In this document: positions 1 through 64,000 of the stretch, one piece after another | How positions within the stretch are numbered: position 1 is the first letter of the stretch | Layout: every line of letters begins with the position of its first letter | Assembly: GCF_032854445.1 (NCBI RefSeq) | Contig: NC_088303.1 | Location: 20,839,501-20,903,500 of the forward strand | Length of the DNA stretch: 64,000 nucleotides | DNA from: Liolophura sinensis | Taxonomy: Eukaryota; Mollusca; Polyplacophora; Chitonida; Chitonidae | Reading direction: 5' to 3' | Translations under genes and position numbers: made by a program | Notes under the pieces: generated by a model | The model's database searches: none | What the model was told of the DNA's origin: nothing | The model's input: the letters and a program-made list of their open reading frames with translations, nothing else

Positions 1-1509
1 TCAGAATGTTCAAGACCTGGGCGCCATGTTGGTAAGGTAATGGTGCAGGTTGCCCAGTGCTGTGTCCATGGATGAGATTCAGTCAATGAGACAACGTCGC
101 CATGCTGTTGTGAATGTGAGAAGGGGACAAACGCGATACTGAGCAAACATGGCCAGTCCCTGTGACCTCTTCATACTACTGTACACTGTGTGTGTGTGGA
201 GGGGTGGGGGGGGGGACAAATTGACTGTAATTCCCAATCGTATTTTAGTGTACGCACCGGACATGGTGGACAGCAGATGGAGACAATACATGATACCAAA
301 GGTCAATATATATGTACTAGAGACCAGACATACCAGCTAGTGTACAGACACACTGAATACAACACATATAAATAAGCGAACATGCACGCTATATAGCAAA
401 ATGATACAGAGAACGTATTGAGCCTATCCATTGACGCTTGTCTATTATAAACAGACTTGCCAAACGTCAAGAATTTAATGACAGATTCCCATCAGTTTAT
501 GCCAACAAACCTTCGCCCGATGGAATTAGACATGATATGGTTCTATCAATTTCCATGGAAACGGATAAAACGCAATCGTTGTTGCCAGTGAGACTGCAAG
601 TCTATCGTGGATTTCATCCCCAGTGTTCACTGTGTACCTCATTTTATTATAAACAATTCTATAAATCAGTTCGCTAAATTATATACAGGTCTGTTTTAAA
701 AATGTGAATTTGGTTTTCGAATTTTATCCCCATGGCATTTGTACTATATTAGCTGATTTTAAATATTTTGTTTCGTTTCGAATGTTCTCATTATCGCATC
801 GAAAACCATTTACTGTCTTCTGACATAAAATATGACTGCAATATTGACGGAGTGGCGTCAAAATCATCCGTACATTCATTCATTCATTCATTTTAAATAA
901 CGAAAAGAAGATAAGCAACATGAAGGTGGTTAAAATCCGATACTTACATATCTGAGACAGAGAAACTAGCGCTCGTTCAAGTGATTTAAAACTCTAAACT
1001 GTGGGCCGGTAATTCTGAAAGATAATACAAACATTTATCATTGGTTCAAGTGACCGGTTAATTGTTTCAGGGATTCATTTTTTTTTCATAAGTAGATTTC
1101 TTAATTGTTGTCTTCCTTTTCATTTATTACACTTGTTCATTTTCATCACAGCTCCCTTGTGATCTGCTCTTTGTTTGTTTAAACAATTATTGGAATGATT
1201 CCATGATTGGTTTTTTCATTCATGAGATTCAGTGATTGATGTTAAGGGTGATAGATTCCGCGACTATCGACATATCAGTCTATCAGCAATTTTTGTTGGC
1301 ATCGGTATATACACTGAACAAAAAAAAAGAATTTTAATGCAAATGGGTAGTGCAAGGTAATTAATATGGGCGAATATATGCTAGAATGGTCACGTCAATC
1401 CTGCCGAATTCCACCATAGCAATTGTGGTGAACAACGCGGGGTACTGTGGTTGTGGTCATGAGATGCAGTGGACTAACAACTCACAACCTGAAGACACAT
1501 GTGCATCGG

Positions 1510-1680
1510 ACTTGTACCACATCTGATCGCCCCAGGTCAGAATGTTCAAGACCTGGGCGCCATGTTGGTAATGTAATGGTGCAGGTTGCCCAGTGCTGTG
1601 TCCATGGATGAGATTCAGTCAATGAGACAACGTCGCCATGCTGTTGTGAATGTGAGAAGGGGACAAACGCGATACTGAGC
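1510..1680 (+). pseudogene. Tc1-like transposase C-terminal relic (copy 2)
   Basis: Forward translation gives a stretch resembling the end of Tc1/mariner transposases: a degraded SPDLNP-type region reading APGQNVQDLGAML, then SMRQRRHAVVNVRRGQTRY. The latter resembles the usual C-terminal SMRRRCxAVIxARGGHTRY motif. An in-frame stop after AMLVR and the loss of everything upstream show it is dead. The same relic is at 1-142 (truncated by the window edge) and 3010-3180. Recognition is by motif memory only, so the family call is tentative. Confidence 0.45.
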
Positions 1681-3009
1681 AAACATGGCCAGTCCCTGTG
1701 ACCTCTTCATACTACTGTACACTGTGTGTGTGTGGAGGGGGGAGGGGGGACAAATTGACTGTATATTCCCAATCGTATTTTAGTGTACGCACCGGACATG
1801 GTGGACAGCAGATGGAGACAATACATGATACCAAAGATCAATATATATGTACTAGAGACCAGACATACCAGCTAGTGTACAGACACATTGAATACAACAC
1901 ATAAATAAGCGAACATGCACGCTATATAGCAAAATGATACAGAGAACGTATTGAACGTATTGAACGTCAAGAATTTAATGACAGATTCCCATCAGTTTAT
2001 GCCAACAAACCTTCGCCCGATGGAATTAGACATGATATGGTTCTATCAATTTCCATGGAAACGGATAAAACGCAATCGTTGTTGCCAGTGAGACTGCAAG
2101 TCTATCGTGGATTTCATCCCCAGTGTTCACTGTGTACCTCATTTTATTATAAACAATTCTATAAATCAGTTCGCTAAATTATATACAGGTCTGTTTTAAA
2201 AATGTGAATTTGGTTTTCGAATTTTATCCCCATGGCATTTGTACTATTTTAGCTGATTTTAAATATTTTGTTTCGTTTCGAATGTTCTCATTATCGCATC
2301 GAAAACCATTTACTGTCTTCTGACATAAAATATGACTGCAATATTGACGGAGTGGCACCAAAACCATCCGTACATTCATTCATTCATTCATTTTAAATAA
2401 CGAAAAGAAGATAAGCAACATGAAGGTGGTTAAAATCCGATACTTACATATCTGAGACAGAGAAACTAGCGCTCGTTCAAGTGATTTAAAACTCTAAACT
2501 GTGGGCCGGTAATTCTGAAAGATAATACAAACATTTATCATTGATTCAAGTGACCGGTTAATTGTTTCAGGGATTCATTTTTTTTTCATAAGTAGATTTC
2601 TTAATTGTTGTCTTCCTTTTCATTTATTACACTTGTTCATTTTCATCACAGCTCCCTTGTGATCTGCTCTTTGTTTGTTTAAACAATTATTGGAATGATT
2701 CCATGATTGGTTTTTTCATTCATGAGATTCAGTGATTGATGTTAAGGGTGATAGATTCCGCGACTATCGACATATCAGTCTATCAGCAATTTTTGTTGGC
2801 ATCGGTATATACACTGAACAAAAAAAAAGAATTTTAATGCAAATGGGTAGTGCAAGGTAATTAATATGGGCGAATATATGCTAGAATGGTCACGTCAATC
2901 CTGCCGAATTCCACCATAGCAATTGTGGTGAACAACGCGGGGTACTGTGGTTGTGGTCATGAGATGCAGTGAACTAACAACTCACAACCTGAAGACACGT
3001 ATGCATCGG

Positions 3010-3180
3010 ACTTGTACCACATCTGATCGCCCCAGGTCAGAATGTTCAAGACCTGGGCGCCATGTTGGTAAGGTAATGGTGCAGGTTGCCCAGTGCTGTG
3101 TCCATGGATGAGATTCAGTCAATGAGACAACGAAGCCTTGCTGTTGTGAATGTGAGAAGGGGACAAACGCGATACTGAGC
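3010..3180 (+). pseudogene. Tc1-like transposase C-terminal relic (copy 3)
   Basis: This is the third copy of the relic carried by the 1.5 kb tandem unit. It matches the copy at 1510-1680 with a few substitutions (GAAGCCTTG replaces GTCGCCATG near 3132) and the same internal stop. Confidence 0.4.
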
Positions 3181-3523
3181 AACCATGGCTAGTCACAGTG
3201 AAATCAAAAGTGACCTCTTCATACTACTGTACACTGTGCGTGTGGAAGGGGTGGGGGGGGGGGGACAAATTGACTGTAATGCCCAATAGTGTACGCTCAT
3301 TTACGTTCATAAACCAGACATGTCCACTGGCTACATGGGTATGTTTGGAGCACGAAGTAAGACATGAGAAGTTTCTTTTTTTGTTCAGCATAGATAGCAC
3401 CATTCTGTGGACGTTCATTAAAACTTATAGCAAATGAAGAGCAAAGTCCGCGCGGTACGAACCAATTAAAAACTGTGCCACCCTCGAGGTTTAGAATCTT
3501 CTATTGTGCAGGGGACCGCTTGT

Positions 3524-3625
3524 CAAACCCTCTTATAGTCAAGAACACGTAAGTAGCACAGCGAGGTAATGCCTACATTGCTGGTTGCCGTTGTAGTTAC
3601 GTGCTCTTGACCTTAAGAGGGTTTC
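3524..3625. repeat. Short inverted-repeat (hairpin) element
   Basis: The left arm at 3524-3553 (starting CAAACCCTCTTATAGTCAAG) is the near-perfect reverse complement of the right arm at about 3596-3625 (ending AAGAGGGTTTC). Roughly 40 bases lie between the arms. It looks like a tiny MITE or foldback element. No coding potential and no obvious target duplication were seen. Confidence 0.6.
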
Positions 3626-3959
3626 GTGCAAGTGAGCTGAGGCATGAACAGCGGTCGTTCTATATTTCGCGTGACGTAATTTTGGGATAACTCTTTCAGG
3701 CATCGTAAATCTCCGCGAGTTTCACCGTGGACGCCGTGTGTCTCGCTGAGATCATGTTGGAATTGTAGGCTATAGTGGCTTGTTTGTGGGTGTGTTTATG
3801 CAACTTCATTTACATTTCTGATGTTTTCTATATATAAGTGCTAGCATGGTGGTTTATCAAGCTGGTTATTAGTAATTTAGTTAATCGGCTTACAGAGAAA
3901 ATAACTTTTTATCGAAGAAAATTCATATTTTCACATACGAAATAATTTTTTTTCAAAGA

Positions 3960-4112
3960 AAATTATTTCCACCGTGCTGGAAATATATCCATCGTGGTGT
4001 AAATATTTTCACCGCGCTGAAAATATTTTTACCGTGGTGTACATATTTTCACCGCGATGTATCTCATTTTTACCGAGGTATAAATATTTTTTACCATGGT
4101 GGAAATTCACTT
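3960..4112. repeat. Degenerate 22-25 bp repeat rich in TTTTACCGTGGTG
   Basis: About six imperfect copies of a motif of the form AAATATTTTCACCGCGGTGT follow one another. Several copies are themselves weakly palindromic (TTTCCACCGTGCTGGAAATA). No gene overlaps it. Confidence 0.6.
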
Positions 4113-4457
4113 GATTCTCAATCCTTGTTTTTGTCAAGTTCAATACCTTCATTTTTTTGTCATGAAAAGCTATGGGTAAGTAAACTGATGGCCAAGAGAA
4201 ACTTTGTCACTGCGTGAGTTAAATTTAACAAGCCTTTCAGAAAATTAATACCAAATTATTGTAGGAAAACATTGTACGAAGCATATTCCCATGTGCGACA
4301 AGCGTCATATGCGCCCACGCGCATTCGTTTTGAGACAACGAAGAAAGTTGAAAAATCACGTGACCCATGGATGGCGGCAATTGCACATGTAATAAGTGTA
4401 TAAAAACGTTACACATAGTGTGCTGAACTTGCACTTTGACTAAAAACCACCAAAGTA

Positions 4458-5148
4458 ATGCCTCGATTGACCCCAAGACAACGCGAGAGGGCCCTGGGTA
4501 CCCTCTGACCCTGAGCCACCCATGCCTACATTGCAAGGACCGTCGGCTGCTCGCGTGTAACTGTGTCAAACTTGATGCAACGTTACAGGCAGACATGGTA
4601 GACATTGGACAGGCCAAGAACAGGCACGCCTAAGGTAACTACGCCCAGAGACGACGGGTATCTGCGCACCTTACACCTGAGGAACCGCTTTTTGACAATG
4701 ACGTCATCGTCAATCAATGCCTTAGGTCACCAAGTCAGTCGGCAGACTGTGTCCAGGAGACTCATGGCTCACGGAATTAGGGCCTATCGCCCATTGAGAA
4801 AAAGTCGAACATTGTCGCCAGAGGTTGTGATGGGCTCGAATTGTACGCCGTTGGCAGCGACGTGATTCGCAACGTGTTGTTTTCACCGATGAAAGCCGCT
4901 TCTGTCTGTTTCGTGCCGATGGCAGACAACGAGTTTACCGTCGAAGAGGCGAACGACGTATGTACATACCATGCGTCCAGGAGGTGGTACCGTTTGCAGC
5001 CAACCGACAAGAACTGGCGTTCGCTTTCCAAGATGAATGGCAACGAATCCCACGTCATCTCATCGGACGACTGACTTTTTCTCTGCGTCGGAGAGTTTTT
5101 GCATGCATTGAAGCAAGGGGTGCCACACTCGATATTGATTGGTTTTGA
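4458..5148 (+). pseudogene. Broken Tc1/mariner-type transposase
   Basis: Read across frameshifts and stops, the segment shows ordered pieces of a Tc1-family transposase. The start at 4458 is MPRLTPRQRERALGTL. A helix-turn-helix region follows (DRPRTGTPKVTTPRDDGYLR and VSRQTVSRRLMAHGIRAYRP). Next is the first catalytic Asp in VVFTDESRFCLFRADGRQRV, and then an abrupt jump to the C-terminal QDEWQRIPRHLI and LRRRVFACIEARGAT. The middle of the DDE domain, including the other two acidic residues, is missing. Stops interrupt the N-terminal part. It is an inactive fossil. Confidence 0.85.
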
Positions 5149-7701
5149 TATTGACTGATTTTAAAAAGAATCAACTTTTTGTATACTCTGCCCATTGTTA
5201 ATCAAGATGGAATGGCTATTTTTCTACCCCTGCTCTGTTGGTTCACTTGTAAAATGATCTGAGGGCTGCTTTGTCCGTTCTTACTTAATACTTTCAATAT
5301 CTAAGGTCATTGGTTTTTTCAATATATTAAACTTTTGTCATCCTGTTTTTTGCTTGGCAAAATAAATTGATTTGAACTCTTTGTAAAGTTTCTTTTGGCC
5401 GTGAGTTTATATAAATACATCATACTTTTCTTATTCCATCGTCATACGAAGCCAAAGGGCTAAGGTCGTCACGACGCCTATCGGTCCTACAGATATGTCA
5501 TCATATTTCATATTTGGTATCCAGCTTTATAATGAGATGATGTTCCTTTTCAAACTGAACAATTTCGATCAAATTTCTGCTTTCCCATGGTAAAGCATGA
5601 AAAGTGAAAATATACACAACCAGTTTTAATGAACAGAATAAAATTCATGCGGTTTAACCTATGGATTCCATTTTTGGTACTCGGGTACCGCAGTGGAAAT
5701 ATTTTTTGATATATAAAAAATTAAAAAAATTCCTCTAAAAAATGAAAAATTATTTCTTATTTGAGAGAAAAAATTACTACGACTGTGAAAAAGAATATTC
5801 CTCGCAAAAAGTCTGTGCAAAACACGCTGATGTGTGCTTGTTTAGCCGCCTAACTTGGAAAGTATACATATAGAAAATATTATAAAAATGAAACAATTCA
5901 TGGAACTAATAAGCCAGCGTAGTAGGTCCATTTAATTCATGCTTGCATAGTTATTATTTCTGTTGGAGTACTGGTTGGAGTTTTAGACATATAGCATTGA
6001 AAATTTCGGGAAAGTTTTGGGACGTGGAAAATCTAGTCACGTGTGTTTTGACCACTTGGATCAAGTTGTAGAAGCCGCCGTATTTGTGACGAATAGGTGC
6101 CCCACTCTCCATTTACAAGTATTGTAGGCTCCCTGTAATTCGGTTTCCTTGGTATGAGCATGGTTTGGCAGAATTTGACGTAGCCTAATATACCTACTTC
6201 ATAGTTTCAGTCGCCGATATAGGCCCGTATATGCCAACGTTAGGTTTATGTTCGTAAATCTAAATGGGCCTACACTGTTACGTACATGTAGTTTTGCTAA
6301 GAGTTTATAAGTGGATATAGGACAAAGTGCACCGTAAGTCTATAGCAATTCACTCAAACTCCATTAATGAAATAAAGCACAGAACACTTTCAAAGCCTCT
6401 CAAATACACAGCAAATAAGGGAATACCTGTAAGTTAACTATAGAATTATATAAACCTCATCATCTCGGTTATTTAAATTAATATTTTATCAGAATTATTA
6501 GAGAAAGTTCACTACCCAAAGTGCGGAAAAGGCATACAGGCTTCTTTATTTAGAACACCCTACCTGGTATTCCTATGGACAATCTTGGCTACGTGCGGTT
6601 ACGGTCAGTTCACGAACACTAAAACATGTGGCACGGTACACCCAACGCACGATAGAACGATAATATCTCAAAATTAATGCCCAATCATCTATCCTTGATT
6701 TCCAGCGTCGGCCGATGTATACGTTACCGTTAGGAGCCACGTATATTTACACAGGGAGTTTTCCGAAGTAGGCCCCTACCGAAAACTCCGCTTGAAGACA
6801 AGAAAGCGGCATCTCCATCGGTCGATCACGAACAAAACATCCAACTGCATCGAATCACAGCTTCATGTTTGATCAGTATGTACTTCAATATTTTCAGCAA
6901 CAGTGTCTTTGGGCATTTTTCACAACAATAAGTAGTTTTTGTAGAAACCCACTTCGAAGCTGTCCAAATACTCCGTATACCTGTAACAGCGGAGATATTT
7001 AAAAGGCTCACGAGTGGTGGCCTTAATGCTACAGCATGTACATTTTTGTGCGTGAGGGTCTATACTGTTATAAGTATACAATTTAATAAAAAAAATATTA
7101 TATAAACAAAATACTGGTAGACCACTTCCTGCCACAAATGTAATTTTCATTTATTAAATACATAAAGTTAATATATTCACCATTACCATTACAAATGCAA
7201 GTGATTTTTAAATTGTTTAACTAGTGACATTCACCAATTGCAATAATGTAGACCGCCTCCATCACTAAGAATAGTTCAAAACTGTAATTGTGATAAAAAA
7301 ACAGAACTGTGTTCGAAAATTGCAGGTTTTTTTAAAAGCGAACAGTGAAGAGTATGGCAGTTGCAGAAAATTGGAGTTGTTGAAAACGAACAGTGAAAAG
7401 TGGCAGCTGCATACAGAATACTGCACATTTGTGGTTGAATGTCATACATATTGTATATATTTCATAAATATACGAAGGCCCCGTCATTGTACATAATAAG
7501 AGGGGGAATAAGATGGGTGGGAGGGGCTGAATGGGAGACGGCTTGGAGGGGGTGGGATGAATAGTGAGATACTTAGGGAAAATTTCGTTTTCTGCTGCTT
7601 GAGGCCTTCAACGCAATTGGTCGTCGAAGTTACACTGATAATCGGCACGCGGAGTATAACTCGAGATAGCGATATATTGAGTCGGCGCTATCGGCTTCCA
7701 C
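5149..7701. other. Intergenic, nothing recognised
   Basis: The stretch is AT-rich with many short A/T runs (notably 5690-5780). It has only short open frames without homology cues and no convincing splice-linked exons. No repeat family was identified by eye. Confidence 0.5.
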
Positions 7702-8023
7702 CGGCCCGATGGCTCAGTTGGCGGAGCGTCTGCTTCAGGGGCGGTAGATCCGAGGCAAATCCTGGGTCGGGGTCACACCTCTCTTGGCGTTCAGCGATAA
7801 GGGAATAGTGCAACGACTGGTTGATCCGTATCAGTATAATGGGTTCAGATAGGGGGGCTTACTTGCTTTGGGCAAGTTGTCTCACTGAAGCCACACTCTT
7901 GATAAAAGAGCGGGGGAAATCCATCCAGCGGCAAGGAGGCACATTACACGTACATGCATTTCTCTTTTGTCGTTACATGACTGAAAATTGTTAAATATGG
8001 CGTTTAAGCCATAAACACTCACT
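7702..8023 (+). mobile_element. tRNA-derived SINE, family 2
   Basis: The element begins with a tRNA-like head. It has an A box in GATGGCTCAGTTGGCGGAGC and a degenerate B box near GGCAAATCCTGG. The body contains CAACGACTGGTTGATCC and GGGGGCTTACTTGC, and the end reads ATAAACACTCAC. The reverse complements of 57120-57446 and 45134-45432 align along the whole body, which defines the family within the window. Confidence 0.8.
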
Positions 8024-8127
8024 ATCGGCTTCCATACTTCCGCTATTTTTTTTCAGGTTTCGTTCATGAAAGTCTAAAGACAACTTTTGTTATTGAAAAA
8101 AAATTCTGATGCAAATCGCAATTTTAT

Positions 8128-8505
8128 TTAGTCTATGACTTGAAGGCAACACACAGCCGATGTAAACCATACAAGAGGTTATACTGAAGGTATACATAGG
8201 CAGTGAGTATAGTATCGGTATTTAATCTGTGACTTGAAGGCAACAAACAGCTGATATAAGCCACACGAGAGGTTATACTGAAGGTATACATCGGCAGTGG
8301 GTATTTTATCGGTAATTAATCTGTGACTTGAAGCCAACAAACGGTTGATGCAAACCACACGAGAGGTTATACTGAAGGTATACATAGGCAAGTGGGTATT
8401 TTATCGGTATTTAATCTGTGACTTGAAGCCAACAAACAGCTGATGCAAGCCACACGAGAGGTTATACTGAAGGTATGTGTGGGTAATGGGTAATACCGGT
8501 ATTTA
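8128..8505. repeat. 94-bp tandem repeat, four copies
   Basis: The motif CTGTGACTTGAAGGCAACAA recurs at about 8133, 8228, 8322 and 8416 (spacing 94-95). Each copy continues through CACACGAGAGGTTATACTGA and AGGTATACATAGGCAGTGGG. Divergence between copies is moderate. No gene overlaps. Confidence 0.9.
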
Positions 8506-11337
8506 GTGGCCCAGTAGTAGGCCGACTGTTATTGGATAAAAGGAGACAGGATTTGAATGCATGAATGGAGATACAGAGAGCCTTTTTAGCTTGACTGTCA
8601 CCTGGTGTGGGCGGTTAAAATTTCCTAGTTCCATAACACTGTACGTATAGTGCGAGTGCGCGTGTATAATGACCACCTCAGGTTTAGTTGTGGTGAAAAT
8701 CTTATAGATCTGCAAAGTTTTGACATGGCTTAGCTGATCAACATCAACACATCCACCGCACCCGTCGACTTTATCTCACGTTACGCAGCCAGGCGTTTCC
8801 AATTAACGCATCGCGTTAAATCAAACCAGATATCACATGCAAACGCAGGCCTATGGGCATTAATGGTGTACAGAGGGCAGAGAAGGGCTCCATCCAAATC
8901 TAAACTTGAATGTTTGTGATTTTGTACATGTACAACTGAAATCTTTAAGCTGAACAGGGTTTACAAAACGCTTTTATGTCTGGGACCGATCCACAAAGCC
9001 GTGTCAAAATTTATAACATGATTTTCATTGGGGAAGTCCTGTAAATTAAAAATTTGACCACCTCATCAATGTTTTCGAAGGGCAAAAATGAGAATATTAC
9101 AAATTCTAAAACCAAAACCTAAGCATTGTGACAACATTTCAAATTTTGACTTAAGTGGGAAATGTTTTGTGAATTGGAACCCTGAACAGTGATCGAATAA
9201 ACCATATGCTTACCTCGTTAGCTCATGTCTGATGAACGCTCAGTGCAACACAGGCCAGGGCCTTGTTAGTTCTTTGTATGTTTACCGTAGCTTTTCCGCT
9301 GGTGAACGAAATGTGTACCCAGCAGTCCGCTCTACTTTATCTATGCTAGCAAAATTCAGAATTCACGTTAATAAAGCTTCCGGGGCTGTGTTGACATTTG
9401 CAACGCCAGCCGACCATACCGCCATGTATGGAAGCCAGTGCGACCATCGCTTTTTGATTTGCCTAAAATAAACTCGCCTGTTTGGAAATAAAATACTGAG
9501 TAGGGTGTCAAGTTGTCGTCCTTTCAAAGCGAGAGCAGATAGTCAATTTTTTTTGGAAATGCAGTAGTGTGGTTTTCTACTTTTTTTTACATCCAAGAGA
9601 ATCTCACCAACCCGACATTTTTATATTCATGTATATTATTTTATATTTTTTATAGCGTTGCTCTGTCGCCCTAGATGAAAGGATAGAGAATCGAGATTTT
9701 ATGAAGTACATCATCGATATGAAATTAAACCTCAAAAGTGACTGAATTCAAACAGGTCGACAACGCGATAACACGACATTTTATTGGTAAAAGATTTTGC
9801 GCACGAGAGGTAGTTCCATGCTACCAGCTATCATTTTTAAAGGTCGGTTGCGAATAAACGCATTGGAGCATGGGTATATAAATTGACATGTTGACCATAA
9901 GGCGATATTTGCACCTTAAAATGTCCCCTTTACGCGCTGGTCACCATGAACCATCCCGACAACATTATAATGTCGTAAAAATGTTGCAAGGTCGACGGGC
10001 ATCTAGCGTAGTGGAAAAGAAAAGCAATGGGTTAATTATCGTGGTTTCAGCCATGTGGATTTTCATTACATCTAATTGCCATGTATGTACTAAACCATTG
10101 GTATTTGACTATTAAATGATAGACTTTTTCACGTGCGACATGTGCACAGTCTTTACCGACAGAGTAATCCTAACGCATACAGCTATATTTGTGAAGGCAA
10201 TCTCTTAATTTCTAACGAGCTTCATGTCAGACCATATTCCTTGACTACCCCACGACAGTTACGACCGACCGATCACGCCCAGTCCATTCAAAACACACTT
10301 CCTCCGATGATGCAACGCGCTTGTGGGAATAGAGAAGAGAAGAATAAAGTAATGAAATGTGGACAAAGGTACACACTGTAGTGCCATAGGGTCTATAAAG
10401 ACGAATTAGCACTAGGCAGTTGTGAATGGTGAAAGTCCTTGTACATGCACCAGCAAAAGTTAAAGGAACAGGGTAGTTGTAATGCTATAAGGATTTCATG
10501 TGATTACAAGAGTGTTCCCCCGAAAAATACAGGTGATTAGGGTGGTTTAAGCGTTATTCTCGTGGCATTTTTGATATATTTTAATCAAATGCACTCATTT
10601 TTGATAAGAGATAAATATATTCTTTCTTTATGAAATGTATAATTACTCAATCTGGTTAGCTAGCTAAAAAAGTGAAATCAACAACACCACGAAGGCCTTT
10701 GGGTTGAGGATTTTCTGCATTAACTCAAATGTTTCCAAATAACATTGTCCAGTTGCATATACTTGACTAGAAGATGTCATCATCGCCTAAATTGTGGAAA
10801 AATCTGCGAGACGGTTTAAAAAGTATGATATTGACACCGCACTGCGCGGTTGCGTGGCATGTGCTAACATAACCTGTACATAACTCGCCGGAACTATGCC
10901 CGCTTGACCCACACGTATATTGCCTAGTTATTACATATGAGACCTGTACAAACTGTAACGTTTTAGACGGAAAATAAATATGACAAGATTCCGGTAGACA
11001 TAACTAAGGTGGGATAATTGATTGTAAGACTTTTACATACAAGTATTTGTGGCGTATATAAATACTATAGAAGTCTAGTAAATATGTATGATGTCATCAT
11101 CTTTCTGCAAGACATGCAGTACAATAAATGTTAATGAGTTGTTTCGCAGTCTAAATTAAAAAATAATACTCTGTAACGTCATTTGGTGTGATTTAAATTA
11201 ATGTTCAGGAAATTTCGGAATTGCTTCCGTCTGTTTCTATCCTGCTGGAAACTGGCAGGATTTATTTCCACTTTGCAGCGACCTTTTTTAAGTCTTTCTA
11301 ATCTTTTTTTTCTTATTTTTATCCTGTTCATGTTTCA
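8506..11337. other. Intergenic, nothing recognised
   Basis: Open frames up to about 80 residues occur (for example around 9232-9471 and 10133-10381) but show no family motif, membrane pattern or linked splice sites. No repeat was recognised. Confidence 0.5.
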
Positions 11338-11590
11338 ATAACTGTAATGTAATTTTCGACCACACTACCATACTCCTCACAGTGCAGGTCTTAACCCAGA
11401 ACTGTAGTTTCTGGCCTCACTCCTGCACTGCCCGCAGTGCACGCCTCAACGAATGCCCAGCTTTTAACAACTCTAGGCCTAATTTTCGACCACACTTTCA
11501 TACAGTACACAGTACAGGTTTCAACGAATGCCCAACTTTAAACAACTGTAATTTTCGGCCACACTTCCATACTCTCAAATGTGGTGCGCC
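11338..11590. repeat. About 75-bp degenerate tandem repeat
   Basis: Three to four diverged copies share TAATTTTCGACCACACT followed by CCATACTC, then CAACGAATGCCCA and TTTAACAACT. The open frame across it is a by-product of the repeat. Confidence 0.65.
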
Positions 11591-11924
11591 GTCCACTTTA
11601 TTGGCGAATACCACTTAGTGCTAGTTTTTCTCGGTGTTCATGAATAATTCATTTATAGGATCGCGGTCAGGTTTTTGGCTGAGCCCAAGGGAAACCACTA
11701 CCCTTCGCCAGATATCCGACAATAACTTTACCTTACAGCTGCTATCCAACCAACTGCAGCTGGAGTCGAGCTGGATTGGCTGGAGAGGTCTGCAGCCCAG
11801 CCCGTGGTAGCTGGATTCTAGTGTAATCTCATTCGTCGACGGGAGCTGAAGCCCATACAGTGAGAGCTGAATTCGCATCTATGATCTCATTGTCCGAGGA
11901 GAGTTTCAGAACAAAGCATGGACT

Positions 11925-12690
11925 GCGCGCATTATGGGCAGTGGTGCAAGCACTGTGAGCGGAGCATTCGCTGTGTGCGTTGTGGACAGTGTTGCGAGCA
12001 CCGGAGAGAAGCATATGCACAGTGCAGTATGGGCAATGGTGAGAGTACCAGATGGAAGTATGTGCTGAGTGCATGTGGGCAGTGATGCGAGTACCGAAGG
12101 GAAGCATATGCGGAGCGCCGCATGGGCAGTAGTTCTCGACGGCCGGCTAGAAGTATGTGCAGTATTGACGGTGGTTCGAATACTGGCGGAGAGTATGTGT
12201 GGAGTACAGTTTTGGGCAGGGTGTGAGCACTGTCGGAAGTATGTGCTGACTGCATTATGGGGAGTGGTACGAGCACCAGAGGAAAGTATGTGCCAAGTGC
12301 AGTACGGGCAGTGGTACGAGCACCAGAGGGAAGTATGTGTGGAGTGCAGTATGAGCAGTGGTGTGAACACCAGAGGGAAGTATGTGTGGAGTGCAGTATG
12401 GGCAGTGTTGTGAACACCAGAGGGAAGTATGTGTGGAGTGCAGTATGGACAGTGGTGCGAGCACCAGAGGGAAGTATGTGTGGAGTGCAGTATGGGCAGT
12501 GGTGAGAGCACCGGAGAGAAGTATGTGCGGAATGCAGTAAGGGCAGTGGTGTGAGCACTGTAGGAAGTATGTGCTAACTGCATTATGGACAGTCGTACGA
12601 GCACCAGAGGAAAGTATGTGCGGAGTGCAATATGGAGAGTGGTGCGAGCACCAGAGGAAAGTATCCACTGAGTGCAGTATGTGCCCATTT
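11925..12690. repeat. 47-bp minisatellite, about 16 copies
   Basis: The unit, centred on GAGCACCAGAGGGAAGTATG then TGTGGAGTGCAGTATGGGCAGTGGT, recurs exactly every 47 bases. GAGCACC-type starts lie at 12271, 12318, 12365, 12412, 12459, 12506, 12553, 12600 and 12646. Copies before 12240 are more diverged. The unit lacks stops in several frames and 47 is not a multiple of three, so long overlapping open frames on both strands (up to 260 codons) arise without being genes. Confidence 0.92.
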
Positions 12691-13244
12691 ATCTTCTCGA
12701 AAAGATTCTCTACCTTCGATTCTTGATTGGAATTGTTCACCTTGTCTTGTGCTGACTGTCGCCTTCTGCAGAGATGCTATTCGGCATGCAGCTAACGGCT
12801 CACTCAAAATTGTGTAAAGTACTCAGCTCACTGTGTTTGTCTGGACGCCCTATTACCTCAAGTAATACATAACCACTCAGGCGCTTCCTGAACCGTTGAT
12901 TTGGTGTAATGTAAACAACATGGATACTGATTAAGTGACGCTGATATCACGGAAAATATACAATATCGAACTATCAAGGTCCCGCATCGATTTGCTGCCA
13001 AATTCAGGAAGCAAATAATTCAGTCGGGAAAATAGCGTCGATATGCTATTCCTAATCAAATCCCATCAGAGCATTAAATGAAAAACGCTTTGTGATGCCA
13101 TGATGTGTTTGCACAGAACCTTGTATGTGTGAAAGCAGAATCACTTACCGCTAGACAAAGCATATCTGCAGTATAGTCTTCCACAATATACATGTACACG
13201 ACGTCTTTGTGTCTGTGTATTAAATCACAAAACACTGTGCATGA

Positions 13245-13385
13245 GCCAAAGTACAGGAGCCCAAATACATGAGCCCAAATACATGAACCCAAATACAGGA
13301 GCCCAAATACATGAGCACAAATACAGGAGCCCTAATACATGAGCACAAATACAGGAGCACAAACACAGGAGCCCAAACACATGAC
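13245..13385. repeat. 14-bp minisatellite, about 10 copies
   Basis: Tandem units of the type CATGAGCCCAAATA / CAGGAGCACAAATA run without gaps. No function is seen. Confidence 0.9.
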
Positions 13386-13788
13386 TGCAACAAAGTGCGT
13401 GGCAATGAAGTTAAATGATAACACTAGGCCATAAATGCAGCGATGGAGTATCCCACACAAATCTTGAAACGCGTAGCAGTTTAGCTTGTTACCATTCACG
13501 CGCGAGTTACTTCTATATCACCCGAGATCGCACATGTTCTGCTTTTTAGTCTGATGTCATTGCGGGACAAGTGACACCGACATCGTGTTTCCCTATGCTC
13601 TAACATGCCACGGCCCATGCATGCATCGCCTCGTAAAATTTGAGGTTAAAACTTAACTGGTATAGGGCCTCGTTATAATAAAGCGGGGTTTCCATCTCAG
13701 AACACGCCAAGAAGCGAAACTGAGTACAGCTGTGATCGACAGTTGTTGACACCATCGAAAGGTCAAATCTTTTGCGACTACTCTTTCC

Positions 13789-13796
13789 TGTTATAT

Positions 13797-13835
<39 letters not shown>

Positions 13836-14078
13836 TGTGATTGTTGCTTTACGCCGTATTCACGAATATTTCACTTGTACGACGGCGGCCAACATTACGG
13901 TGGGAGGAAACCGGACAAACCCTGGGGAAACCCACGCCCATTCACAGGCTGATGGAAAACCTTTCCATGTATGGCTGGACAAACTCACAGCGATAGCATT
14001 GCTGTGCGGCTCCTGGGTCATTACGCCGTGCTGGCACGCAAACCACCTCAGTCACGATGACCCCCTTTTCTGTTATAT
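13789..14078 (-). mobile_element. SINE family 1 with (TTTA)n tail and target duplication
   Basis: On the minus strand the order is tRNA-like head, body, then tail. On the plus strand it appears as (TTTA)n, TGCTTTACGCCGTATTCACG, the GTGGGAGGAAACC block, ACTCACAGCGATAGCATTGC, then the head near CCACCTCAGTCACG. CTGTTATAT is found at both edges (13789-13797 and 14070-14078), a plausible target-site duplication. Confidence 0.85.
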
Positions 14079-15244
14079 GATAAGTGTGTGGTTTAAAGTT
14101 CCAAACATGCATTTAAGCTGCATGCAGTTTATATCCGTGTTAGCGATGTTTAGACTATAAAGTCGAAAACCGTGGCCTACTCCAGTCACACTGAAATATC
14201 TTTATCTATCCGTATATCCGACACTGTAGAGTGGGAAAGATCACTGTAACACAACTGTTGCATTCTGCAATGTGCAACATTACATTGTACCTAATGAGAC
14301 ATCGTGATCTTAGACGTGATGGCGTATCGATTTCCTCTATGCGTTATACACCATACAGTGCATATGTGCATATTAAACTGTTTAATTCAGACGACGCCAG
14401 AAAAGGATTACAAAGGGGCACAACTCGAGACACGAGCCTGGGTACAACCTCATGAATTGCTGCGCCTCACGTTACGTGGTTTTATCCAATGATTTGTCAC
14501 ACTATTTGAAAGCTATCACTCTGTTGTCGCTGCTCTGGTTTTACTCTCTATGATGTACGTCTATAATCAGACCTATATTGCAGAGAAAAGTACATGAGGT
14601 ATAATGATTAGATTTGTTTATTAGATTGGTGTTTTATACAGCACTCAGCGATACGTGACCGCAGTCGATTTATTTGAAGAGGAAATCGAATGTAATGGAA
14701 GAATTGTGATAGGACCACATGAGGTACATGCTCATATTTATCATCTCCAGTTTAACCAGGGTTGGTCAGCTTCATAAGATTGATAATTAGAACGTTTAAC
14801 TCAATCGAGAGGTTGAAATCCTCGTCTTATTACGCGGCAGTAAACTTTAATGAATCTGTGCTAAAATAGCAGATACATTTATTAAAAAAACATAATTAAC
14901 AATTATGCCTTACCTCCTTAAATATAATTTACATATTAATCCCTACGACAGAATTATATATTACCACCAACATAAAATAATTTTTTGGTGGTAATACATA
15001 AATATAATCATCCGTAAAAGTAATTACAAGTTACCTTCTAATGATGATTAGACAAAAATACACAATGAACAACGATAATGAACGAAACCTACTCGTGAAA
15101 GATACTTGTTTTTCGACATAAATGAAGACTCTCATTAACTTGCGCACTCAGTAAGTGCCTGAAAAATATCTGCTGAGCCTACCGAGCTCGAGCTGACATA
15201 ACCAACACACTGCACTGTCTTTATTAGCAGCCATCCCCTCAACA
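14079..15244. other. Intergenic 3' of gene A, nothing recognised
   Basis: The stretch is AT-rich, with short open frames only. No repeat or exon is supported apart from a possible SINE tail scrap at 14615-14660 (GATTGGTGTTTTATACAGCA). Confidence 0.45.
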
Positions 15245-15245
15245 G

Positions 15246-15404
15246 CGTCCTCGCTGAGAGTTCCAGTAGGGCCTATAGGTCATGCTGGCTTCCTACGCAT
15301 GGTCGTGGGTTTACCCTGGGCTGTCCGGTGTCGTCAGATCATAATGCTGTATAAGTGAAATAGTCCTGAGTAGAACATGAGACACCAATTAAAAAAAAAT
15401 AAAA
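15246..15404 (+). mobile_element. Degenerate SINE family 1 abutting the gene A stop codon
   Basis: The segment contains the family blocks CATGCTGGCTTCCT, TGGTCGTGGGTTTACCC, ATAATGCTGTATAAGTGAAA and CACCAATT followed by an A-rich tail. It lies antisense to gene A, and its tail ends within a base or two of that gene's stop codon. Confidence 0.7.
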
Positions 15405-15410
15405 TTTATT
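15405..15410 (-). terminator. AATAAA polyadenylation signal overlapping gene A stop
   Basis: On the minus strand the sequence reads TATTGAATAAATTTT. The last A of the TGA stop is the first base of AATAAA. The signal sits at the end of the A-rich tail of the neighbouring antisense SINE. Its use is inferred. Confidence 0.55.
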
Positions 15411-18400
15411 CAATAGTGAATACCTTCAGTCAATTGTAATATGAGAGGACTGCCTGCTTTGTTTGCATGTAAAAACTCTATGTCTTCAATCGTCGGAATC
15501 TTTTCAGAAATGCGTGCGTTGAACCTGGAGAAAGTGCTGATTCGCCTCTCATCGACGGACACCCTGGGAGTGGTAAATTTGACCGAAATTCGACTCCCGG
15601 TCCGCTGACTATTAGGTCTACTATCCCAGACATTTGACCAAGCGCTGAAACTTTCTCGACGTCGACTTTTGTGAAGTTCGTCTATATCCAGTTCGCTGTT
15701 ATGATCCTCAATGTCCCGTCCTATAAGCCAGTAGGTCAACATTTTTCTCTTCCCCTATGAAATAAAGAAGAGTATTGTTAGAAACCTGTTTTAAGGGCCA
15801 CCTACCGCGTGAAGCTTTAAATAAAATAATTTGTGCCATCGCGGCACGTATTATTTTTATTTCATACAAGGGATTGAAGTATCTGAACTGGTGTACGTCT
15901 TCAACGGTCGGTTTACGTTGGGATCTGGAGAAACAAAAATCTTACCTTAATTTCAATGAGCCCTCTTGGTTGAATAAAGTAATCTTCTACCGCTAGTAGA
16001 GCTTTGCTCACAGCACTTATCTGAATTTTATTTGCTGAAACGATTAAGGAAATTCATTAACAGTTTATACATAAACTGCTCCAGATGGTGTTTACAAGAA
16101 GCTTAATCGCCTAGATGAACATCTTGTTATCAAGCCAAATTCAACTAAGTATAGCAGAAGGTTTCTAACTTTGTGATTCTATATAGGCCTATAAATTGAC
16201 GAGGGCACACGATTGTATTAAAAGCGGTCAAGACTACATCTCTTCAGTTCACACCAAAGTGACGTATACTTATGAGGACATACATTATACTGCAGCTCTC
16301 GTTTGACCGATTGTGACTTGAAGTTAGTCATATACCCGTTTTCCTTCCTCATATAAACCTGGTTTTAGTCGTATAAATGAAATAAACTCAAGCATGGCAG
16401 AAAACACGAACCCATATATTGTCGTATGGAAATTTATGCACTGCGACAAGTTACGAAAAGCGTCTGCAGTGTAATGATAAAAAATGAAATAAGTATACTA
16501 TAAGAGAGTAATACCAGAACAGCGACGACAGTGTGATAGCTGGCAAATGATCACAGGTAACCTGTGAAATGCGGTCTCCTGTCAATTAACCTCAGCCACT
16601 GCGTCACTCCAACTGTTCATGCAAATACACGAACAGCAGCAGCCTACACGCCCCCTAGCACCATGGCTTTAGCAGAATTAGGTAAAAAAAACTTGCAGTG
16701 ATGTTAATTGCAATTTTTTAGACGTCGCTGGTCTAGAATTACTCAGATTACTGTGTTGTTATCACATTTAACAGGTGTGTCCTTTGTGACGCAAACAACT
16801 GATGGCACACTTGTAATGTGAGAACTCGAACTCAAGTATATCAGTGAGCACTATAAATTGAAATTATTTGACATTTAGTCTAAACAAGCAGGTTAATAAA
16901 CACTCACGCAAACTTGTGAGTTCCATTCTGGAAGCAATGCCAACCGTCTCACCAATCAACCGGTAACGAGGTCTGGACGTGCCAAACAATGCGGCTACAC
17001 ATGGCCCTGTATAAAGCAATCAAAACACACGACCACTGTAAATCATAAACGCAGTTGTCCATGTTATAGCTATATTTCGTTGAAGTCGAGCTTTGCACGT
17101 TCAACTGTACCAAGGTGAATAGGTCCTGTAAACGAAAAGTGAGAATCAAGGTCCTTGTCCGCTAACGGTTCAGAACACAGTACTTACACAATAAGGAAGT
17201 AGCATGTTACAATCCAGCTACCCGTGAACAGTGGCGAAAATCTGCATATATGGAACTGAATACGAAAGCTCTGGCATTTCAAGTTGGAAGGAGACTGGAG
17301 GCTCCGGGGTATATATCACCAACAAATCGCTGAATATAGTCATTAGGGCTCAGTTATTCACTAGTGTTTCAGCAGGTAAACTGGATACAAACTTTAGACT
17401 GGATTACAGTCACATTAGTTTTGTATGAGGCCAAGACTGGTATTTAGATTTAAGCCTGGCTTAACTTTTAATATGCTTTGGAACAACTTCCCCCCTGATC
17501 CATACATAAATGCAATGACATATATAGTGACCTGTGTGAATATCAAGTTTGAACGAGAGGAATCAAAATCACTGAATACATTCGCAAGATCAATACAGAT
17601 ATAAAGGGAGAAATGGCTCACAATATCACTTGTAAAGAACTGACAATTTCTGATATACAAACCAGTGTACTTGCTCAGTCAGTATTTCAAATCCCTGAAT
17701 TTGTACATAGCGTCCAGTTGCTTACTTCACAGGCAAGCGGACACCATGCAGAGATCAAGGCGCGCAAAGGGAGGAAGCTACAGTAGAGAATCGTTGGCTA
17801 TTTCCTCGTAAAGGTGAGATATTACTTTGCGAGACGTGACGTTGCTTTGTTTGAGCGCGTGATTGTTGTACATCATGTTTTACGGAGTACCATGTGACCG
17901 TGTACTGACCAGTGGAAAACAAGAACCAATCAATGCAGTGTAATAATGGTAGGTACTGACCTGTGTGAATACCCAACTTGAAGGACACTCGGGACTCCGG
18001 GGAATATATTATCTCAAGATCACTGAATACATTCACAAGATCCAAGGCCAGATTAGCTATCTCCGTCACGTGCTTGTTGCCATTTCTACGAGGCACTCCT
18101 TTATATGAAAAAACACGACATTATTGTGGGTAAAATTGACATTGTTGGCGAAATGGAATTGTTGACGAGAGGAGGGTGGATTGAGCAACTTTTACCTCCA
18201 GTCATATATTGCCTATCGAAATATTTTGAACACAAAAAGCACACAAATATTATTCATGAAAACAGGATGACGCACACATTAATATCTTTAAGAAAAAGGA
18301 ATCTTCACAAAGTTTTTTCATCTCCAAAAAATATAATCTATAATCAAGAAAGAAGAAACTTTTTGAAAGAGTGTTGCTGTGGTCTAACGGGATGAACATT

Positions 18401-21400
18401 CTGATTATAAAGTTAAAATGTCTTACCTGAGGAAATCATGTAGGACTCTCCTACAATATCCATTCGATACGTATCATATTTCTCTATTCTTTTGTCAAGA
18501 AGTGTAAACAAGCAGTTCATTGTCGTGATGACATCACTGGGAGAACATTTAGATATCAGAGATGAGATGCCATGGATATCAGCAAACATTATTGTGGCCG
18601 AGCTGAAAAACTCGGTATTTACCTCCGCTCTCTGAGAGAGACTGCTAACAATAGAGGGCGGCATCAACTGACACATCACTGATTTAGCGCGCTTTTCCTC
18701 GGCTTTTACTTCCTGTATGCGAGTATTCAAAGCCTTGATGAACCGATTGTAGGACAGCAGAATGTTTCTGATTGAGCAACCAAGAAAAGGTAGGAACGAC
18801 AACGAAAGGAAAATCAGAATAATGTATCCTGTAACGACAGTTCGATCGCCATATTCCTGTTGAGTGATAGTTTCCAACATGTCTTCTTTCGCTCTCTGTG
18901 TAGTGTTTTGCTGCAGAATCACAAATCGTTCCACCACGTCCGGCCATGACAGACGTGTAGTCATGTTGTAAGCAATCAAAGCTCCAGCCTTACGGAAGGT
19001 AAGGTCTTCAACCTTTATGGAGTTTTGTGGGGAAGCATTCTGTGTTATAGTAGAGAACCAGTTATCCACTAACATGTTAACCGCACTGTGGAAAAGAACG
19101 GAATCCAAAGGCGATGGCTCCTCATTCATCTGGGAAAACGATTTCAATGCATCCTTTTCAATAACGCAGTGGAAATTCAAAATCAGTTGCAGTAGATATC
19201 TCACCAAGCTTTTCCAAAATTTTATTTCGTTTTTTTCTGGGTATGCCCGCACCCAGACCGCCGACATTTTGTTTATTATACTAGAGTATGCGGACAGTTG
19301 ATCAGTAATGGACAGTGTTGTGTCCTCGAACACCCTGCGAAAACTCCGGACGTACGGCTGAAGTTCTTGTAACCAGTGTGACTTGGTCATGATATGTCGA
19401 TCCACTAAGAGACTGGCTTCACGAAGGCCTGCCTCACTTTCCTCTGTCTGTTCTGTCTGATGAAGGGTCATGGCTGCCCTCTCCCTCCTCACGTTATCAA
19501 TCAGCGTCTCTATATCCACAACTAAAGCTCGCACCTAATGAACACATTTATACATATGGATCACCATCTATTTATTAACTTATGTTTTTACTTATTTATT
19601 TATCTATGATTGTTATTGAACACCACACTGAAGAATGTTTCACTTTTATGATAGCGATCGTTTTAATGAGTGGGGTATAACATTCTAATGCATAAAAAAT
19701 TCAGACTCAGTTTTTTGACAGTCTTAACATGGCAATCCACACTGGTGGAAACCGGATTGCGAGAGGTAAACCCTTGCCCTGGGTAAACAGATATGCACAC
19801 CATAATTGTAGAAGATAAATGATCTGCAACCAGCCTTAGATTGCACACATACGGGTCATCTACCAGTCATTGTTAAGAATAGTGAGAGCAATGGATTTCA
19901 CAAATCCGCACCTAAAGTCAAGAATTAAATTCCTTTAGAGATAGGCCTAAACTTAACTATGATCTCGTTTAAGAATGAGACGTGAACGTACAATTATCAT
20001 TTTTATTACTTGAAGACTCGAGAATGAGTAAATAAATCAATATGCTTGACAAGCAACAGTCAAGTGAAATTGGTACAAAAGGTAAGGAGGGAATTAAAGA
20101 AACGAAGAAATTTTCACGTAATGGGATCTTGCTAGCCCAAACAGGAAAACCCTTCATTCACTGGCAAAACGTTAGACCATACTCTATCGATGGAAGAACT
20201 CTGCTGATGCCTGTCCATCAGCCCTAAACGTGGGAGAACTCACGCATCTGATGTGTGCTATTTATTCCGCCAAGGCCTACAACTCACCTGAGGGTTGTTA
20301 TATATCACGCCAAGATAAAAGCTCACCTGATGTTTGGTATGTATTCCACCAAGGTTACAACTCACCTGATGTTTGATATGTATTCCACCAAGGTTACAAC
20401 TCACCTGATGTTTGGTATGTATTCCACCAAGGTTACAACTCACCTGATGTTTGGTATGTATTCCACCAAGGTTACAACTCACCTGATGTTTGGTATGTAT
20501 TCCACCAAGGTTACAACTCACCCGATGTTTGGTATATATTCCACCAAGGTTACAACTCACCTGATGTTTTGTATTTATCCCGCCAAAGGTTATAGAACTC
20601 ACCTGTTGTTTTGTCATCAGCTCACTGGACTTGTCTGTCACAAAACAGATACACAGGATCAACATGGCCACTACCGGAAGTATGAAAAGCATCAGAAATC
20701 TACCAAGATGGAACCGCTCTCTGCTCCGTATGGCATGATCGCTAATAATCCCCAACGCCACTGTCATATAAACAAATATGTGATCAAATGTTTACAAGTT
20801 GGAGGGCAACCGTAGGCTATATAAATCTGTCTAAGGTGCTACCATTTTGTAATTATTTTTGATGAAATGTATGGATTTATTTCTTTCATTGTACTCATCA
20901 CAGGTCTATACATGAATGAAACGAGTGTTGTAAATGCAATATGAACGTTTCAGTTTACTCAACTTTTATCTAAATACTAAGAAAAACGTGTTGACACTAC
21001 CGCTGTTTTGTCACCTATCACGTGTTTAGCACACTAGTACTGATATACATTGTACGTTCATATAGGTTGTAATACTACGCCTATTAACTCTTGAACTAAG
21101 GGATATGCCGGTAATGTTGTTTTTATCCGGTAGAAAGACAATCTACATGTATTTTCGAACAATAAAGTATGCGGTAAATACACCTGTATGCATTTAACAA
21201 AATTTACTCGCTAATTTCGGCTACATAACAGATTAATTTGCATTTCACTTGAATTCTTGTACTAATAATCAGTTGTACCCGTCTGTTTCCTGTGCCGCGG
21301 AGTCTGATTCAATTGTTGCATGACGGCCTCGAGCTCCGCAACGGTATCAGGGGAGTCAACTCTCCAGCTATAGAACGGCCTCTCGTGATAACCGAAGTCC

Positions 21401-21402
21401 AT
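15410..21402 (-). CDS. NIT-domain receptor guanylate cyclase, divergent active site (gene A)
   Basis: The hand-spliced exons (5' to 3') are 21279-21402, 20603-20760, 18427-19534, 17961-18098, 16908-17006, 15946-16034 and 15410-15754. That is 2061 nt, 686 residues, with all phases compatible. The start is the ATG at 21402. Domains: short cytoplasmic N terminus, membrane segment about 63-82 (FLMLFILPVVAMLILCICFV), extracellular NIT domain from about 95 (RRERAAMTLH at 110-119), membrane segment about 327-349, charged linker, class III cyclase domain about 405-575 and a 110-residue tail. NIT domains are nitrate/nitrite sensors in bacteria, and the cyclase would make cGMP. Several catalytic positions are altered: D413 is kept, but the guanine-recognition Glu is D453, the second metal Asp is E457, the guanine Cys is R525 and the Asn is G532 (Arg 536 kept). 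The product may be weak, altered or inactive. Gene B is the nearest paralog. Confidence 0.87.
16515..16625. repeat. Dispersed repeat shared with 28330-28425
   Basis: CCAGAACAGCG, GCTGGCAAATGA, GGTAACCTGTGAAATGCGGT and GTCAATTAACCTC occur here in gene A intron 5. In the same order, the related blocks GGCCAGTAAATGACAACGTG, AACCGGTAAAATACGGTC and GTCAATCTACCTC occur at 28330-28425. The family is unidentified. Confidence 0.55.
17276..17350 (-). pseudogene. Decayed copy of gene A exon 4 (first)
   Basis: On the minus strand, TATTCAGCGATTTG, ATATATACCCCGGAGCC and AGTCTCCTTCCAACTTG align with TATTCAGTGATCTTG, ATATATTCCCCGGAGTC and AGTGTCCTTCAAGTTGG of the functional exon at 17961-18098. Frame and splice sites are lost. 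Confidence 0.65.
17526..17610 (-). pseudogene. Decayed copy of gene A exon 4 (second)
   Basis: On the minus strand, GATCTTGCGAATGTATTCAG then TGATTTTGA and ATATTCACACAGGTCA match the coding sequence and the donor of exon 4 (17961-18098). An internal deletion removes the part coding for EIIYSPES. The donor-like CAGGTCA is preserved but the frame is not. Confidence 0.72.
18427..19534 (-). CDS. Gene A exon 3: NIT domain, second membrane segment, first half of cyclase
   Basis: This single 1108-nt exon runs from VRALVVDIETLID to ESYMISS. Its acceptor is TGTTCATTAG before GTGCGAGC, and its donor is TCAG before GTAAGA. The catalytic block FADIHGISSLISKCSPSDV aligns residue for residue with [19 protein letters not shown] of gene B. 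It ends in YRMDIVGESYM where the family has [11 protein letters not shown]. Confidence 0.88.
19586..19855. mobile_element. Degenerate SINE-like repeat (family 3) in gene A intron 2
   Basis: The blocks ACTGAAGAATGTTTCACTTT, GGTGGAAACCGGATTG and GTAGAAGATAAATGATCTGC resemble parts of the repeat at 48190-48502 and of SINE family 1. Boundaries are uncertain. Confidence 0.4.
20238..20605 (-). repeat. 39-bp minisatellite made of repeated 5' splice sites (gene A intron 2)
   Basis: CTCACCTG-type motifs (CAGGTGAG on the gene strand) start at 20283, 20322, 20361, 20400, 20439, 20478, 20517 (as CTCACCCG), 20556 and 20598. Spacings are 39, except 42 at the last step. The motif at 20598 is the donor of exon 2, so the array repeats the exon/intron boundary. 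The reading frame of exon 2 stays open through all units, with peptide unit VSCNLGGIHTKHQ. A further degenerate unit lies near 20238. Confidence 0.93.
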
Positions 21403-21835
21403 CCCTCGACGCTAAAGAGGTTCCTGCTAGCATTCCGATGTTTCGTAGCTTCTCTTGCTGACCTTTGAGCCGTGGTCAAAGTTGACCAGTGTTGAAAGGC
21501 AATTGATATTTATGGCTAGTGATTCCTTCTAAAACAGACGGAATGAATGTATTCCACCAAGGAAAGAAAAACAACAAAGGAAGTAAAAGTTTTAAGCGAC
21601 AAATCCAAGATGCATGTCTCCCTGCGATTCATCAATGAATACAATTTGTTTACCCTATTTCGTTTCCGAAAAATTCAGACTGCCGAGAGAAAATTCAATT
21701 CTAAGGATTTTCGTCTTAAGTTTTGTTTGTAAATGAGGTTTGATGACGTAAATTCCAAGTCAAGGCATAGTTTTTGTTCTTACAGATTATAATGCCATGA
21801 AATTGGTTATATAATTTATATATGTTTTCCGTGGG

Positions 21836-22083
21836 CATACGTGGCCCTGGTGGTGGGTGCAATGCCCCAGGAGCTTCTTACCAATGCGGTTGCTGTGAGT
21901 TCAAGCCCAGCTCATGCTGGCTTCCTCTCCGACCGTACGTGGGAAGGTCTGCCATCCACCTGCGGATGGGCGTGGGTTTCGTCCGGTTCTGTCCGGCTTT
22001 CTGCCATCATTATGCAGGCGGTCGTCGTATAATTGAAATATTCTTCAGTATGGCGTAAAACACAAAAAAAATGAATAAATACA
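21836..22083 (+). mobile_element. SINE family 1
   Basis: The order is a degenerate tRNA-like head, CCAATGCGGTTGCTGTGAGT, CTCATGCTGGCTTCCTCTCC, ACGTGGGAAGGTCTGCCATC, GCGGATGGGCGTGGGTTT, ATTATGCAGGCGGTCGTCGT, then GTATGGCGTAAAACAC and an A-rich tail. It lies upstream of gene A. Confidence 0.85.
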
Positions 22084-23280
22084 TGTTTATAGGTTTGCCA
22101 CACATAAGTAGAGTTTGTATCTGCAAAACGAACATAACTTGCAAGCTTTAATATGACGACAAATATATTTGTATTGTTTTAAAAAATGGCACGGATTGTA
22201 ACACAGCAATTGACTTTTTTCCAAAAAAAAAACTTAGGTTGCTATCGTGATGTAAATAGAATTATATCAAGATTTTTTTTAAATACGTAACTGTAGCGTG
22301 TCGAAATAATTAAAAATATGTGAGCAGTGTTTTCACAGTTAATAATTGTCAAATGTTGTGTCACTCAAACGTCTTATACAGTGACACCGGATGTCTGCTG
22401 ATAATTGTGAACAAGTATGACGTTAGCACAAGCGCTTGCACCGTGCATTGTCTTTCACACAGGCCTCATTACATACTCCTCACGGCGCATGCGTCGCTCT
22501 CTATGTCCGCTTCATATACCTGCCACTACTAGCAAATTTTGTGTAGAAATCGTGAACAACGCCGAGGTCACTGGGGTTACGGTCATGAAGCAGGATGTGA
22601 TGTCAGAAAACATAAAGACTCAATCGTTGTTTCTGATAATTTTTTCTACACATGCATTCCCGATATCTAAGGTATGCACAGCATGATTCAAACCAATTCC
22701 TGAAACAATTCTATAGACGAATGTTGATTAAATATTTCTGGTGCGGACACCTGTGGTGTGGCTAAGCCTAAGCAAGCCTACATGCGTTGCTGTGTAATTT
22801 GTCTTTTGACGGAAAAAGGCTATTAAGGTCAAGCTTGTCTAGTGGTGGCAGTGATTTAACACAAGCGTAGAGAGCGAAATATGCGCTGTAAGCAGTATGG
22901 TCTCATTACGTCATAACATTGTATAAAGTCTTTATTTGTTTCAAGTGACACATGTACTTTGTCCTCAAGGAGACAGTTCCTGCACTCAGGAGTTTGTCTC
23001 CTAGCTCCCTGGTTAAATACGAAAGACAGCGGTAGCCAGAACAGCGTTCTATATTGGTGTCATCCTGGAACGAATTGTAGGTTAGTGATTAAGCCCTGGC
23101 CTTTAAGTCGCTAGATTCGGTTTCATGAAGCTTACTTCCAGTGTTTAGTTGCCTTTAGCTAAGTGCACTATGTATGTTTGCAACATACGTTGTCATGGTA
23201 GTTAAGGGCTTATTTATAGCTAAGTGAGTTTCATGAACCGGCCCTGGTCTCTGACAGTGAATTGTTAATTCACGTTCTCA

Positions 23281-23512
23281 CTACTCTGGAGGCCATGGGT
23301 GATAATTGGCAGTCGACAACGCTCGTGTAACGCTGACTCTTCTTCCATCACTATGTTGTGCATATCTGTAGGCTACGTCACACACGGGAAGTCGCCAGTC
23401 ATTTGCCTAAAACCAGTGGTTTACCTCGGGCACTCCTGTTTTCTCCACCTATCATACCGATGGCCATCACATAAGTGAAAAATGTTTGAGTATGGCGTTA
23501 AACACCAATCAA
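23281..23512 (+). mobile_element. SINE-like element (family 4)
   Basis: The element ends in CACATAAGTGAAAAATGTTT then GAGTATGGCGTTAAACACCA ATCAA, a SINE-type tail related to family 1. The body includes CCAGTGGTTTACCTCGGGCA and TGTTTTCTCCACC. Related body and tail blocks recur at 33330-33545. Confidence 0.6.
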
Positions 23513-23894
23513 AGTATTATTCTCAACTCCTAGAATTCGGTGAATGAAACAGAATAATGTCTGGTGTATGAAAGTGGGTGTCTCGGGTTCTCTGCAAAGT
23601 GAACTTGCTAAAATTTCCGGCAAAACGTAAAGTATGTCTGATCGTATTATATAGATTGTGGTGGAAATCCGAACTACTGTATTTTGTTCTAAATATTCAC
23701 ATGAAAATGCATGTTTGGAGACAAATGAATGTGATTAAATATTACATTTTGTGCCAAAACGCACCTTAAAACGATTCTTGAGACACATTTCTGGTATATG
23801 TATAAAGCTCTCAGGGAAAATGTTCCACATATACCATTATAAATAATCAGTTAACTCCATTGCAAAATAACAAAATCCATATATCCATTAAGAA

Positions 23895-24105
23895 AATCAG
23901 TGTAAATTTACAGCAAAGTGGACTGTGAATGGTCAAACCGCTACAGTTTTACAGATAATGCTGTAAATACATGTCGACTAGAGTAAAATTACACCACATA
24001 GGTGCAGAATTGCGCTGCAAAATGGTGTAAAATATTTACAACATGATTTACTGTAACAATATACAGTGCTTCAGGCTGTAAATTCGCATTCAATTCTTAC
24101 AGTGT
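23895..24105. repeat. Patch of repeated TGTAAAT/ATTTACA words
   Basis: GTAAATTTACAGCA, CTGTAAATACATG, GTAAAATTACACC, GTGTAAAATATTTACAAC and GCTGTAAATTCG occur in both orientations within about 200 bases. The patch could be a decayed palindromic MITE. Confidence 0.4.
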
Positions 24106-25164
24106 AGGCCTATAGTTGTGTCAAAAATTTTGTTCAAATAAAGTATATGATAAACATTGTTTTCGATATTAGTAGCCTGTGACACTAATCTTACATGTCG
24201 GGTTTTACCAATTAATACATAAAGAGGAGTGTTTTTCCGACGTATAGTTCTCAGTAAAATGTGACATATGTTCCAGATGCCCCGACTCAGATTGTCCTTC
24301 CAGCTTCAATTTCCATTAGCCAGGGGAAAAATGTTTACCTGTATCAAGGCGATGCGCTTTTATAGAAAGCACCCATCTGTTGTTTTCCTATACTTGAACG
24401 CTGTTGGTAGGTTTAATAAATAAAACTAGCCATACATTGTCTTCATCGACTCAACAAGAAAGTTAGAGCATCATGTGTAACGGTGAATGAACGGTCAAAT
24501 CTCATTGCCTTGGCGTACAAGCCAACACTTGAAATCGGAAACAGCGTCAGAGAATGTCCAAGCACGATATTAATAACCTGGGGTAGAAAGGAATGTTCCC
24601 CATTGTTATACTCACCGGTTTATCATTAATATCCTCAGATTCTTGTGCAATGGCTTGGTTTCGGAGAATTCTTGTGTCGTCTAGCAAAATTAATCCAACT
24701 TCTCCACCTCCTGCCTGTCCAAATACTTACCACCACTGCCAATGACAGGTGACCGAATCGCTGAACTCCCATGAAGCCAAAAAGCTGTAATTAACACCTT
24801 TAACGCGTTCCAGGTGATCTCACTTCACAGCTCTTCGAACACATGCTGTGTAATTTGTCTTTTGACGTAAACATGCATGTAATTTACGAATCAATAACCA
24901 AGGTGAAATTTACAAGATAAGAGAAGACAACCACCATCAAAATACCCCAAAACATATTAAAGAACATCTGGAAATATTATGTTTCGTGTTTCAAAGGTAC
25001 CGGTACCTCAAACGGAAATACATCCTTGCACCTGATTTTCATTAACTCTATCTGCGGTTAAATCTGTTTGCTTTCCGCTTAACTTTATTAAACAAATCCT
25101 TTTAATCAGGAAGGAAAAATATATCCATTTAATGCATAACGGCTGATGCGCGCGATACAAAGCG

Positions 25165-25560
25165 ATAAGCTTGTGGAGCCTTCCGCTGCGGAATAAATGA
25201 CCAGTTCGTAAAGAGTTCCGTTCAGAGCGAAACGACCAGTTTGTGAAGCGTTCTGCTCAGAATAACAAAAAATACAAGTTCGTAAAGTCTTTCGATCGGG
25301 GTGAAATGACAAATTCGTAAAGCGTTTCGATCACCGCGAAATGACAAAGTTAGTGAAGCATTCCGCTTTGGGTGAAGTAATCGGTTTGTGAGACGTACCG
25401 CTCAGGTCGGAGGTGTTCCGCCCATCAGGGCAAATTGATCATCTTGTGATGTGTTCTCCTCAGAGCGGAGTGATCAGTTTGTAGAGCGGAATGATCAGTT
25501 TGTGAAATGTTCTGTTTATAACGAGGAGGAAGATTGTAACCTATTTTGCTCAAAACGGGA
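25165..25560. repeat. Degenerate 36-45 bp tandem repeat, about nine copies
   Basis: Units of the form GAAATGACCAGTTTGTGAAG then CGTTCCGCTCAGAGC repeat with many substitutions. The match is by eye. Confidence 0.65.
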
Positions 25561-28329
25561 GTGATCACTTTGTAACTTCGGAAATCGCAGATAGATAAAC
25601 ACTGTGCATATGACCGCCATTAGAAATCAAACATTTGAATGAATGTGAATGAAAATATTTGTTCAGTAATTACGGAAATAAAACAGAAAAGAATTTTAAA
25701 AAATGGACACAAAATTTTTTTTCAATTTCGCGGCATAAATTTGTACTTTAATGTTATCCATGTATGTAAATTTTTTCATTCAGTGCTCATTTAGTAGCCC
25801 TTTTAACACTCGGTAGTTTTATGTGACACCTGAAACTTCACACGGATTCAAGCGGAAAAACCTGAGAACTACACGAGTCTAGACTTGGGGCAGTCTGAAA
25901 TGTCACAGCATAAGCATAAATGGCCATGTTCTTTTATACACGTGTGACCCACTTTTGGTTTTGTGTGTTTTGATGGCACTTGGAGCCACTGTCTGGTTTG
26001 TTATAGAAACACCCTTGAGCCCGAAGACGCAATAGACGGCTTGAAAACGGCGATTCTTTGATTCCTTGTGCATGTTTCAGTTTAATGGCCATCAGGTAAT
26101 TATTTCATAATTATTACCTTGTACAGGACTTTGTGTATATAGTTGTGCTATTCCATTTATTCAGATTTTGTCCTTTCAGCTCAATCTAAACTTGTGCATA
26201 CTTAAGTTTAATTAAAATCGGGTTATTATTTTCGTAATTACTCTCGTTCAAGTATTTAGTGTAATGTAATTGATTTTCATGTACACTATATTGCTACATT
26301 TTTCCATTGAAACTGGATGTACCTGTGCAATCGATCCACACCACGAATGGCCCTTGAAACAATCATATATAAAGCCAGACTTAGCCACATGGTGTCCTGT
26401 CATTTATTTTACGCTTTTCTTAGTTTTCTTTCTTTTATTTTTTGGAAATGTTGGGGGTTGGAACACGGTCGCAGAGATCATTTCTGAAGGTGATGTACTT
26501 TGGATTTCCTTGCTTATGCTGAACGATTTAAAAAGACTCCAAATAAAAAAACGCAGGATATGTCTTCCTTTCGTCATACACAGCAGCTGAGTCGTCTCTC
26601 AGCGCGGACACAAAGCACGTGCGGAATCTGACAACAACCTAATTAAACTACAACACCGCAACATCGCTTTGTTGCTGTGGGCTTCGGCATAGGCATTTTA
26701 TAATTGATTTGTTGGCCGATACGTACTTATCCGGTATGCACATGCGTCCAGATTTCTTAGCTCTTCATGCCTCTGCTTGCACGATTACGGAATGTAATTA
26801 AACCCCAATTAAGTCTAGTGGGCTGCCTATCAGTTTTGTACTTTCTCTCTACCTTACTGGCAAGGTGGCTGAACAGTCTTGTCAGATCCAGTGCGGAGTC
26901 TTGATATGATCACATCTGTGTACGGGGCCTCTCTGAAGTAAACAGGGCGCACAGCACGGTGAGCTTACTCTATATACTTATGTGCCATAAACATAGCTAA
27001 TGGCGATAGTATGCCTCTAGGCCTGTTGGCCGATATACTCAGCAATCCATTCACTTATTTGTTTGTTTATTTTTGTATTACATCAACAGGTAAGGATCCA
27101 GATAAGAGCCGATAAGTGTTATTTACAGAGTAAGGTATAACCAAAAGTTTAAGGCTACAGTTCAGGTGCACGAAACGTCAAAAATTACAAACTTAAAACA
27201 CGGAAAAACATGAAAGGTAATAAATCTAATCCGTGTCCAACTTAATGCTAGATGCAAAAGTTTGTGAAGAGGTAAAAATACAAGCATCAGTAGATTTTAA
27301 AAGGCAATACTTGAGGAATGCGTCGTGAAAGAAACATGTATTACAAATATTAAGACTTGACGGAGACGGTAAAAACAAAAACTCCATCATGTATGCACAT
27401 AAATATGTATTTTACCTTGCCGTTATAATTTTTGCATTAATGACGTAACAACAAAGAAACACTAATAATAATAGCATTAAATCAGCCTGCATTTTGTTTA
27501 CATGCATGCACTTGTAGGACTACAAGTATCCACTAGATCCACCCATTAACTTCACATAGTAAATTATTCAACTCACTCCGAGAAAGGACTTAAAACGCAT
27601 CGTTAAAAATCATTAAATATTTCGACCTTTATTTGGTCATCATTAAGATTATTTACAAAAATAATACAAATTTAATTGTTTGTATTGCAAACTCTGGACG
27701 ATACTCCAAGAAAATCGTTAAATTCATAGCAACAGTCAACCGGTCAATATGAATAATTTATTTGGCTATTGAAAGTTATTAAAAAGAGCTTTGTCTTCAA
27801 AGGGCAGTAAACCGCTCCGGTTTCATGCATTACTTGCTGAAAGGGTCTGAGGTAAGTAAAACAACAGAGGAAATTTACTGTCTTAAAACGGTGCGTGTCT
27901 AATATTTAACTGCTCATGCTCTGGAAGTTTTTTCCTTTTTTTTTTCGTCCACCAGCCGTGAGCCAAAATAGGCGTCGGATAGACATACAATAAGCACAAG
28001 ACCAATTCCTAATGTATTTTGGGGAATTGTTCATTTTGGTTGACGTCTGGTGTACGAATGTCTGCTTTGGCGCCTATATTTCGTTCTAAGAAAGTACCTG
28101 TATATAAAGAACGAAATTATGGCGGAATCATGCAAAAAGAAGCAGGCCATAGTTTCAAGAATGATGGGAAGACGCAAGGAACGTTCTAGGTGAATGAATT
28201 AAATCAGTATTCAGATCGTGTACCACGAAAGTTTATGAGATGTCCATAACAAAAATATGTAAAATGTGCGCTTTGCTTGCAACTGTTCATATATGATTAT
28301 AGACGTAGAGCCTGTAGAGTAAAACCAGA

Positions 28330-28425
28330 GCAGTGATGGCCAGTAAATGACAACGTGTAACCGGTAAAATACGGTCTTTTGTCAATCTACCTCGGTCAGG
28401 CTTTTATTCTAACTGTAAACGCGTA
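28330..28425. repeat. Dispersed repeat shared with 16515-16625
   Basis: It shares the ordered blocks described for 16515-16625 (GGCCAGTAAATGACAACGTG, AACCGGTAAAATACGGTC, GTCAATCTACCTC). Confidence 0.5.
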
Positions 28426-28589
28426 AATAGTGTGAAGTGCTCACATATCCACGGGGCGATCTAATTCAACACGATGAATATACAGCCCCTATCTCTGGGC
28501 TAAATGGGATTAGACAAATTTATGGAGTAGATTACTGGAGAATCTGGCCGCTGTATCCATATTTACTGAAAACAGAATTATACTCATTG

Positions 28590-29109
28590 CGAAACTAAAG
28601 AAACTTTAGGGTGTTTGAAGGAATAACCTTGACACATTAGTTTTTGCAGTAATAACTTGTGTCGTTGATTAAAATCGTCACACAACATACGAGATCTAAC
28701 AAATGCTACAAGGCGAGATATGTACACGCCATAAGCAGGACTCTTCGGTATATTTTTATCCAAGTAAGAATAATTTATTTTGTCAAACTTCGGCGAGACA
28801 AACAAAAAACCGTTTTGATCTTTGTACAAATACAAGTCCAAATAAGATGTACCATCTGGAGAGTGTGGAGTTTCTTTTAAATTCAACGAAGGCGGATTAT
28901 GCCTTTGCTACATATGGATTGCGTAAGATTAGCAGGTCATCAATATACCGTTTAGTGAATGAGAAAGATGGGGCCTGGAGAAGAGTACTCTTTAATAATC
29001 CCTTCATATGGTCATATTCATAGGAGAACATAAGGCCCATAGCTCTGTTATCCCTGGGGTATCTGGTGTCATTCTGGAAGAAAATATTCCTGTAAAATAA
29101 GCTGCACAT
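28590..29109 (-). pseudogene. Reverse transcriptase fragment of a retroelement
   Basis: Two minus-strand frames joined by a frameshift near 28890 carry reverse transcriptase features. The YIDD catalytic box lies at 28936-28947 within TKRYIDDLLILRNP. Downstream are GTSYLDLYLYKDQNG and KSPAYGVYISRLVAF, then a segment like RHKLLLQKLMCQGYS. This block order is familiar from invertebrate retroelement RTs, but I cannot assign the clade. No endonuclease or terminal repeat is seen, so it is a 5'- and 3'-truncated dead copy. Confidence 0.75.
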
Positions 29110-29308
29110 CAGAAGATACCAAATTTACATAGATACGAACACTGTTGAATTTTGTAGTCTTTAAATCGGTTCAAATTTAAGAACACATTTGCAGTGCTCA
29201 CAGTTATCAAATATTGTTACCATATTCTAGTACTGAGCAAATTAAACCGGCTCATTTGTAGGCCACCACGCCCTATACATTCATATACCTCAAAAATATG
29301 TTTCGTTG

Positions 29309-29625
29309 AACCGGTGTGCCACGTGCAAATAAATCAACATCGCAGTTTAGGAAACATGGTTGTTCTGAATTTGTTCAAGAACCAGGTTCCACCTGCAAAT
29401 AAATCAACATTACACTTAGGAAATATGGTCGTTGTGGATTTGTTCAAGAACCGATGTGCCATCTGCAAATAAATCAACATTACGGTTTAGGAAATATGGT
29501 CGTTGTGGATTTGTTCAAGAACCGGTGTTCCATCTGCAAATAAATCAACATTACTGTTAAGGGAATATGGTCGTTGTGAATTGGTTCAAGAACCAGTGTG
29601 CCATCTGCAAATAAATTAACATTAA
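29309..29625. repeat. 71-bp tandem repeat, about 4.5 copies
   Basis: GAACCGGTGTGCCA-type starts occur at 29309, 29380, 29450, 29521 and 29592. Each is followed by CTGCAAATAAATCAACATTA and GAAATATGGTCGTTGTGGAT. No gene overlaps. Confidence 0.9.
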
Positions 29626-30376
29626 AGAATACTGAAAACATCAAAAGACTCATAACAGATCCATGAGGTATGCATGAACCTATATCACGAAAGACACATG
29701 CAACAGTAACGATGCTGGAATTGATTTACTGTTGATTTTCAGGTTGCTAACAGATGACCATACCCCAATAAAGTAGTTCATATGGTGCCGTAACATTTAC
29801 ACAAAGACCATAAAAAACACAGAAAGTAAAACAGAATTATATCACATTCGGATTGCTAGGGCCAAACTGCCAGTACACTCGGCCAATTCATCTTCAAAGT
29901 TTGTCCTTACTAGAATCCATTAACGGATTTTACTTTTAATACGGACACACATTATTTAACTTGACACACAGTTTACGTCTTAATTAGCATTTTGGGCTAA
30001 ATGCAATCATCGACCGACACGAGCGCGTAACTGCCAAGTAGACTATAAAGGTATGAACATTACACGTCGCCCGATTTTCACTGTGGAATTTTCAGATTTG
30101 TAAAAGTATACGGAAATCAGGAAACACGGAAATAATTAATTTTTGGTAGAGGAAGTTGAACTTTTGACATATTTGCAGTAAAGTAACATTGATGAGGTGG
30201 GCAATTATTTTTATTTCCAGTGACACAAAATAAGCACTACAAAACCGTATTTCAAATTTCTACATCTTAAGGGTAGGAAATGGCTTCACAGAACCGTCCC
30301 CTGAACTTTCACGTGGTATTGTTTGTTTATTTATTTATGTATTGCACTTTTACATAACAGAGCAAACAGGGCGAAG

Positions 30377-33300
30377 ATGTCTGTGTTATGGCCCGGACGA
30401 TGGCGGAGGAACGCTAATGAGGTCTCAGAGTTGCCGGAGTCGGTGAAATCCTCGAGCTCCAGCTTAACGCCGTCCCAAATGGACCTGGCTATCATGAACA
30501 TGCTGTATGCAGAGGAGAAGTGGGACTCCATGTGCAAAGGTGACAATAACTTACGCTTCTTTAACCTCGCAGTACTTTACACAGTTTACATTTTCATTCT
30601 CACATTTTGTCCTTGGCGTGCATATATTCCAAAGGAAACAAAGCCGGTACAGATGTTTTTGAAATGAGCGACAGGAAAAGGTTTGAAACTGATAGTTTTA
30701 TTTATTTAATTATTTATTTATTTGATTGGTGTTTTACCCCGTGCTCAAGAATATTTCACTTATACGACGGCGGCCAGCATTATGGTGGGAGGAAACCTGG
30801 CACAGCCCGGGGGAAACCCACAGCCATCCCCACGTTGTTGCAAGATCTTCCCACTTATGGCCAGAGGGGAGGCCAGCATGAGCTGGACTTGAACTCATAG
30901 CGACCGCATTGGTGAGAGGCTCCTGGGTCATTAGTGCGCTAATCAATTGAGCCACGGAGCACCCCCCCCCCCCCCACCCCACTCCCACAACCCCCGATAG
31001 TTTTATTAAATTTTACCTAAATTTGACATTGTTGAAATCACACCTGTAAGAGTGCATAGCAATTTGCATCACCTAAATTTGGAAACAAGTTGTTGCTGGG
31101 CACCAAGTGCCAATGCATTCCACTGTATTGTTTCAGGAAACCCCATCACGATGTCTGGGAAACGACGTCAGCTTTGTCGCATGGTATCCATTGTGGCGGT
31201 GCCGCTCATGATCCTCATCGGCATGACGGCCAACACATTCGGCGTGACATTACACGGTTACCTCAACGCTCGCGGCATTCGGAGAGTTTTGCGTTTCAGT
31301 ATAGAATTGGGGGACTTCATTCATAATTTACAAAAGGAGAGGGACGCTAGTGCCCTGTACTTATATAACTCGCTGAGATCGGACTCTAAAGAGGCGTTGC
31401 TCGAGAGCTACATTGACACGGATAACGTTCTGAAAGATCTTAGTTACTGGCCGTCAATTACCGCTATTGGTGCCCCCGAATTCCTCACGCAAGAGAAATA
31501 CCAGATCTATCTAAATCAGCATCGCTACGAGCTCGATACGCTCAACCTTACAGTAACGCAAGAGCTTCTGTTTTACACAGAAGGCATCAACGTCTTCCTC
31601 GACTGGCTGTACGATTCCATAACTGAGGCCAGATCGGGTACGGTATGGAGGAGTCTCGTCGCCTTTCTTGAAATCACTGACGCCAAAATTTCTTTCGGAA
31701 TAGAGAGGGCCCTGGGGGCAATTTTTTACGCTCGTGGAAGTTTCCCAACCATAGATGAATATCTTTGGTTCTCTGAGAGTCAAGATATTGCTAATGCCTC
31801 CTTCTGGTCAGCTCGTCGATTTTCAGACGTCGCTGCATCAATCTACGATGAACTTATTGCTAAAAATGACACGATTGTAGGCGTTCTCGAGCACATGAGA
31901 CAGGATATCCGTCTAAACGAGCGATCTCATCGGAAAGGATCCTTTAGCACTGCCGAGTACTGGATGGAGAGCGTGACCAGTTACCTCAAGGTTCTACTGG
32001 ATACCCAGTTAGCGGTGATGTCATCCATTTTTGATGAATTGGATGAGCGGGATCATGAAGACTTGCTGAAGATGAGTGTCATAGCCAGTGTCTTCTTCAT
32101 TGTGCTGCTCATGTGTCCTGTTATTATCCATGGTGTCTACAACTTGACGACAGAGATGCAGAGCTATTCAATCACCCTAGCTAGTCGGTACGTTTACCTT
32201 CTTTATAATCATTTGATGTTGATCTTAATTGGAATATTGATTTACCCTCGTTTTTTTTTCAGTATAGATAACAGGAATACAAATAAAGATAAATTGTTTC
32301 TCTTTTTTGTTTTACTTAAGAACAAATGCTCTCCAGAAAGAAAAGAAGCGAACTGAAATGTTGTTATATCAGATGCTTCCGAGGAGCGTTGCCAACATTC
32401 TTAAGCGAAACGAAGAAGTGGATCCAGAGAAATTCGCCGAGGTCACGATCTTCTTCTCGGACATAGTTGGCTTCACACGGATGTCTTCGCAATGCTCCCC
32501 AGTTCAGGTCATCAACATGCTAAAAAGCTTGTTCACAGTCTGTGATAAGCTGTTACAGCAGTACGACGTTTACAAGGTTGAGACGATCGGAGACGCCTAC
32601 ATGGTGGCCTCGGGTAAGTATGCCCAATGTTTCACACTGGGAAAGAAAAGCTGCTGTCGCCATTCTCATTACCGGGGGGTACAGTATTGTCAAGATCGTT
32701 TTGTGAATTATTCTCCAGACCGATTCGTAGATTGTTTCAAAATATCGGGGGGTGATGTACTCCCGTGAAAGAAGAGTGCATGATTCTCATGGCAGGAGAG
32801 TGTATGATCCTGACACGTCAGTGTATGGCTCTCATGATAGGATAGCGCTCGGTTTTCATGGCAGGACAGTGGATGGTTCTCATGGCAGGATAGTGGATGG
32901 TTCTCATGGCAGGATAGTGGATGGTTCTCATGACAGGAGAGTGTGTATGGTTCTCATGGCAGGAGTGCATGCTTCTCATGACAGGGGAATGTATGGTTCT
33001 CATGGCAATACTACTTTAGTACCAGCATCTATATATAAATCAATAGAATGCTGTAATATCTGTCAATTATTTATATTCCAGTGATTGTCCATTTGAACAC
33101 TGTGTGCATGAACATGTCTGAGCGTCATGCATGATTTGGTACGTTTAGCAGAAATAAGCAATTCGGTTATTTTCAGGTCTGCCGAACCGGAATGGCAACC
33201 AGCACGTTTCTCAGATCGCCACAATGGCACTGGATCTGGTTCATACCATTAGCTTCCTGGAGATTCCACATCTACCGGGCTCAAGGTTTCATCTCAGGAT

Positions 33301-35476
33301 CGGCATCCACACAGGTAAAGCATTCTTACACAGGGGTCTTGCTTGCATGTTCGAATCGAGTCCTCGGTATTTCGGTCGCGTCGTTAAGTCAGGAGGTTTG
33401 TCTGGTGATCATCTGTTCTCGTTGGTATCCAGATACTGGTTCCCGGAGAAGGTTGCGATCTACCACAGACTCTTCAGTTTCTTCCACCCATAACCCTGGC
33501 CACCGTCATTTTAGTGGAAAATCCTTGTACATGACGTTAAGCACTAGTCAATCTCGGACCAGTCCACAGGTTGCATCTTTAACATTTCATAAAACGTTTG
33601 TTGCAGACCCACGTATACATGTATTTTGGGATGAGTGGTTCAAAACCATGCTTTCTTTTGTTAAAACTTTGCAAAAAACTTTTCCCATCATTCCAGGCAT
33701 CCATTTTCCGTAGCTGAAGCTCTAGTTAAAGTGTCAGACACATGGAAATACACGTACATATCCTTTGAGTACACCTAAAAGTATTTTGATTTAATATCCA
33801 GTGGAATATAGTGAACAGACTTGAGTGTTTGGACACATTTGTCTTTTGCAGGTCCAGTTCTCGCGGGTGTTGTCGGGGCCAAGATGCCGCGCTACTGTTT
33901 GTTCGGAGACACGGTAACCATTGCCAGCCAGATGGAGGCGCTCGGGTTGGGTGTGTATCAACAAGTTTGCTTAAGATTTTCACTAGCTTTTGCACCTTTT
34001 CCATATTGATTATCGGGAAACCTTAGCAATGACGTCATGCTCTGCTCATGAAACCCGTCCGTAGGCCACTGTATAAAACCTCTGCTGAAACAACTCATCA
34101 ATCTAACGCAGCTAAATAATTAATTAACATAATTCATAATGACCGTACTACCGTCAGCCGGGCGATAACTTGTGGGCGATCGGTGACGACAAGTAGACCT
34201 ATTGCCGCAGCTGTTTTATTTTCGCTGGAAATACGAAGCTCGTCACCACGTGATAAATGTTTCTTGTGCAACGTTGCGAAAACTTTTTAACACAGGTCAG
34301 TGACTGGTACGTTTACTTAAATAAAATCAGGCGTTTTGTTCTGTTCTGTCTCTGATAAATCACGAGTTTTATGCGTGTAGTAATGCTAGTCACGATCATC
34401 TACTATAGTATACGATGTCATTTATCCAGCTATTTGGCGGCTTGCTTTGACAGTCGATACATGGCTTGATTTATTTTCCTATCTTGCTTTCTTCATAGCG
34501 GACCGCATTCACCTGAGCCAAACGACACATGATATTCTAAAGGAAATGAGTGGATTCAGCATGGAGATGCGAACAGACGACGTTATCCGAGTAAGTTACA
34601 GAGTACAGTCTAGACTTGAAGTGAATAATTACATTCGTCTAAATCAGTTTATTTCCATCAAATTCTCACATTAAAAATTCCACAAGACTATGGCATAAAT
34701 TGTTTTCTATACTTTCCACAAGCAGATCTCGAAATATGGTATATTTAAAGTGTATACAAAGCCAGGATGTACGAAATTATACCACGCACACTGCTGATAA
34801 AGCAGTTTTTTTTTTAGAACATAAAATTCACGACCAAGGCCTATCAGAGTTCTATTTAAATTCCTACATAAACACTCAACATGAGTATGTACGGTGCAGT
34901 TATGTAAATGAAGGTGAATTCATAAATAAAAATTTCCGGTTAATTTTTTTTTTTTAAATTTAATTACTCTTTTGAAATTTAATTTAAATTTAATATTTAA
35001 AAGCTGTACTGCAGTTTTTGATAGCTGAGTAAAAGCAGCAATTTCATAAAGCAAGTAAGGAAATCGCGGGAAATATAGCCTTGAGTTTGAGTTTCAGAGA
35101 GATTACATTTTGCCTTGGACAATGATGTTGTTCTTCTTGATCTGCACTTGGTGATTATTTTCTCTTTTGACTGGTCATTTGTCTCCAAAATGTTCTTGAT
35201 TTCTGCTTATTTCAGCCAGAATGGGACACATGTCCGGCTCTGAGGGGTATGGTGAACACATATTGGTTGCTGGGAAGAGACGACGTTTGCCGACAATCAG
35301 GCACAGGAGGATGTTCTGATATCGGAGGTTCGAAACAGTGTACTCTGTACCTATCAGTTATTCAGTTTCCAGTCCGGATAACGTTTGGTAACGACTGGAT
35401 TAAAACTCCAGTTGAGCTTTTAGCATACACGAAAGCTTGCGACCCGACGCAATGGTCGGGTCGAGTTGTGTCTTAG
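30377..35476 (+). CDS. NIT-domain receptor guanylate cyclase (gene B)
   Basis: The hand-spliced exons are 30377-30539, 31137-32187, 32321-32613, 33177-33314, 33852-33950, 34499-34590 and 35216-35476. That is 2097 nt, 698 residues. Layout: cytoplasmic N terminus, membrane segment about 70-93, NIT domain about 100-350 ([15 protein letters not shown] at 119-133), membrane segment about 366-389, linker, class III cyclase domain about 440-625, short tail with [10 protein letters not shown]. Metal Asp 452 (FFSDIVGFT) and Asp 496, guanine-recognition Glu 492 and Cys 564 (YCLFGDTV) are all present. The transition-state Asn and Arg (NTASR in active family members) are Thr 571 and Gln 575 (TIASQ). In bacteria NIT domains sense nitrate/nitrite, and animal NIT cyclases have been linked to nitric oxide signalling; the ligand here is inferred. 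An alternative upstream ATG exists at 30323. Exons 4 and 5 have exactly the lengths of those in gene A (138 and 99 nt). Confidence 0.9.
30691..31007 (-). mobile_element. SINE family 1 with 12-bp target duplication (gene B intron 1)
   Basis: GATAGTTTTATT occurs at 30691-30702 and 30996-31007, flanking a complete element. On the plus strand this reads tail (TTTA)n, GATTGGTGTTTTACCCCGTG, the GTGGGAGGAAACC block, AACTCATAGCGACCGCATTG and the tRNA-like head CAATTGAGCCACGGAGC. A C-rich run (30962-30995) follows, still inside the duplication. It is a fairly young insertion. Confidence 0.9.
31137..32187 (+). CDS. Gene B exon 2: both membrane segments and the complete NIT domain
   Basis: The acceptor TGTTTCAG precedes GAAACCCC, and the donor is GCTAGTCG before GTACGT. 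This 1051-nt exon enters in phase 1 and leaves in phase 2. It contains [15 protein letters not shown] (first membrane segment), the NIT domain and [20 protein letters not shown] (second). Unlike gene A, no intron follows the first membrane segment. Instead one follows the second. Confidence 0.9.
32321..32613 (+). CDS. Gene B exon 3: start of the cyclase catalytic domain
   Basis: The acceptor is TTTTACTTAAG and the donor is GCCTCGG before GTAAGT. It encodes the linker [19 protein letters not shown] and the catalytic core from [12 protein letters not shown] to [14 protein letters not shown]. Both metal Asp and the guanine-recognition Glu are intact. Confidence 0.9.
32757..33006. repeat. 24-bp minisatellite in gene B intron 3
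   Basis: About ten units of the type ATGGTTCTCATGGCAGGATA then GTGG lie 150 bases past the exon 3 donor. The unit is a multiple of three, which leaves an open frame of about 110 codons. It contains no GT donor of good quality. Confidence 0.88.
33330..33545 (+). mobile_element. SINE-like element (family 4) in gene B intron 4
   Basis: It has a tRNA B-box-like GTTCGAATCGAGTCCTCGG and the body GTTTCTTCCACCCATAACC. The tail CACCGTCATTTTAGTGGAAA then CATGACGTTAAGCACTAGTC matches the tail form at 23460-23512. A scrap of the body recurs at 38215-38300. Confidence 0.6.
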
Positions 35477-38400
35477 CCCTCGTGCATGTCGAACATTAAG
35501 CTCCCCTTGTATGCCAGCCTTCTCTTTAAATCTGCCAAACGATTCGTGAGTTCACTATCATTCGCGGACAGGGTATTCTCATACATGTGTAATAGGATAA
35601 AATGCACGTCGAAAAGTCTATCTAAACTTTGCATCTGGAGCTTTAAGAAATACACTGGTATAGTGGTGCTTTGTGGAGGTTTAAAGGAACGATGACCCAT
35701 CAATGAAGCCATGCACTTATGTTCTCATCGCTTCAGACTGAAGTACGATCTCTATCATAAATATTGCTTGCCAAGTGACAAAAATATAGCGTTGTGGCAG
35801 AGATCAGCAGGTCCTGGTCATTGAGCCTGGCTTTTAACAACTGTTGGCTCAGTACTGCACTGTGAACACAGCGACTCTGAGTAGCCCTTGATGATTTTAA
35901 GCCAAGAGATTTGTCAAGCATACCTGGATGGTAAACGGTAGTGGTTACGATGATTTCCTTCTTTACATGAATATAAATCAAAAAGTTCTGGAGTGCGGAG
36001 TCAACACGCAAAACAAAAACGGCATGCTGCCAGAACAATTAACACAGTTAACAAGTGTGTGCGAAATTAAACACCTCCTCCCAACATAAAATGCTTAGAT
36101 GTCGAATCCCAAATCCTTAGCAGATCACACACACAAAACAAAAAACATATCAATGTCGGCAAACGTCATTATTTCAGACCCTTAATGATTCATGAAATGC
36201 CGCGTCTACAGATTTAATGCTATTGGGTTAGATGTGGTTCTCGTGTAATTTTGTAAACACAGGAAATCTGAAAATTTGAATATCAAGTTGAATACCGTGT
36301 AGTAATTTCAATATCCATGTTGTTCTGCTGCAGCTAACAGAAAAAGCGTCAGGATGATATAACTTTGAACCGTGAGAATTTAACAACCGGCATCAGCAAA
36401 CTCTTCCCCGGAGTTCTACAGCGGCGTGACCTAATAGAAGGAATTCTGGGAAAGGATCACTAATGTCAGAAGCCTGAATTCGCTGCCAGACGAAAGGTTC
36501 CATGAGACCTGCATGGGATATAATTTTACTCACAATATGACAACAGGATGAAGACAGACTTCACACAATGTGAATTTTGGAGCATTGAAAAATAAGTCAG
36601 TACTATACCATTCCAAAGAACCCGCCATAGGAGGAAATGGTATACTCTTGAAATAACTGCTCATGGTCACGGTAGCGAAAACGTTCCGAGTGTATTTGCT
36701 ATACCGACATAATAATTAGGCCCTGCTTGAAATCTAGGATTGATGTGTGTGCTTTCGAAACTTCACGCGATGATTATAACCAAGATCACATAATCAAGTT
36801 TGCTTATGTCTAATCAACTTTACTTTCCAATCGAAAATGTTACTTGAAGTATGTTCTTATTGTGTGTACTTAAACAGTTGTTAACAGATCTCCTTGCCAC
36901 ACAAATTCGAAAACATACATGGACATAAAAATGTTATACTGTATTAAATTTGTGTGAAGGTAGATTTTCGTAAAGATGGCTTCTGAAGTGTATATTCGAA
37001 AACGTTATATACCTCTAGCATGTTCTCAGAACAATATTTCTTTATGACTTTGATGAAACTTATGTCTTTAACATACGTGTACAATGCGCATCGTTGTTTT
37101 GTAGTCATATAATAATGCACATGTAGATGTTTGTTTGTTATGTCTTAAAGGTCAAAAAAAGCTCAACGCTACGCCAAAGCATTGTTTAGTGTGCAAAGGT
37201 AGTTTCTAGCTAAAACTTAGGAAAAGCAAATCAACTGCAATTTCGAGGCCTATTGTAGGCTTTGTTTGGTGTTGGCCTCACCAACCACTCTTCTTTTGAG
37301 TTCAAGATCATATTATCGATGAGCATCAACCAATGTACACACGTGAAAGTTGTACACTTTATATGTATGTAACATCACGTAACTTAGTTAATCTCATTTT
37401 TAGGTTTTGTTTGTTAAGCAACGTTAATTACACTAAAATTCATAAACACGGAGTCACAAAGTTTTGTAAAAATGGGCCTGAATCAGCTATAATTGCTGTT
37501 ACCACAGAAACTGAGGCACGTCCTTGTAAATAGGGCTTACGACCTCCATGTGACAAGCTGGCATGAACAGTCACTGCACCCATCTACAGCTCATGATACA
37601 TGAACTTGTATGTGAGACTAAGTGTTTTTTTGGTAGTTGTATTTTATCATTATAATCTGCGATGTACAAGTATTTCGTTATTTTGCCACGTCTTGAAGAT
37701 GTATCCATTTCTTACGCCGCAGACAAACTGTGGTAATAATGTTCTTTTATTAAAAGCACCATCAGACCACATGTATTGACCTTCTGATTATATGGCGGAG
37801 GTTCTTTCTCTCAGTAAATAAAAGTGTGGCCTTACAAAGTTAGTCTTTGATCTGTTTTCTCTCACTGCGTGACTTCACCCTAATGAATGTGGAACTTCAA
37901 TACCAGTAATTTATGTATCACGTTTCACTGTCCACATCTCAGTAAAACATTAAATCTTCACGCCGGCCGGCGGATTTCGGTGGCAAAGCTGTGACTCCTG
38001 AACTATGAAATCCCAGAAATAAATGGTGCATTTACATGAACCACGGGGAGGGAGTTCTAGCCACATAGTGAAAATGATGAAGAATTACAAGATATATGAT
38101 TCAAGAATACCAGAGCATATTAAATAAATGGACACTGACTTTTTGCCTTGTTTCGTCTTTTCCCATCATATGATGCCATATCAGGAAACTATAAACTAGA
38201 AAGTTAACTACCCAGCAATACTTTCCACCAAGATCTGTTCAGTTTCCTTCATTCAATAACCTGACCACCGTCATGTATAGTAAATTTCACAGGCAAATAA
38301 ATGTTTATAAACCTTTAATTTTGGAGCTTAAAATGACATTTTCTCAGTAAGATATCATGGTCCTAAATTCCTAACAAACTGATACACTTTTTCAGATAAA

Positions 38401-38793
38401 TAGGGGTCTCAGGATCATGGTAAAATAAGCAACATAATCCTGGGTAAAGTTTTAGGCCATTTACCAGAATTCTGGAATATTCTTATGTATATGTAAGAAA
38501 GAAGGCATGTAATAACTATATTAAACATGAAAAAAAAAACAACAAAAAAACAACAGACAACCATTAACAGAATATTTAACTTTATATACATGTGCTTAAC
38601 ATGCCAGAAGGCCAACATAACTGGTGGACTAATCAATAAATATCAATAAATAATAGTTAAGTAAGTCTCCACTACTCAGCAAACAAAAACACAACGATAA
38701 ATAAATGAATGTTTGTCCGAAACAATAATTGCCATGGTTTTCCATTTCATTATATTCTGCTCTGTGTAAAACAAGCAGGAATATACACATTCA
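35477..38793. other. Intergenic between gene B and the ZCWPW1-like gene
   Basis: No exon, RNA gene or well-formed repeat was supported here. A possible polyadenylation signal for gene B (ATTAAA at 36065-36070) lies about 590 bases after its stop. The fragment at 38215-38300 resembles part of SINE family 4. Confidence 0.5.
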
Positions 38794-38799
38794 TTTATT
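38794..38799 (-). terminator. AATAAA polyadenylation signal of the ZCWPW1-like gene
   Basis: On the minus strand AATAAA occurs 86 bases downstream of the TAA stop at 38885-38887, a normal position for a short 3' UTR. Confidence 0.6.
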
Positions 38800-38884
38800 T
38801 GTAAAATCTAAAATGGGAGGTACATTGTGTTACAAGATAAACCCCAAAACAGGGGGCTCTGCTGAACTGGGGATATTCCTGAGA

Positions 38885-39621
38885 TTACTCTTCACACGCC
38901 TCAAATGGATCCGAAGTTTCTTGTGCTTTTGAGGAAGGCTGATCTTCACAAGGGAAGGGGAGGTCAAATACATCATCAACATCGAACAGGTCAGAATTCT
39001 CAACTTGAGAGGAGGTCAATAGTTTGTGGTTTTCTTTTTTTTCTGTGCTGAACTGAATATGACTGCTATTCAACCTGACTAACTGAGTATCTTCAGAAAG
39101 ATCAAGCTCCCCACCAGTTTCGACATGAGGATTTCCATCCGGATGTACAGGATGTGTCACAATACCAGCTGCATCTTGTTTCCCATCAACGACTATGGAA
39201 TCAACATTTGAATTTGCATTGCTGTATATTCTTGTCTTTGATGGTGCAAGGTGCTTTTTCTTTTTCTTCTTCACAGGACCATAAGGAATGTTCTGCACAT
39301 TAAGGCTGATCTGTTCATCTGTTTTTACCATTTTGTTTGCTTGCTTTTTGACATGTAAGAGGCTCTGTGACTCTTCCAGCTGACTGTCATTCTGTGGAAC
39401 AGCTACATCATGTTCAAAGATATCTTCTTTGCTGTTATTTTCATGTCCTTTTTCTTCTTTTATCAGTACAGATTTTTCGTGAACTGGAGCCACAGAAACT
39501 TTGAATTTCTTCTTTTTTGTTTTCAGAACACAATTAGATTCTTTTCCTGAAAAAGCAGTCTCAAGCATGAATATCATAGGTGGCATATTCATATTTCCCC
39601 CTTCTGTTTCCCCATACAGAC
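38885..39621 (-). CDS. ZCWPW1: ZCWPW1-like terminal exon: Lys-rich and acidic C-terminal tail
   Basis: This 737-nt exon is the largest of the gene, with acceptor TTTTTATAG. It is low in predicted structure. It has basic clusters (KTKKKKFK, VKKKKKKHL) likely to act as nuclear signals and an acidic hydrophobic end (SDLFDVDDVFDLPFPCED). That end is reminiscent of the acidic terminus of vertebrate ZCWPW1. Confidence 0.88.
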
Positions 39622-42600
39622 CTATAAAAATACCCTTTCAATGTGGCCATTCACTTGAAACTTGAGAGTAAACATGGACATGGAAAACTATACCAAACAA
39701 ATGTTCACTTCACTAGTCACGGGTGTGAATAAATTTGAAGTAAAAATCAATTCAAAGTGATTTCAGCTATGTGACTTAAGACAGGTTTAGCTTAAGGGTG
39801 AGCAAATCAATCTACAGTACTAATGCAAACCAATATGAAAGAAATAATAAAATAAATATAGCAGAAGTTTTAGAGGTATATACACACCTGGTTTACACTC
39901 AGACTTGATGTTCTCAGCAATGCCTTCATCATCTGGTTTTTGTTTCCTTTTCTTGATACAGATGCCCTCCACTGCAACATATCACAGGGATATAGTCAAT
40001 TTTATAGATCCAATAGGTCATGAGTTAAAACTTTAAATGTTATATATTGAAAATTTTAGCAAAAAAGCCAATTTTCGGTATTAACAAAGAATAGACCAAT
40101 CAATGCCTTTCAGTAAATATTAGACTCATATACGTATCTGTATTACTGTTAAAGTGTTAAAATGAATTTAAACTTAAATGCAACATACTTTATAAATTTT
40201 AGAAATTGTTTCAGAAATTTTGAACAGTAAATATGTGCAAAAATAATGCTGTTATAATTAGAAAAATAATTATTCCAAAATAAGAGCAAAAACTTAGCTG
40301 GATTTGCTCTGATCCATTTTTTGGCCAAAATCTATGGTACACACTCTTTAACATGGGCATAATGAAAAGATTGAATGACTGATTTGTATTTTAAGTTTTA
40401 ATTCAGAGTAAACCACTGGCAAATAACTGAGAAACTTTACCAACTGTGATACAAAGACCTTACAACAGTGAGGTAAATGTGAATGCTACATTGGTGGAAG
40501 TCAACTTTGGTGGAAACTTCATGTATAGGAATTAAGTCCAGATTTTGATACTTATTGTCATTATTTGGGACTTGCACTTTCTGGGTATAGCACAGATTTG
40601 AGTGCTGAATGGCTAAGAAGTTTGTATTTATGACAGGTTAGGTAGCTAATTGATAGCAATGCATCTCAACGGTCTAGACCTTTTGATTAACAGCTTTCCC
40701 AATTCAAAGTGCCCAGAGTAAACTAGTCAAATGGATGTTTGCCCATTGGTCTAAACACTATTTGGAACAACTATTGCTCAGAAACCTCACAACCAGTGAG
40801 AATTACATAAATTAAATACACAATAGTTATGTACTGAGTTTTGATCAAAAACCCTACAACCAGCGAGAATTACATAAATTAAATATGCAATAGTTATGTA
40901 CCGACTTTTGATCAGATACCCCACAACCAGCGAGAATGACATAAATTTAAATCGCAATAGTTATGTACGGATCAGATTTTCTAACTTAATGTGAAGTTTT
41001 ACAAAGAAAACCTGCACACAAACCTTTATCAAAATCAGACAGTATTTGACACAATTATTGCATGAAAACCTGGGCATGACAGACTGACAAATTAATATCC
41101 CTAGCTTTCACTGAAGTGCAAGATAAAAGTAAAAGTCAGGTTCAGATAAAAGTAATGCCATCAACAATACGAAATGCTTCAATTAAGCTGTGAAAGAAAA
41201 AAAAAGGTACGCGTAATACTCTGTATAATATCAAAGTTCATGACATTTGTAATTAATTTGTTAATTTGTAATTAACATGTACAGTTGTAATTAATTCCTC
41301 ATTAAATCGTACCCTAGTACACTATTCCATAATCAAATGTGTCTCAACTGAGAGAATAGAAGAACTGCGAATATATCATCAGTTATATTACACTAGTATT
41401 TTCATTGTCTACTGTATACCTTCAATATCTATTCACTAAACACACCTGACTTGGGGCAGCTCTTGGGGGCATCCCCTGCTCCTTTTAACAGAATTGGAAC
41501 CCCGACTTCTCGGCTTTCAACAACATGGTCACCAGAACATTTCACATCTTTATAATCAGGATTCTTTTTTCTAGTCTTCTTCTTCAATATCTTTCCCCTC
41601 ACTAATTAGGTAAGAAACAAACAGTAGCTTTAAACAGTATGAGTTGCTTAGCGTGCTAGCGCAGTGTAGTGACCCAGGTCGCTGTGAGTTAAAGTCCAGT
41701 TCATGCTGGCTTCCTCTCTGGCCATAAGTCGGAAGGTCTGCCAGCAACCTGCGGATGGTCATGGGTTTCCCCCAGGCTGTGCCCGGTTTCCACCCACCAT
41801 AATGCTGGCTGCCGTCGTATAAGTGAGATATTCTTGAGTACGGGGTAAAACACCAATCAAATAAATAAATAAATTAAACAGTATGAACATATTAATCTGA
41901 AATTTTATGTATTGTTATTAAAATGTACCTGTAATCCAAAACTGCAGGACTGGAGTTATGGCTCTAAATTTCACTGTGAGCACCTGCCTTTGTGTTTTTC
42001 TGTCATGTATGAAGATCAACTCTTAGGGAAACATTGATGATCAGTTTGGAAACTATTTTAGAACTCAGTTAAAAAAAAATACATTTTGTCGCAAAGCTAC
42101 GCCCCAGGTAGCTTGTCTGTAGGGTATACATATAAATGCAAATTTCAGCTGAATAAATGACGTCGATTTCTAATACACACAGAAAGAATATGAATGTTGT
42201 AATTTATGGTCATAAACATAAATGCATCGCATGATCAATGATCGAACACCCTAACCCCACTCATTCCCATCTTACTGCACTGCACTGCACTTCACTTATA
42301 TGCAAAAGCTGAGCTCCATTATTGGAGTACTTTTTGAGATACATGTATTACTTGTAATATTTACCTTAATTTGGTAATTAAAATTAATATGCACGTAGGA
42401 TAGTGATAGAACACAGTCCTCTTGTCATTATGCTTTGCATGCATGAAAAATGTGAGATGAATACATGTAGTACCTTTTAATATACCATTTTCATTATTTA
42501 CCTTAACATTTCTTTTAGCATTATTGGACATCACCACTGATGCACTGGGTAAGACCAATAATTTTATGAGGCTAACATACATGATGTAATAACAAATGCA

Positions 42601-45600
42601 AGGGAAAAGTGCTCCATCAGTTAAAAACTTAAATCTTCTGCTAAACTATATAACACTTGATGCCTATAGATAACATTCTTAACATTTAACTAATGAACTA
42701 GCATGACATACCCTTCATCGTTTCAGAGCTTTTCCTCTTCTTACATTCTTTATTCAGCTGTGGTTCAAAGTCAGGATCATCTGTAAAAATTACAATGTTT
42801 CTATATTTTAGTCTCTTGCTGTTTTCACTTGTCATTATTTAGATATTGACAATGAAAAGCTTTATTTGTGGGTGTAAGAAAATACATTTAAATATGATCT
42901 TACCTATTATCATCCCTTTAATGTCTTCCCTGTGACCTGGATGTCTCTATAATGTGCAAATGTCAACAGTCCACAGACTGAATAATGGACCATTCCCCAC
43001 CCTTTCAGGCTTTTTTTCCCCATAGATGTATAGGAAATCATTGCAATGCTCAAGCCTCGCAGCTGTGAATGTGCACTATAAATTCCTTAACAAAACTTTG
43101 TGCTAACATACATGTACCTTCAGGCTCAACAAAGGTGTTCTCCATAGAGCAAAGATTATCAGCATTACTGAGAATTGACTCAGCATTGTCAAGGATTTCA
43201 TCAACAACTGTTCCATGCAGATCTAGTTCCAGCAAAATCCCTCCGCTGACAGTAGTATCCAAACCTTTAGCTTTTGGACACTTTCGCTGAGTTCTAGCCA
43301 AAGGTTGATTTGCATATCCTGAAACAAATACTGCTTGATTTTCAATGTCTATATATCCTGTGAAAAAACAGACATTCTTAAAATAAATAAATCATGTAGT
43401 ATGTAGCACCTGCTCCCAGCTAGCCTGATGACCTCTATTTGGTCAATGAGTTCAACCCTTTACATAGTACCATCTGAATCAGCGATAATTTACAAAATCT
43501 AATTAGTTGTTTCTTCAGATCTACATGTAGTTAACTGACAATTGTCGGAATAGGGAAAATTCTTTCAGAGAAATTGTAAGCATGTGACATTATACCCTGG
43601 AACCTCTGTAAAACGGCTGGGCTTAAGAAGCAACAAAAATGTTGATTTATTAGACAACACATTGGTTAATGAACAGAAGTCGTAAACTACAAAAACAAAC
43701 CAAAAGTGTCTTTTCATGTTTGTGGAACGTACAACACACATATTCTAGTTCATGTGAGCATAGGCAATGTCTATTAAGCTTTAACACATTGAGCTTCATC
43801 CTAAGATCAATCTACAGAGCATCACTTCTCTGGTCTACCAGGTATAGCCAATTAACGCTTACACGGTTGCCAGATCACAACCAGGGATGGAATAATTCTA
43901 AGTGATGATTGTGGTACCAATTTTAGGCACTGAGCTACTTACTGTCATTGCTCACAGACTGATGAGCTTCCGATATATTTCACACATATGGGAATAGTTT
44001 TAAGTGGTTTGTTTATATATTAAACAAATTACCTCCCTTTTGCATGACTTGTAACATACTGCTGGTATGGGTGAACTGAAAAGCTCTATTCAGTTGGATG
44101 TGACACTGTCTTCCTGAGATGATTCAAGTGAGGCCAAAACTGACTAGATATATTCTAATGCTACACGTAACTTTCAGTATTCACACTAGACAAGGGTTGG
44201 TTTATTGAATGCACTGAATATTGTATTCAAATGAAGACTAATTAAAAAAACAAAAGCTTTATACTTTCTTTTGCTGCCATGTATGCCCATCCATCTCAGT
44301 ATCCAAAAGTAATGGATTTTGTCTTTGTTTCACTGCTTCAGCGTCTCTGAGAAATCTCTCTGTATTTTTAGGCTGAGAAAATTACCCAGAAATATAAATC
44401 AGACCATGATGACTGGACAATACACAACTGACAATTAAAGTGTATATCTGAATATGTGGACATCAACTGATATGCCTTAATTACCTGGAGATAAGTTCTC
44501 CTCATTAGGGCTTTCGTCATCACTAACATGTCCCCACGTACCTCTGAATCTAGCTGAAAAGCTAAATTTCTTCAGCCGCTCCTGAAATGTACAAATACGA
44601 CAAATTTTCCACTTGTTATCACACATTTGGCAGACACTAGTGAAAACAGAATTTCAAAATTTTACAGAAAGCATGTTGACATAAGTCTGTAACTATGCAT
44701 ATATAATTTTTTTTCTTTTCCTGCAAAAGAAACTTTGTATTTAAAAACCAATTTATATGCAACTTTTTCGGATTAAATAACTGTAAAAAGTTATTATCTT
44801 GTAAACAGAATCCCCTTTTTGTCTTACTATAACCCTGCCTTGCATAGCTTTCTTTGTGGTAGTAAACTAAAATGGCATTTCATGTAGATACCTTCAAAGA
44901 TAATGCCAATGCCTCTTCAGCATTCTTTCTAGCAGCATCGATTTCCTTTTTGTAACACTGACTCTTTAAAACACCCTGGAATGAATACATATGTAACAGT
45001 ATTTTTATTTAATTCTTGTCTAACGAAAAATTAAAGAATTTTTCACTAATGATGACAGTCAGTTTCTGGATGGAAGAACATCAGTGCCCGGCATAAACCA
45101 TCGACGATCATTGGCAAGTTACTGACAAACTCGTGGAGTGAGTGAGGGAGTGCATGGGTTAAACGTCGTACTTAATTTTTCAGTCATATGACGATGAAGG
45201 AACCCTTAGGGCGCTGGTAATCTGCCTCCTTGTTGCAGGATGGATTTCCACCCCTCTTTTATCTAGTGCTGCTTCACGGAGACGGTTTACCAAAGGCAAG
45301 TAAGCCGCACCGCGCGATCCATTATACTGATACAGGTCAACCAGTTGTTGCACTATCCCCTTCATGCTGAATGCCAAGCAAGGAAGTTACAACTTCCTCT
45401 TTTAAGGTCTTAGGTGTTATTCGACCCAGGAGAAATACTTGTGGAAAAAATGCAGTGGCCTTCAAAGAATATTAGACTGCATAAAAGGCCACACAAGCAA
45501 GACTTACTACTTATTGTTTAAGGGGGTAGGTGTAAAAATATAACCCTATGAGATAATGTAACGTTTTTTTTCACACATGTGAATAAACATTAAAATTATA

Positions 45601-48600
45601 ATAGATTATGTTTCCTTCTCTAAATTAGACTGTACAGATCATACAGAGAGGTGTTTTGGAGATTATTCAGAAGGTCATGAAGGCACGATGATATCTTACT
45701 GGAAATATAAGTTTCAAAATTAAAAGTAATATTTTCTGACCTTCATATGTCCCTAAAATGACTGTTTATTGAGAACTCAGACCAAACAAGAGTACATGTA
45801 ATCGATGATTTTTAATGCTGCACCAAAGTTTCTCTACAATTATGGAAGATGACTGTCAGGCACTTGTAGAGATGTATATATATATTGCACAAAGACAATC
45901 TCCTCAATTCTTCAAACTGTACACAACAACCGTTTTACTGACCACTTGTTCCACCTAAATCAACAGTGTCCATGGTGGGAAGTAGAGTACACAGAACTTT
46001 AAGGATCCTCCTAAAATAAATACTGAACATAAACACTGTAACGGCAGATAACAAAATTTGCATCATATTGTTATTTTAGTAAAACATATGTGCCACGTCT
46101 TGCTGTAATATTAATATTGATTTTATCTCAGTACCTTTACTGACTGGAATGGTTCATTGCCTTGAGTGAAACTCTTCACATTATTGGTCCTGACCCATGT
46201 TCTGGAAACTTTGTTATCAAAGAACACCACATGGTAATGTGTCTGCAAAATAAATTATAGTACATGGAATATAATGACAAAGTGTGCTTATTCTTCTCAA
46301 CTGCTACCATTATTTATGGGTTAGATATGACGTAAAGTTTTGCCTGTCAGTCATTGATGTTTACTTTCACACTGACCGAGTTAGCAGCAAGACAACAGAA
46401 GTGGGTGATTAGCTCCGCTCCCTTCATTACCCTACACAGCAGCTATGGTCTCTAATCTATGCAACGTGGCGTCAAGTCACTGACAGCGAGGTGTGCTGGT
46501 CTCCCGAATAGCCCATGTGCATTTCTAATTAAACTCATGAATTAAACCAAAGAAACTATAAAAGGCGATGTCTATTACAACCCTGTAAATTCCAAATTCC
46601 ACTGCTGATCTTGAAAACTTATGATTGTTTGGGTAACGTGGAAGTCACGTAGTAGCATTATCAACGCAGCCCTAGTTATGCAACAAATATTTGTACACAT
46701 GTATTTATGGTACACATAGATTTCACTGAGAAATATCTGTCACCAACTTCAAGTATAATGTGAATGAAGTATGTCACTTAATGTGAACATTTTGTTTCAT
46801 TACAATGAGAACTGTCCTCCTATTGCAGAAGAGTTACCTTTCCTGCGTACTGAAATCGGAAACCTCCCATTAAATACAGAAAACATACTACTTAATGCAA
46901 AGTTTTCAAAAACTAACACGATTAACTTTGACCCCTTTTTGGTAGCACTGTGTGTAAGTCCAGCATACCTGTATATTGGGAGTCAGACAGGATTCGTCCG
47001 TGTTGCTGACACATTCATGACATTAAGAGTTTGCACAACAATTACTGGCTATATATCAAACTAAAGTGCATGTTTTATGTATGCTGGAATTTGCAAATGT
47101 GTGATTTAGGCGTCGCCAGTGACAGGTCAGATTGTTTTTTTCCTTTCATGGGCAAAAATCCTGCAGCGACAGGTATAATAAACGTGGAGATTTTGAGCCC
47201 TGTTTAATGTACGTTGTTGCTTTTGTCCACAGTTGGACATCATGTGCTGGTAACTTGCACGTAAGGATTTACAGGGTGCTATGTTCTGTTACAGCTTTGT
47301 ACATGAAGAGCTCCACATTTTAATGGATATTTCACATGGCACCCCACATGCGTAAAGATATTGGGTGGTCATGCCCAATCATCAGGGAGTTTTCTACTGA
47401 ATTACCATTCATTATAAAACAGCAATCATAAGACAATCAAGGTGCACCTGTTGTGAAGTAAGCCTGTATGTACTAAATTCATTATGATTTAAACCGAAGA
47501 AAACACGATCTGTTGGTGGTAGAAGCATAATCTGGCTATCCAGTGAAGTATTAGCCTACATGTTTATTACGTTTGGAAACTGTCCATATAGCCCCCTGAC
47601 CATTCCCAATGCTCTCCTGCGGCACCCAGTCAGTACGAACCACAATCAATGCAAAGAATTATGAGATACACTTTCCAAGTTTAAGGGCCAAACTTGTATA
47701 TGTGTATTCAGTTTTACACCAAAGAGAATTAATGTCCAAGAACAAAACGAACACAATGCAATACAGATCCCTGTTCAAGAGAAAATTAAAACTATGAGGA
47801 CCAAGGTTAGCACAAAGACAGAACTGGTTACAACACAAATCTAATCATAGTCCTGATAGAGGAAATTAATTCCTTCATTTGTAAAACTGCATTCATTGTA
47901 TATAATTGTATGTCCATACCACTTAAATATTTTGACGATGGAAAAAGTACATGAATCCTGGAGACTTACAGGTAACATTGGGTTAGATGGTTCAGAAACA
48001 AAGTACTCTCCTATGTCTGGATCTATCTCAACCATAGCAGGCCACCTTTATAGAGAACAAAATTACACAATGAAGAAATAATATTTCTGAATTGAAGAGG
48101 ATAACACATACATCAAAGTGTGAATGGTTTAATAAATAATTTCTAATTTATACAATCCAAAGAATTGGTTGTTAAACATCATACCAAACAATTTTTATCT
48201 TTTACAATGGTGGTCAGTTGTAAGTGTGGAGAAAACCGAAATGCCTGGAATAAACCACCAACCTTACGTACTAGATATGTGCAGGATGGTAGAAGATAAG
48301 TGGTCAGCTAATGTCAGTTTGTGCAACTGTCCAGATGAGTGATGTTAACCGCTTATTGTTACCAAGGCCCATGCACAAACAGTGAGAGCCATGTAGGAAA
48401 GCTACTAATTCCCTGTCCAAGTCAGGGTTTTAACCAACACCTTGAAGTTAGTAATTCAAAAGGCAAGCCTTTTTAACCATTCAGCCACAGCCTGCCTCCC
48501 TAAGAAATTTAATCTAAACTCAAAATAAAGTGTAAATGAAATTATTTTTCAGAACTGTTATGATCAGTGGAACAATCACATCCCAAAAGAAACCAATCTT

Positions 48601-51600
48601 TGACCAACTGTCAAATGTTACACATGTCTGATGACAGGGCACAGTGTAATTATACTTTTACTTTTAAACAGAGACAACAAAAAGGCACTTTAAGATAAGT
48701 CTTTCTGTATCCTTTTGACATTCATGCATCAGATAGCTTACAAATAGCTTGTGAACCGAAAGTGTTGGCATCAAAAACGTTGAATAAAATACAGTAATTC
48801 CATACCACACATTTAATTACCTAGTAAGTGGTCCCTCAGAGTTGAAACATCAAACCCCACTGGGCAGAGAATGATAATATTAATCTCAAAAGCACAATGT
48901 AGGCCACACTTTAACATGAGTCCCTTACCATGGATAACCTATCATCTTTGCCCACACCACAGACCCTTCCACAAAATGAGTGTAAATGAATGTCTCCAAA
49001 TGAATGCTGTCATCAAAGTCTTCTTCTGGTTTATCACAGCTATCATATAGCTCCTCTGAGATAACAACAGATGAAAATGATAACAAATTTAGAAATTCTT
49101 TGTTAACATACATGCGTCATGAAAAGCATCAGTGTTATGATAAAAGAAAAGAACTCTAAAATGACAACTATTATTGTAAGGGAAATAAAGTTATGCTCTA
49201 CATGTATTTTACGTATATTTTCCGTCAATGGTATGTAATTTTTGGAAATGATGGTGAACAACATATAGGGATCACAAGACCGGCTAAGAATGGCTACCCC
49301 CCCCCCCCCCATCATAATATATCCCTCCTCTTACAGTGCTGCTGTTGACAACGATCACTGATTATGTCATGACTACAGATGAAACTACATTCATGTGTTG
49401 GGGAACATCACAAACTGCATATAAAGAAATGAAAACCAAATGTTGCACATATTAACCTCTCAGGGCAATCAAACTTTATACACCCATGCATTTGTAATTG
49501 TTAACATGAAATTATAGATAAGACATAAACTAAAATTCAACTTGGTTATAATGTTTTATTAACAAGAAAAAGAGGCTAAATAATAATCAAGGTGAGCACA
49601 TCTTAAAATCTGACCATTTAATGGCACCATCTGCATGTTGGCAATTTTATTATTGCTTATTTAACCGTTTATGTTATCAAGGGAACACAAGATAAGACAA
49701 AACACGGTTAATTTTGGTCTTTGTAATACACTATCCCACAATCACATACCACTGTTCATGCTGCAGGTCCACTGTTCTGGGAGAACTGAGGGATCTGAGA
49801 CATCTTTTATATGTCTCCATTTGAGGCAATCTGGATTAACACACTGGACCCAAGTTCCTGACAAAACAAAAAACTGCTTGACTGCTTTACTCCTTCTCCA
49901 ACATGTCCAAGAACAAAACCCTTAGCTGCACAGGACTACTGCCCTTCCAATAAAGGGTCATTAGCAATGTGTGAGTCAATGTTATAGGTATACATGCAAG
50001 TGAAATACAGAGAGGTAGCATCACATGATGTATGTCACAAACATGCTTTGAACTCCATTTTATAACAGGAATACTGATACGTTAAATGTATAACACATGG
50101 CCCTAAACATTACCTCAAAAGTATGTGTTCCCCAAAAGTCATAATGTTACAATGCTTTTTTTTTTCAGTCAACCTGCATTTGAATGATATACTTGCATAC
50201 AATTACTCAAACCTACCTAATTCTTCAATGTCACGGTTTAACATTTCAGTTTGCTTGGACACTTTCTTTTTCCTCTTTATGCTAGACTTTAAATGTTTGT
50301 TATTGGCCTGGTGCTTTTTTGATCCTATTTGGCCTACAAGAAAGAAAATGAACCTGTTATACATGCATATGATGTAGTAAAATAGCTACAATGAAGGCCA
50401 TGTATGTTATAGCAATCCACTTTTTATCTATATCTACTTGTCAAGCAATCAGAAGGCAGAAAATATGGAAACTCTTTAAAATTGTTCTTTAACATACTTT
50501 CACACTGAAACCTACATTTAAACCTTTATTCCTAAGGACAATGATTCCTTCTTACACAGAGAGAAATTACACAAAATTTCTCAGGCACTAGCACAAAGCC
50601 CTACAAGGTGCCGCGTCAGCTTATTGTTATATCAGAGAAGTGTCTAAAACAAAAGGGCATAAAGTAGATCTAGCCTGTCAGATTGTTAGGGAGCCAGAAA
50701 AAATTATATGTCTTACCAGCAGGGATGATTGGAGAGGTTTCACTTCTTATTATTAAAAAAAAAAAAAATTCAACATTCTAAAGGGAGTTCAATGTTGTAA
50801 CCCATGTTTAATATTACAAAATACTTTTAATAAAGATTGATTTCAACAAACCTAGGTCCAAATGCTTTGGAGTTAACCCTTTTTTTCCTGTGTTGGGTTT
50901 CATTTTCTTTTTCTTAACAGGAGCAAAGGCTGGTTTTGTGACATTGGGTGCTTCATTTTCACTTACTGCTGGAGTTATTTCATTCTCAATCTGAATCAGC
51001 CCTGGGCTACAAATGAAAAACGTATCGATTCATGAATTTTGCAAAGACAAAACCATACAGCTCTAGCATAAATGTGATGAAGCCTTTATCAGATAAAAGT
51101 AAAATAAAGTAATGTACATGTACATTAATCCTCACAGTCTTATTTTAAATATTTTAATATTTTTGAATATTGGAAAATACAGAAACTTCATTTGATTATC
51201 AAATATGGATTCACCTCAACCCCCCCCCACCCCCCCCAACCACCAAATCCCTGGTATAGTCTCTTTGACAAAGTCAGTAAACTTCCACGGTACATGTATA
51301 CATCCTACTGCATTGAAATGAGCGCTTTTTAAAAACTGAACACAGTGAATGTACATGTACATGTACAAGGAGTTACCTTTCAGAATCATCTTGTAAGTCT
51401 TGATCATTGTCTTCGTTTACTGGCAAATTCTCCTCTGCAGTGTCACCTGCATCTTAAAATGTTAATGGGTAAAATTATTGTCAGAATCCTGGGAGCTAAA
51501 AAATCAACCACACTAAAGTTCATGGACAACTCATGGTTGAAAACTTGCAAATTAAATATATTTTGCTGTTTCTTCCTTCTATTCAATATTTTAGGAAAAA

Positions 51601-54600
51601 AAAACCACTCAATTTAAACAACCGATCACAAGACAATTAACATATCTCTTGTTTCTTTTCCAGTTACTGTGCTTCTGAAAAGCTAATTTTCGCCAATCAT
51701 AGCTATGGATAAAAAATGGGGAGGTGTAAAGGTTCCCTCACTCTGTTCAGCACATGTCACAGTCAGGAATCTACTTATTTAATGTAAGGACAAACAGGCA
51801 GCACATGTTGCATTCAAGACCACGTGCCTTTCTACGGGGTCCTACGGTACCGAGACAAGGCTCGTGTATAGATGGGCGCCATCTGCGCAGTGATATCAGA
51901 TATTTAAGAAGTATTTTCAGATTCCTTGAGTCTAAATCTGTATCAACGGTATAAAATCAAGCAACTACATATACCTGCATCTAAATTTATTACAAACATC
52001 CAAAATAAAATGAACTATTTACTCATGTACTAGCTAATGAATATTAAGTTGTTCAACATGGCAGCACCATTAATGACGGCATGAAAAGAGAGTTTGAAGA
52101 AGTAATCACGTACGCCAAGGCAAGTTATGTCGTTTCTGCAGTTAAAGGTAAAGCAGGTCACCGCTCTTTGTGTGGCATGCAAGAAAAGAGGTGTGATTGC
52201 AGTCTAATCAACTGAGTACGGTAAAAGTCTAGTATATCAGCTTATGTCTTGGGTCATCTGGCGTAGAGAACACAGTGAAGAACTAAGCAATAACTAATGC
52301 TGTATCCCCTGTGAATTCTGTTATGCAAAATCAAGTGGTAATTGTGTAGATATATTTGAATTGCCATGGTTCAGCTTGAGCATGGACAGAGATGATAATA
52401 ATACCCACAAACGACTGTAAATAGCACACTGCTCAACAGTTTGGTACGCTCGCCATCGCATGCAGTTGTTTACATAGGGCAAAAAGTCATCACCTCAGAA
52501 GAGGTGGCGTAATGCACGAGCCTCGCTTTCGACATCGCTGCTGCAAAAAGTACAGTGTATGGCGCCCAAGTGTATTAGAGATGTAATCTTAAGGTGCATC
52601 TCTATTTCGGAATGCACATGTTATGCATGATAAAGAGGAATAGCTCTTGTTGGCAAATAAAACTGGAAAGTATAGTTTCCCTTGACACCTGCTTCATATT
52701 TATTTATTTACTTTTCACTTATATTATGATGGTAGGAAAGCAGGCAGATTGCTGGCAGACCTTCCCACATACGGAGAGGAAGCCAGTATGAGATGGAGGT
52801 GAACTCACAGCGACTGCATTGGTGGACACCTGCTTCATATATATATACATATACGTGTATATATATATATATATATATATTCAAGTTGACAATAAGAAAT
52901 ATTCCAAAGGTTGTATTTTCAAACCGTCCACACTACTAATATTATAAACATTTTTAAATGAATGATGTGTTGAAACAGTTATATTTTATCAAATAAGTCA
53001 CAAAAATATTAGGCCTGCCTTATGATATTTTAAAACCTATACATGGAAGATAAAATGGAAAAGTATTCAATATGGGTATTCTTAAGGGCTGTTAGATTAC
53101 TATAAGATTCAATCTGCAACAAATGGCTGTAAATTTTTTGCCTTCTGATATGCAGGAAAACTTGTATGAACCCTTAGTCAACAATTATTCTGTATCTCAC
53201 AAGCATGAGAATGAGCTTAGGGTATTGCTGAAATCTGAAATTGTACCCCCAAAGTCAGAAATACAGTACCTATTAGCTGCTCTACTTCAATAAATGCAAT
53301 TAATCCTAAATTTCAAATAAGAATAACCGACAGTACTAATTTCCTAAATTCTATAAAAGAGTCATATCAGTCTCAATATTAAATATTTTCAAGCAAGTGT
53401 AGCCTTATAGAACATCAATAGAATGACACACTACACTCAGCCTGTATAGGCCTTATATTATCGCAGTGAACGAATTTATGCAGAAATGAATGTACAGAAC
53501 AGCAATCTGAGCAAAATCTTAACATTTCATACCTAAACTGAAAAAACCATTTCCTTTTACTGAAATCAGGCATTTTAACTTCTGATATTTTTATTTGTAT
53601 TTTCAGCAAATGAGAAGTTATTTATAAATATTAAATGTAAATCCCTATTAATGATTAAGTAGCTTGAAAATTAATTTGGAGAATAAATCAGGTCTGCAGG
53701 GATTTTTTCAATACAAAATCTCTAATTCATATGAAATACCCATCTAATGTTAATACACCTACCTATTCTTACTTGACAAATTGAGCTTGTTACCCCAAAC
53801 AAACAACTTAATTGTGCCAGTATTTGCTTAGCTTCTAATGTTGGATTTTGGAAGGAAGGATCTTTAATACTAGTATCAAACAAAATGAGTATGGTAAACC
53901 TTCTTGACATTATTATTTAATTTATTTATTTTATTAGTGTTTTACGCCATACTCAAGAAAATTTCAGCATTATTGTGGGAGGAAACCGAGAGGAACCTGG
54001 GGGAAACTTTCAGTGGATTGCTGTCAGACTTCCCACGTATGACTGGAGAGGCTACTGTGTCAATGCCATGACATTATTACTTTAATTTAAATTACTGTAA
54101 AAGTTTAGCCTTTAAAAATGCCCTTTCAAAAGCACATAAAGGCTTAAATTGATACTTTTGATGCCAGTCTGAATGTTTTTCAGACAAGAAATTAATCAAA
54201 CTTCATAAAAACTCAATGATCTTGTAAGGGGGATGAATCAATCAGAATGAGGTAAAATGTGTATCCACTTGATTAAACATACTAACTTTTAGTGAAATAC
54301 ATTGTATGAGTGAAGACAATACAAAACACACCTTCATTCTCGCTGCCAGATATTTTTATCATTGATGTTATGAACTGTATTGTTACATCAGCAGATGACT
54401 TCAGTTCTCTGTTCAGAGCACATTCAAATATCTTGTCATACTCGTCATCAGTGAGACTTCTGACTGGCTTGATCACCCTACAACTTTCCTGTAAGGATAA
54501 ACGCCATGTACAATGTCTTCAAATGTTGCCTTGTGACATAAAACTTCAATTTTCACTCTTAAATTGCTAATTAAAACAGGAAGACTATGATAAACACACC

Positions 54601-57600
54601 TAAAATTGGGTTCAATCAGCAAAACACACCAAAAAGGAAACAAAAGAATTAACACTAAACTATAACTGTAATTTCACCTGTGTGAAATAGGCTTGTATAT
54701 CATTTGACTTACATGTACTTTTTGCTGCATTTGTGCATTTCCCAGAAAAAGAAAATATTTTTATAAGGCCTGATTTTTTTCTCCCATCGATTTAAGTTTA
54801 TATTTTGCTTTATACCAAAAACATAACAAGGGTGGTGCTTAAAATATTATGAGATACAGTATTCTGTTCATTTAGTTTTCTCAATAAAAGAAGTATATCA
54901 CTGAGGATGATTTGGACATTATATGCGGTATTGGATTTGAAGATTTGCAGTGCTATAATATGAGTAGGCCATTGTAGTAAATGCACTGAGCCTATATTCT
55001 ACTTCAAACATGTCAAAACATCATAAAGTAATGTTGTCAAAAGTGTCACTATATATATGAATCATACTCCATTTAAATTTACACACCATGACATGGCAAT
55101 CTGGCAACTTATGACTTTTTTTATCTATAATTATAAAAGAGCAATGAAATTTTGTGCATCACATATGCTGGAAAACTTTGATGCTTACTTGCTAAAGGTT
55201 AACACTCACATAGTACTGAGATTAACACAAGTCTGGGAGAAACCCACAACCATTTGCACCTTATTTTTTAAATTAAAAAGCTAATCTCTTTTTGGATATT
55301 AAACATTTTGTTAATCTACATTCAAGTATTGATATTTCATGAAGTCGGAATTTGTCTTTTATTTTTAGATGGTTAATCAGAATAAAAAGTATGCATGGTA
55401 AACTGTTAGTAGGTTACTATCACTGCTTTCAAGCCTGATAGGGCCAACATGTTTATTGTGTGGAACATTACTCGGTTAAATAATTAAAATACATTAACTG
55501 CGCTTTCCCACCTTTTCCCTTCCATTTTTGGGACTGGTATGAACTGAAACATTATCCTGCTTGGACAAACATAACGACGAGGTAGAAACAGAATCCTCAT
55601 GTTCCTACAAGAAAATTATTAAATTTGTCTTATTTTTGAGTTGAAATCAGAAAATACCTTATGTCAACAAAAGTGAAACAACTTCATACAGATTGAATGC
55701 CATGCATACAAAACTTACATATTAGGCTTAATTAAACACCGTGTGAAATTATTTCCAATGTATTTCTTTCAATTTTTCCAAAAAGTGCACATACAGAATC
55801 TCCCTTCTTGTACTTACGGAACTATTTAGAAAGCAATTAGGCAGGTTCCAGCAGGGCTTAATGAATTTTATAACTAATAATTAAAAGGTGCGTGGCGCAA
55901 TGGCCAAGGGGTTCAAGATGGGAAGGTCTGTCAGCAACATCAGAAGGCCTGCAGCAACCTGTGAATGGTCGTGGGTTTCTCCTGGGCACTCCCCAGTTTC
56001 CTCCCACCATAATAATTGCCGCTGTATAAGTGAAATATTCTTGAGTACAGCGTAAGACCAATCAAATAAATAAAATAAATATTTTAACCATGCTTTGCAC
56101 ATGCATGACAGAACGGTACATTTTCTGTATAAATTGGCCAGCTCAGTCCTTTGCCTTGTTACTTTGCCCTCAGTCACATGCTATTTATATTTGGCTTCCG
56201 TCAGCAGCTACCTCTCTGTCGACTTACTTCATTCTTGCTGGCAATGACCACTCATAAGGCAAATTGAAAATAGGACATTTCCAAACAGAAGTCAAACTAG
56301 ATAACGGCCTGACCTGGCAACTAGCCTGAAGGCTCTTCACGCAAAATTCATTACAGGGGAGACAATTCCATAAAATTAATGTACTGTGTTAATTGTGCAG
56401 TGAATTTAGTTGAGATATAGTCATAAACTCACTGTGCATGGGCAGCTACATGTACGATTAAACTTGCTCTTCTTTTCAATCCATGTCTCACTGTTTGGTT
56501 ATCGAATGTACGCTTTAAAAAATGTATACATCAACTACTCAGACATTTAAATTTTCAAAGAATATTGGTCCGTCCACCGCTACTACATCTAGTTTCCATC
56601 TCTCAAAGCGTTGATCTCAAGCCCTGATAACGAACTAAGATGTCAATCATATACTACCATGCACATTTTCAACTTTTTCCTTGTTTGGCCATTGAGGATC
56701 TATAAAAATATAAAACTTTATCATACACACTTCCTACATTGTAACTATCAATACTACAACCACCACTGACAGCCATCAATTATTATGGTAATATTTAATT
56801 GTTAAATTACCAGGAATTTAAATACAGAATACAATAGGCAGCTAAAGTTTTTAAACTTACTGATTAGTTCATTAAATCATAGATTGGTTGCTTAATTCAG
56901 GCCTGAAATTTCTTTCAACATTACTTTGCTTACACTCAGAAGCCCGATTGATCAATCAAACCATAATTCTCTCCATTTATACTGCTCACTGAATGCACTA
57001 GATAACCCCACCTATCGGTTAGGTGCACGAGTCATAACTGTGTACCAGTCTGAAAAAATTCTAATAAACTTTACGTGGCTATAGATGGAACTGGGGATCA
57101 TACAATATACATGTACATGTGAGTGAGTGAGTGCTTGGAGGTTGAACATCATACTTAATGATTATTCAGTCATATGACAACGCAGGAGTCCTTAGAGTGC
57201 ATGTAATGTAAAGTAATTTCCACCGCTCTTGAATCTAATGCTGTTTCACTGAGACGACATATTGAAGGCAAGTAAGCTGCCCACCTGAGCCACTATACTG
57301 ATATGGATCAACCAGTCGTTGCTAAACACCGAGCAAGCAAGCTACAACTTCCTCTTTTAAGGTCTTAGGTGTGACCCGACTCAGGATTAACCCTGGATCT
57401 ACTGCCGCCTGAAGCGGATGCTCTACCAGCTGAGCTATCGGGGGCACTGTATCATCAAGTTTCTAACTGACAGCATATAAATGTATAGGCTCACTGATTT
57501 GTCAACATTGAATTTCTTCTTTGTCTTCTTCCTTTCTGGGTTTCCTGGAAGCGTTGTTTGATTGCCACTTTCCTATGAGAAAAACCAACAACAAAAAGAG

Positions 57601-60600
57601 TATGTTTGATTACATTTAAAAGTACATCTACATGCAGTCAGTACATGTCGTTTATTCAAACTTTAAATCACTAAAAATTGACAAAATTGTGTCCAACAGT
57701 TCTGGAGATATCACAAGGACACAGCTATTTCCTGTTATAACAATGTGACAAATGGAACGATAAGCAGACAGACATGCTCCTAAAGTTGATCAGTTCTTGG
57801 CCCTTAAATATTTGTCAATAATACTCTTCAAACTTAAATGAATTCTGTCATGCCCGGAAGTTTTGGGGATATAACGGGACAGTGTTAATGCCGGACTGCT
57901 GTATTTTTCAAAAATCAACTCTTTTGAGTTGTTTCTCCAGCTTAAATGTGTTTATAGTAATGTAACAACTATCGATTATATATCACGAATCATGCGCTGT
58001 TATTTCAAACAAATAATAAAAAAAATGTTGCATCACAATTCGCGTCAATGAATGTTCTCTCATGCTGGCTAAGCCAAATTATTTCCAAGTTGAAAATAAT
58101 ATGTTAGGCTGATATGGTTGATCTCTCATGATGGTGTTACATGAAGGTTTAGTCCAACAGCTCTTAGCCAATAGGAATCCAGTCGCCTGATGTACCCTAT
58201 CTAGGTTACTACATGAGCATACACTGGATGTGTAAGATTATGAATAGTGACTTGGGTCTATGATTACTTATGTGGGGAAGTAAATCTGAATTGATTGAAG
58301 CTTACATATAATCTGGAGATTATACAATTTCTGATACACTGACATAACCAGGCCTCAAGATATCCAAAATGTTCGTAATCAGGATGCTACAAATTAGACG
58401 CACCAGTTAATCTTTGTACAAACTCTGTTTTGCTGTTCATATCTGTGCCTAAGAAAATTGATGATGTCACTGCCTTTTCTCCCACTGGCAACATTTGGTG
58501 TATTTGAAATGAAGGTGAAAAACGAAACTGTTAGAAAATAAACTTCACATTGATCACAAACCAATGGAGCCTTCATATAGAGCATTCTTATGATTGGTTA
58601 GACAAAGGAGAAGGTTGTATGGTTTTCTGGGATAGCTCAGTGGAATGTTTTAAAGCCTTGTGTTCATGGGTTCGAACCCTGCTTTACCGAACACTAATCG
58701 AAGACGCGCTCAGGTGGTCCAAGTCGTTACCCTTCATCATTCAAACCACTATCTCCCAAATGTGGATTCTTGAAAAACAATCAACTTTGCAGGCATTAGC
58801 GTGATGTCACAGCAAACGTTTAATGATGCTTAAGGCATAAAGCTTGAAACAAACTGCCTTGGCAACAGTTCTTGATACGTTATTTGTCGGACGTGGTTAT
58901 GGCCTGCTACAATTTTAAGCTACATATTCTCGACGGTTGACACAGGACACCATGTTTCACGAACATAATATGTGGGACACATAATAATATGAAGCTATCA
59001 CTGGCCATGATTATATTTTACTGGTGGGCTTACACACATACCTCACAGATAATCTCACGTCCCACTGTTTTTATAACTGGTGCTGTGAATCCACCACTCT
59101 TGACTTTCTTTCCTTTCTTTTCGGCTGGGTATGATATCTTGTTCTCGGTTATATATTGTTTTTCAAGTTCACTGCTTTCAAGTTCAACCTATGATTCAAC
59201 CTATGATAGAGTGTAAAGGGATTGTCAGTGCATAATGTGGTCTACAATGTTTCAGTCACACCACAACAATGTCTAGTTGTAGCAGGAAAATCATAATTTT
59301 AGTCCTGTCTTGCATATTCATACTGCAAACATTATACAGAGTCACAATCAATACATATTAGTTTGCCTTTGACTAGTGGATAGAGTCTTAAATACATGCA
59401 GGCATGATCTGCCTTATATAAGTTATACCAGCGTGTTGCACGGGTATCCGACCTGATATTTCTTCACGATGATCAGTATTTCGACGAGCCCGTATCAGCC
59501 TGTATACCCACTCAACAGGCTGGTGTAACAAATTTATCACTATGAAGAGCATATGGGACAATTTTTGCCTTTAATTAATACGAGTACTTCGGCCAACGCT
59601 TGCTGTGTTTTCTCGGATGCAGCATGCCAAGACCAACATCACGGCACAAACGATGAGAAGAAAAACGCAAGGCCCAATTGTAGGCCTTGGCTGAGCCGAG
59701 AGGAAAATACTTGCCTTAGGCAAACTGTTAGCAATTTTTGATTCAAGTTTGAAGGATGTGCAATTGAATTGCCTCAAAAAGTTGTTGTGAGAATTTTTTC
59801 CATGTATTGTTGTTAGCTACAGAATCATTAAAACTGATGAAAATGAAAGCAAGAAGAGTTGACTTATTGACTAGTAGACACTTGTTGGTCTACTGGTGCC
59901 TTCTTAGCTCTGTACATGTAGATATAATACAGAAAAAATATCCATAATTCTTCCGCAAATATGGTAGCTTATTCATAGTGGATTGACCACTCACATAATT
60001 ATTGTAAATGTTTTGAACAATGTATATTTAATTACTTGATTGATGTTTTATGCTGTACTCAAGAATATTTCACTAATTATATGACGGCAATCGGCATTAT
60101 GGTGAGAGGAAACCAAGCAGATCTCGAGGGAAACCCATGATCATCTGCAGGTTGCCGAGATCTTCCCATGTAGAACTGGTAAGAACGCCAGCATAAGCTG
60201 TAACTGACAACCACCTTATTGGTGAGAGGCCCCTGAGCCACTACTCCGTGCTGGCACGCTACAACTTCTAAGCTTTGAACAATGTTTACTTCACTGCAAG
60301 TATAGCTTGCATGTTCTTGCTTATATCCTTGTATTAATTTCTCATTACTAAATACGCTTCAGTAACCAGTTTTTCACACCTGTTCTGCCCCAGTATTTCC
60401 ACCAGTGTTATCCTTCTTATCCTTTTCTTTTCCTGGAACTGTAACAATTTACAAAAAAACATAAAAATAAAAATATGCTCTTTCTTACAATATCACAAAA
60501 AAATTAAACTCATACAAGACAACATGTAAGTAGTAGCCTGCACAGTACAAAGACATGCACATGTAATTTTTTCATTATATACAGAAGTCATGGTACATGT

Positions 60601-62595
60601 ATATTAGTTTCACTTTTCCTGAACAGTATGCCTACATGCACATGTGATACCTCTGGGCCAATGGAACCATATACATGCACACCAATTCTTTTTTTTTTAA
60701 CTCAAATTTTCCCACAACTGATAAACCATGTTGCCTTTTTGATGTTATAACACAGCTAAAATGCAGTTCTATACAATGCGAATGTGTTTTATAGATCTGA
60801 CTGGACCTATGATCAACATGTAAGTTGAATATTCAGCGAAGAGTTACCTACAGGTACCTGTCAGTCTACTGCAGGCACCTAAAGGATATCTGCACCCTCA
60901 CAATCATAAATTTGTTTCGAAATTAAGTTAAATGACTAGTACGTGTGTAGGCTTATATCCCCAGTTCTCCCATTTCATCAAAAGTGTCCCTTTTCCAAGC
61001 CAATGAAATCCACTGATCTGAATAATCATATCCACGTTATCACAGCATGTTCTTTTGAAGTATTCATACTTTCCACCATCAAATCATACTGATCATATTT
61101 AGTTATTGTTTATATGTCATATAATACATATATATGCAGAGAATAGGTAGGGTTGACATATCTATATATCTTGTAGTATAAGACAGCACCTGGTTATTGT
61201 TTATTTTCAATGAAAGACTAGCATTCAAAGTTTCTTAAACCGGCATTGAATAATTTTTTTATTTTTTTTTTCAACCAATAAAAGTTTAGTGAAACTTTTT
61301 GACAGCCCTTCAATATATGTTGCCATTATTGAGAGAAGTGTGAGGTCACTTTTACCCTTGCTCTTTAACATCAGAGGTATTTTTCATATTATCGGCTAGG
61401 CTCAACTGGCTGTACATCATGGCGCAAAAATAAAGTATGATACTTTTTAGAAAGCTTCAGCATCCTACTTTCACGTGAAAGATGTTTTAGCCAGGTGCTG
61501 AAAAACACAAATAATATATTAGTGTTAGTTATTCCAATGAGGGCAGAAACAGACGGCACCATATTTTGATGACATGCTTATAACTCTATAAATCAGTCTT
61601 TAAATTCAAAGTTACAAAACTCCAACACTCATATCCTTTGCACATGTGGCAAAAAGCTAAAACCAGGCTTCACCAGGCAGAAACAGCAGTGTTCTTGGAA
61701 CAAAGAAATAACCTGAGCTTGGTAAAAATTGATAACATTGTGAGAGCTTTCAATTTTCTAATTGTGAGCAATTTTGCTTACGTTGAACAGTGGTATCAGT
61801 TTATCTTGGTTGTGCAACTTCACAAAAGTAAAGTGGTTCCCGTATGCTTTTTAAACTTTATATCGAATATGTTGCACAGATACATTGGTGTAATGTATTA
61901 TAATTTTCTTTTTCTTAAGCAAGTATAACTGAAACATATAGAAACTGTGAAAATTAAGAACTGCATGTAGATGAGAACAAATGTGAAACTGGCGTAATAG
62001 AAATCCTGGATCAGTCAATCTAGATTCATCAAATTACAGCGCTAACCCACAAGGTTGAAAAAATAGGGCTGCAGACAGTCTAGAGACACCACTGGTTTAT
62101 ATCTCACTAATATTTATTTACTTGGTTGGTGTATTCGAGACGGTGGACATCTGGGCAATTCACTAATACAAGGCACCAGCAAGCAGAGGACGAAATGAAA
62201 GATAACTGGGAAGGTATAGGTAAATGCACAACATTGGACTATATTCTGCCTATAGTTCAGAGAAGTACGGCTGATAACCAGAAATTATAGTATGTAAGAC
62301 AACAGATCAATGAGCACAGCACATACAAATTGTGAATGTCAACACAACCTGGTTTTGGATTTATGAGGCTGCAAAGCAGAGTGAAACTAGGCCATGGAGA
62401 CCCCTGTACTTAACTAATATACAGGTATCATCGTTGCCACAAAGTCTGCACTCAGCTGATCAGTTGGATCTCTAATTAGTCAGATTCAATTGCATTAATA
62501 AAAGTTTATGATAAAATTTTCTATCATATAGGCATACGCTAAACTTTACCTGCAAATGGTTTCTTGAATGATTTTAGAGACTTAGTTGACTCCAT
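38885..62595 (-). CDS. ZCWPW1: CW zinc finger and PWWP domain protein, ZCWPW1 family
   Basis: The hand-spliced coding exons (5' to 3') are 62550-62595, 60380-60438, 59042-59188, 57495-57572, 56658-56699, 55512-55604, 54332-54488, 51377-51452, 50852-51006, 50217-50333, 49750-49857, 48929-49055, 47970-48045, 46135-46242, 44892-44975, 44485-44581, 43118-43318, 42712-42780, 42474-42536, 41446-41601, 39888-39971 and 38885-39621. They total 2880 nt, about 959 residues, all in phase. Vertebrate ZCWPW1 is about 650 residues. The CW zinc finger (about 324-371) has Cys 329, 334, 355 and 366. The PWWP domain (about 388-463) has GYPWWP at 399-404. Lys-rich nuclear-signal stretches flank them and the C terminus is acidic. 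The family binds H3K4me3 through CW and H3K36me3 through PWWP, and in mammals acts in meiotic break repair at PRDM9 sites. The exons at 56658-56699 and 42474-42536 are the least certain; both preserve frame if skipped. Any 5' non-coding exon upstream of 62612 was not found. ZCWPW2 is less likely given the length. Confidence 0.9.
40775..40976. repeat. 66-bp tandem repeat, three copies (ZCWPW1-like intron)
   Basis: Three consecutive copies of a unit with ACAACCAGCGAGAATTACAT then AAATTAAAT, GCAATAGTTATGTAC and TTTTGATCA. Divergence is low. Confidence 0.9.
41645..41876 (+). mobile_element. SINE family 1 just upstream of a ZCWPW1-like exon
   Basis: The head has TTAGCGTGCTAGCGCAGTGT. The body has TGCTGGCTTCCTCTCTGGCC and TGCGGATGGTCATGGGTTTC, and the tail has GTACGGGGTAAAACACCAAT with (AAAT)n. 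It sits about 45 bases from the acceptor of the exon at 41446-41601, in antisense orientation to the gene. Confidence 0.88.
45134..45432 (-). mobile_element. SINE family 2, 5'-truncated
   Basis: It shares AGTCATATGACGATGAAGGA, CGGAGACGGTTTACC and CAACTTCCTCTTTTAAGGTC with 57120-57446. The tRNA head is missing beyond CGACCCAGG. It lies in the intron between exons 46135-46242 and 44892-44975. Confidence 0.82.
46135..46242 (-). CDS. ZCWPW1: ZCWPW1-like exon: PWWP second half
   Basis: The exon encodes HYHVVFFDNKVSRTWVRT, matching the YHVxFFxxxVSRxWV strand region of ZCWPW PWWP domains. It is flanked by TTTTGCAG and GTACTG and is in phase 0 at both ends. Confidence 0.92.
47970..48045 (-). CDS. 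ZCWPW1: ZCWPW1-like exon: PWWP core
   Basis: The exon completes PWWP and encodes PAMVEIDPDIGEYFVSEPS. The acceptor is CTATAAAG before GTGGCC and the donor is CCT before GTAAGT. The IExDPDxGEYF signature is characteristic of ZCWPW1 proteins. Confidence 0.92.
48190..48502 (-). mobile_element. tRNA-derived SINE, family 3
   Basis: On the minus strand the head reads GTGGCTGAATGGTTAAAAAG, with an A box like those of tRNA-Leu/Ser, then GGTTAAAACCC as a degenerate B box. The body includes GTTGGTGGTTTATTCCAGGC. It lies in a ZCWPW1-like intron. Related blocks occur at 19586-19855. Confidence 0.55.
48929..49055 (-). CDS. ZCWPW1: ZCWPW1-like exon: end of CW and start of PWWP
   Basis: The exon encodes EELYDSCDKPEEDF, the fourth zinc Cys and then EGSVVWAKMIGYP. 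It splits the first Trp codon of PWWP (phase 2). It is followed across the intron by the WWPAMVEIDPDIGEYF exon. Confidence 0.93.
49750..49857 (-). CDS. ZCWPW1: ZCWPW1-like exon encoding the CW zinc finger core
   Basis: The exon encodes TWVQCVNPDCLKWR, then DPSVLPEQWTCSMNS. The Cys-x4-Cys pair, the Trp of WVQC, the Trp of KWR (aromatic cage) and the third Cys are present. The fourth Cys (CDKPEE) is in the next exon, ten residues after the third as in vertebrate ZCWPW1. The acceptor is TTTTGTCAG and the donor is GTATGTG. Confidence 0.93.
52694..52832 (-). mobile_element. SINE family 1, internally deleted, with adjacent (TA)n
   Basis: TTTATTTATTTACTTTTCAC, TATTATGATGGTAGGAAA, GCAGACCTTCCCACATACGG and ACTCACAGCGACTGCATTGG are family 1 blocks with a deletion in the middle. 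A (TA)n run follows at 52836-52881. Confidence 0.72.
53912..54066 (-). mobile_element. SINE family 1, partial
   Basis: The tail (TTTA)n, TAGTGTTTTACGCCATACTC, GTGGGAGGAAACCGAGAGGA and ACTTCCCACGTATGACTGGA are present. The tRNA head is missing. Confidence 0.78.
55888..56080 (+). mobile_element. SINE family 1, rearranged
   Basis: The head-like GTGCGTGGCGCAATGGCCAA leads directly into GGGAAGGTCTGTCAGCAAC. The tail reads TATTCTTGAGTACAGCGTAA then GACCAATCAAATAAATAAA. Confidence 0.78.
57120..57446 (-). mobile_element. SINE family 2, full length with clear tRNA head
   Basis: On the minus strand it begins GCCCCCGATAGCTCAGCTGG TAGAGCATCCG, a good tRNA A-box region, with a B-box-like GGGTTAATCC. The body contains CAACGACTGGTTGATCCATA and the end is a GTGAGT-type simple repeat on the plus strand. 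It lies in the intron between exons 57495-57572 and 56658-56699. It is a tRNA-derived repeat, not a functional tRNA gene. Confidence 0.85.
58622..58690 (+). repeat. tRNA-like sequence (SINE head or tRNA pseudogene)
   Basis: A box TAGCTCAGTGG and a perfect B box GGTTCGAACCC are spaced as in a tRNA. The acceptor stem ends do not pair, so it is probably not functional. Confidence 0.5.
59421..59531. repeat. Small inverted-repeat (MITE-like) element in a ZCWPW1-like intron
   Basis: The left arm TTATACCAGCGTGTTGCACG then GGTAT pairs with the right arm GTATACCCACTCAACAGGCT then GGTGTAA. The centre also contains CTGATATTTC facing GATCAGTATT. Confidence 0.5.
60024..60260 (-). mobile_element. SINE family 1
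   Basis: Plus-strand order is tail TTTAATTACTTGATTGATGT, TGCTGTACTCAAGAATATTT, GGTGAGAGGAAACC, AAACCCATGATCATCTGCAG, TTGGTGAGAGGCCCCTGAGC and CGTGCTGGCACGCT. It lies 120 bases from the donor of the exon at 60380-60438. Confidence 0.85.
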
Positions 62596-62612
62596 TGCAG
62601 CTACAGGCCCAT

Positions 62613-63028
62613 CTGAAAAGTTAAAATGACAGGACATGTAGCACAATTCTAGCCCTAGAATTGTGCCAAAAATTATTAGAATCTTACGTGTTAATTAAAA
62701 GTCAAAGAAAAACAAAAAATTGTAAGCCTTATTATTTAAATGGAAAAATTTATTCCATTTGGAACGATCTTGAACATAACTTAGTATTGCCAAAACAAAT
62801 TAACCAAACTTTGCATGGTATTCACTTTGTGAGCCAGTCATCACTTTGCAGTGCAATGCAATGGATATTGATCTAAATATGAAAAGCTTTGGTCGTGAGT
62901 TACGTGATTGCAATTGGTTAATGTGTTTCCCATTTAAGGGTATCCCGATGTGGTATTTGTCAGAAAGTGTGCATATCTGTATTTGACTGTATCTTTGTCC
63001 CTGTGTTACAGAGCACAACTAGTCCAAA
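62613..63028. other. Upstream flank of the ZCWPW1-like first coding exon
   Basis: AACTTTTCAG directly precedes base 62612, so the ATG exon probably follows a non-coding first exon. No such exon, TATA box or CpG-rich promoter was recognised in this stretch. Confidence 0.4.
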
Positions 63029-63892
63029 TACACTGACTGTTGGTTGAACAATATTTGGATAGGCCATCTTCATGGCTGCTCAAACTATAATCAGAGACCA
63101 GCAATGTTTTCCCAATGGTGAGGAACAGGTAGCGGCCCAAATAACCACTCCACTACCCTCTAGTTGGTCAAAGCCACATCATAGGAACAGGTAGCGGCCC
63201 AAATAACCACTCCACTACCCTCTAGTTGGTCAAAGCCACATCATAACATCTACCACTCCAATCGCCACACAAAATTTTTTAACAGAAATCGAATAAAGTA
63301 TCGTTTCACGAATAAAATGCCTTAAGGCCAGTGATTTCAACACTATCACCATTCTTTGCCTTCTTAATTGTTTGACCAGGTCATGTGAACACTTGAATCA
63401 TCACCAACAGTCAAACTCCTGAACGCTGTAATTCTCAACTCATTCTTAGTTGACTTTATTTAAGATAGTGCAAAATTATGATACTATAAATAACCAAATT
63501 CCACAAAATTAAAAATTGCGTTGTCAAAATAATGCACCAGACTAAGATGATCATACTGTTGGAAATGAAAACCTGCAAAAGTCTGCTTAAGGGCAAGTTT
63601 GCTCAAAATTACCAATCACCCATTTCACATACATGGTGGCCGTCTTGAAAACACAGCAGTATCACATGGCCTGGACGCTTTATCTGTAGAAACCATACTT
63701 CATTGAATTATGATTAAAAAATTTGGGGCAGCGATTGAAAGGGAAGTGGTGTGTTAGATGTTACGACGTGGCTTTGACCAACTAGAGGTAAGTGGAGTAG
63801 CCGCTACCTGTTCCCCACCATTGAGAAAACATTGTTGGTATCTGACTGTAGGTTGAGCAGACATGAATATTCCTCAACCAACAGTCAGTGTA
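63029..63892. mobile_element. Long-terminal-inverted-repeat element (MITE or foldback)
   Basis: The left end TACACTGACTGTTGGTTGA (63029) and the right end (reverse complement, at 63892) match. The similarity continues inward for over 150 bases through CAATGTTTTC, ATGGTG, GGAACAGGTAGCGGC, TCTAGTTGGTCAAAGCCAC and AACATCTA. The interior of roughly 480 bases encodes nothing recognisable, so the element is non-autonomous. Confidence 0.85.
63121..63244. repeat. Exact 62-bp tandem duplication inside the left inverted repeat
   Basis: The 62 bases at 63121-63182 are repeated without a mismatch at 63183-63244. The right arm has only one copy, so the duplication arose after the arms formed. Confidence 0.95.
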
Positions 63893-64000
63893 CTTAAACT
63901 ACACAATAATCAACCCATGAAAATAATCCTCAGAACACATTTATACAAGTAGTTCAAGTATGTCAAGACTGTACACTTAAATCCTTTCTAATTATATCAC

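Follow-up and report, generated by a model that had tools for sequence, protein, structure and literature searches.

Our analysis indicates that the nine splice donors at the start of intron 2 of a receptor cyclase gene of the chiton Liolophura sinensis (gene A) quite probably arose by tandem copying of the exon 2/intron 2 junction, that splicing would still use the first of them, and that the array is nearly neutral. On this account a stretch made up of the last 12 nt or more of exon 2 and the opening bases of intron 2 would have been duplicated in tandem and then amplified, in the fashion of a minisatellite, to nine copies. The first copy would be the real exon-intron boundary, and the extra copies would all lie downstream, within the intron. 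The spliceosome would most likely stay with the first donor, so that the extra donors, which we call decoys, would normally be spliced out as part of the intron; the array in gene A would then be close to neutral. The window analysed here is a stretch of 64,000 nucleotides (contig NC_088303.1, positions 20,839,501 to 20,903,500), to which the coordinates in Table 1 refer. The paper describing the assembly names the species, in its available portion, Liolophura japonica (PMC11068029), later corrected to L. sinensis (PMC12441733). The mitochondrial genes in the assembly fit a mollusc and stand in the ancestral molluscan order, for which reason an origin from a lancelet was rejected.

A sequence-only reading of this DNA had described nine GTGAG donors, spaced by steps of 42 and then 39 bases that keep phase 0, in a frame without a stop as far as 20258, with inserts of 14, 27, 40 and up to 105 residues. 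These particulars hold. The native donor and eight decoys run on the minus strand from 20602 to 20287 (in the text we cite the first base of each GTGAG, where the earlier reading cited the last), all eight decoy offsets in Table 1 are divisible by three, and phase 0 is open until the TAA, whereas the other two frames contain 12 and 9 stops over the same 345 nt. The description of the donor context stands in part: six of the eight decoys do keep CAGGTGAGTTGT and the unit at 20521 (CGG) does deviate, but the second deviant is the one at 20326 (GTGAGC) and not the one at 20287, which keeps CAGGTGAGTTGT. The 9-mer CAGGTGAGT is shared by the native donor and six of the eight decoys, seven donors of nine in all. 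Read on the minus strand, TGATGACAAAACAACAG closes the exon and GTGAGTTCTATAACC opens the intron. TRF calls the whole array (20248-20611) with a period of 39, 9.2 copies, 88% matches and a score of 517. The array makes up about 355 of the roughly 1068 nt of intron 2. We retain the exon and intron numbers of the earlier reading; exon 2 is read here from an in-frame ATG, its first membrane segment having a hydropathy peak of 3.14 over LMLFILPVVAMLILCICFV, and exon 3 is taken to begin at 19534, after ...CATTAG. A scan of 19000-21500 against Rfam gave no matches.

Table 1. Features of gene A and gene B in window coordinates; offsets are counted from the native donor, and a slash marks the exon-intron cut.
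Feature	Position	Strand	Remarks
Exon 2 of gene A, 3' part	20603..20767	-	first membrane segment; C-terminal end ...SSELMTKQQ
39-bp minisatellite holding nine donors	20248..20611	-	TRF; start within exon tail
Native (first) donor GTGAG	20598..20602	-	context CAG/GTGAGT
Decoy donor 1, +42	20556..20560	-	
Decoy donor 2, +81	20517..20521	-	CGG/GTGAGT
Decoy donor 3, +120	20478..20482	-	
Decoy donor 4, +159	20439..20443	-	
Decoy donor 5, +198	20400..20404	-	
Decoy donor 6, +237	20361..20365	-	
Decoy donor 7, +276	20322..20326	-	CAG/GTGAGC
Decoy donor 8, +315	20283..20287	-	
TAA, first in-frame stop past native donor	20258..20260	-	phase 0
Exon 3 of gene A within stop-to-stop frame	18413..19534	-	NIT-like region, second membrane segment, cyclase domain start
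Gene B, second NIT receptor cyclase	31151..32613	+	ATG at 31151; two exons read; opposite strand beside gene A

The receptor-cyclase identity given to gene A by the earlier reading is borne out. A Pfam scan of exon 3 finds the start of the guanylate cyclase domain (PF00211, Guanylate_cyc, positions 4-66 of 183, E=3.3e-12), and exon 3 matches the neighbouring gene B at 5e-27; the 23 other matches of this exon in the genome are at 4.3e-21 or weaker and lie mostly over the cyclase part. With E-values up to 10 allowed, the Pfam NIT model found no match in gene A. Gene B has a NIT domain (E=7.9e-24) as well as the beginning of a cyclase domain, and the label of NIT sensor for gene A thus comes from homology to this neighbour. 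The junction between membrane segment and NIT region is a single open frame in gene B. By hydropathy, 29 residues separate the membrane segment from the ER pair of the NIT helix in gene A without any insert, and 36 in gene B; counted from the VP/LP anchor, the figures are 42 (LP anchor) and 45. The length of gene A without an insert is close to that of gene B, and use of any decoy adds at least 14 residues. Gene B has a minisatellite of its own, with a 24-bp unit, at 32773-33007, beginning 159 bp past the donor at 32614; its consensus unit has no GTRAG donor copies, in contrast to the gene A array. TRF also reports minisatellites elsewhere in the window, at 8125-8476 (94-bp units), 11929-12681 (47 bp), 29308-29624 (71 bp) and 40770-40968 (67 bp).

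The clue to the origin of the array is a feature absent from the earlier reading, namely that the array starts inside the exon. The exon tail ACAAAACAACAG is found again as ACAAAACATCAG ahead of the first decoy, with 11 of the last 12 exon nucleotides identical, and the match scores 9.5, whereas none of 2000 random positions of that strand exceeds 7. This repetition of the exon tail before the first decoy suggests that the exon-intron boundary itself was duplicated in tandem, and speaks against an unrelated intronic repeat.

Is this an isolated case? A genome-wide DNA search, in which very common words were skipped and the best candidates alone were scored, gave one other locus among the matches listed, with 65-67% identity, at 25.92 Mb of contig C3. 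There a 37-bp unit in 26 copies starts at the end of an ABCC3-like exon (E=0.00052), and the unit contains 35 exon nucleotides, 32 of them identical. On this evidence the gene A unit does not resemble a dispersed element. Introner-like elements carry splice signals into genes as near-identical dispersed copies, which is not what we find: the single other locus listed is too divergent, and sequence varies among the arrays compared, most of which carry the end of their own exon.

A search by motif proved more productive. Three copies of CAGGTGAGT with spacers of 20-50 bases gave 735 matches, against 30 for the reversed motif. We took as a sample every distinct array among the matches listed for this triple, 14 arrays in all, every one on contig C1 and reaching to about 46 Mb. 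Eight of the 14 have at their start an exon end with homology support. The exons are those of a helicase-like protein that we take to be Mot1/BTAF1 (L014, 9.5e-19), a protein with a Fe-hydrogenase C-terminal domain, presumably CIAO3 (L019, 1.5e-12), an OGDH-like 2-oxoglutarate dehydrogenase E1 (L020, 6.1e-14), MRP (L023, 1.7e-18), an SPT3 homologue (L026, 3e-7) and, with weak support, TELO2 (L015, E=0.0029), alpha-L-fucosidase (L018, 5.9e-4) and Tsr1/BMS1 (L024, 1.2e-4), the last two under the Pfam curated cut-off. At the start of L021 there is an open frame for which no homologue was found. At the start of the other five arrays (L016, L017, L022, L025 and L027) no exon was seen, and extending the flanks did not change this; for L017 one frame was scanned for homology, with no match. 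These five donor-rich arrays would be either intronic or adjacent to non-coding exons. That five of the 14 sampled arrays showed no exon at the start, and a sixth an open frame only, counts against the boundary-duplication account.

As the period we took the basic one in L015, L020 and L022 (51, 52 and 47) and not the higher-scoring TRF multiple. L021 has units of 45 and 43, and the exon end lies ahead of the start called by TRF by about 140 nt in L024 and about 11 nt in L021. Exon sequence, 12 to 59 nt of it, is contained within the units of nine of the 11 arrays tested, gene A included; in L018 and L021 the recurrence amounts to 3 nt only. Extrapolating from eight exon-end arrays per roughly 46 Mb, among the matches listed, boundary arrays built on CAGGTGAGT would number on the order of a hundred genome-wide.

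Could the gene A array nevertheless be an ordinary minisatellite of the intron that happens to adjoin the exon, with no seeding from the boundary? The exon tail match is only 12 nt long, minisatellites are abundant in the genome and in the window, and the 24-bp array of gene B lies 159 bp downstream of a donor. However, the tail match scores above all of the random positions, and boundary-spanning units with 21 to 59 exon nucleotides occur in eight other arrays, seven from the C1 sample together with the ABCC-like one. We therefore regard a chance neighbour as very unlikely.

If the array in gene A derives from the boundary, what should be made of its frame? Periods divisible by three are found in five of the 14 sampled arrays, which is the chance share. 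We compared frames in 11 arrays, namely gene A, the ABCC-like array, the eight with homology support and L021, assuming the frame from the open frame and the homologue (L021 has no homologue behind its frame) and counting as decoys, within 700 nt, the GTRAG sites preceded by AG or GG. Only in gene A is every decoy in frame and open, and this, too, counts against the boundary-duplication account. The fucosidase array, L018, has one in-frame open decoy, at +75, and in the remaining nine arrays the first in-frame stop is reached 1 to 95 nt past the native donor (1 to 41 nt in the BTAF1-, OGDH-, SPT3-, MRP- and CIAO3-like genes), with no in-frame decoy ahead of it. Arrays with stops and with non-triplet periods are thus present in other genes of the same Liolophura sinensis genome. 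Since the decoys of these other arrays are out of frame or lead into stops, productive mRNA there should need the first donor, and the other array-bearing genes probably rely on it. Given those stops, gene A, like the other array genes, most likely splices at its first donor as well. What counts against this is that seven of the nine gene A donors share CAGGTGAGT, so that sequence alone gives the first donor no preference, and a downstream donor is able to win over an identical upstream one.

How surprising, then, is an open array of triplet period? For concreteness, consider a random 39-nt unit, drawn from the window, placed after GTGAGT. Such a unit is free of stops in 56% of draws in phase 0, in 47% in phase 1 and never in phase 2, and the chance that a phase-0 array is both in frame and open is approximately 1/3 x 0.56, or about 0.19. 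Moreover, the differences among the seven 39-nt units of gene A comprise 4 synonymous, 10 non-synonymous and 0 stop changes, where the expected shares are 0.21-0.25, 0.72-0.76 and 0.03, and these differences look neutral. Most likely, the triplet period and open frame of gene A are a coincidence at this locus.

These results bear on the two functions that the earlier reading had offered. The first is a length-tunable juxtamembrane linker, in which decoys are used and lengthen the link from the first membrane segment to the NIT-like sensor by 14 to 105 residues of VSCNLGGIHTKHQ repeats. It would account for eight decoys that are all open and in phase 0, six of them with the 9-mer of the native donor. 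On the other hand, an array in phase 0 is in frame and open by chance often enough, the unit differences have no synonymous bias, the paralogue gene B has no such insert, and arrays of the same kind in other genes are out of frame or run into stops; we consider the linker unlikely. The second is that selection maintains the redundant donors as a buffer, so that the exon can still be spliced should the native site be lost. Donor bases are indeed somewhat less variable than the rest of the unit, with 2 changes at 9 donor sites and 12 at 30 other sites in the seven units, but this difference is not significant (Fisher p=0.53), and in most of the other arrays stops or frame would leave a decoy unable to rescue the protein. 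A selected buffer seems to us very unlikely. Neither proposal has gained support, in view of the many arrays in the genome, the share of triplet periods, the chance expectation and the neutral-looking differences.

The boundary-duplication account places gene A beside a known phenomenon. In lancelets, exon-intron boundaries of some genes are duplicated in tandem in the manner of a minisatellite, and such repeats have been called mirages, and the available portions of the two papers that describe them (PMC3087553, PMC3902484) name Adh3, the globins BflGb6 and BflGb9 and troponin C as hosts, with imperfect mirages in PGBD5. According to the same portions, regular splicing is said to be undisturbed, the arrays are unstable in length, between haplotypes or somatically, the Adh3 unit measures 10-72 bp, and the authors propose that new introns may come from mirages. 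The gene A array is likewise tandem and minisatellite-like, its unit consists of exon nucleotides and a splice signal, AG/GT signals occur in many of its units, and 39 bp falls inside the Adh3 range. It differs, as far as those portions go, in that the host is a mollusc and that all decoys are in frame and open; the likeness rests on the sequence of one assembly, the reports on splicing and instability being those from lancelet.

Duplication of an AGGT-containing segment can also create an intron, the available part of one report giving a potato RdRp case (PMC4974935). Gene A shares with that case, so far as it is described there, the tandem duplication of a segment containing AGGT, but its intron is not formed by the array itself: the array ends at about 20248 and the intron continues to 19535, with no sign of a new intron.

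A limited literature search, over titles and the beginnings of abstracts, found no mollusc mirage. The available portions of papers on abalone TSSK1-like (PMC6905558), earthworm metallothionein (PMC12783039) and seabream myostatin-2 (PMC3045353) report repeats in introns and describe no boundary-spanning unit there, and in that of a paper on cone snail gene structure (PMC3862624) minisatellites appear in a reference only. As far as this search reaches, the gene A array is a mirage-type case in a new phylum, for which we claim no priority.

Many mirages in a mollusc would mean that they are not a cephalochordate oddity. They would also form a large natural set on how the spliceosome picks the first of several near-identical donors, and on whether minisatellites of donors ever contribute to new protein sequence. 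Being the sole array of 11 whose decoys all keep the frame, gene A makes a good test case. More speculatively, boundary minisatellites may sit at perhaps 100 or more chiton donors, and where the unit is open and of triplet length, as in gene A, some transcripts might use decoys, with copy number setting graded linker lengths and neutral slippage opening a route to new protein segments or introns; we think this scenario improbable as it stands.

Are donors, more generally, mutational hot spots for such arrays? By array count CAGGTGAGT does stand out. Among the matches listed for contig C1 (96 Mb, by eye) there are 10 arrays of CAGGTAAGT, 5 of AAGGTGAGT, 7 of the permuted motif and 4 of the reversed motif, and 14 of CAGGTGAGT among matches that reach only to about 46 Mb. 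Array counts weigh more here than match counts, matches within one array not being independent. In matches, CAGGTAAGT arrays gave 301 against 158 reversed, AAGGTGAGT arrays 153 against 51, and the acceptor motif TTTTGCAGG 35 against 0; the permuted control GGTCAGTGA gave 316 and its own reverse 95, though some of its units read CAGGTCAGT, which makes it unclean as a control. When sites at most 400 bases apart are grouped, 10 of 59 donor loci are clustered and 5 of 90 control loci, among 100 matches listed for each (Fisher p=0.029). However, single CAGGTGAGT sites themselves outnumber reversed ones by a factor of 3.7 (10,097 versus 2,731) and minisatellites are plentiful, and for these reasons we hold back from the claim: it is not established that donors in general are mutational hot spots.

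Two observations from elsewhere in the assembly may be recorded. In a tandem array at C1:2083765-2083989 the unit combines an acceptor-like signal with a donor-like one (TTTTGCAGGTATGT). Contig C99 (loci L012 and L013; 108,685 bp) consists of a mitochondrial genome of about 15.5 kb repeated about seven times, with seven COX1 matches at regular spacing, and a further mitochondrial copy lies on C632; C99 is probably an assembly concatemer.
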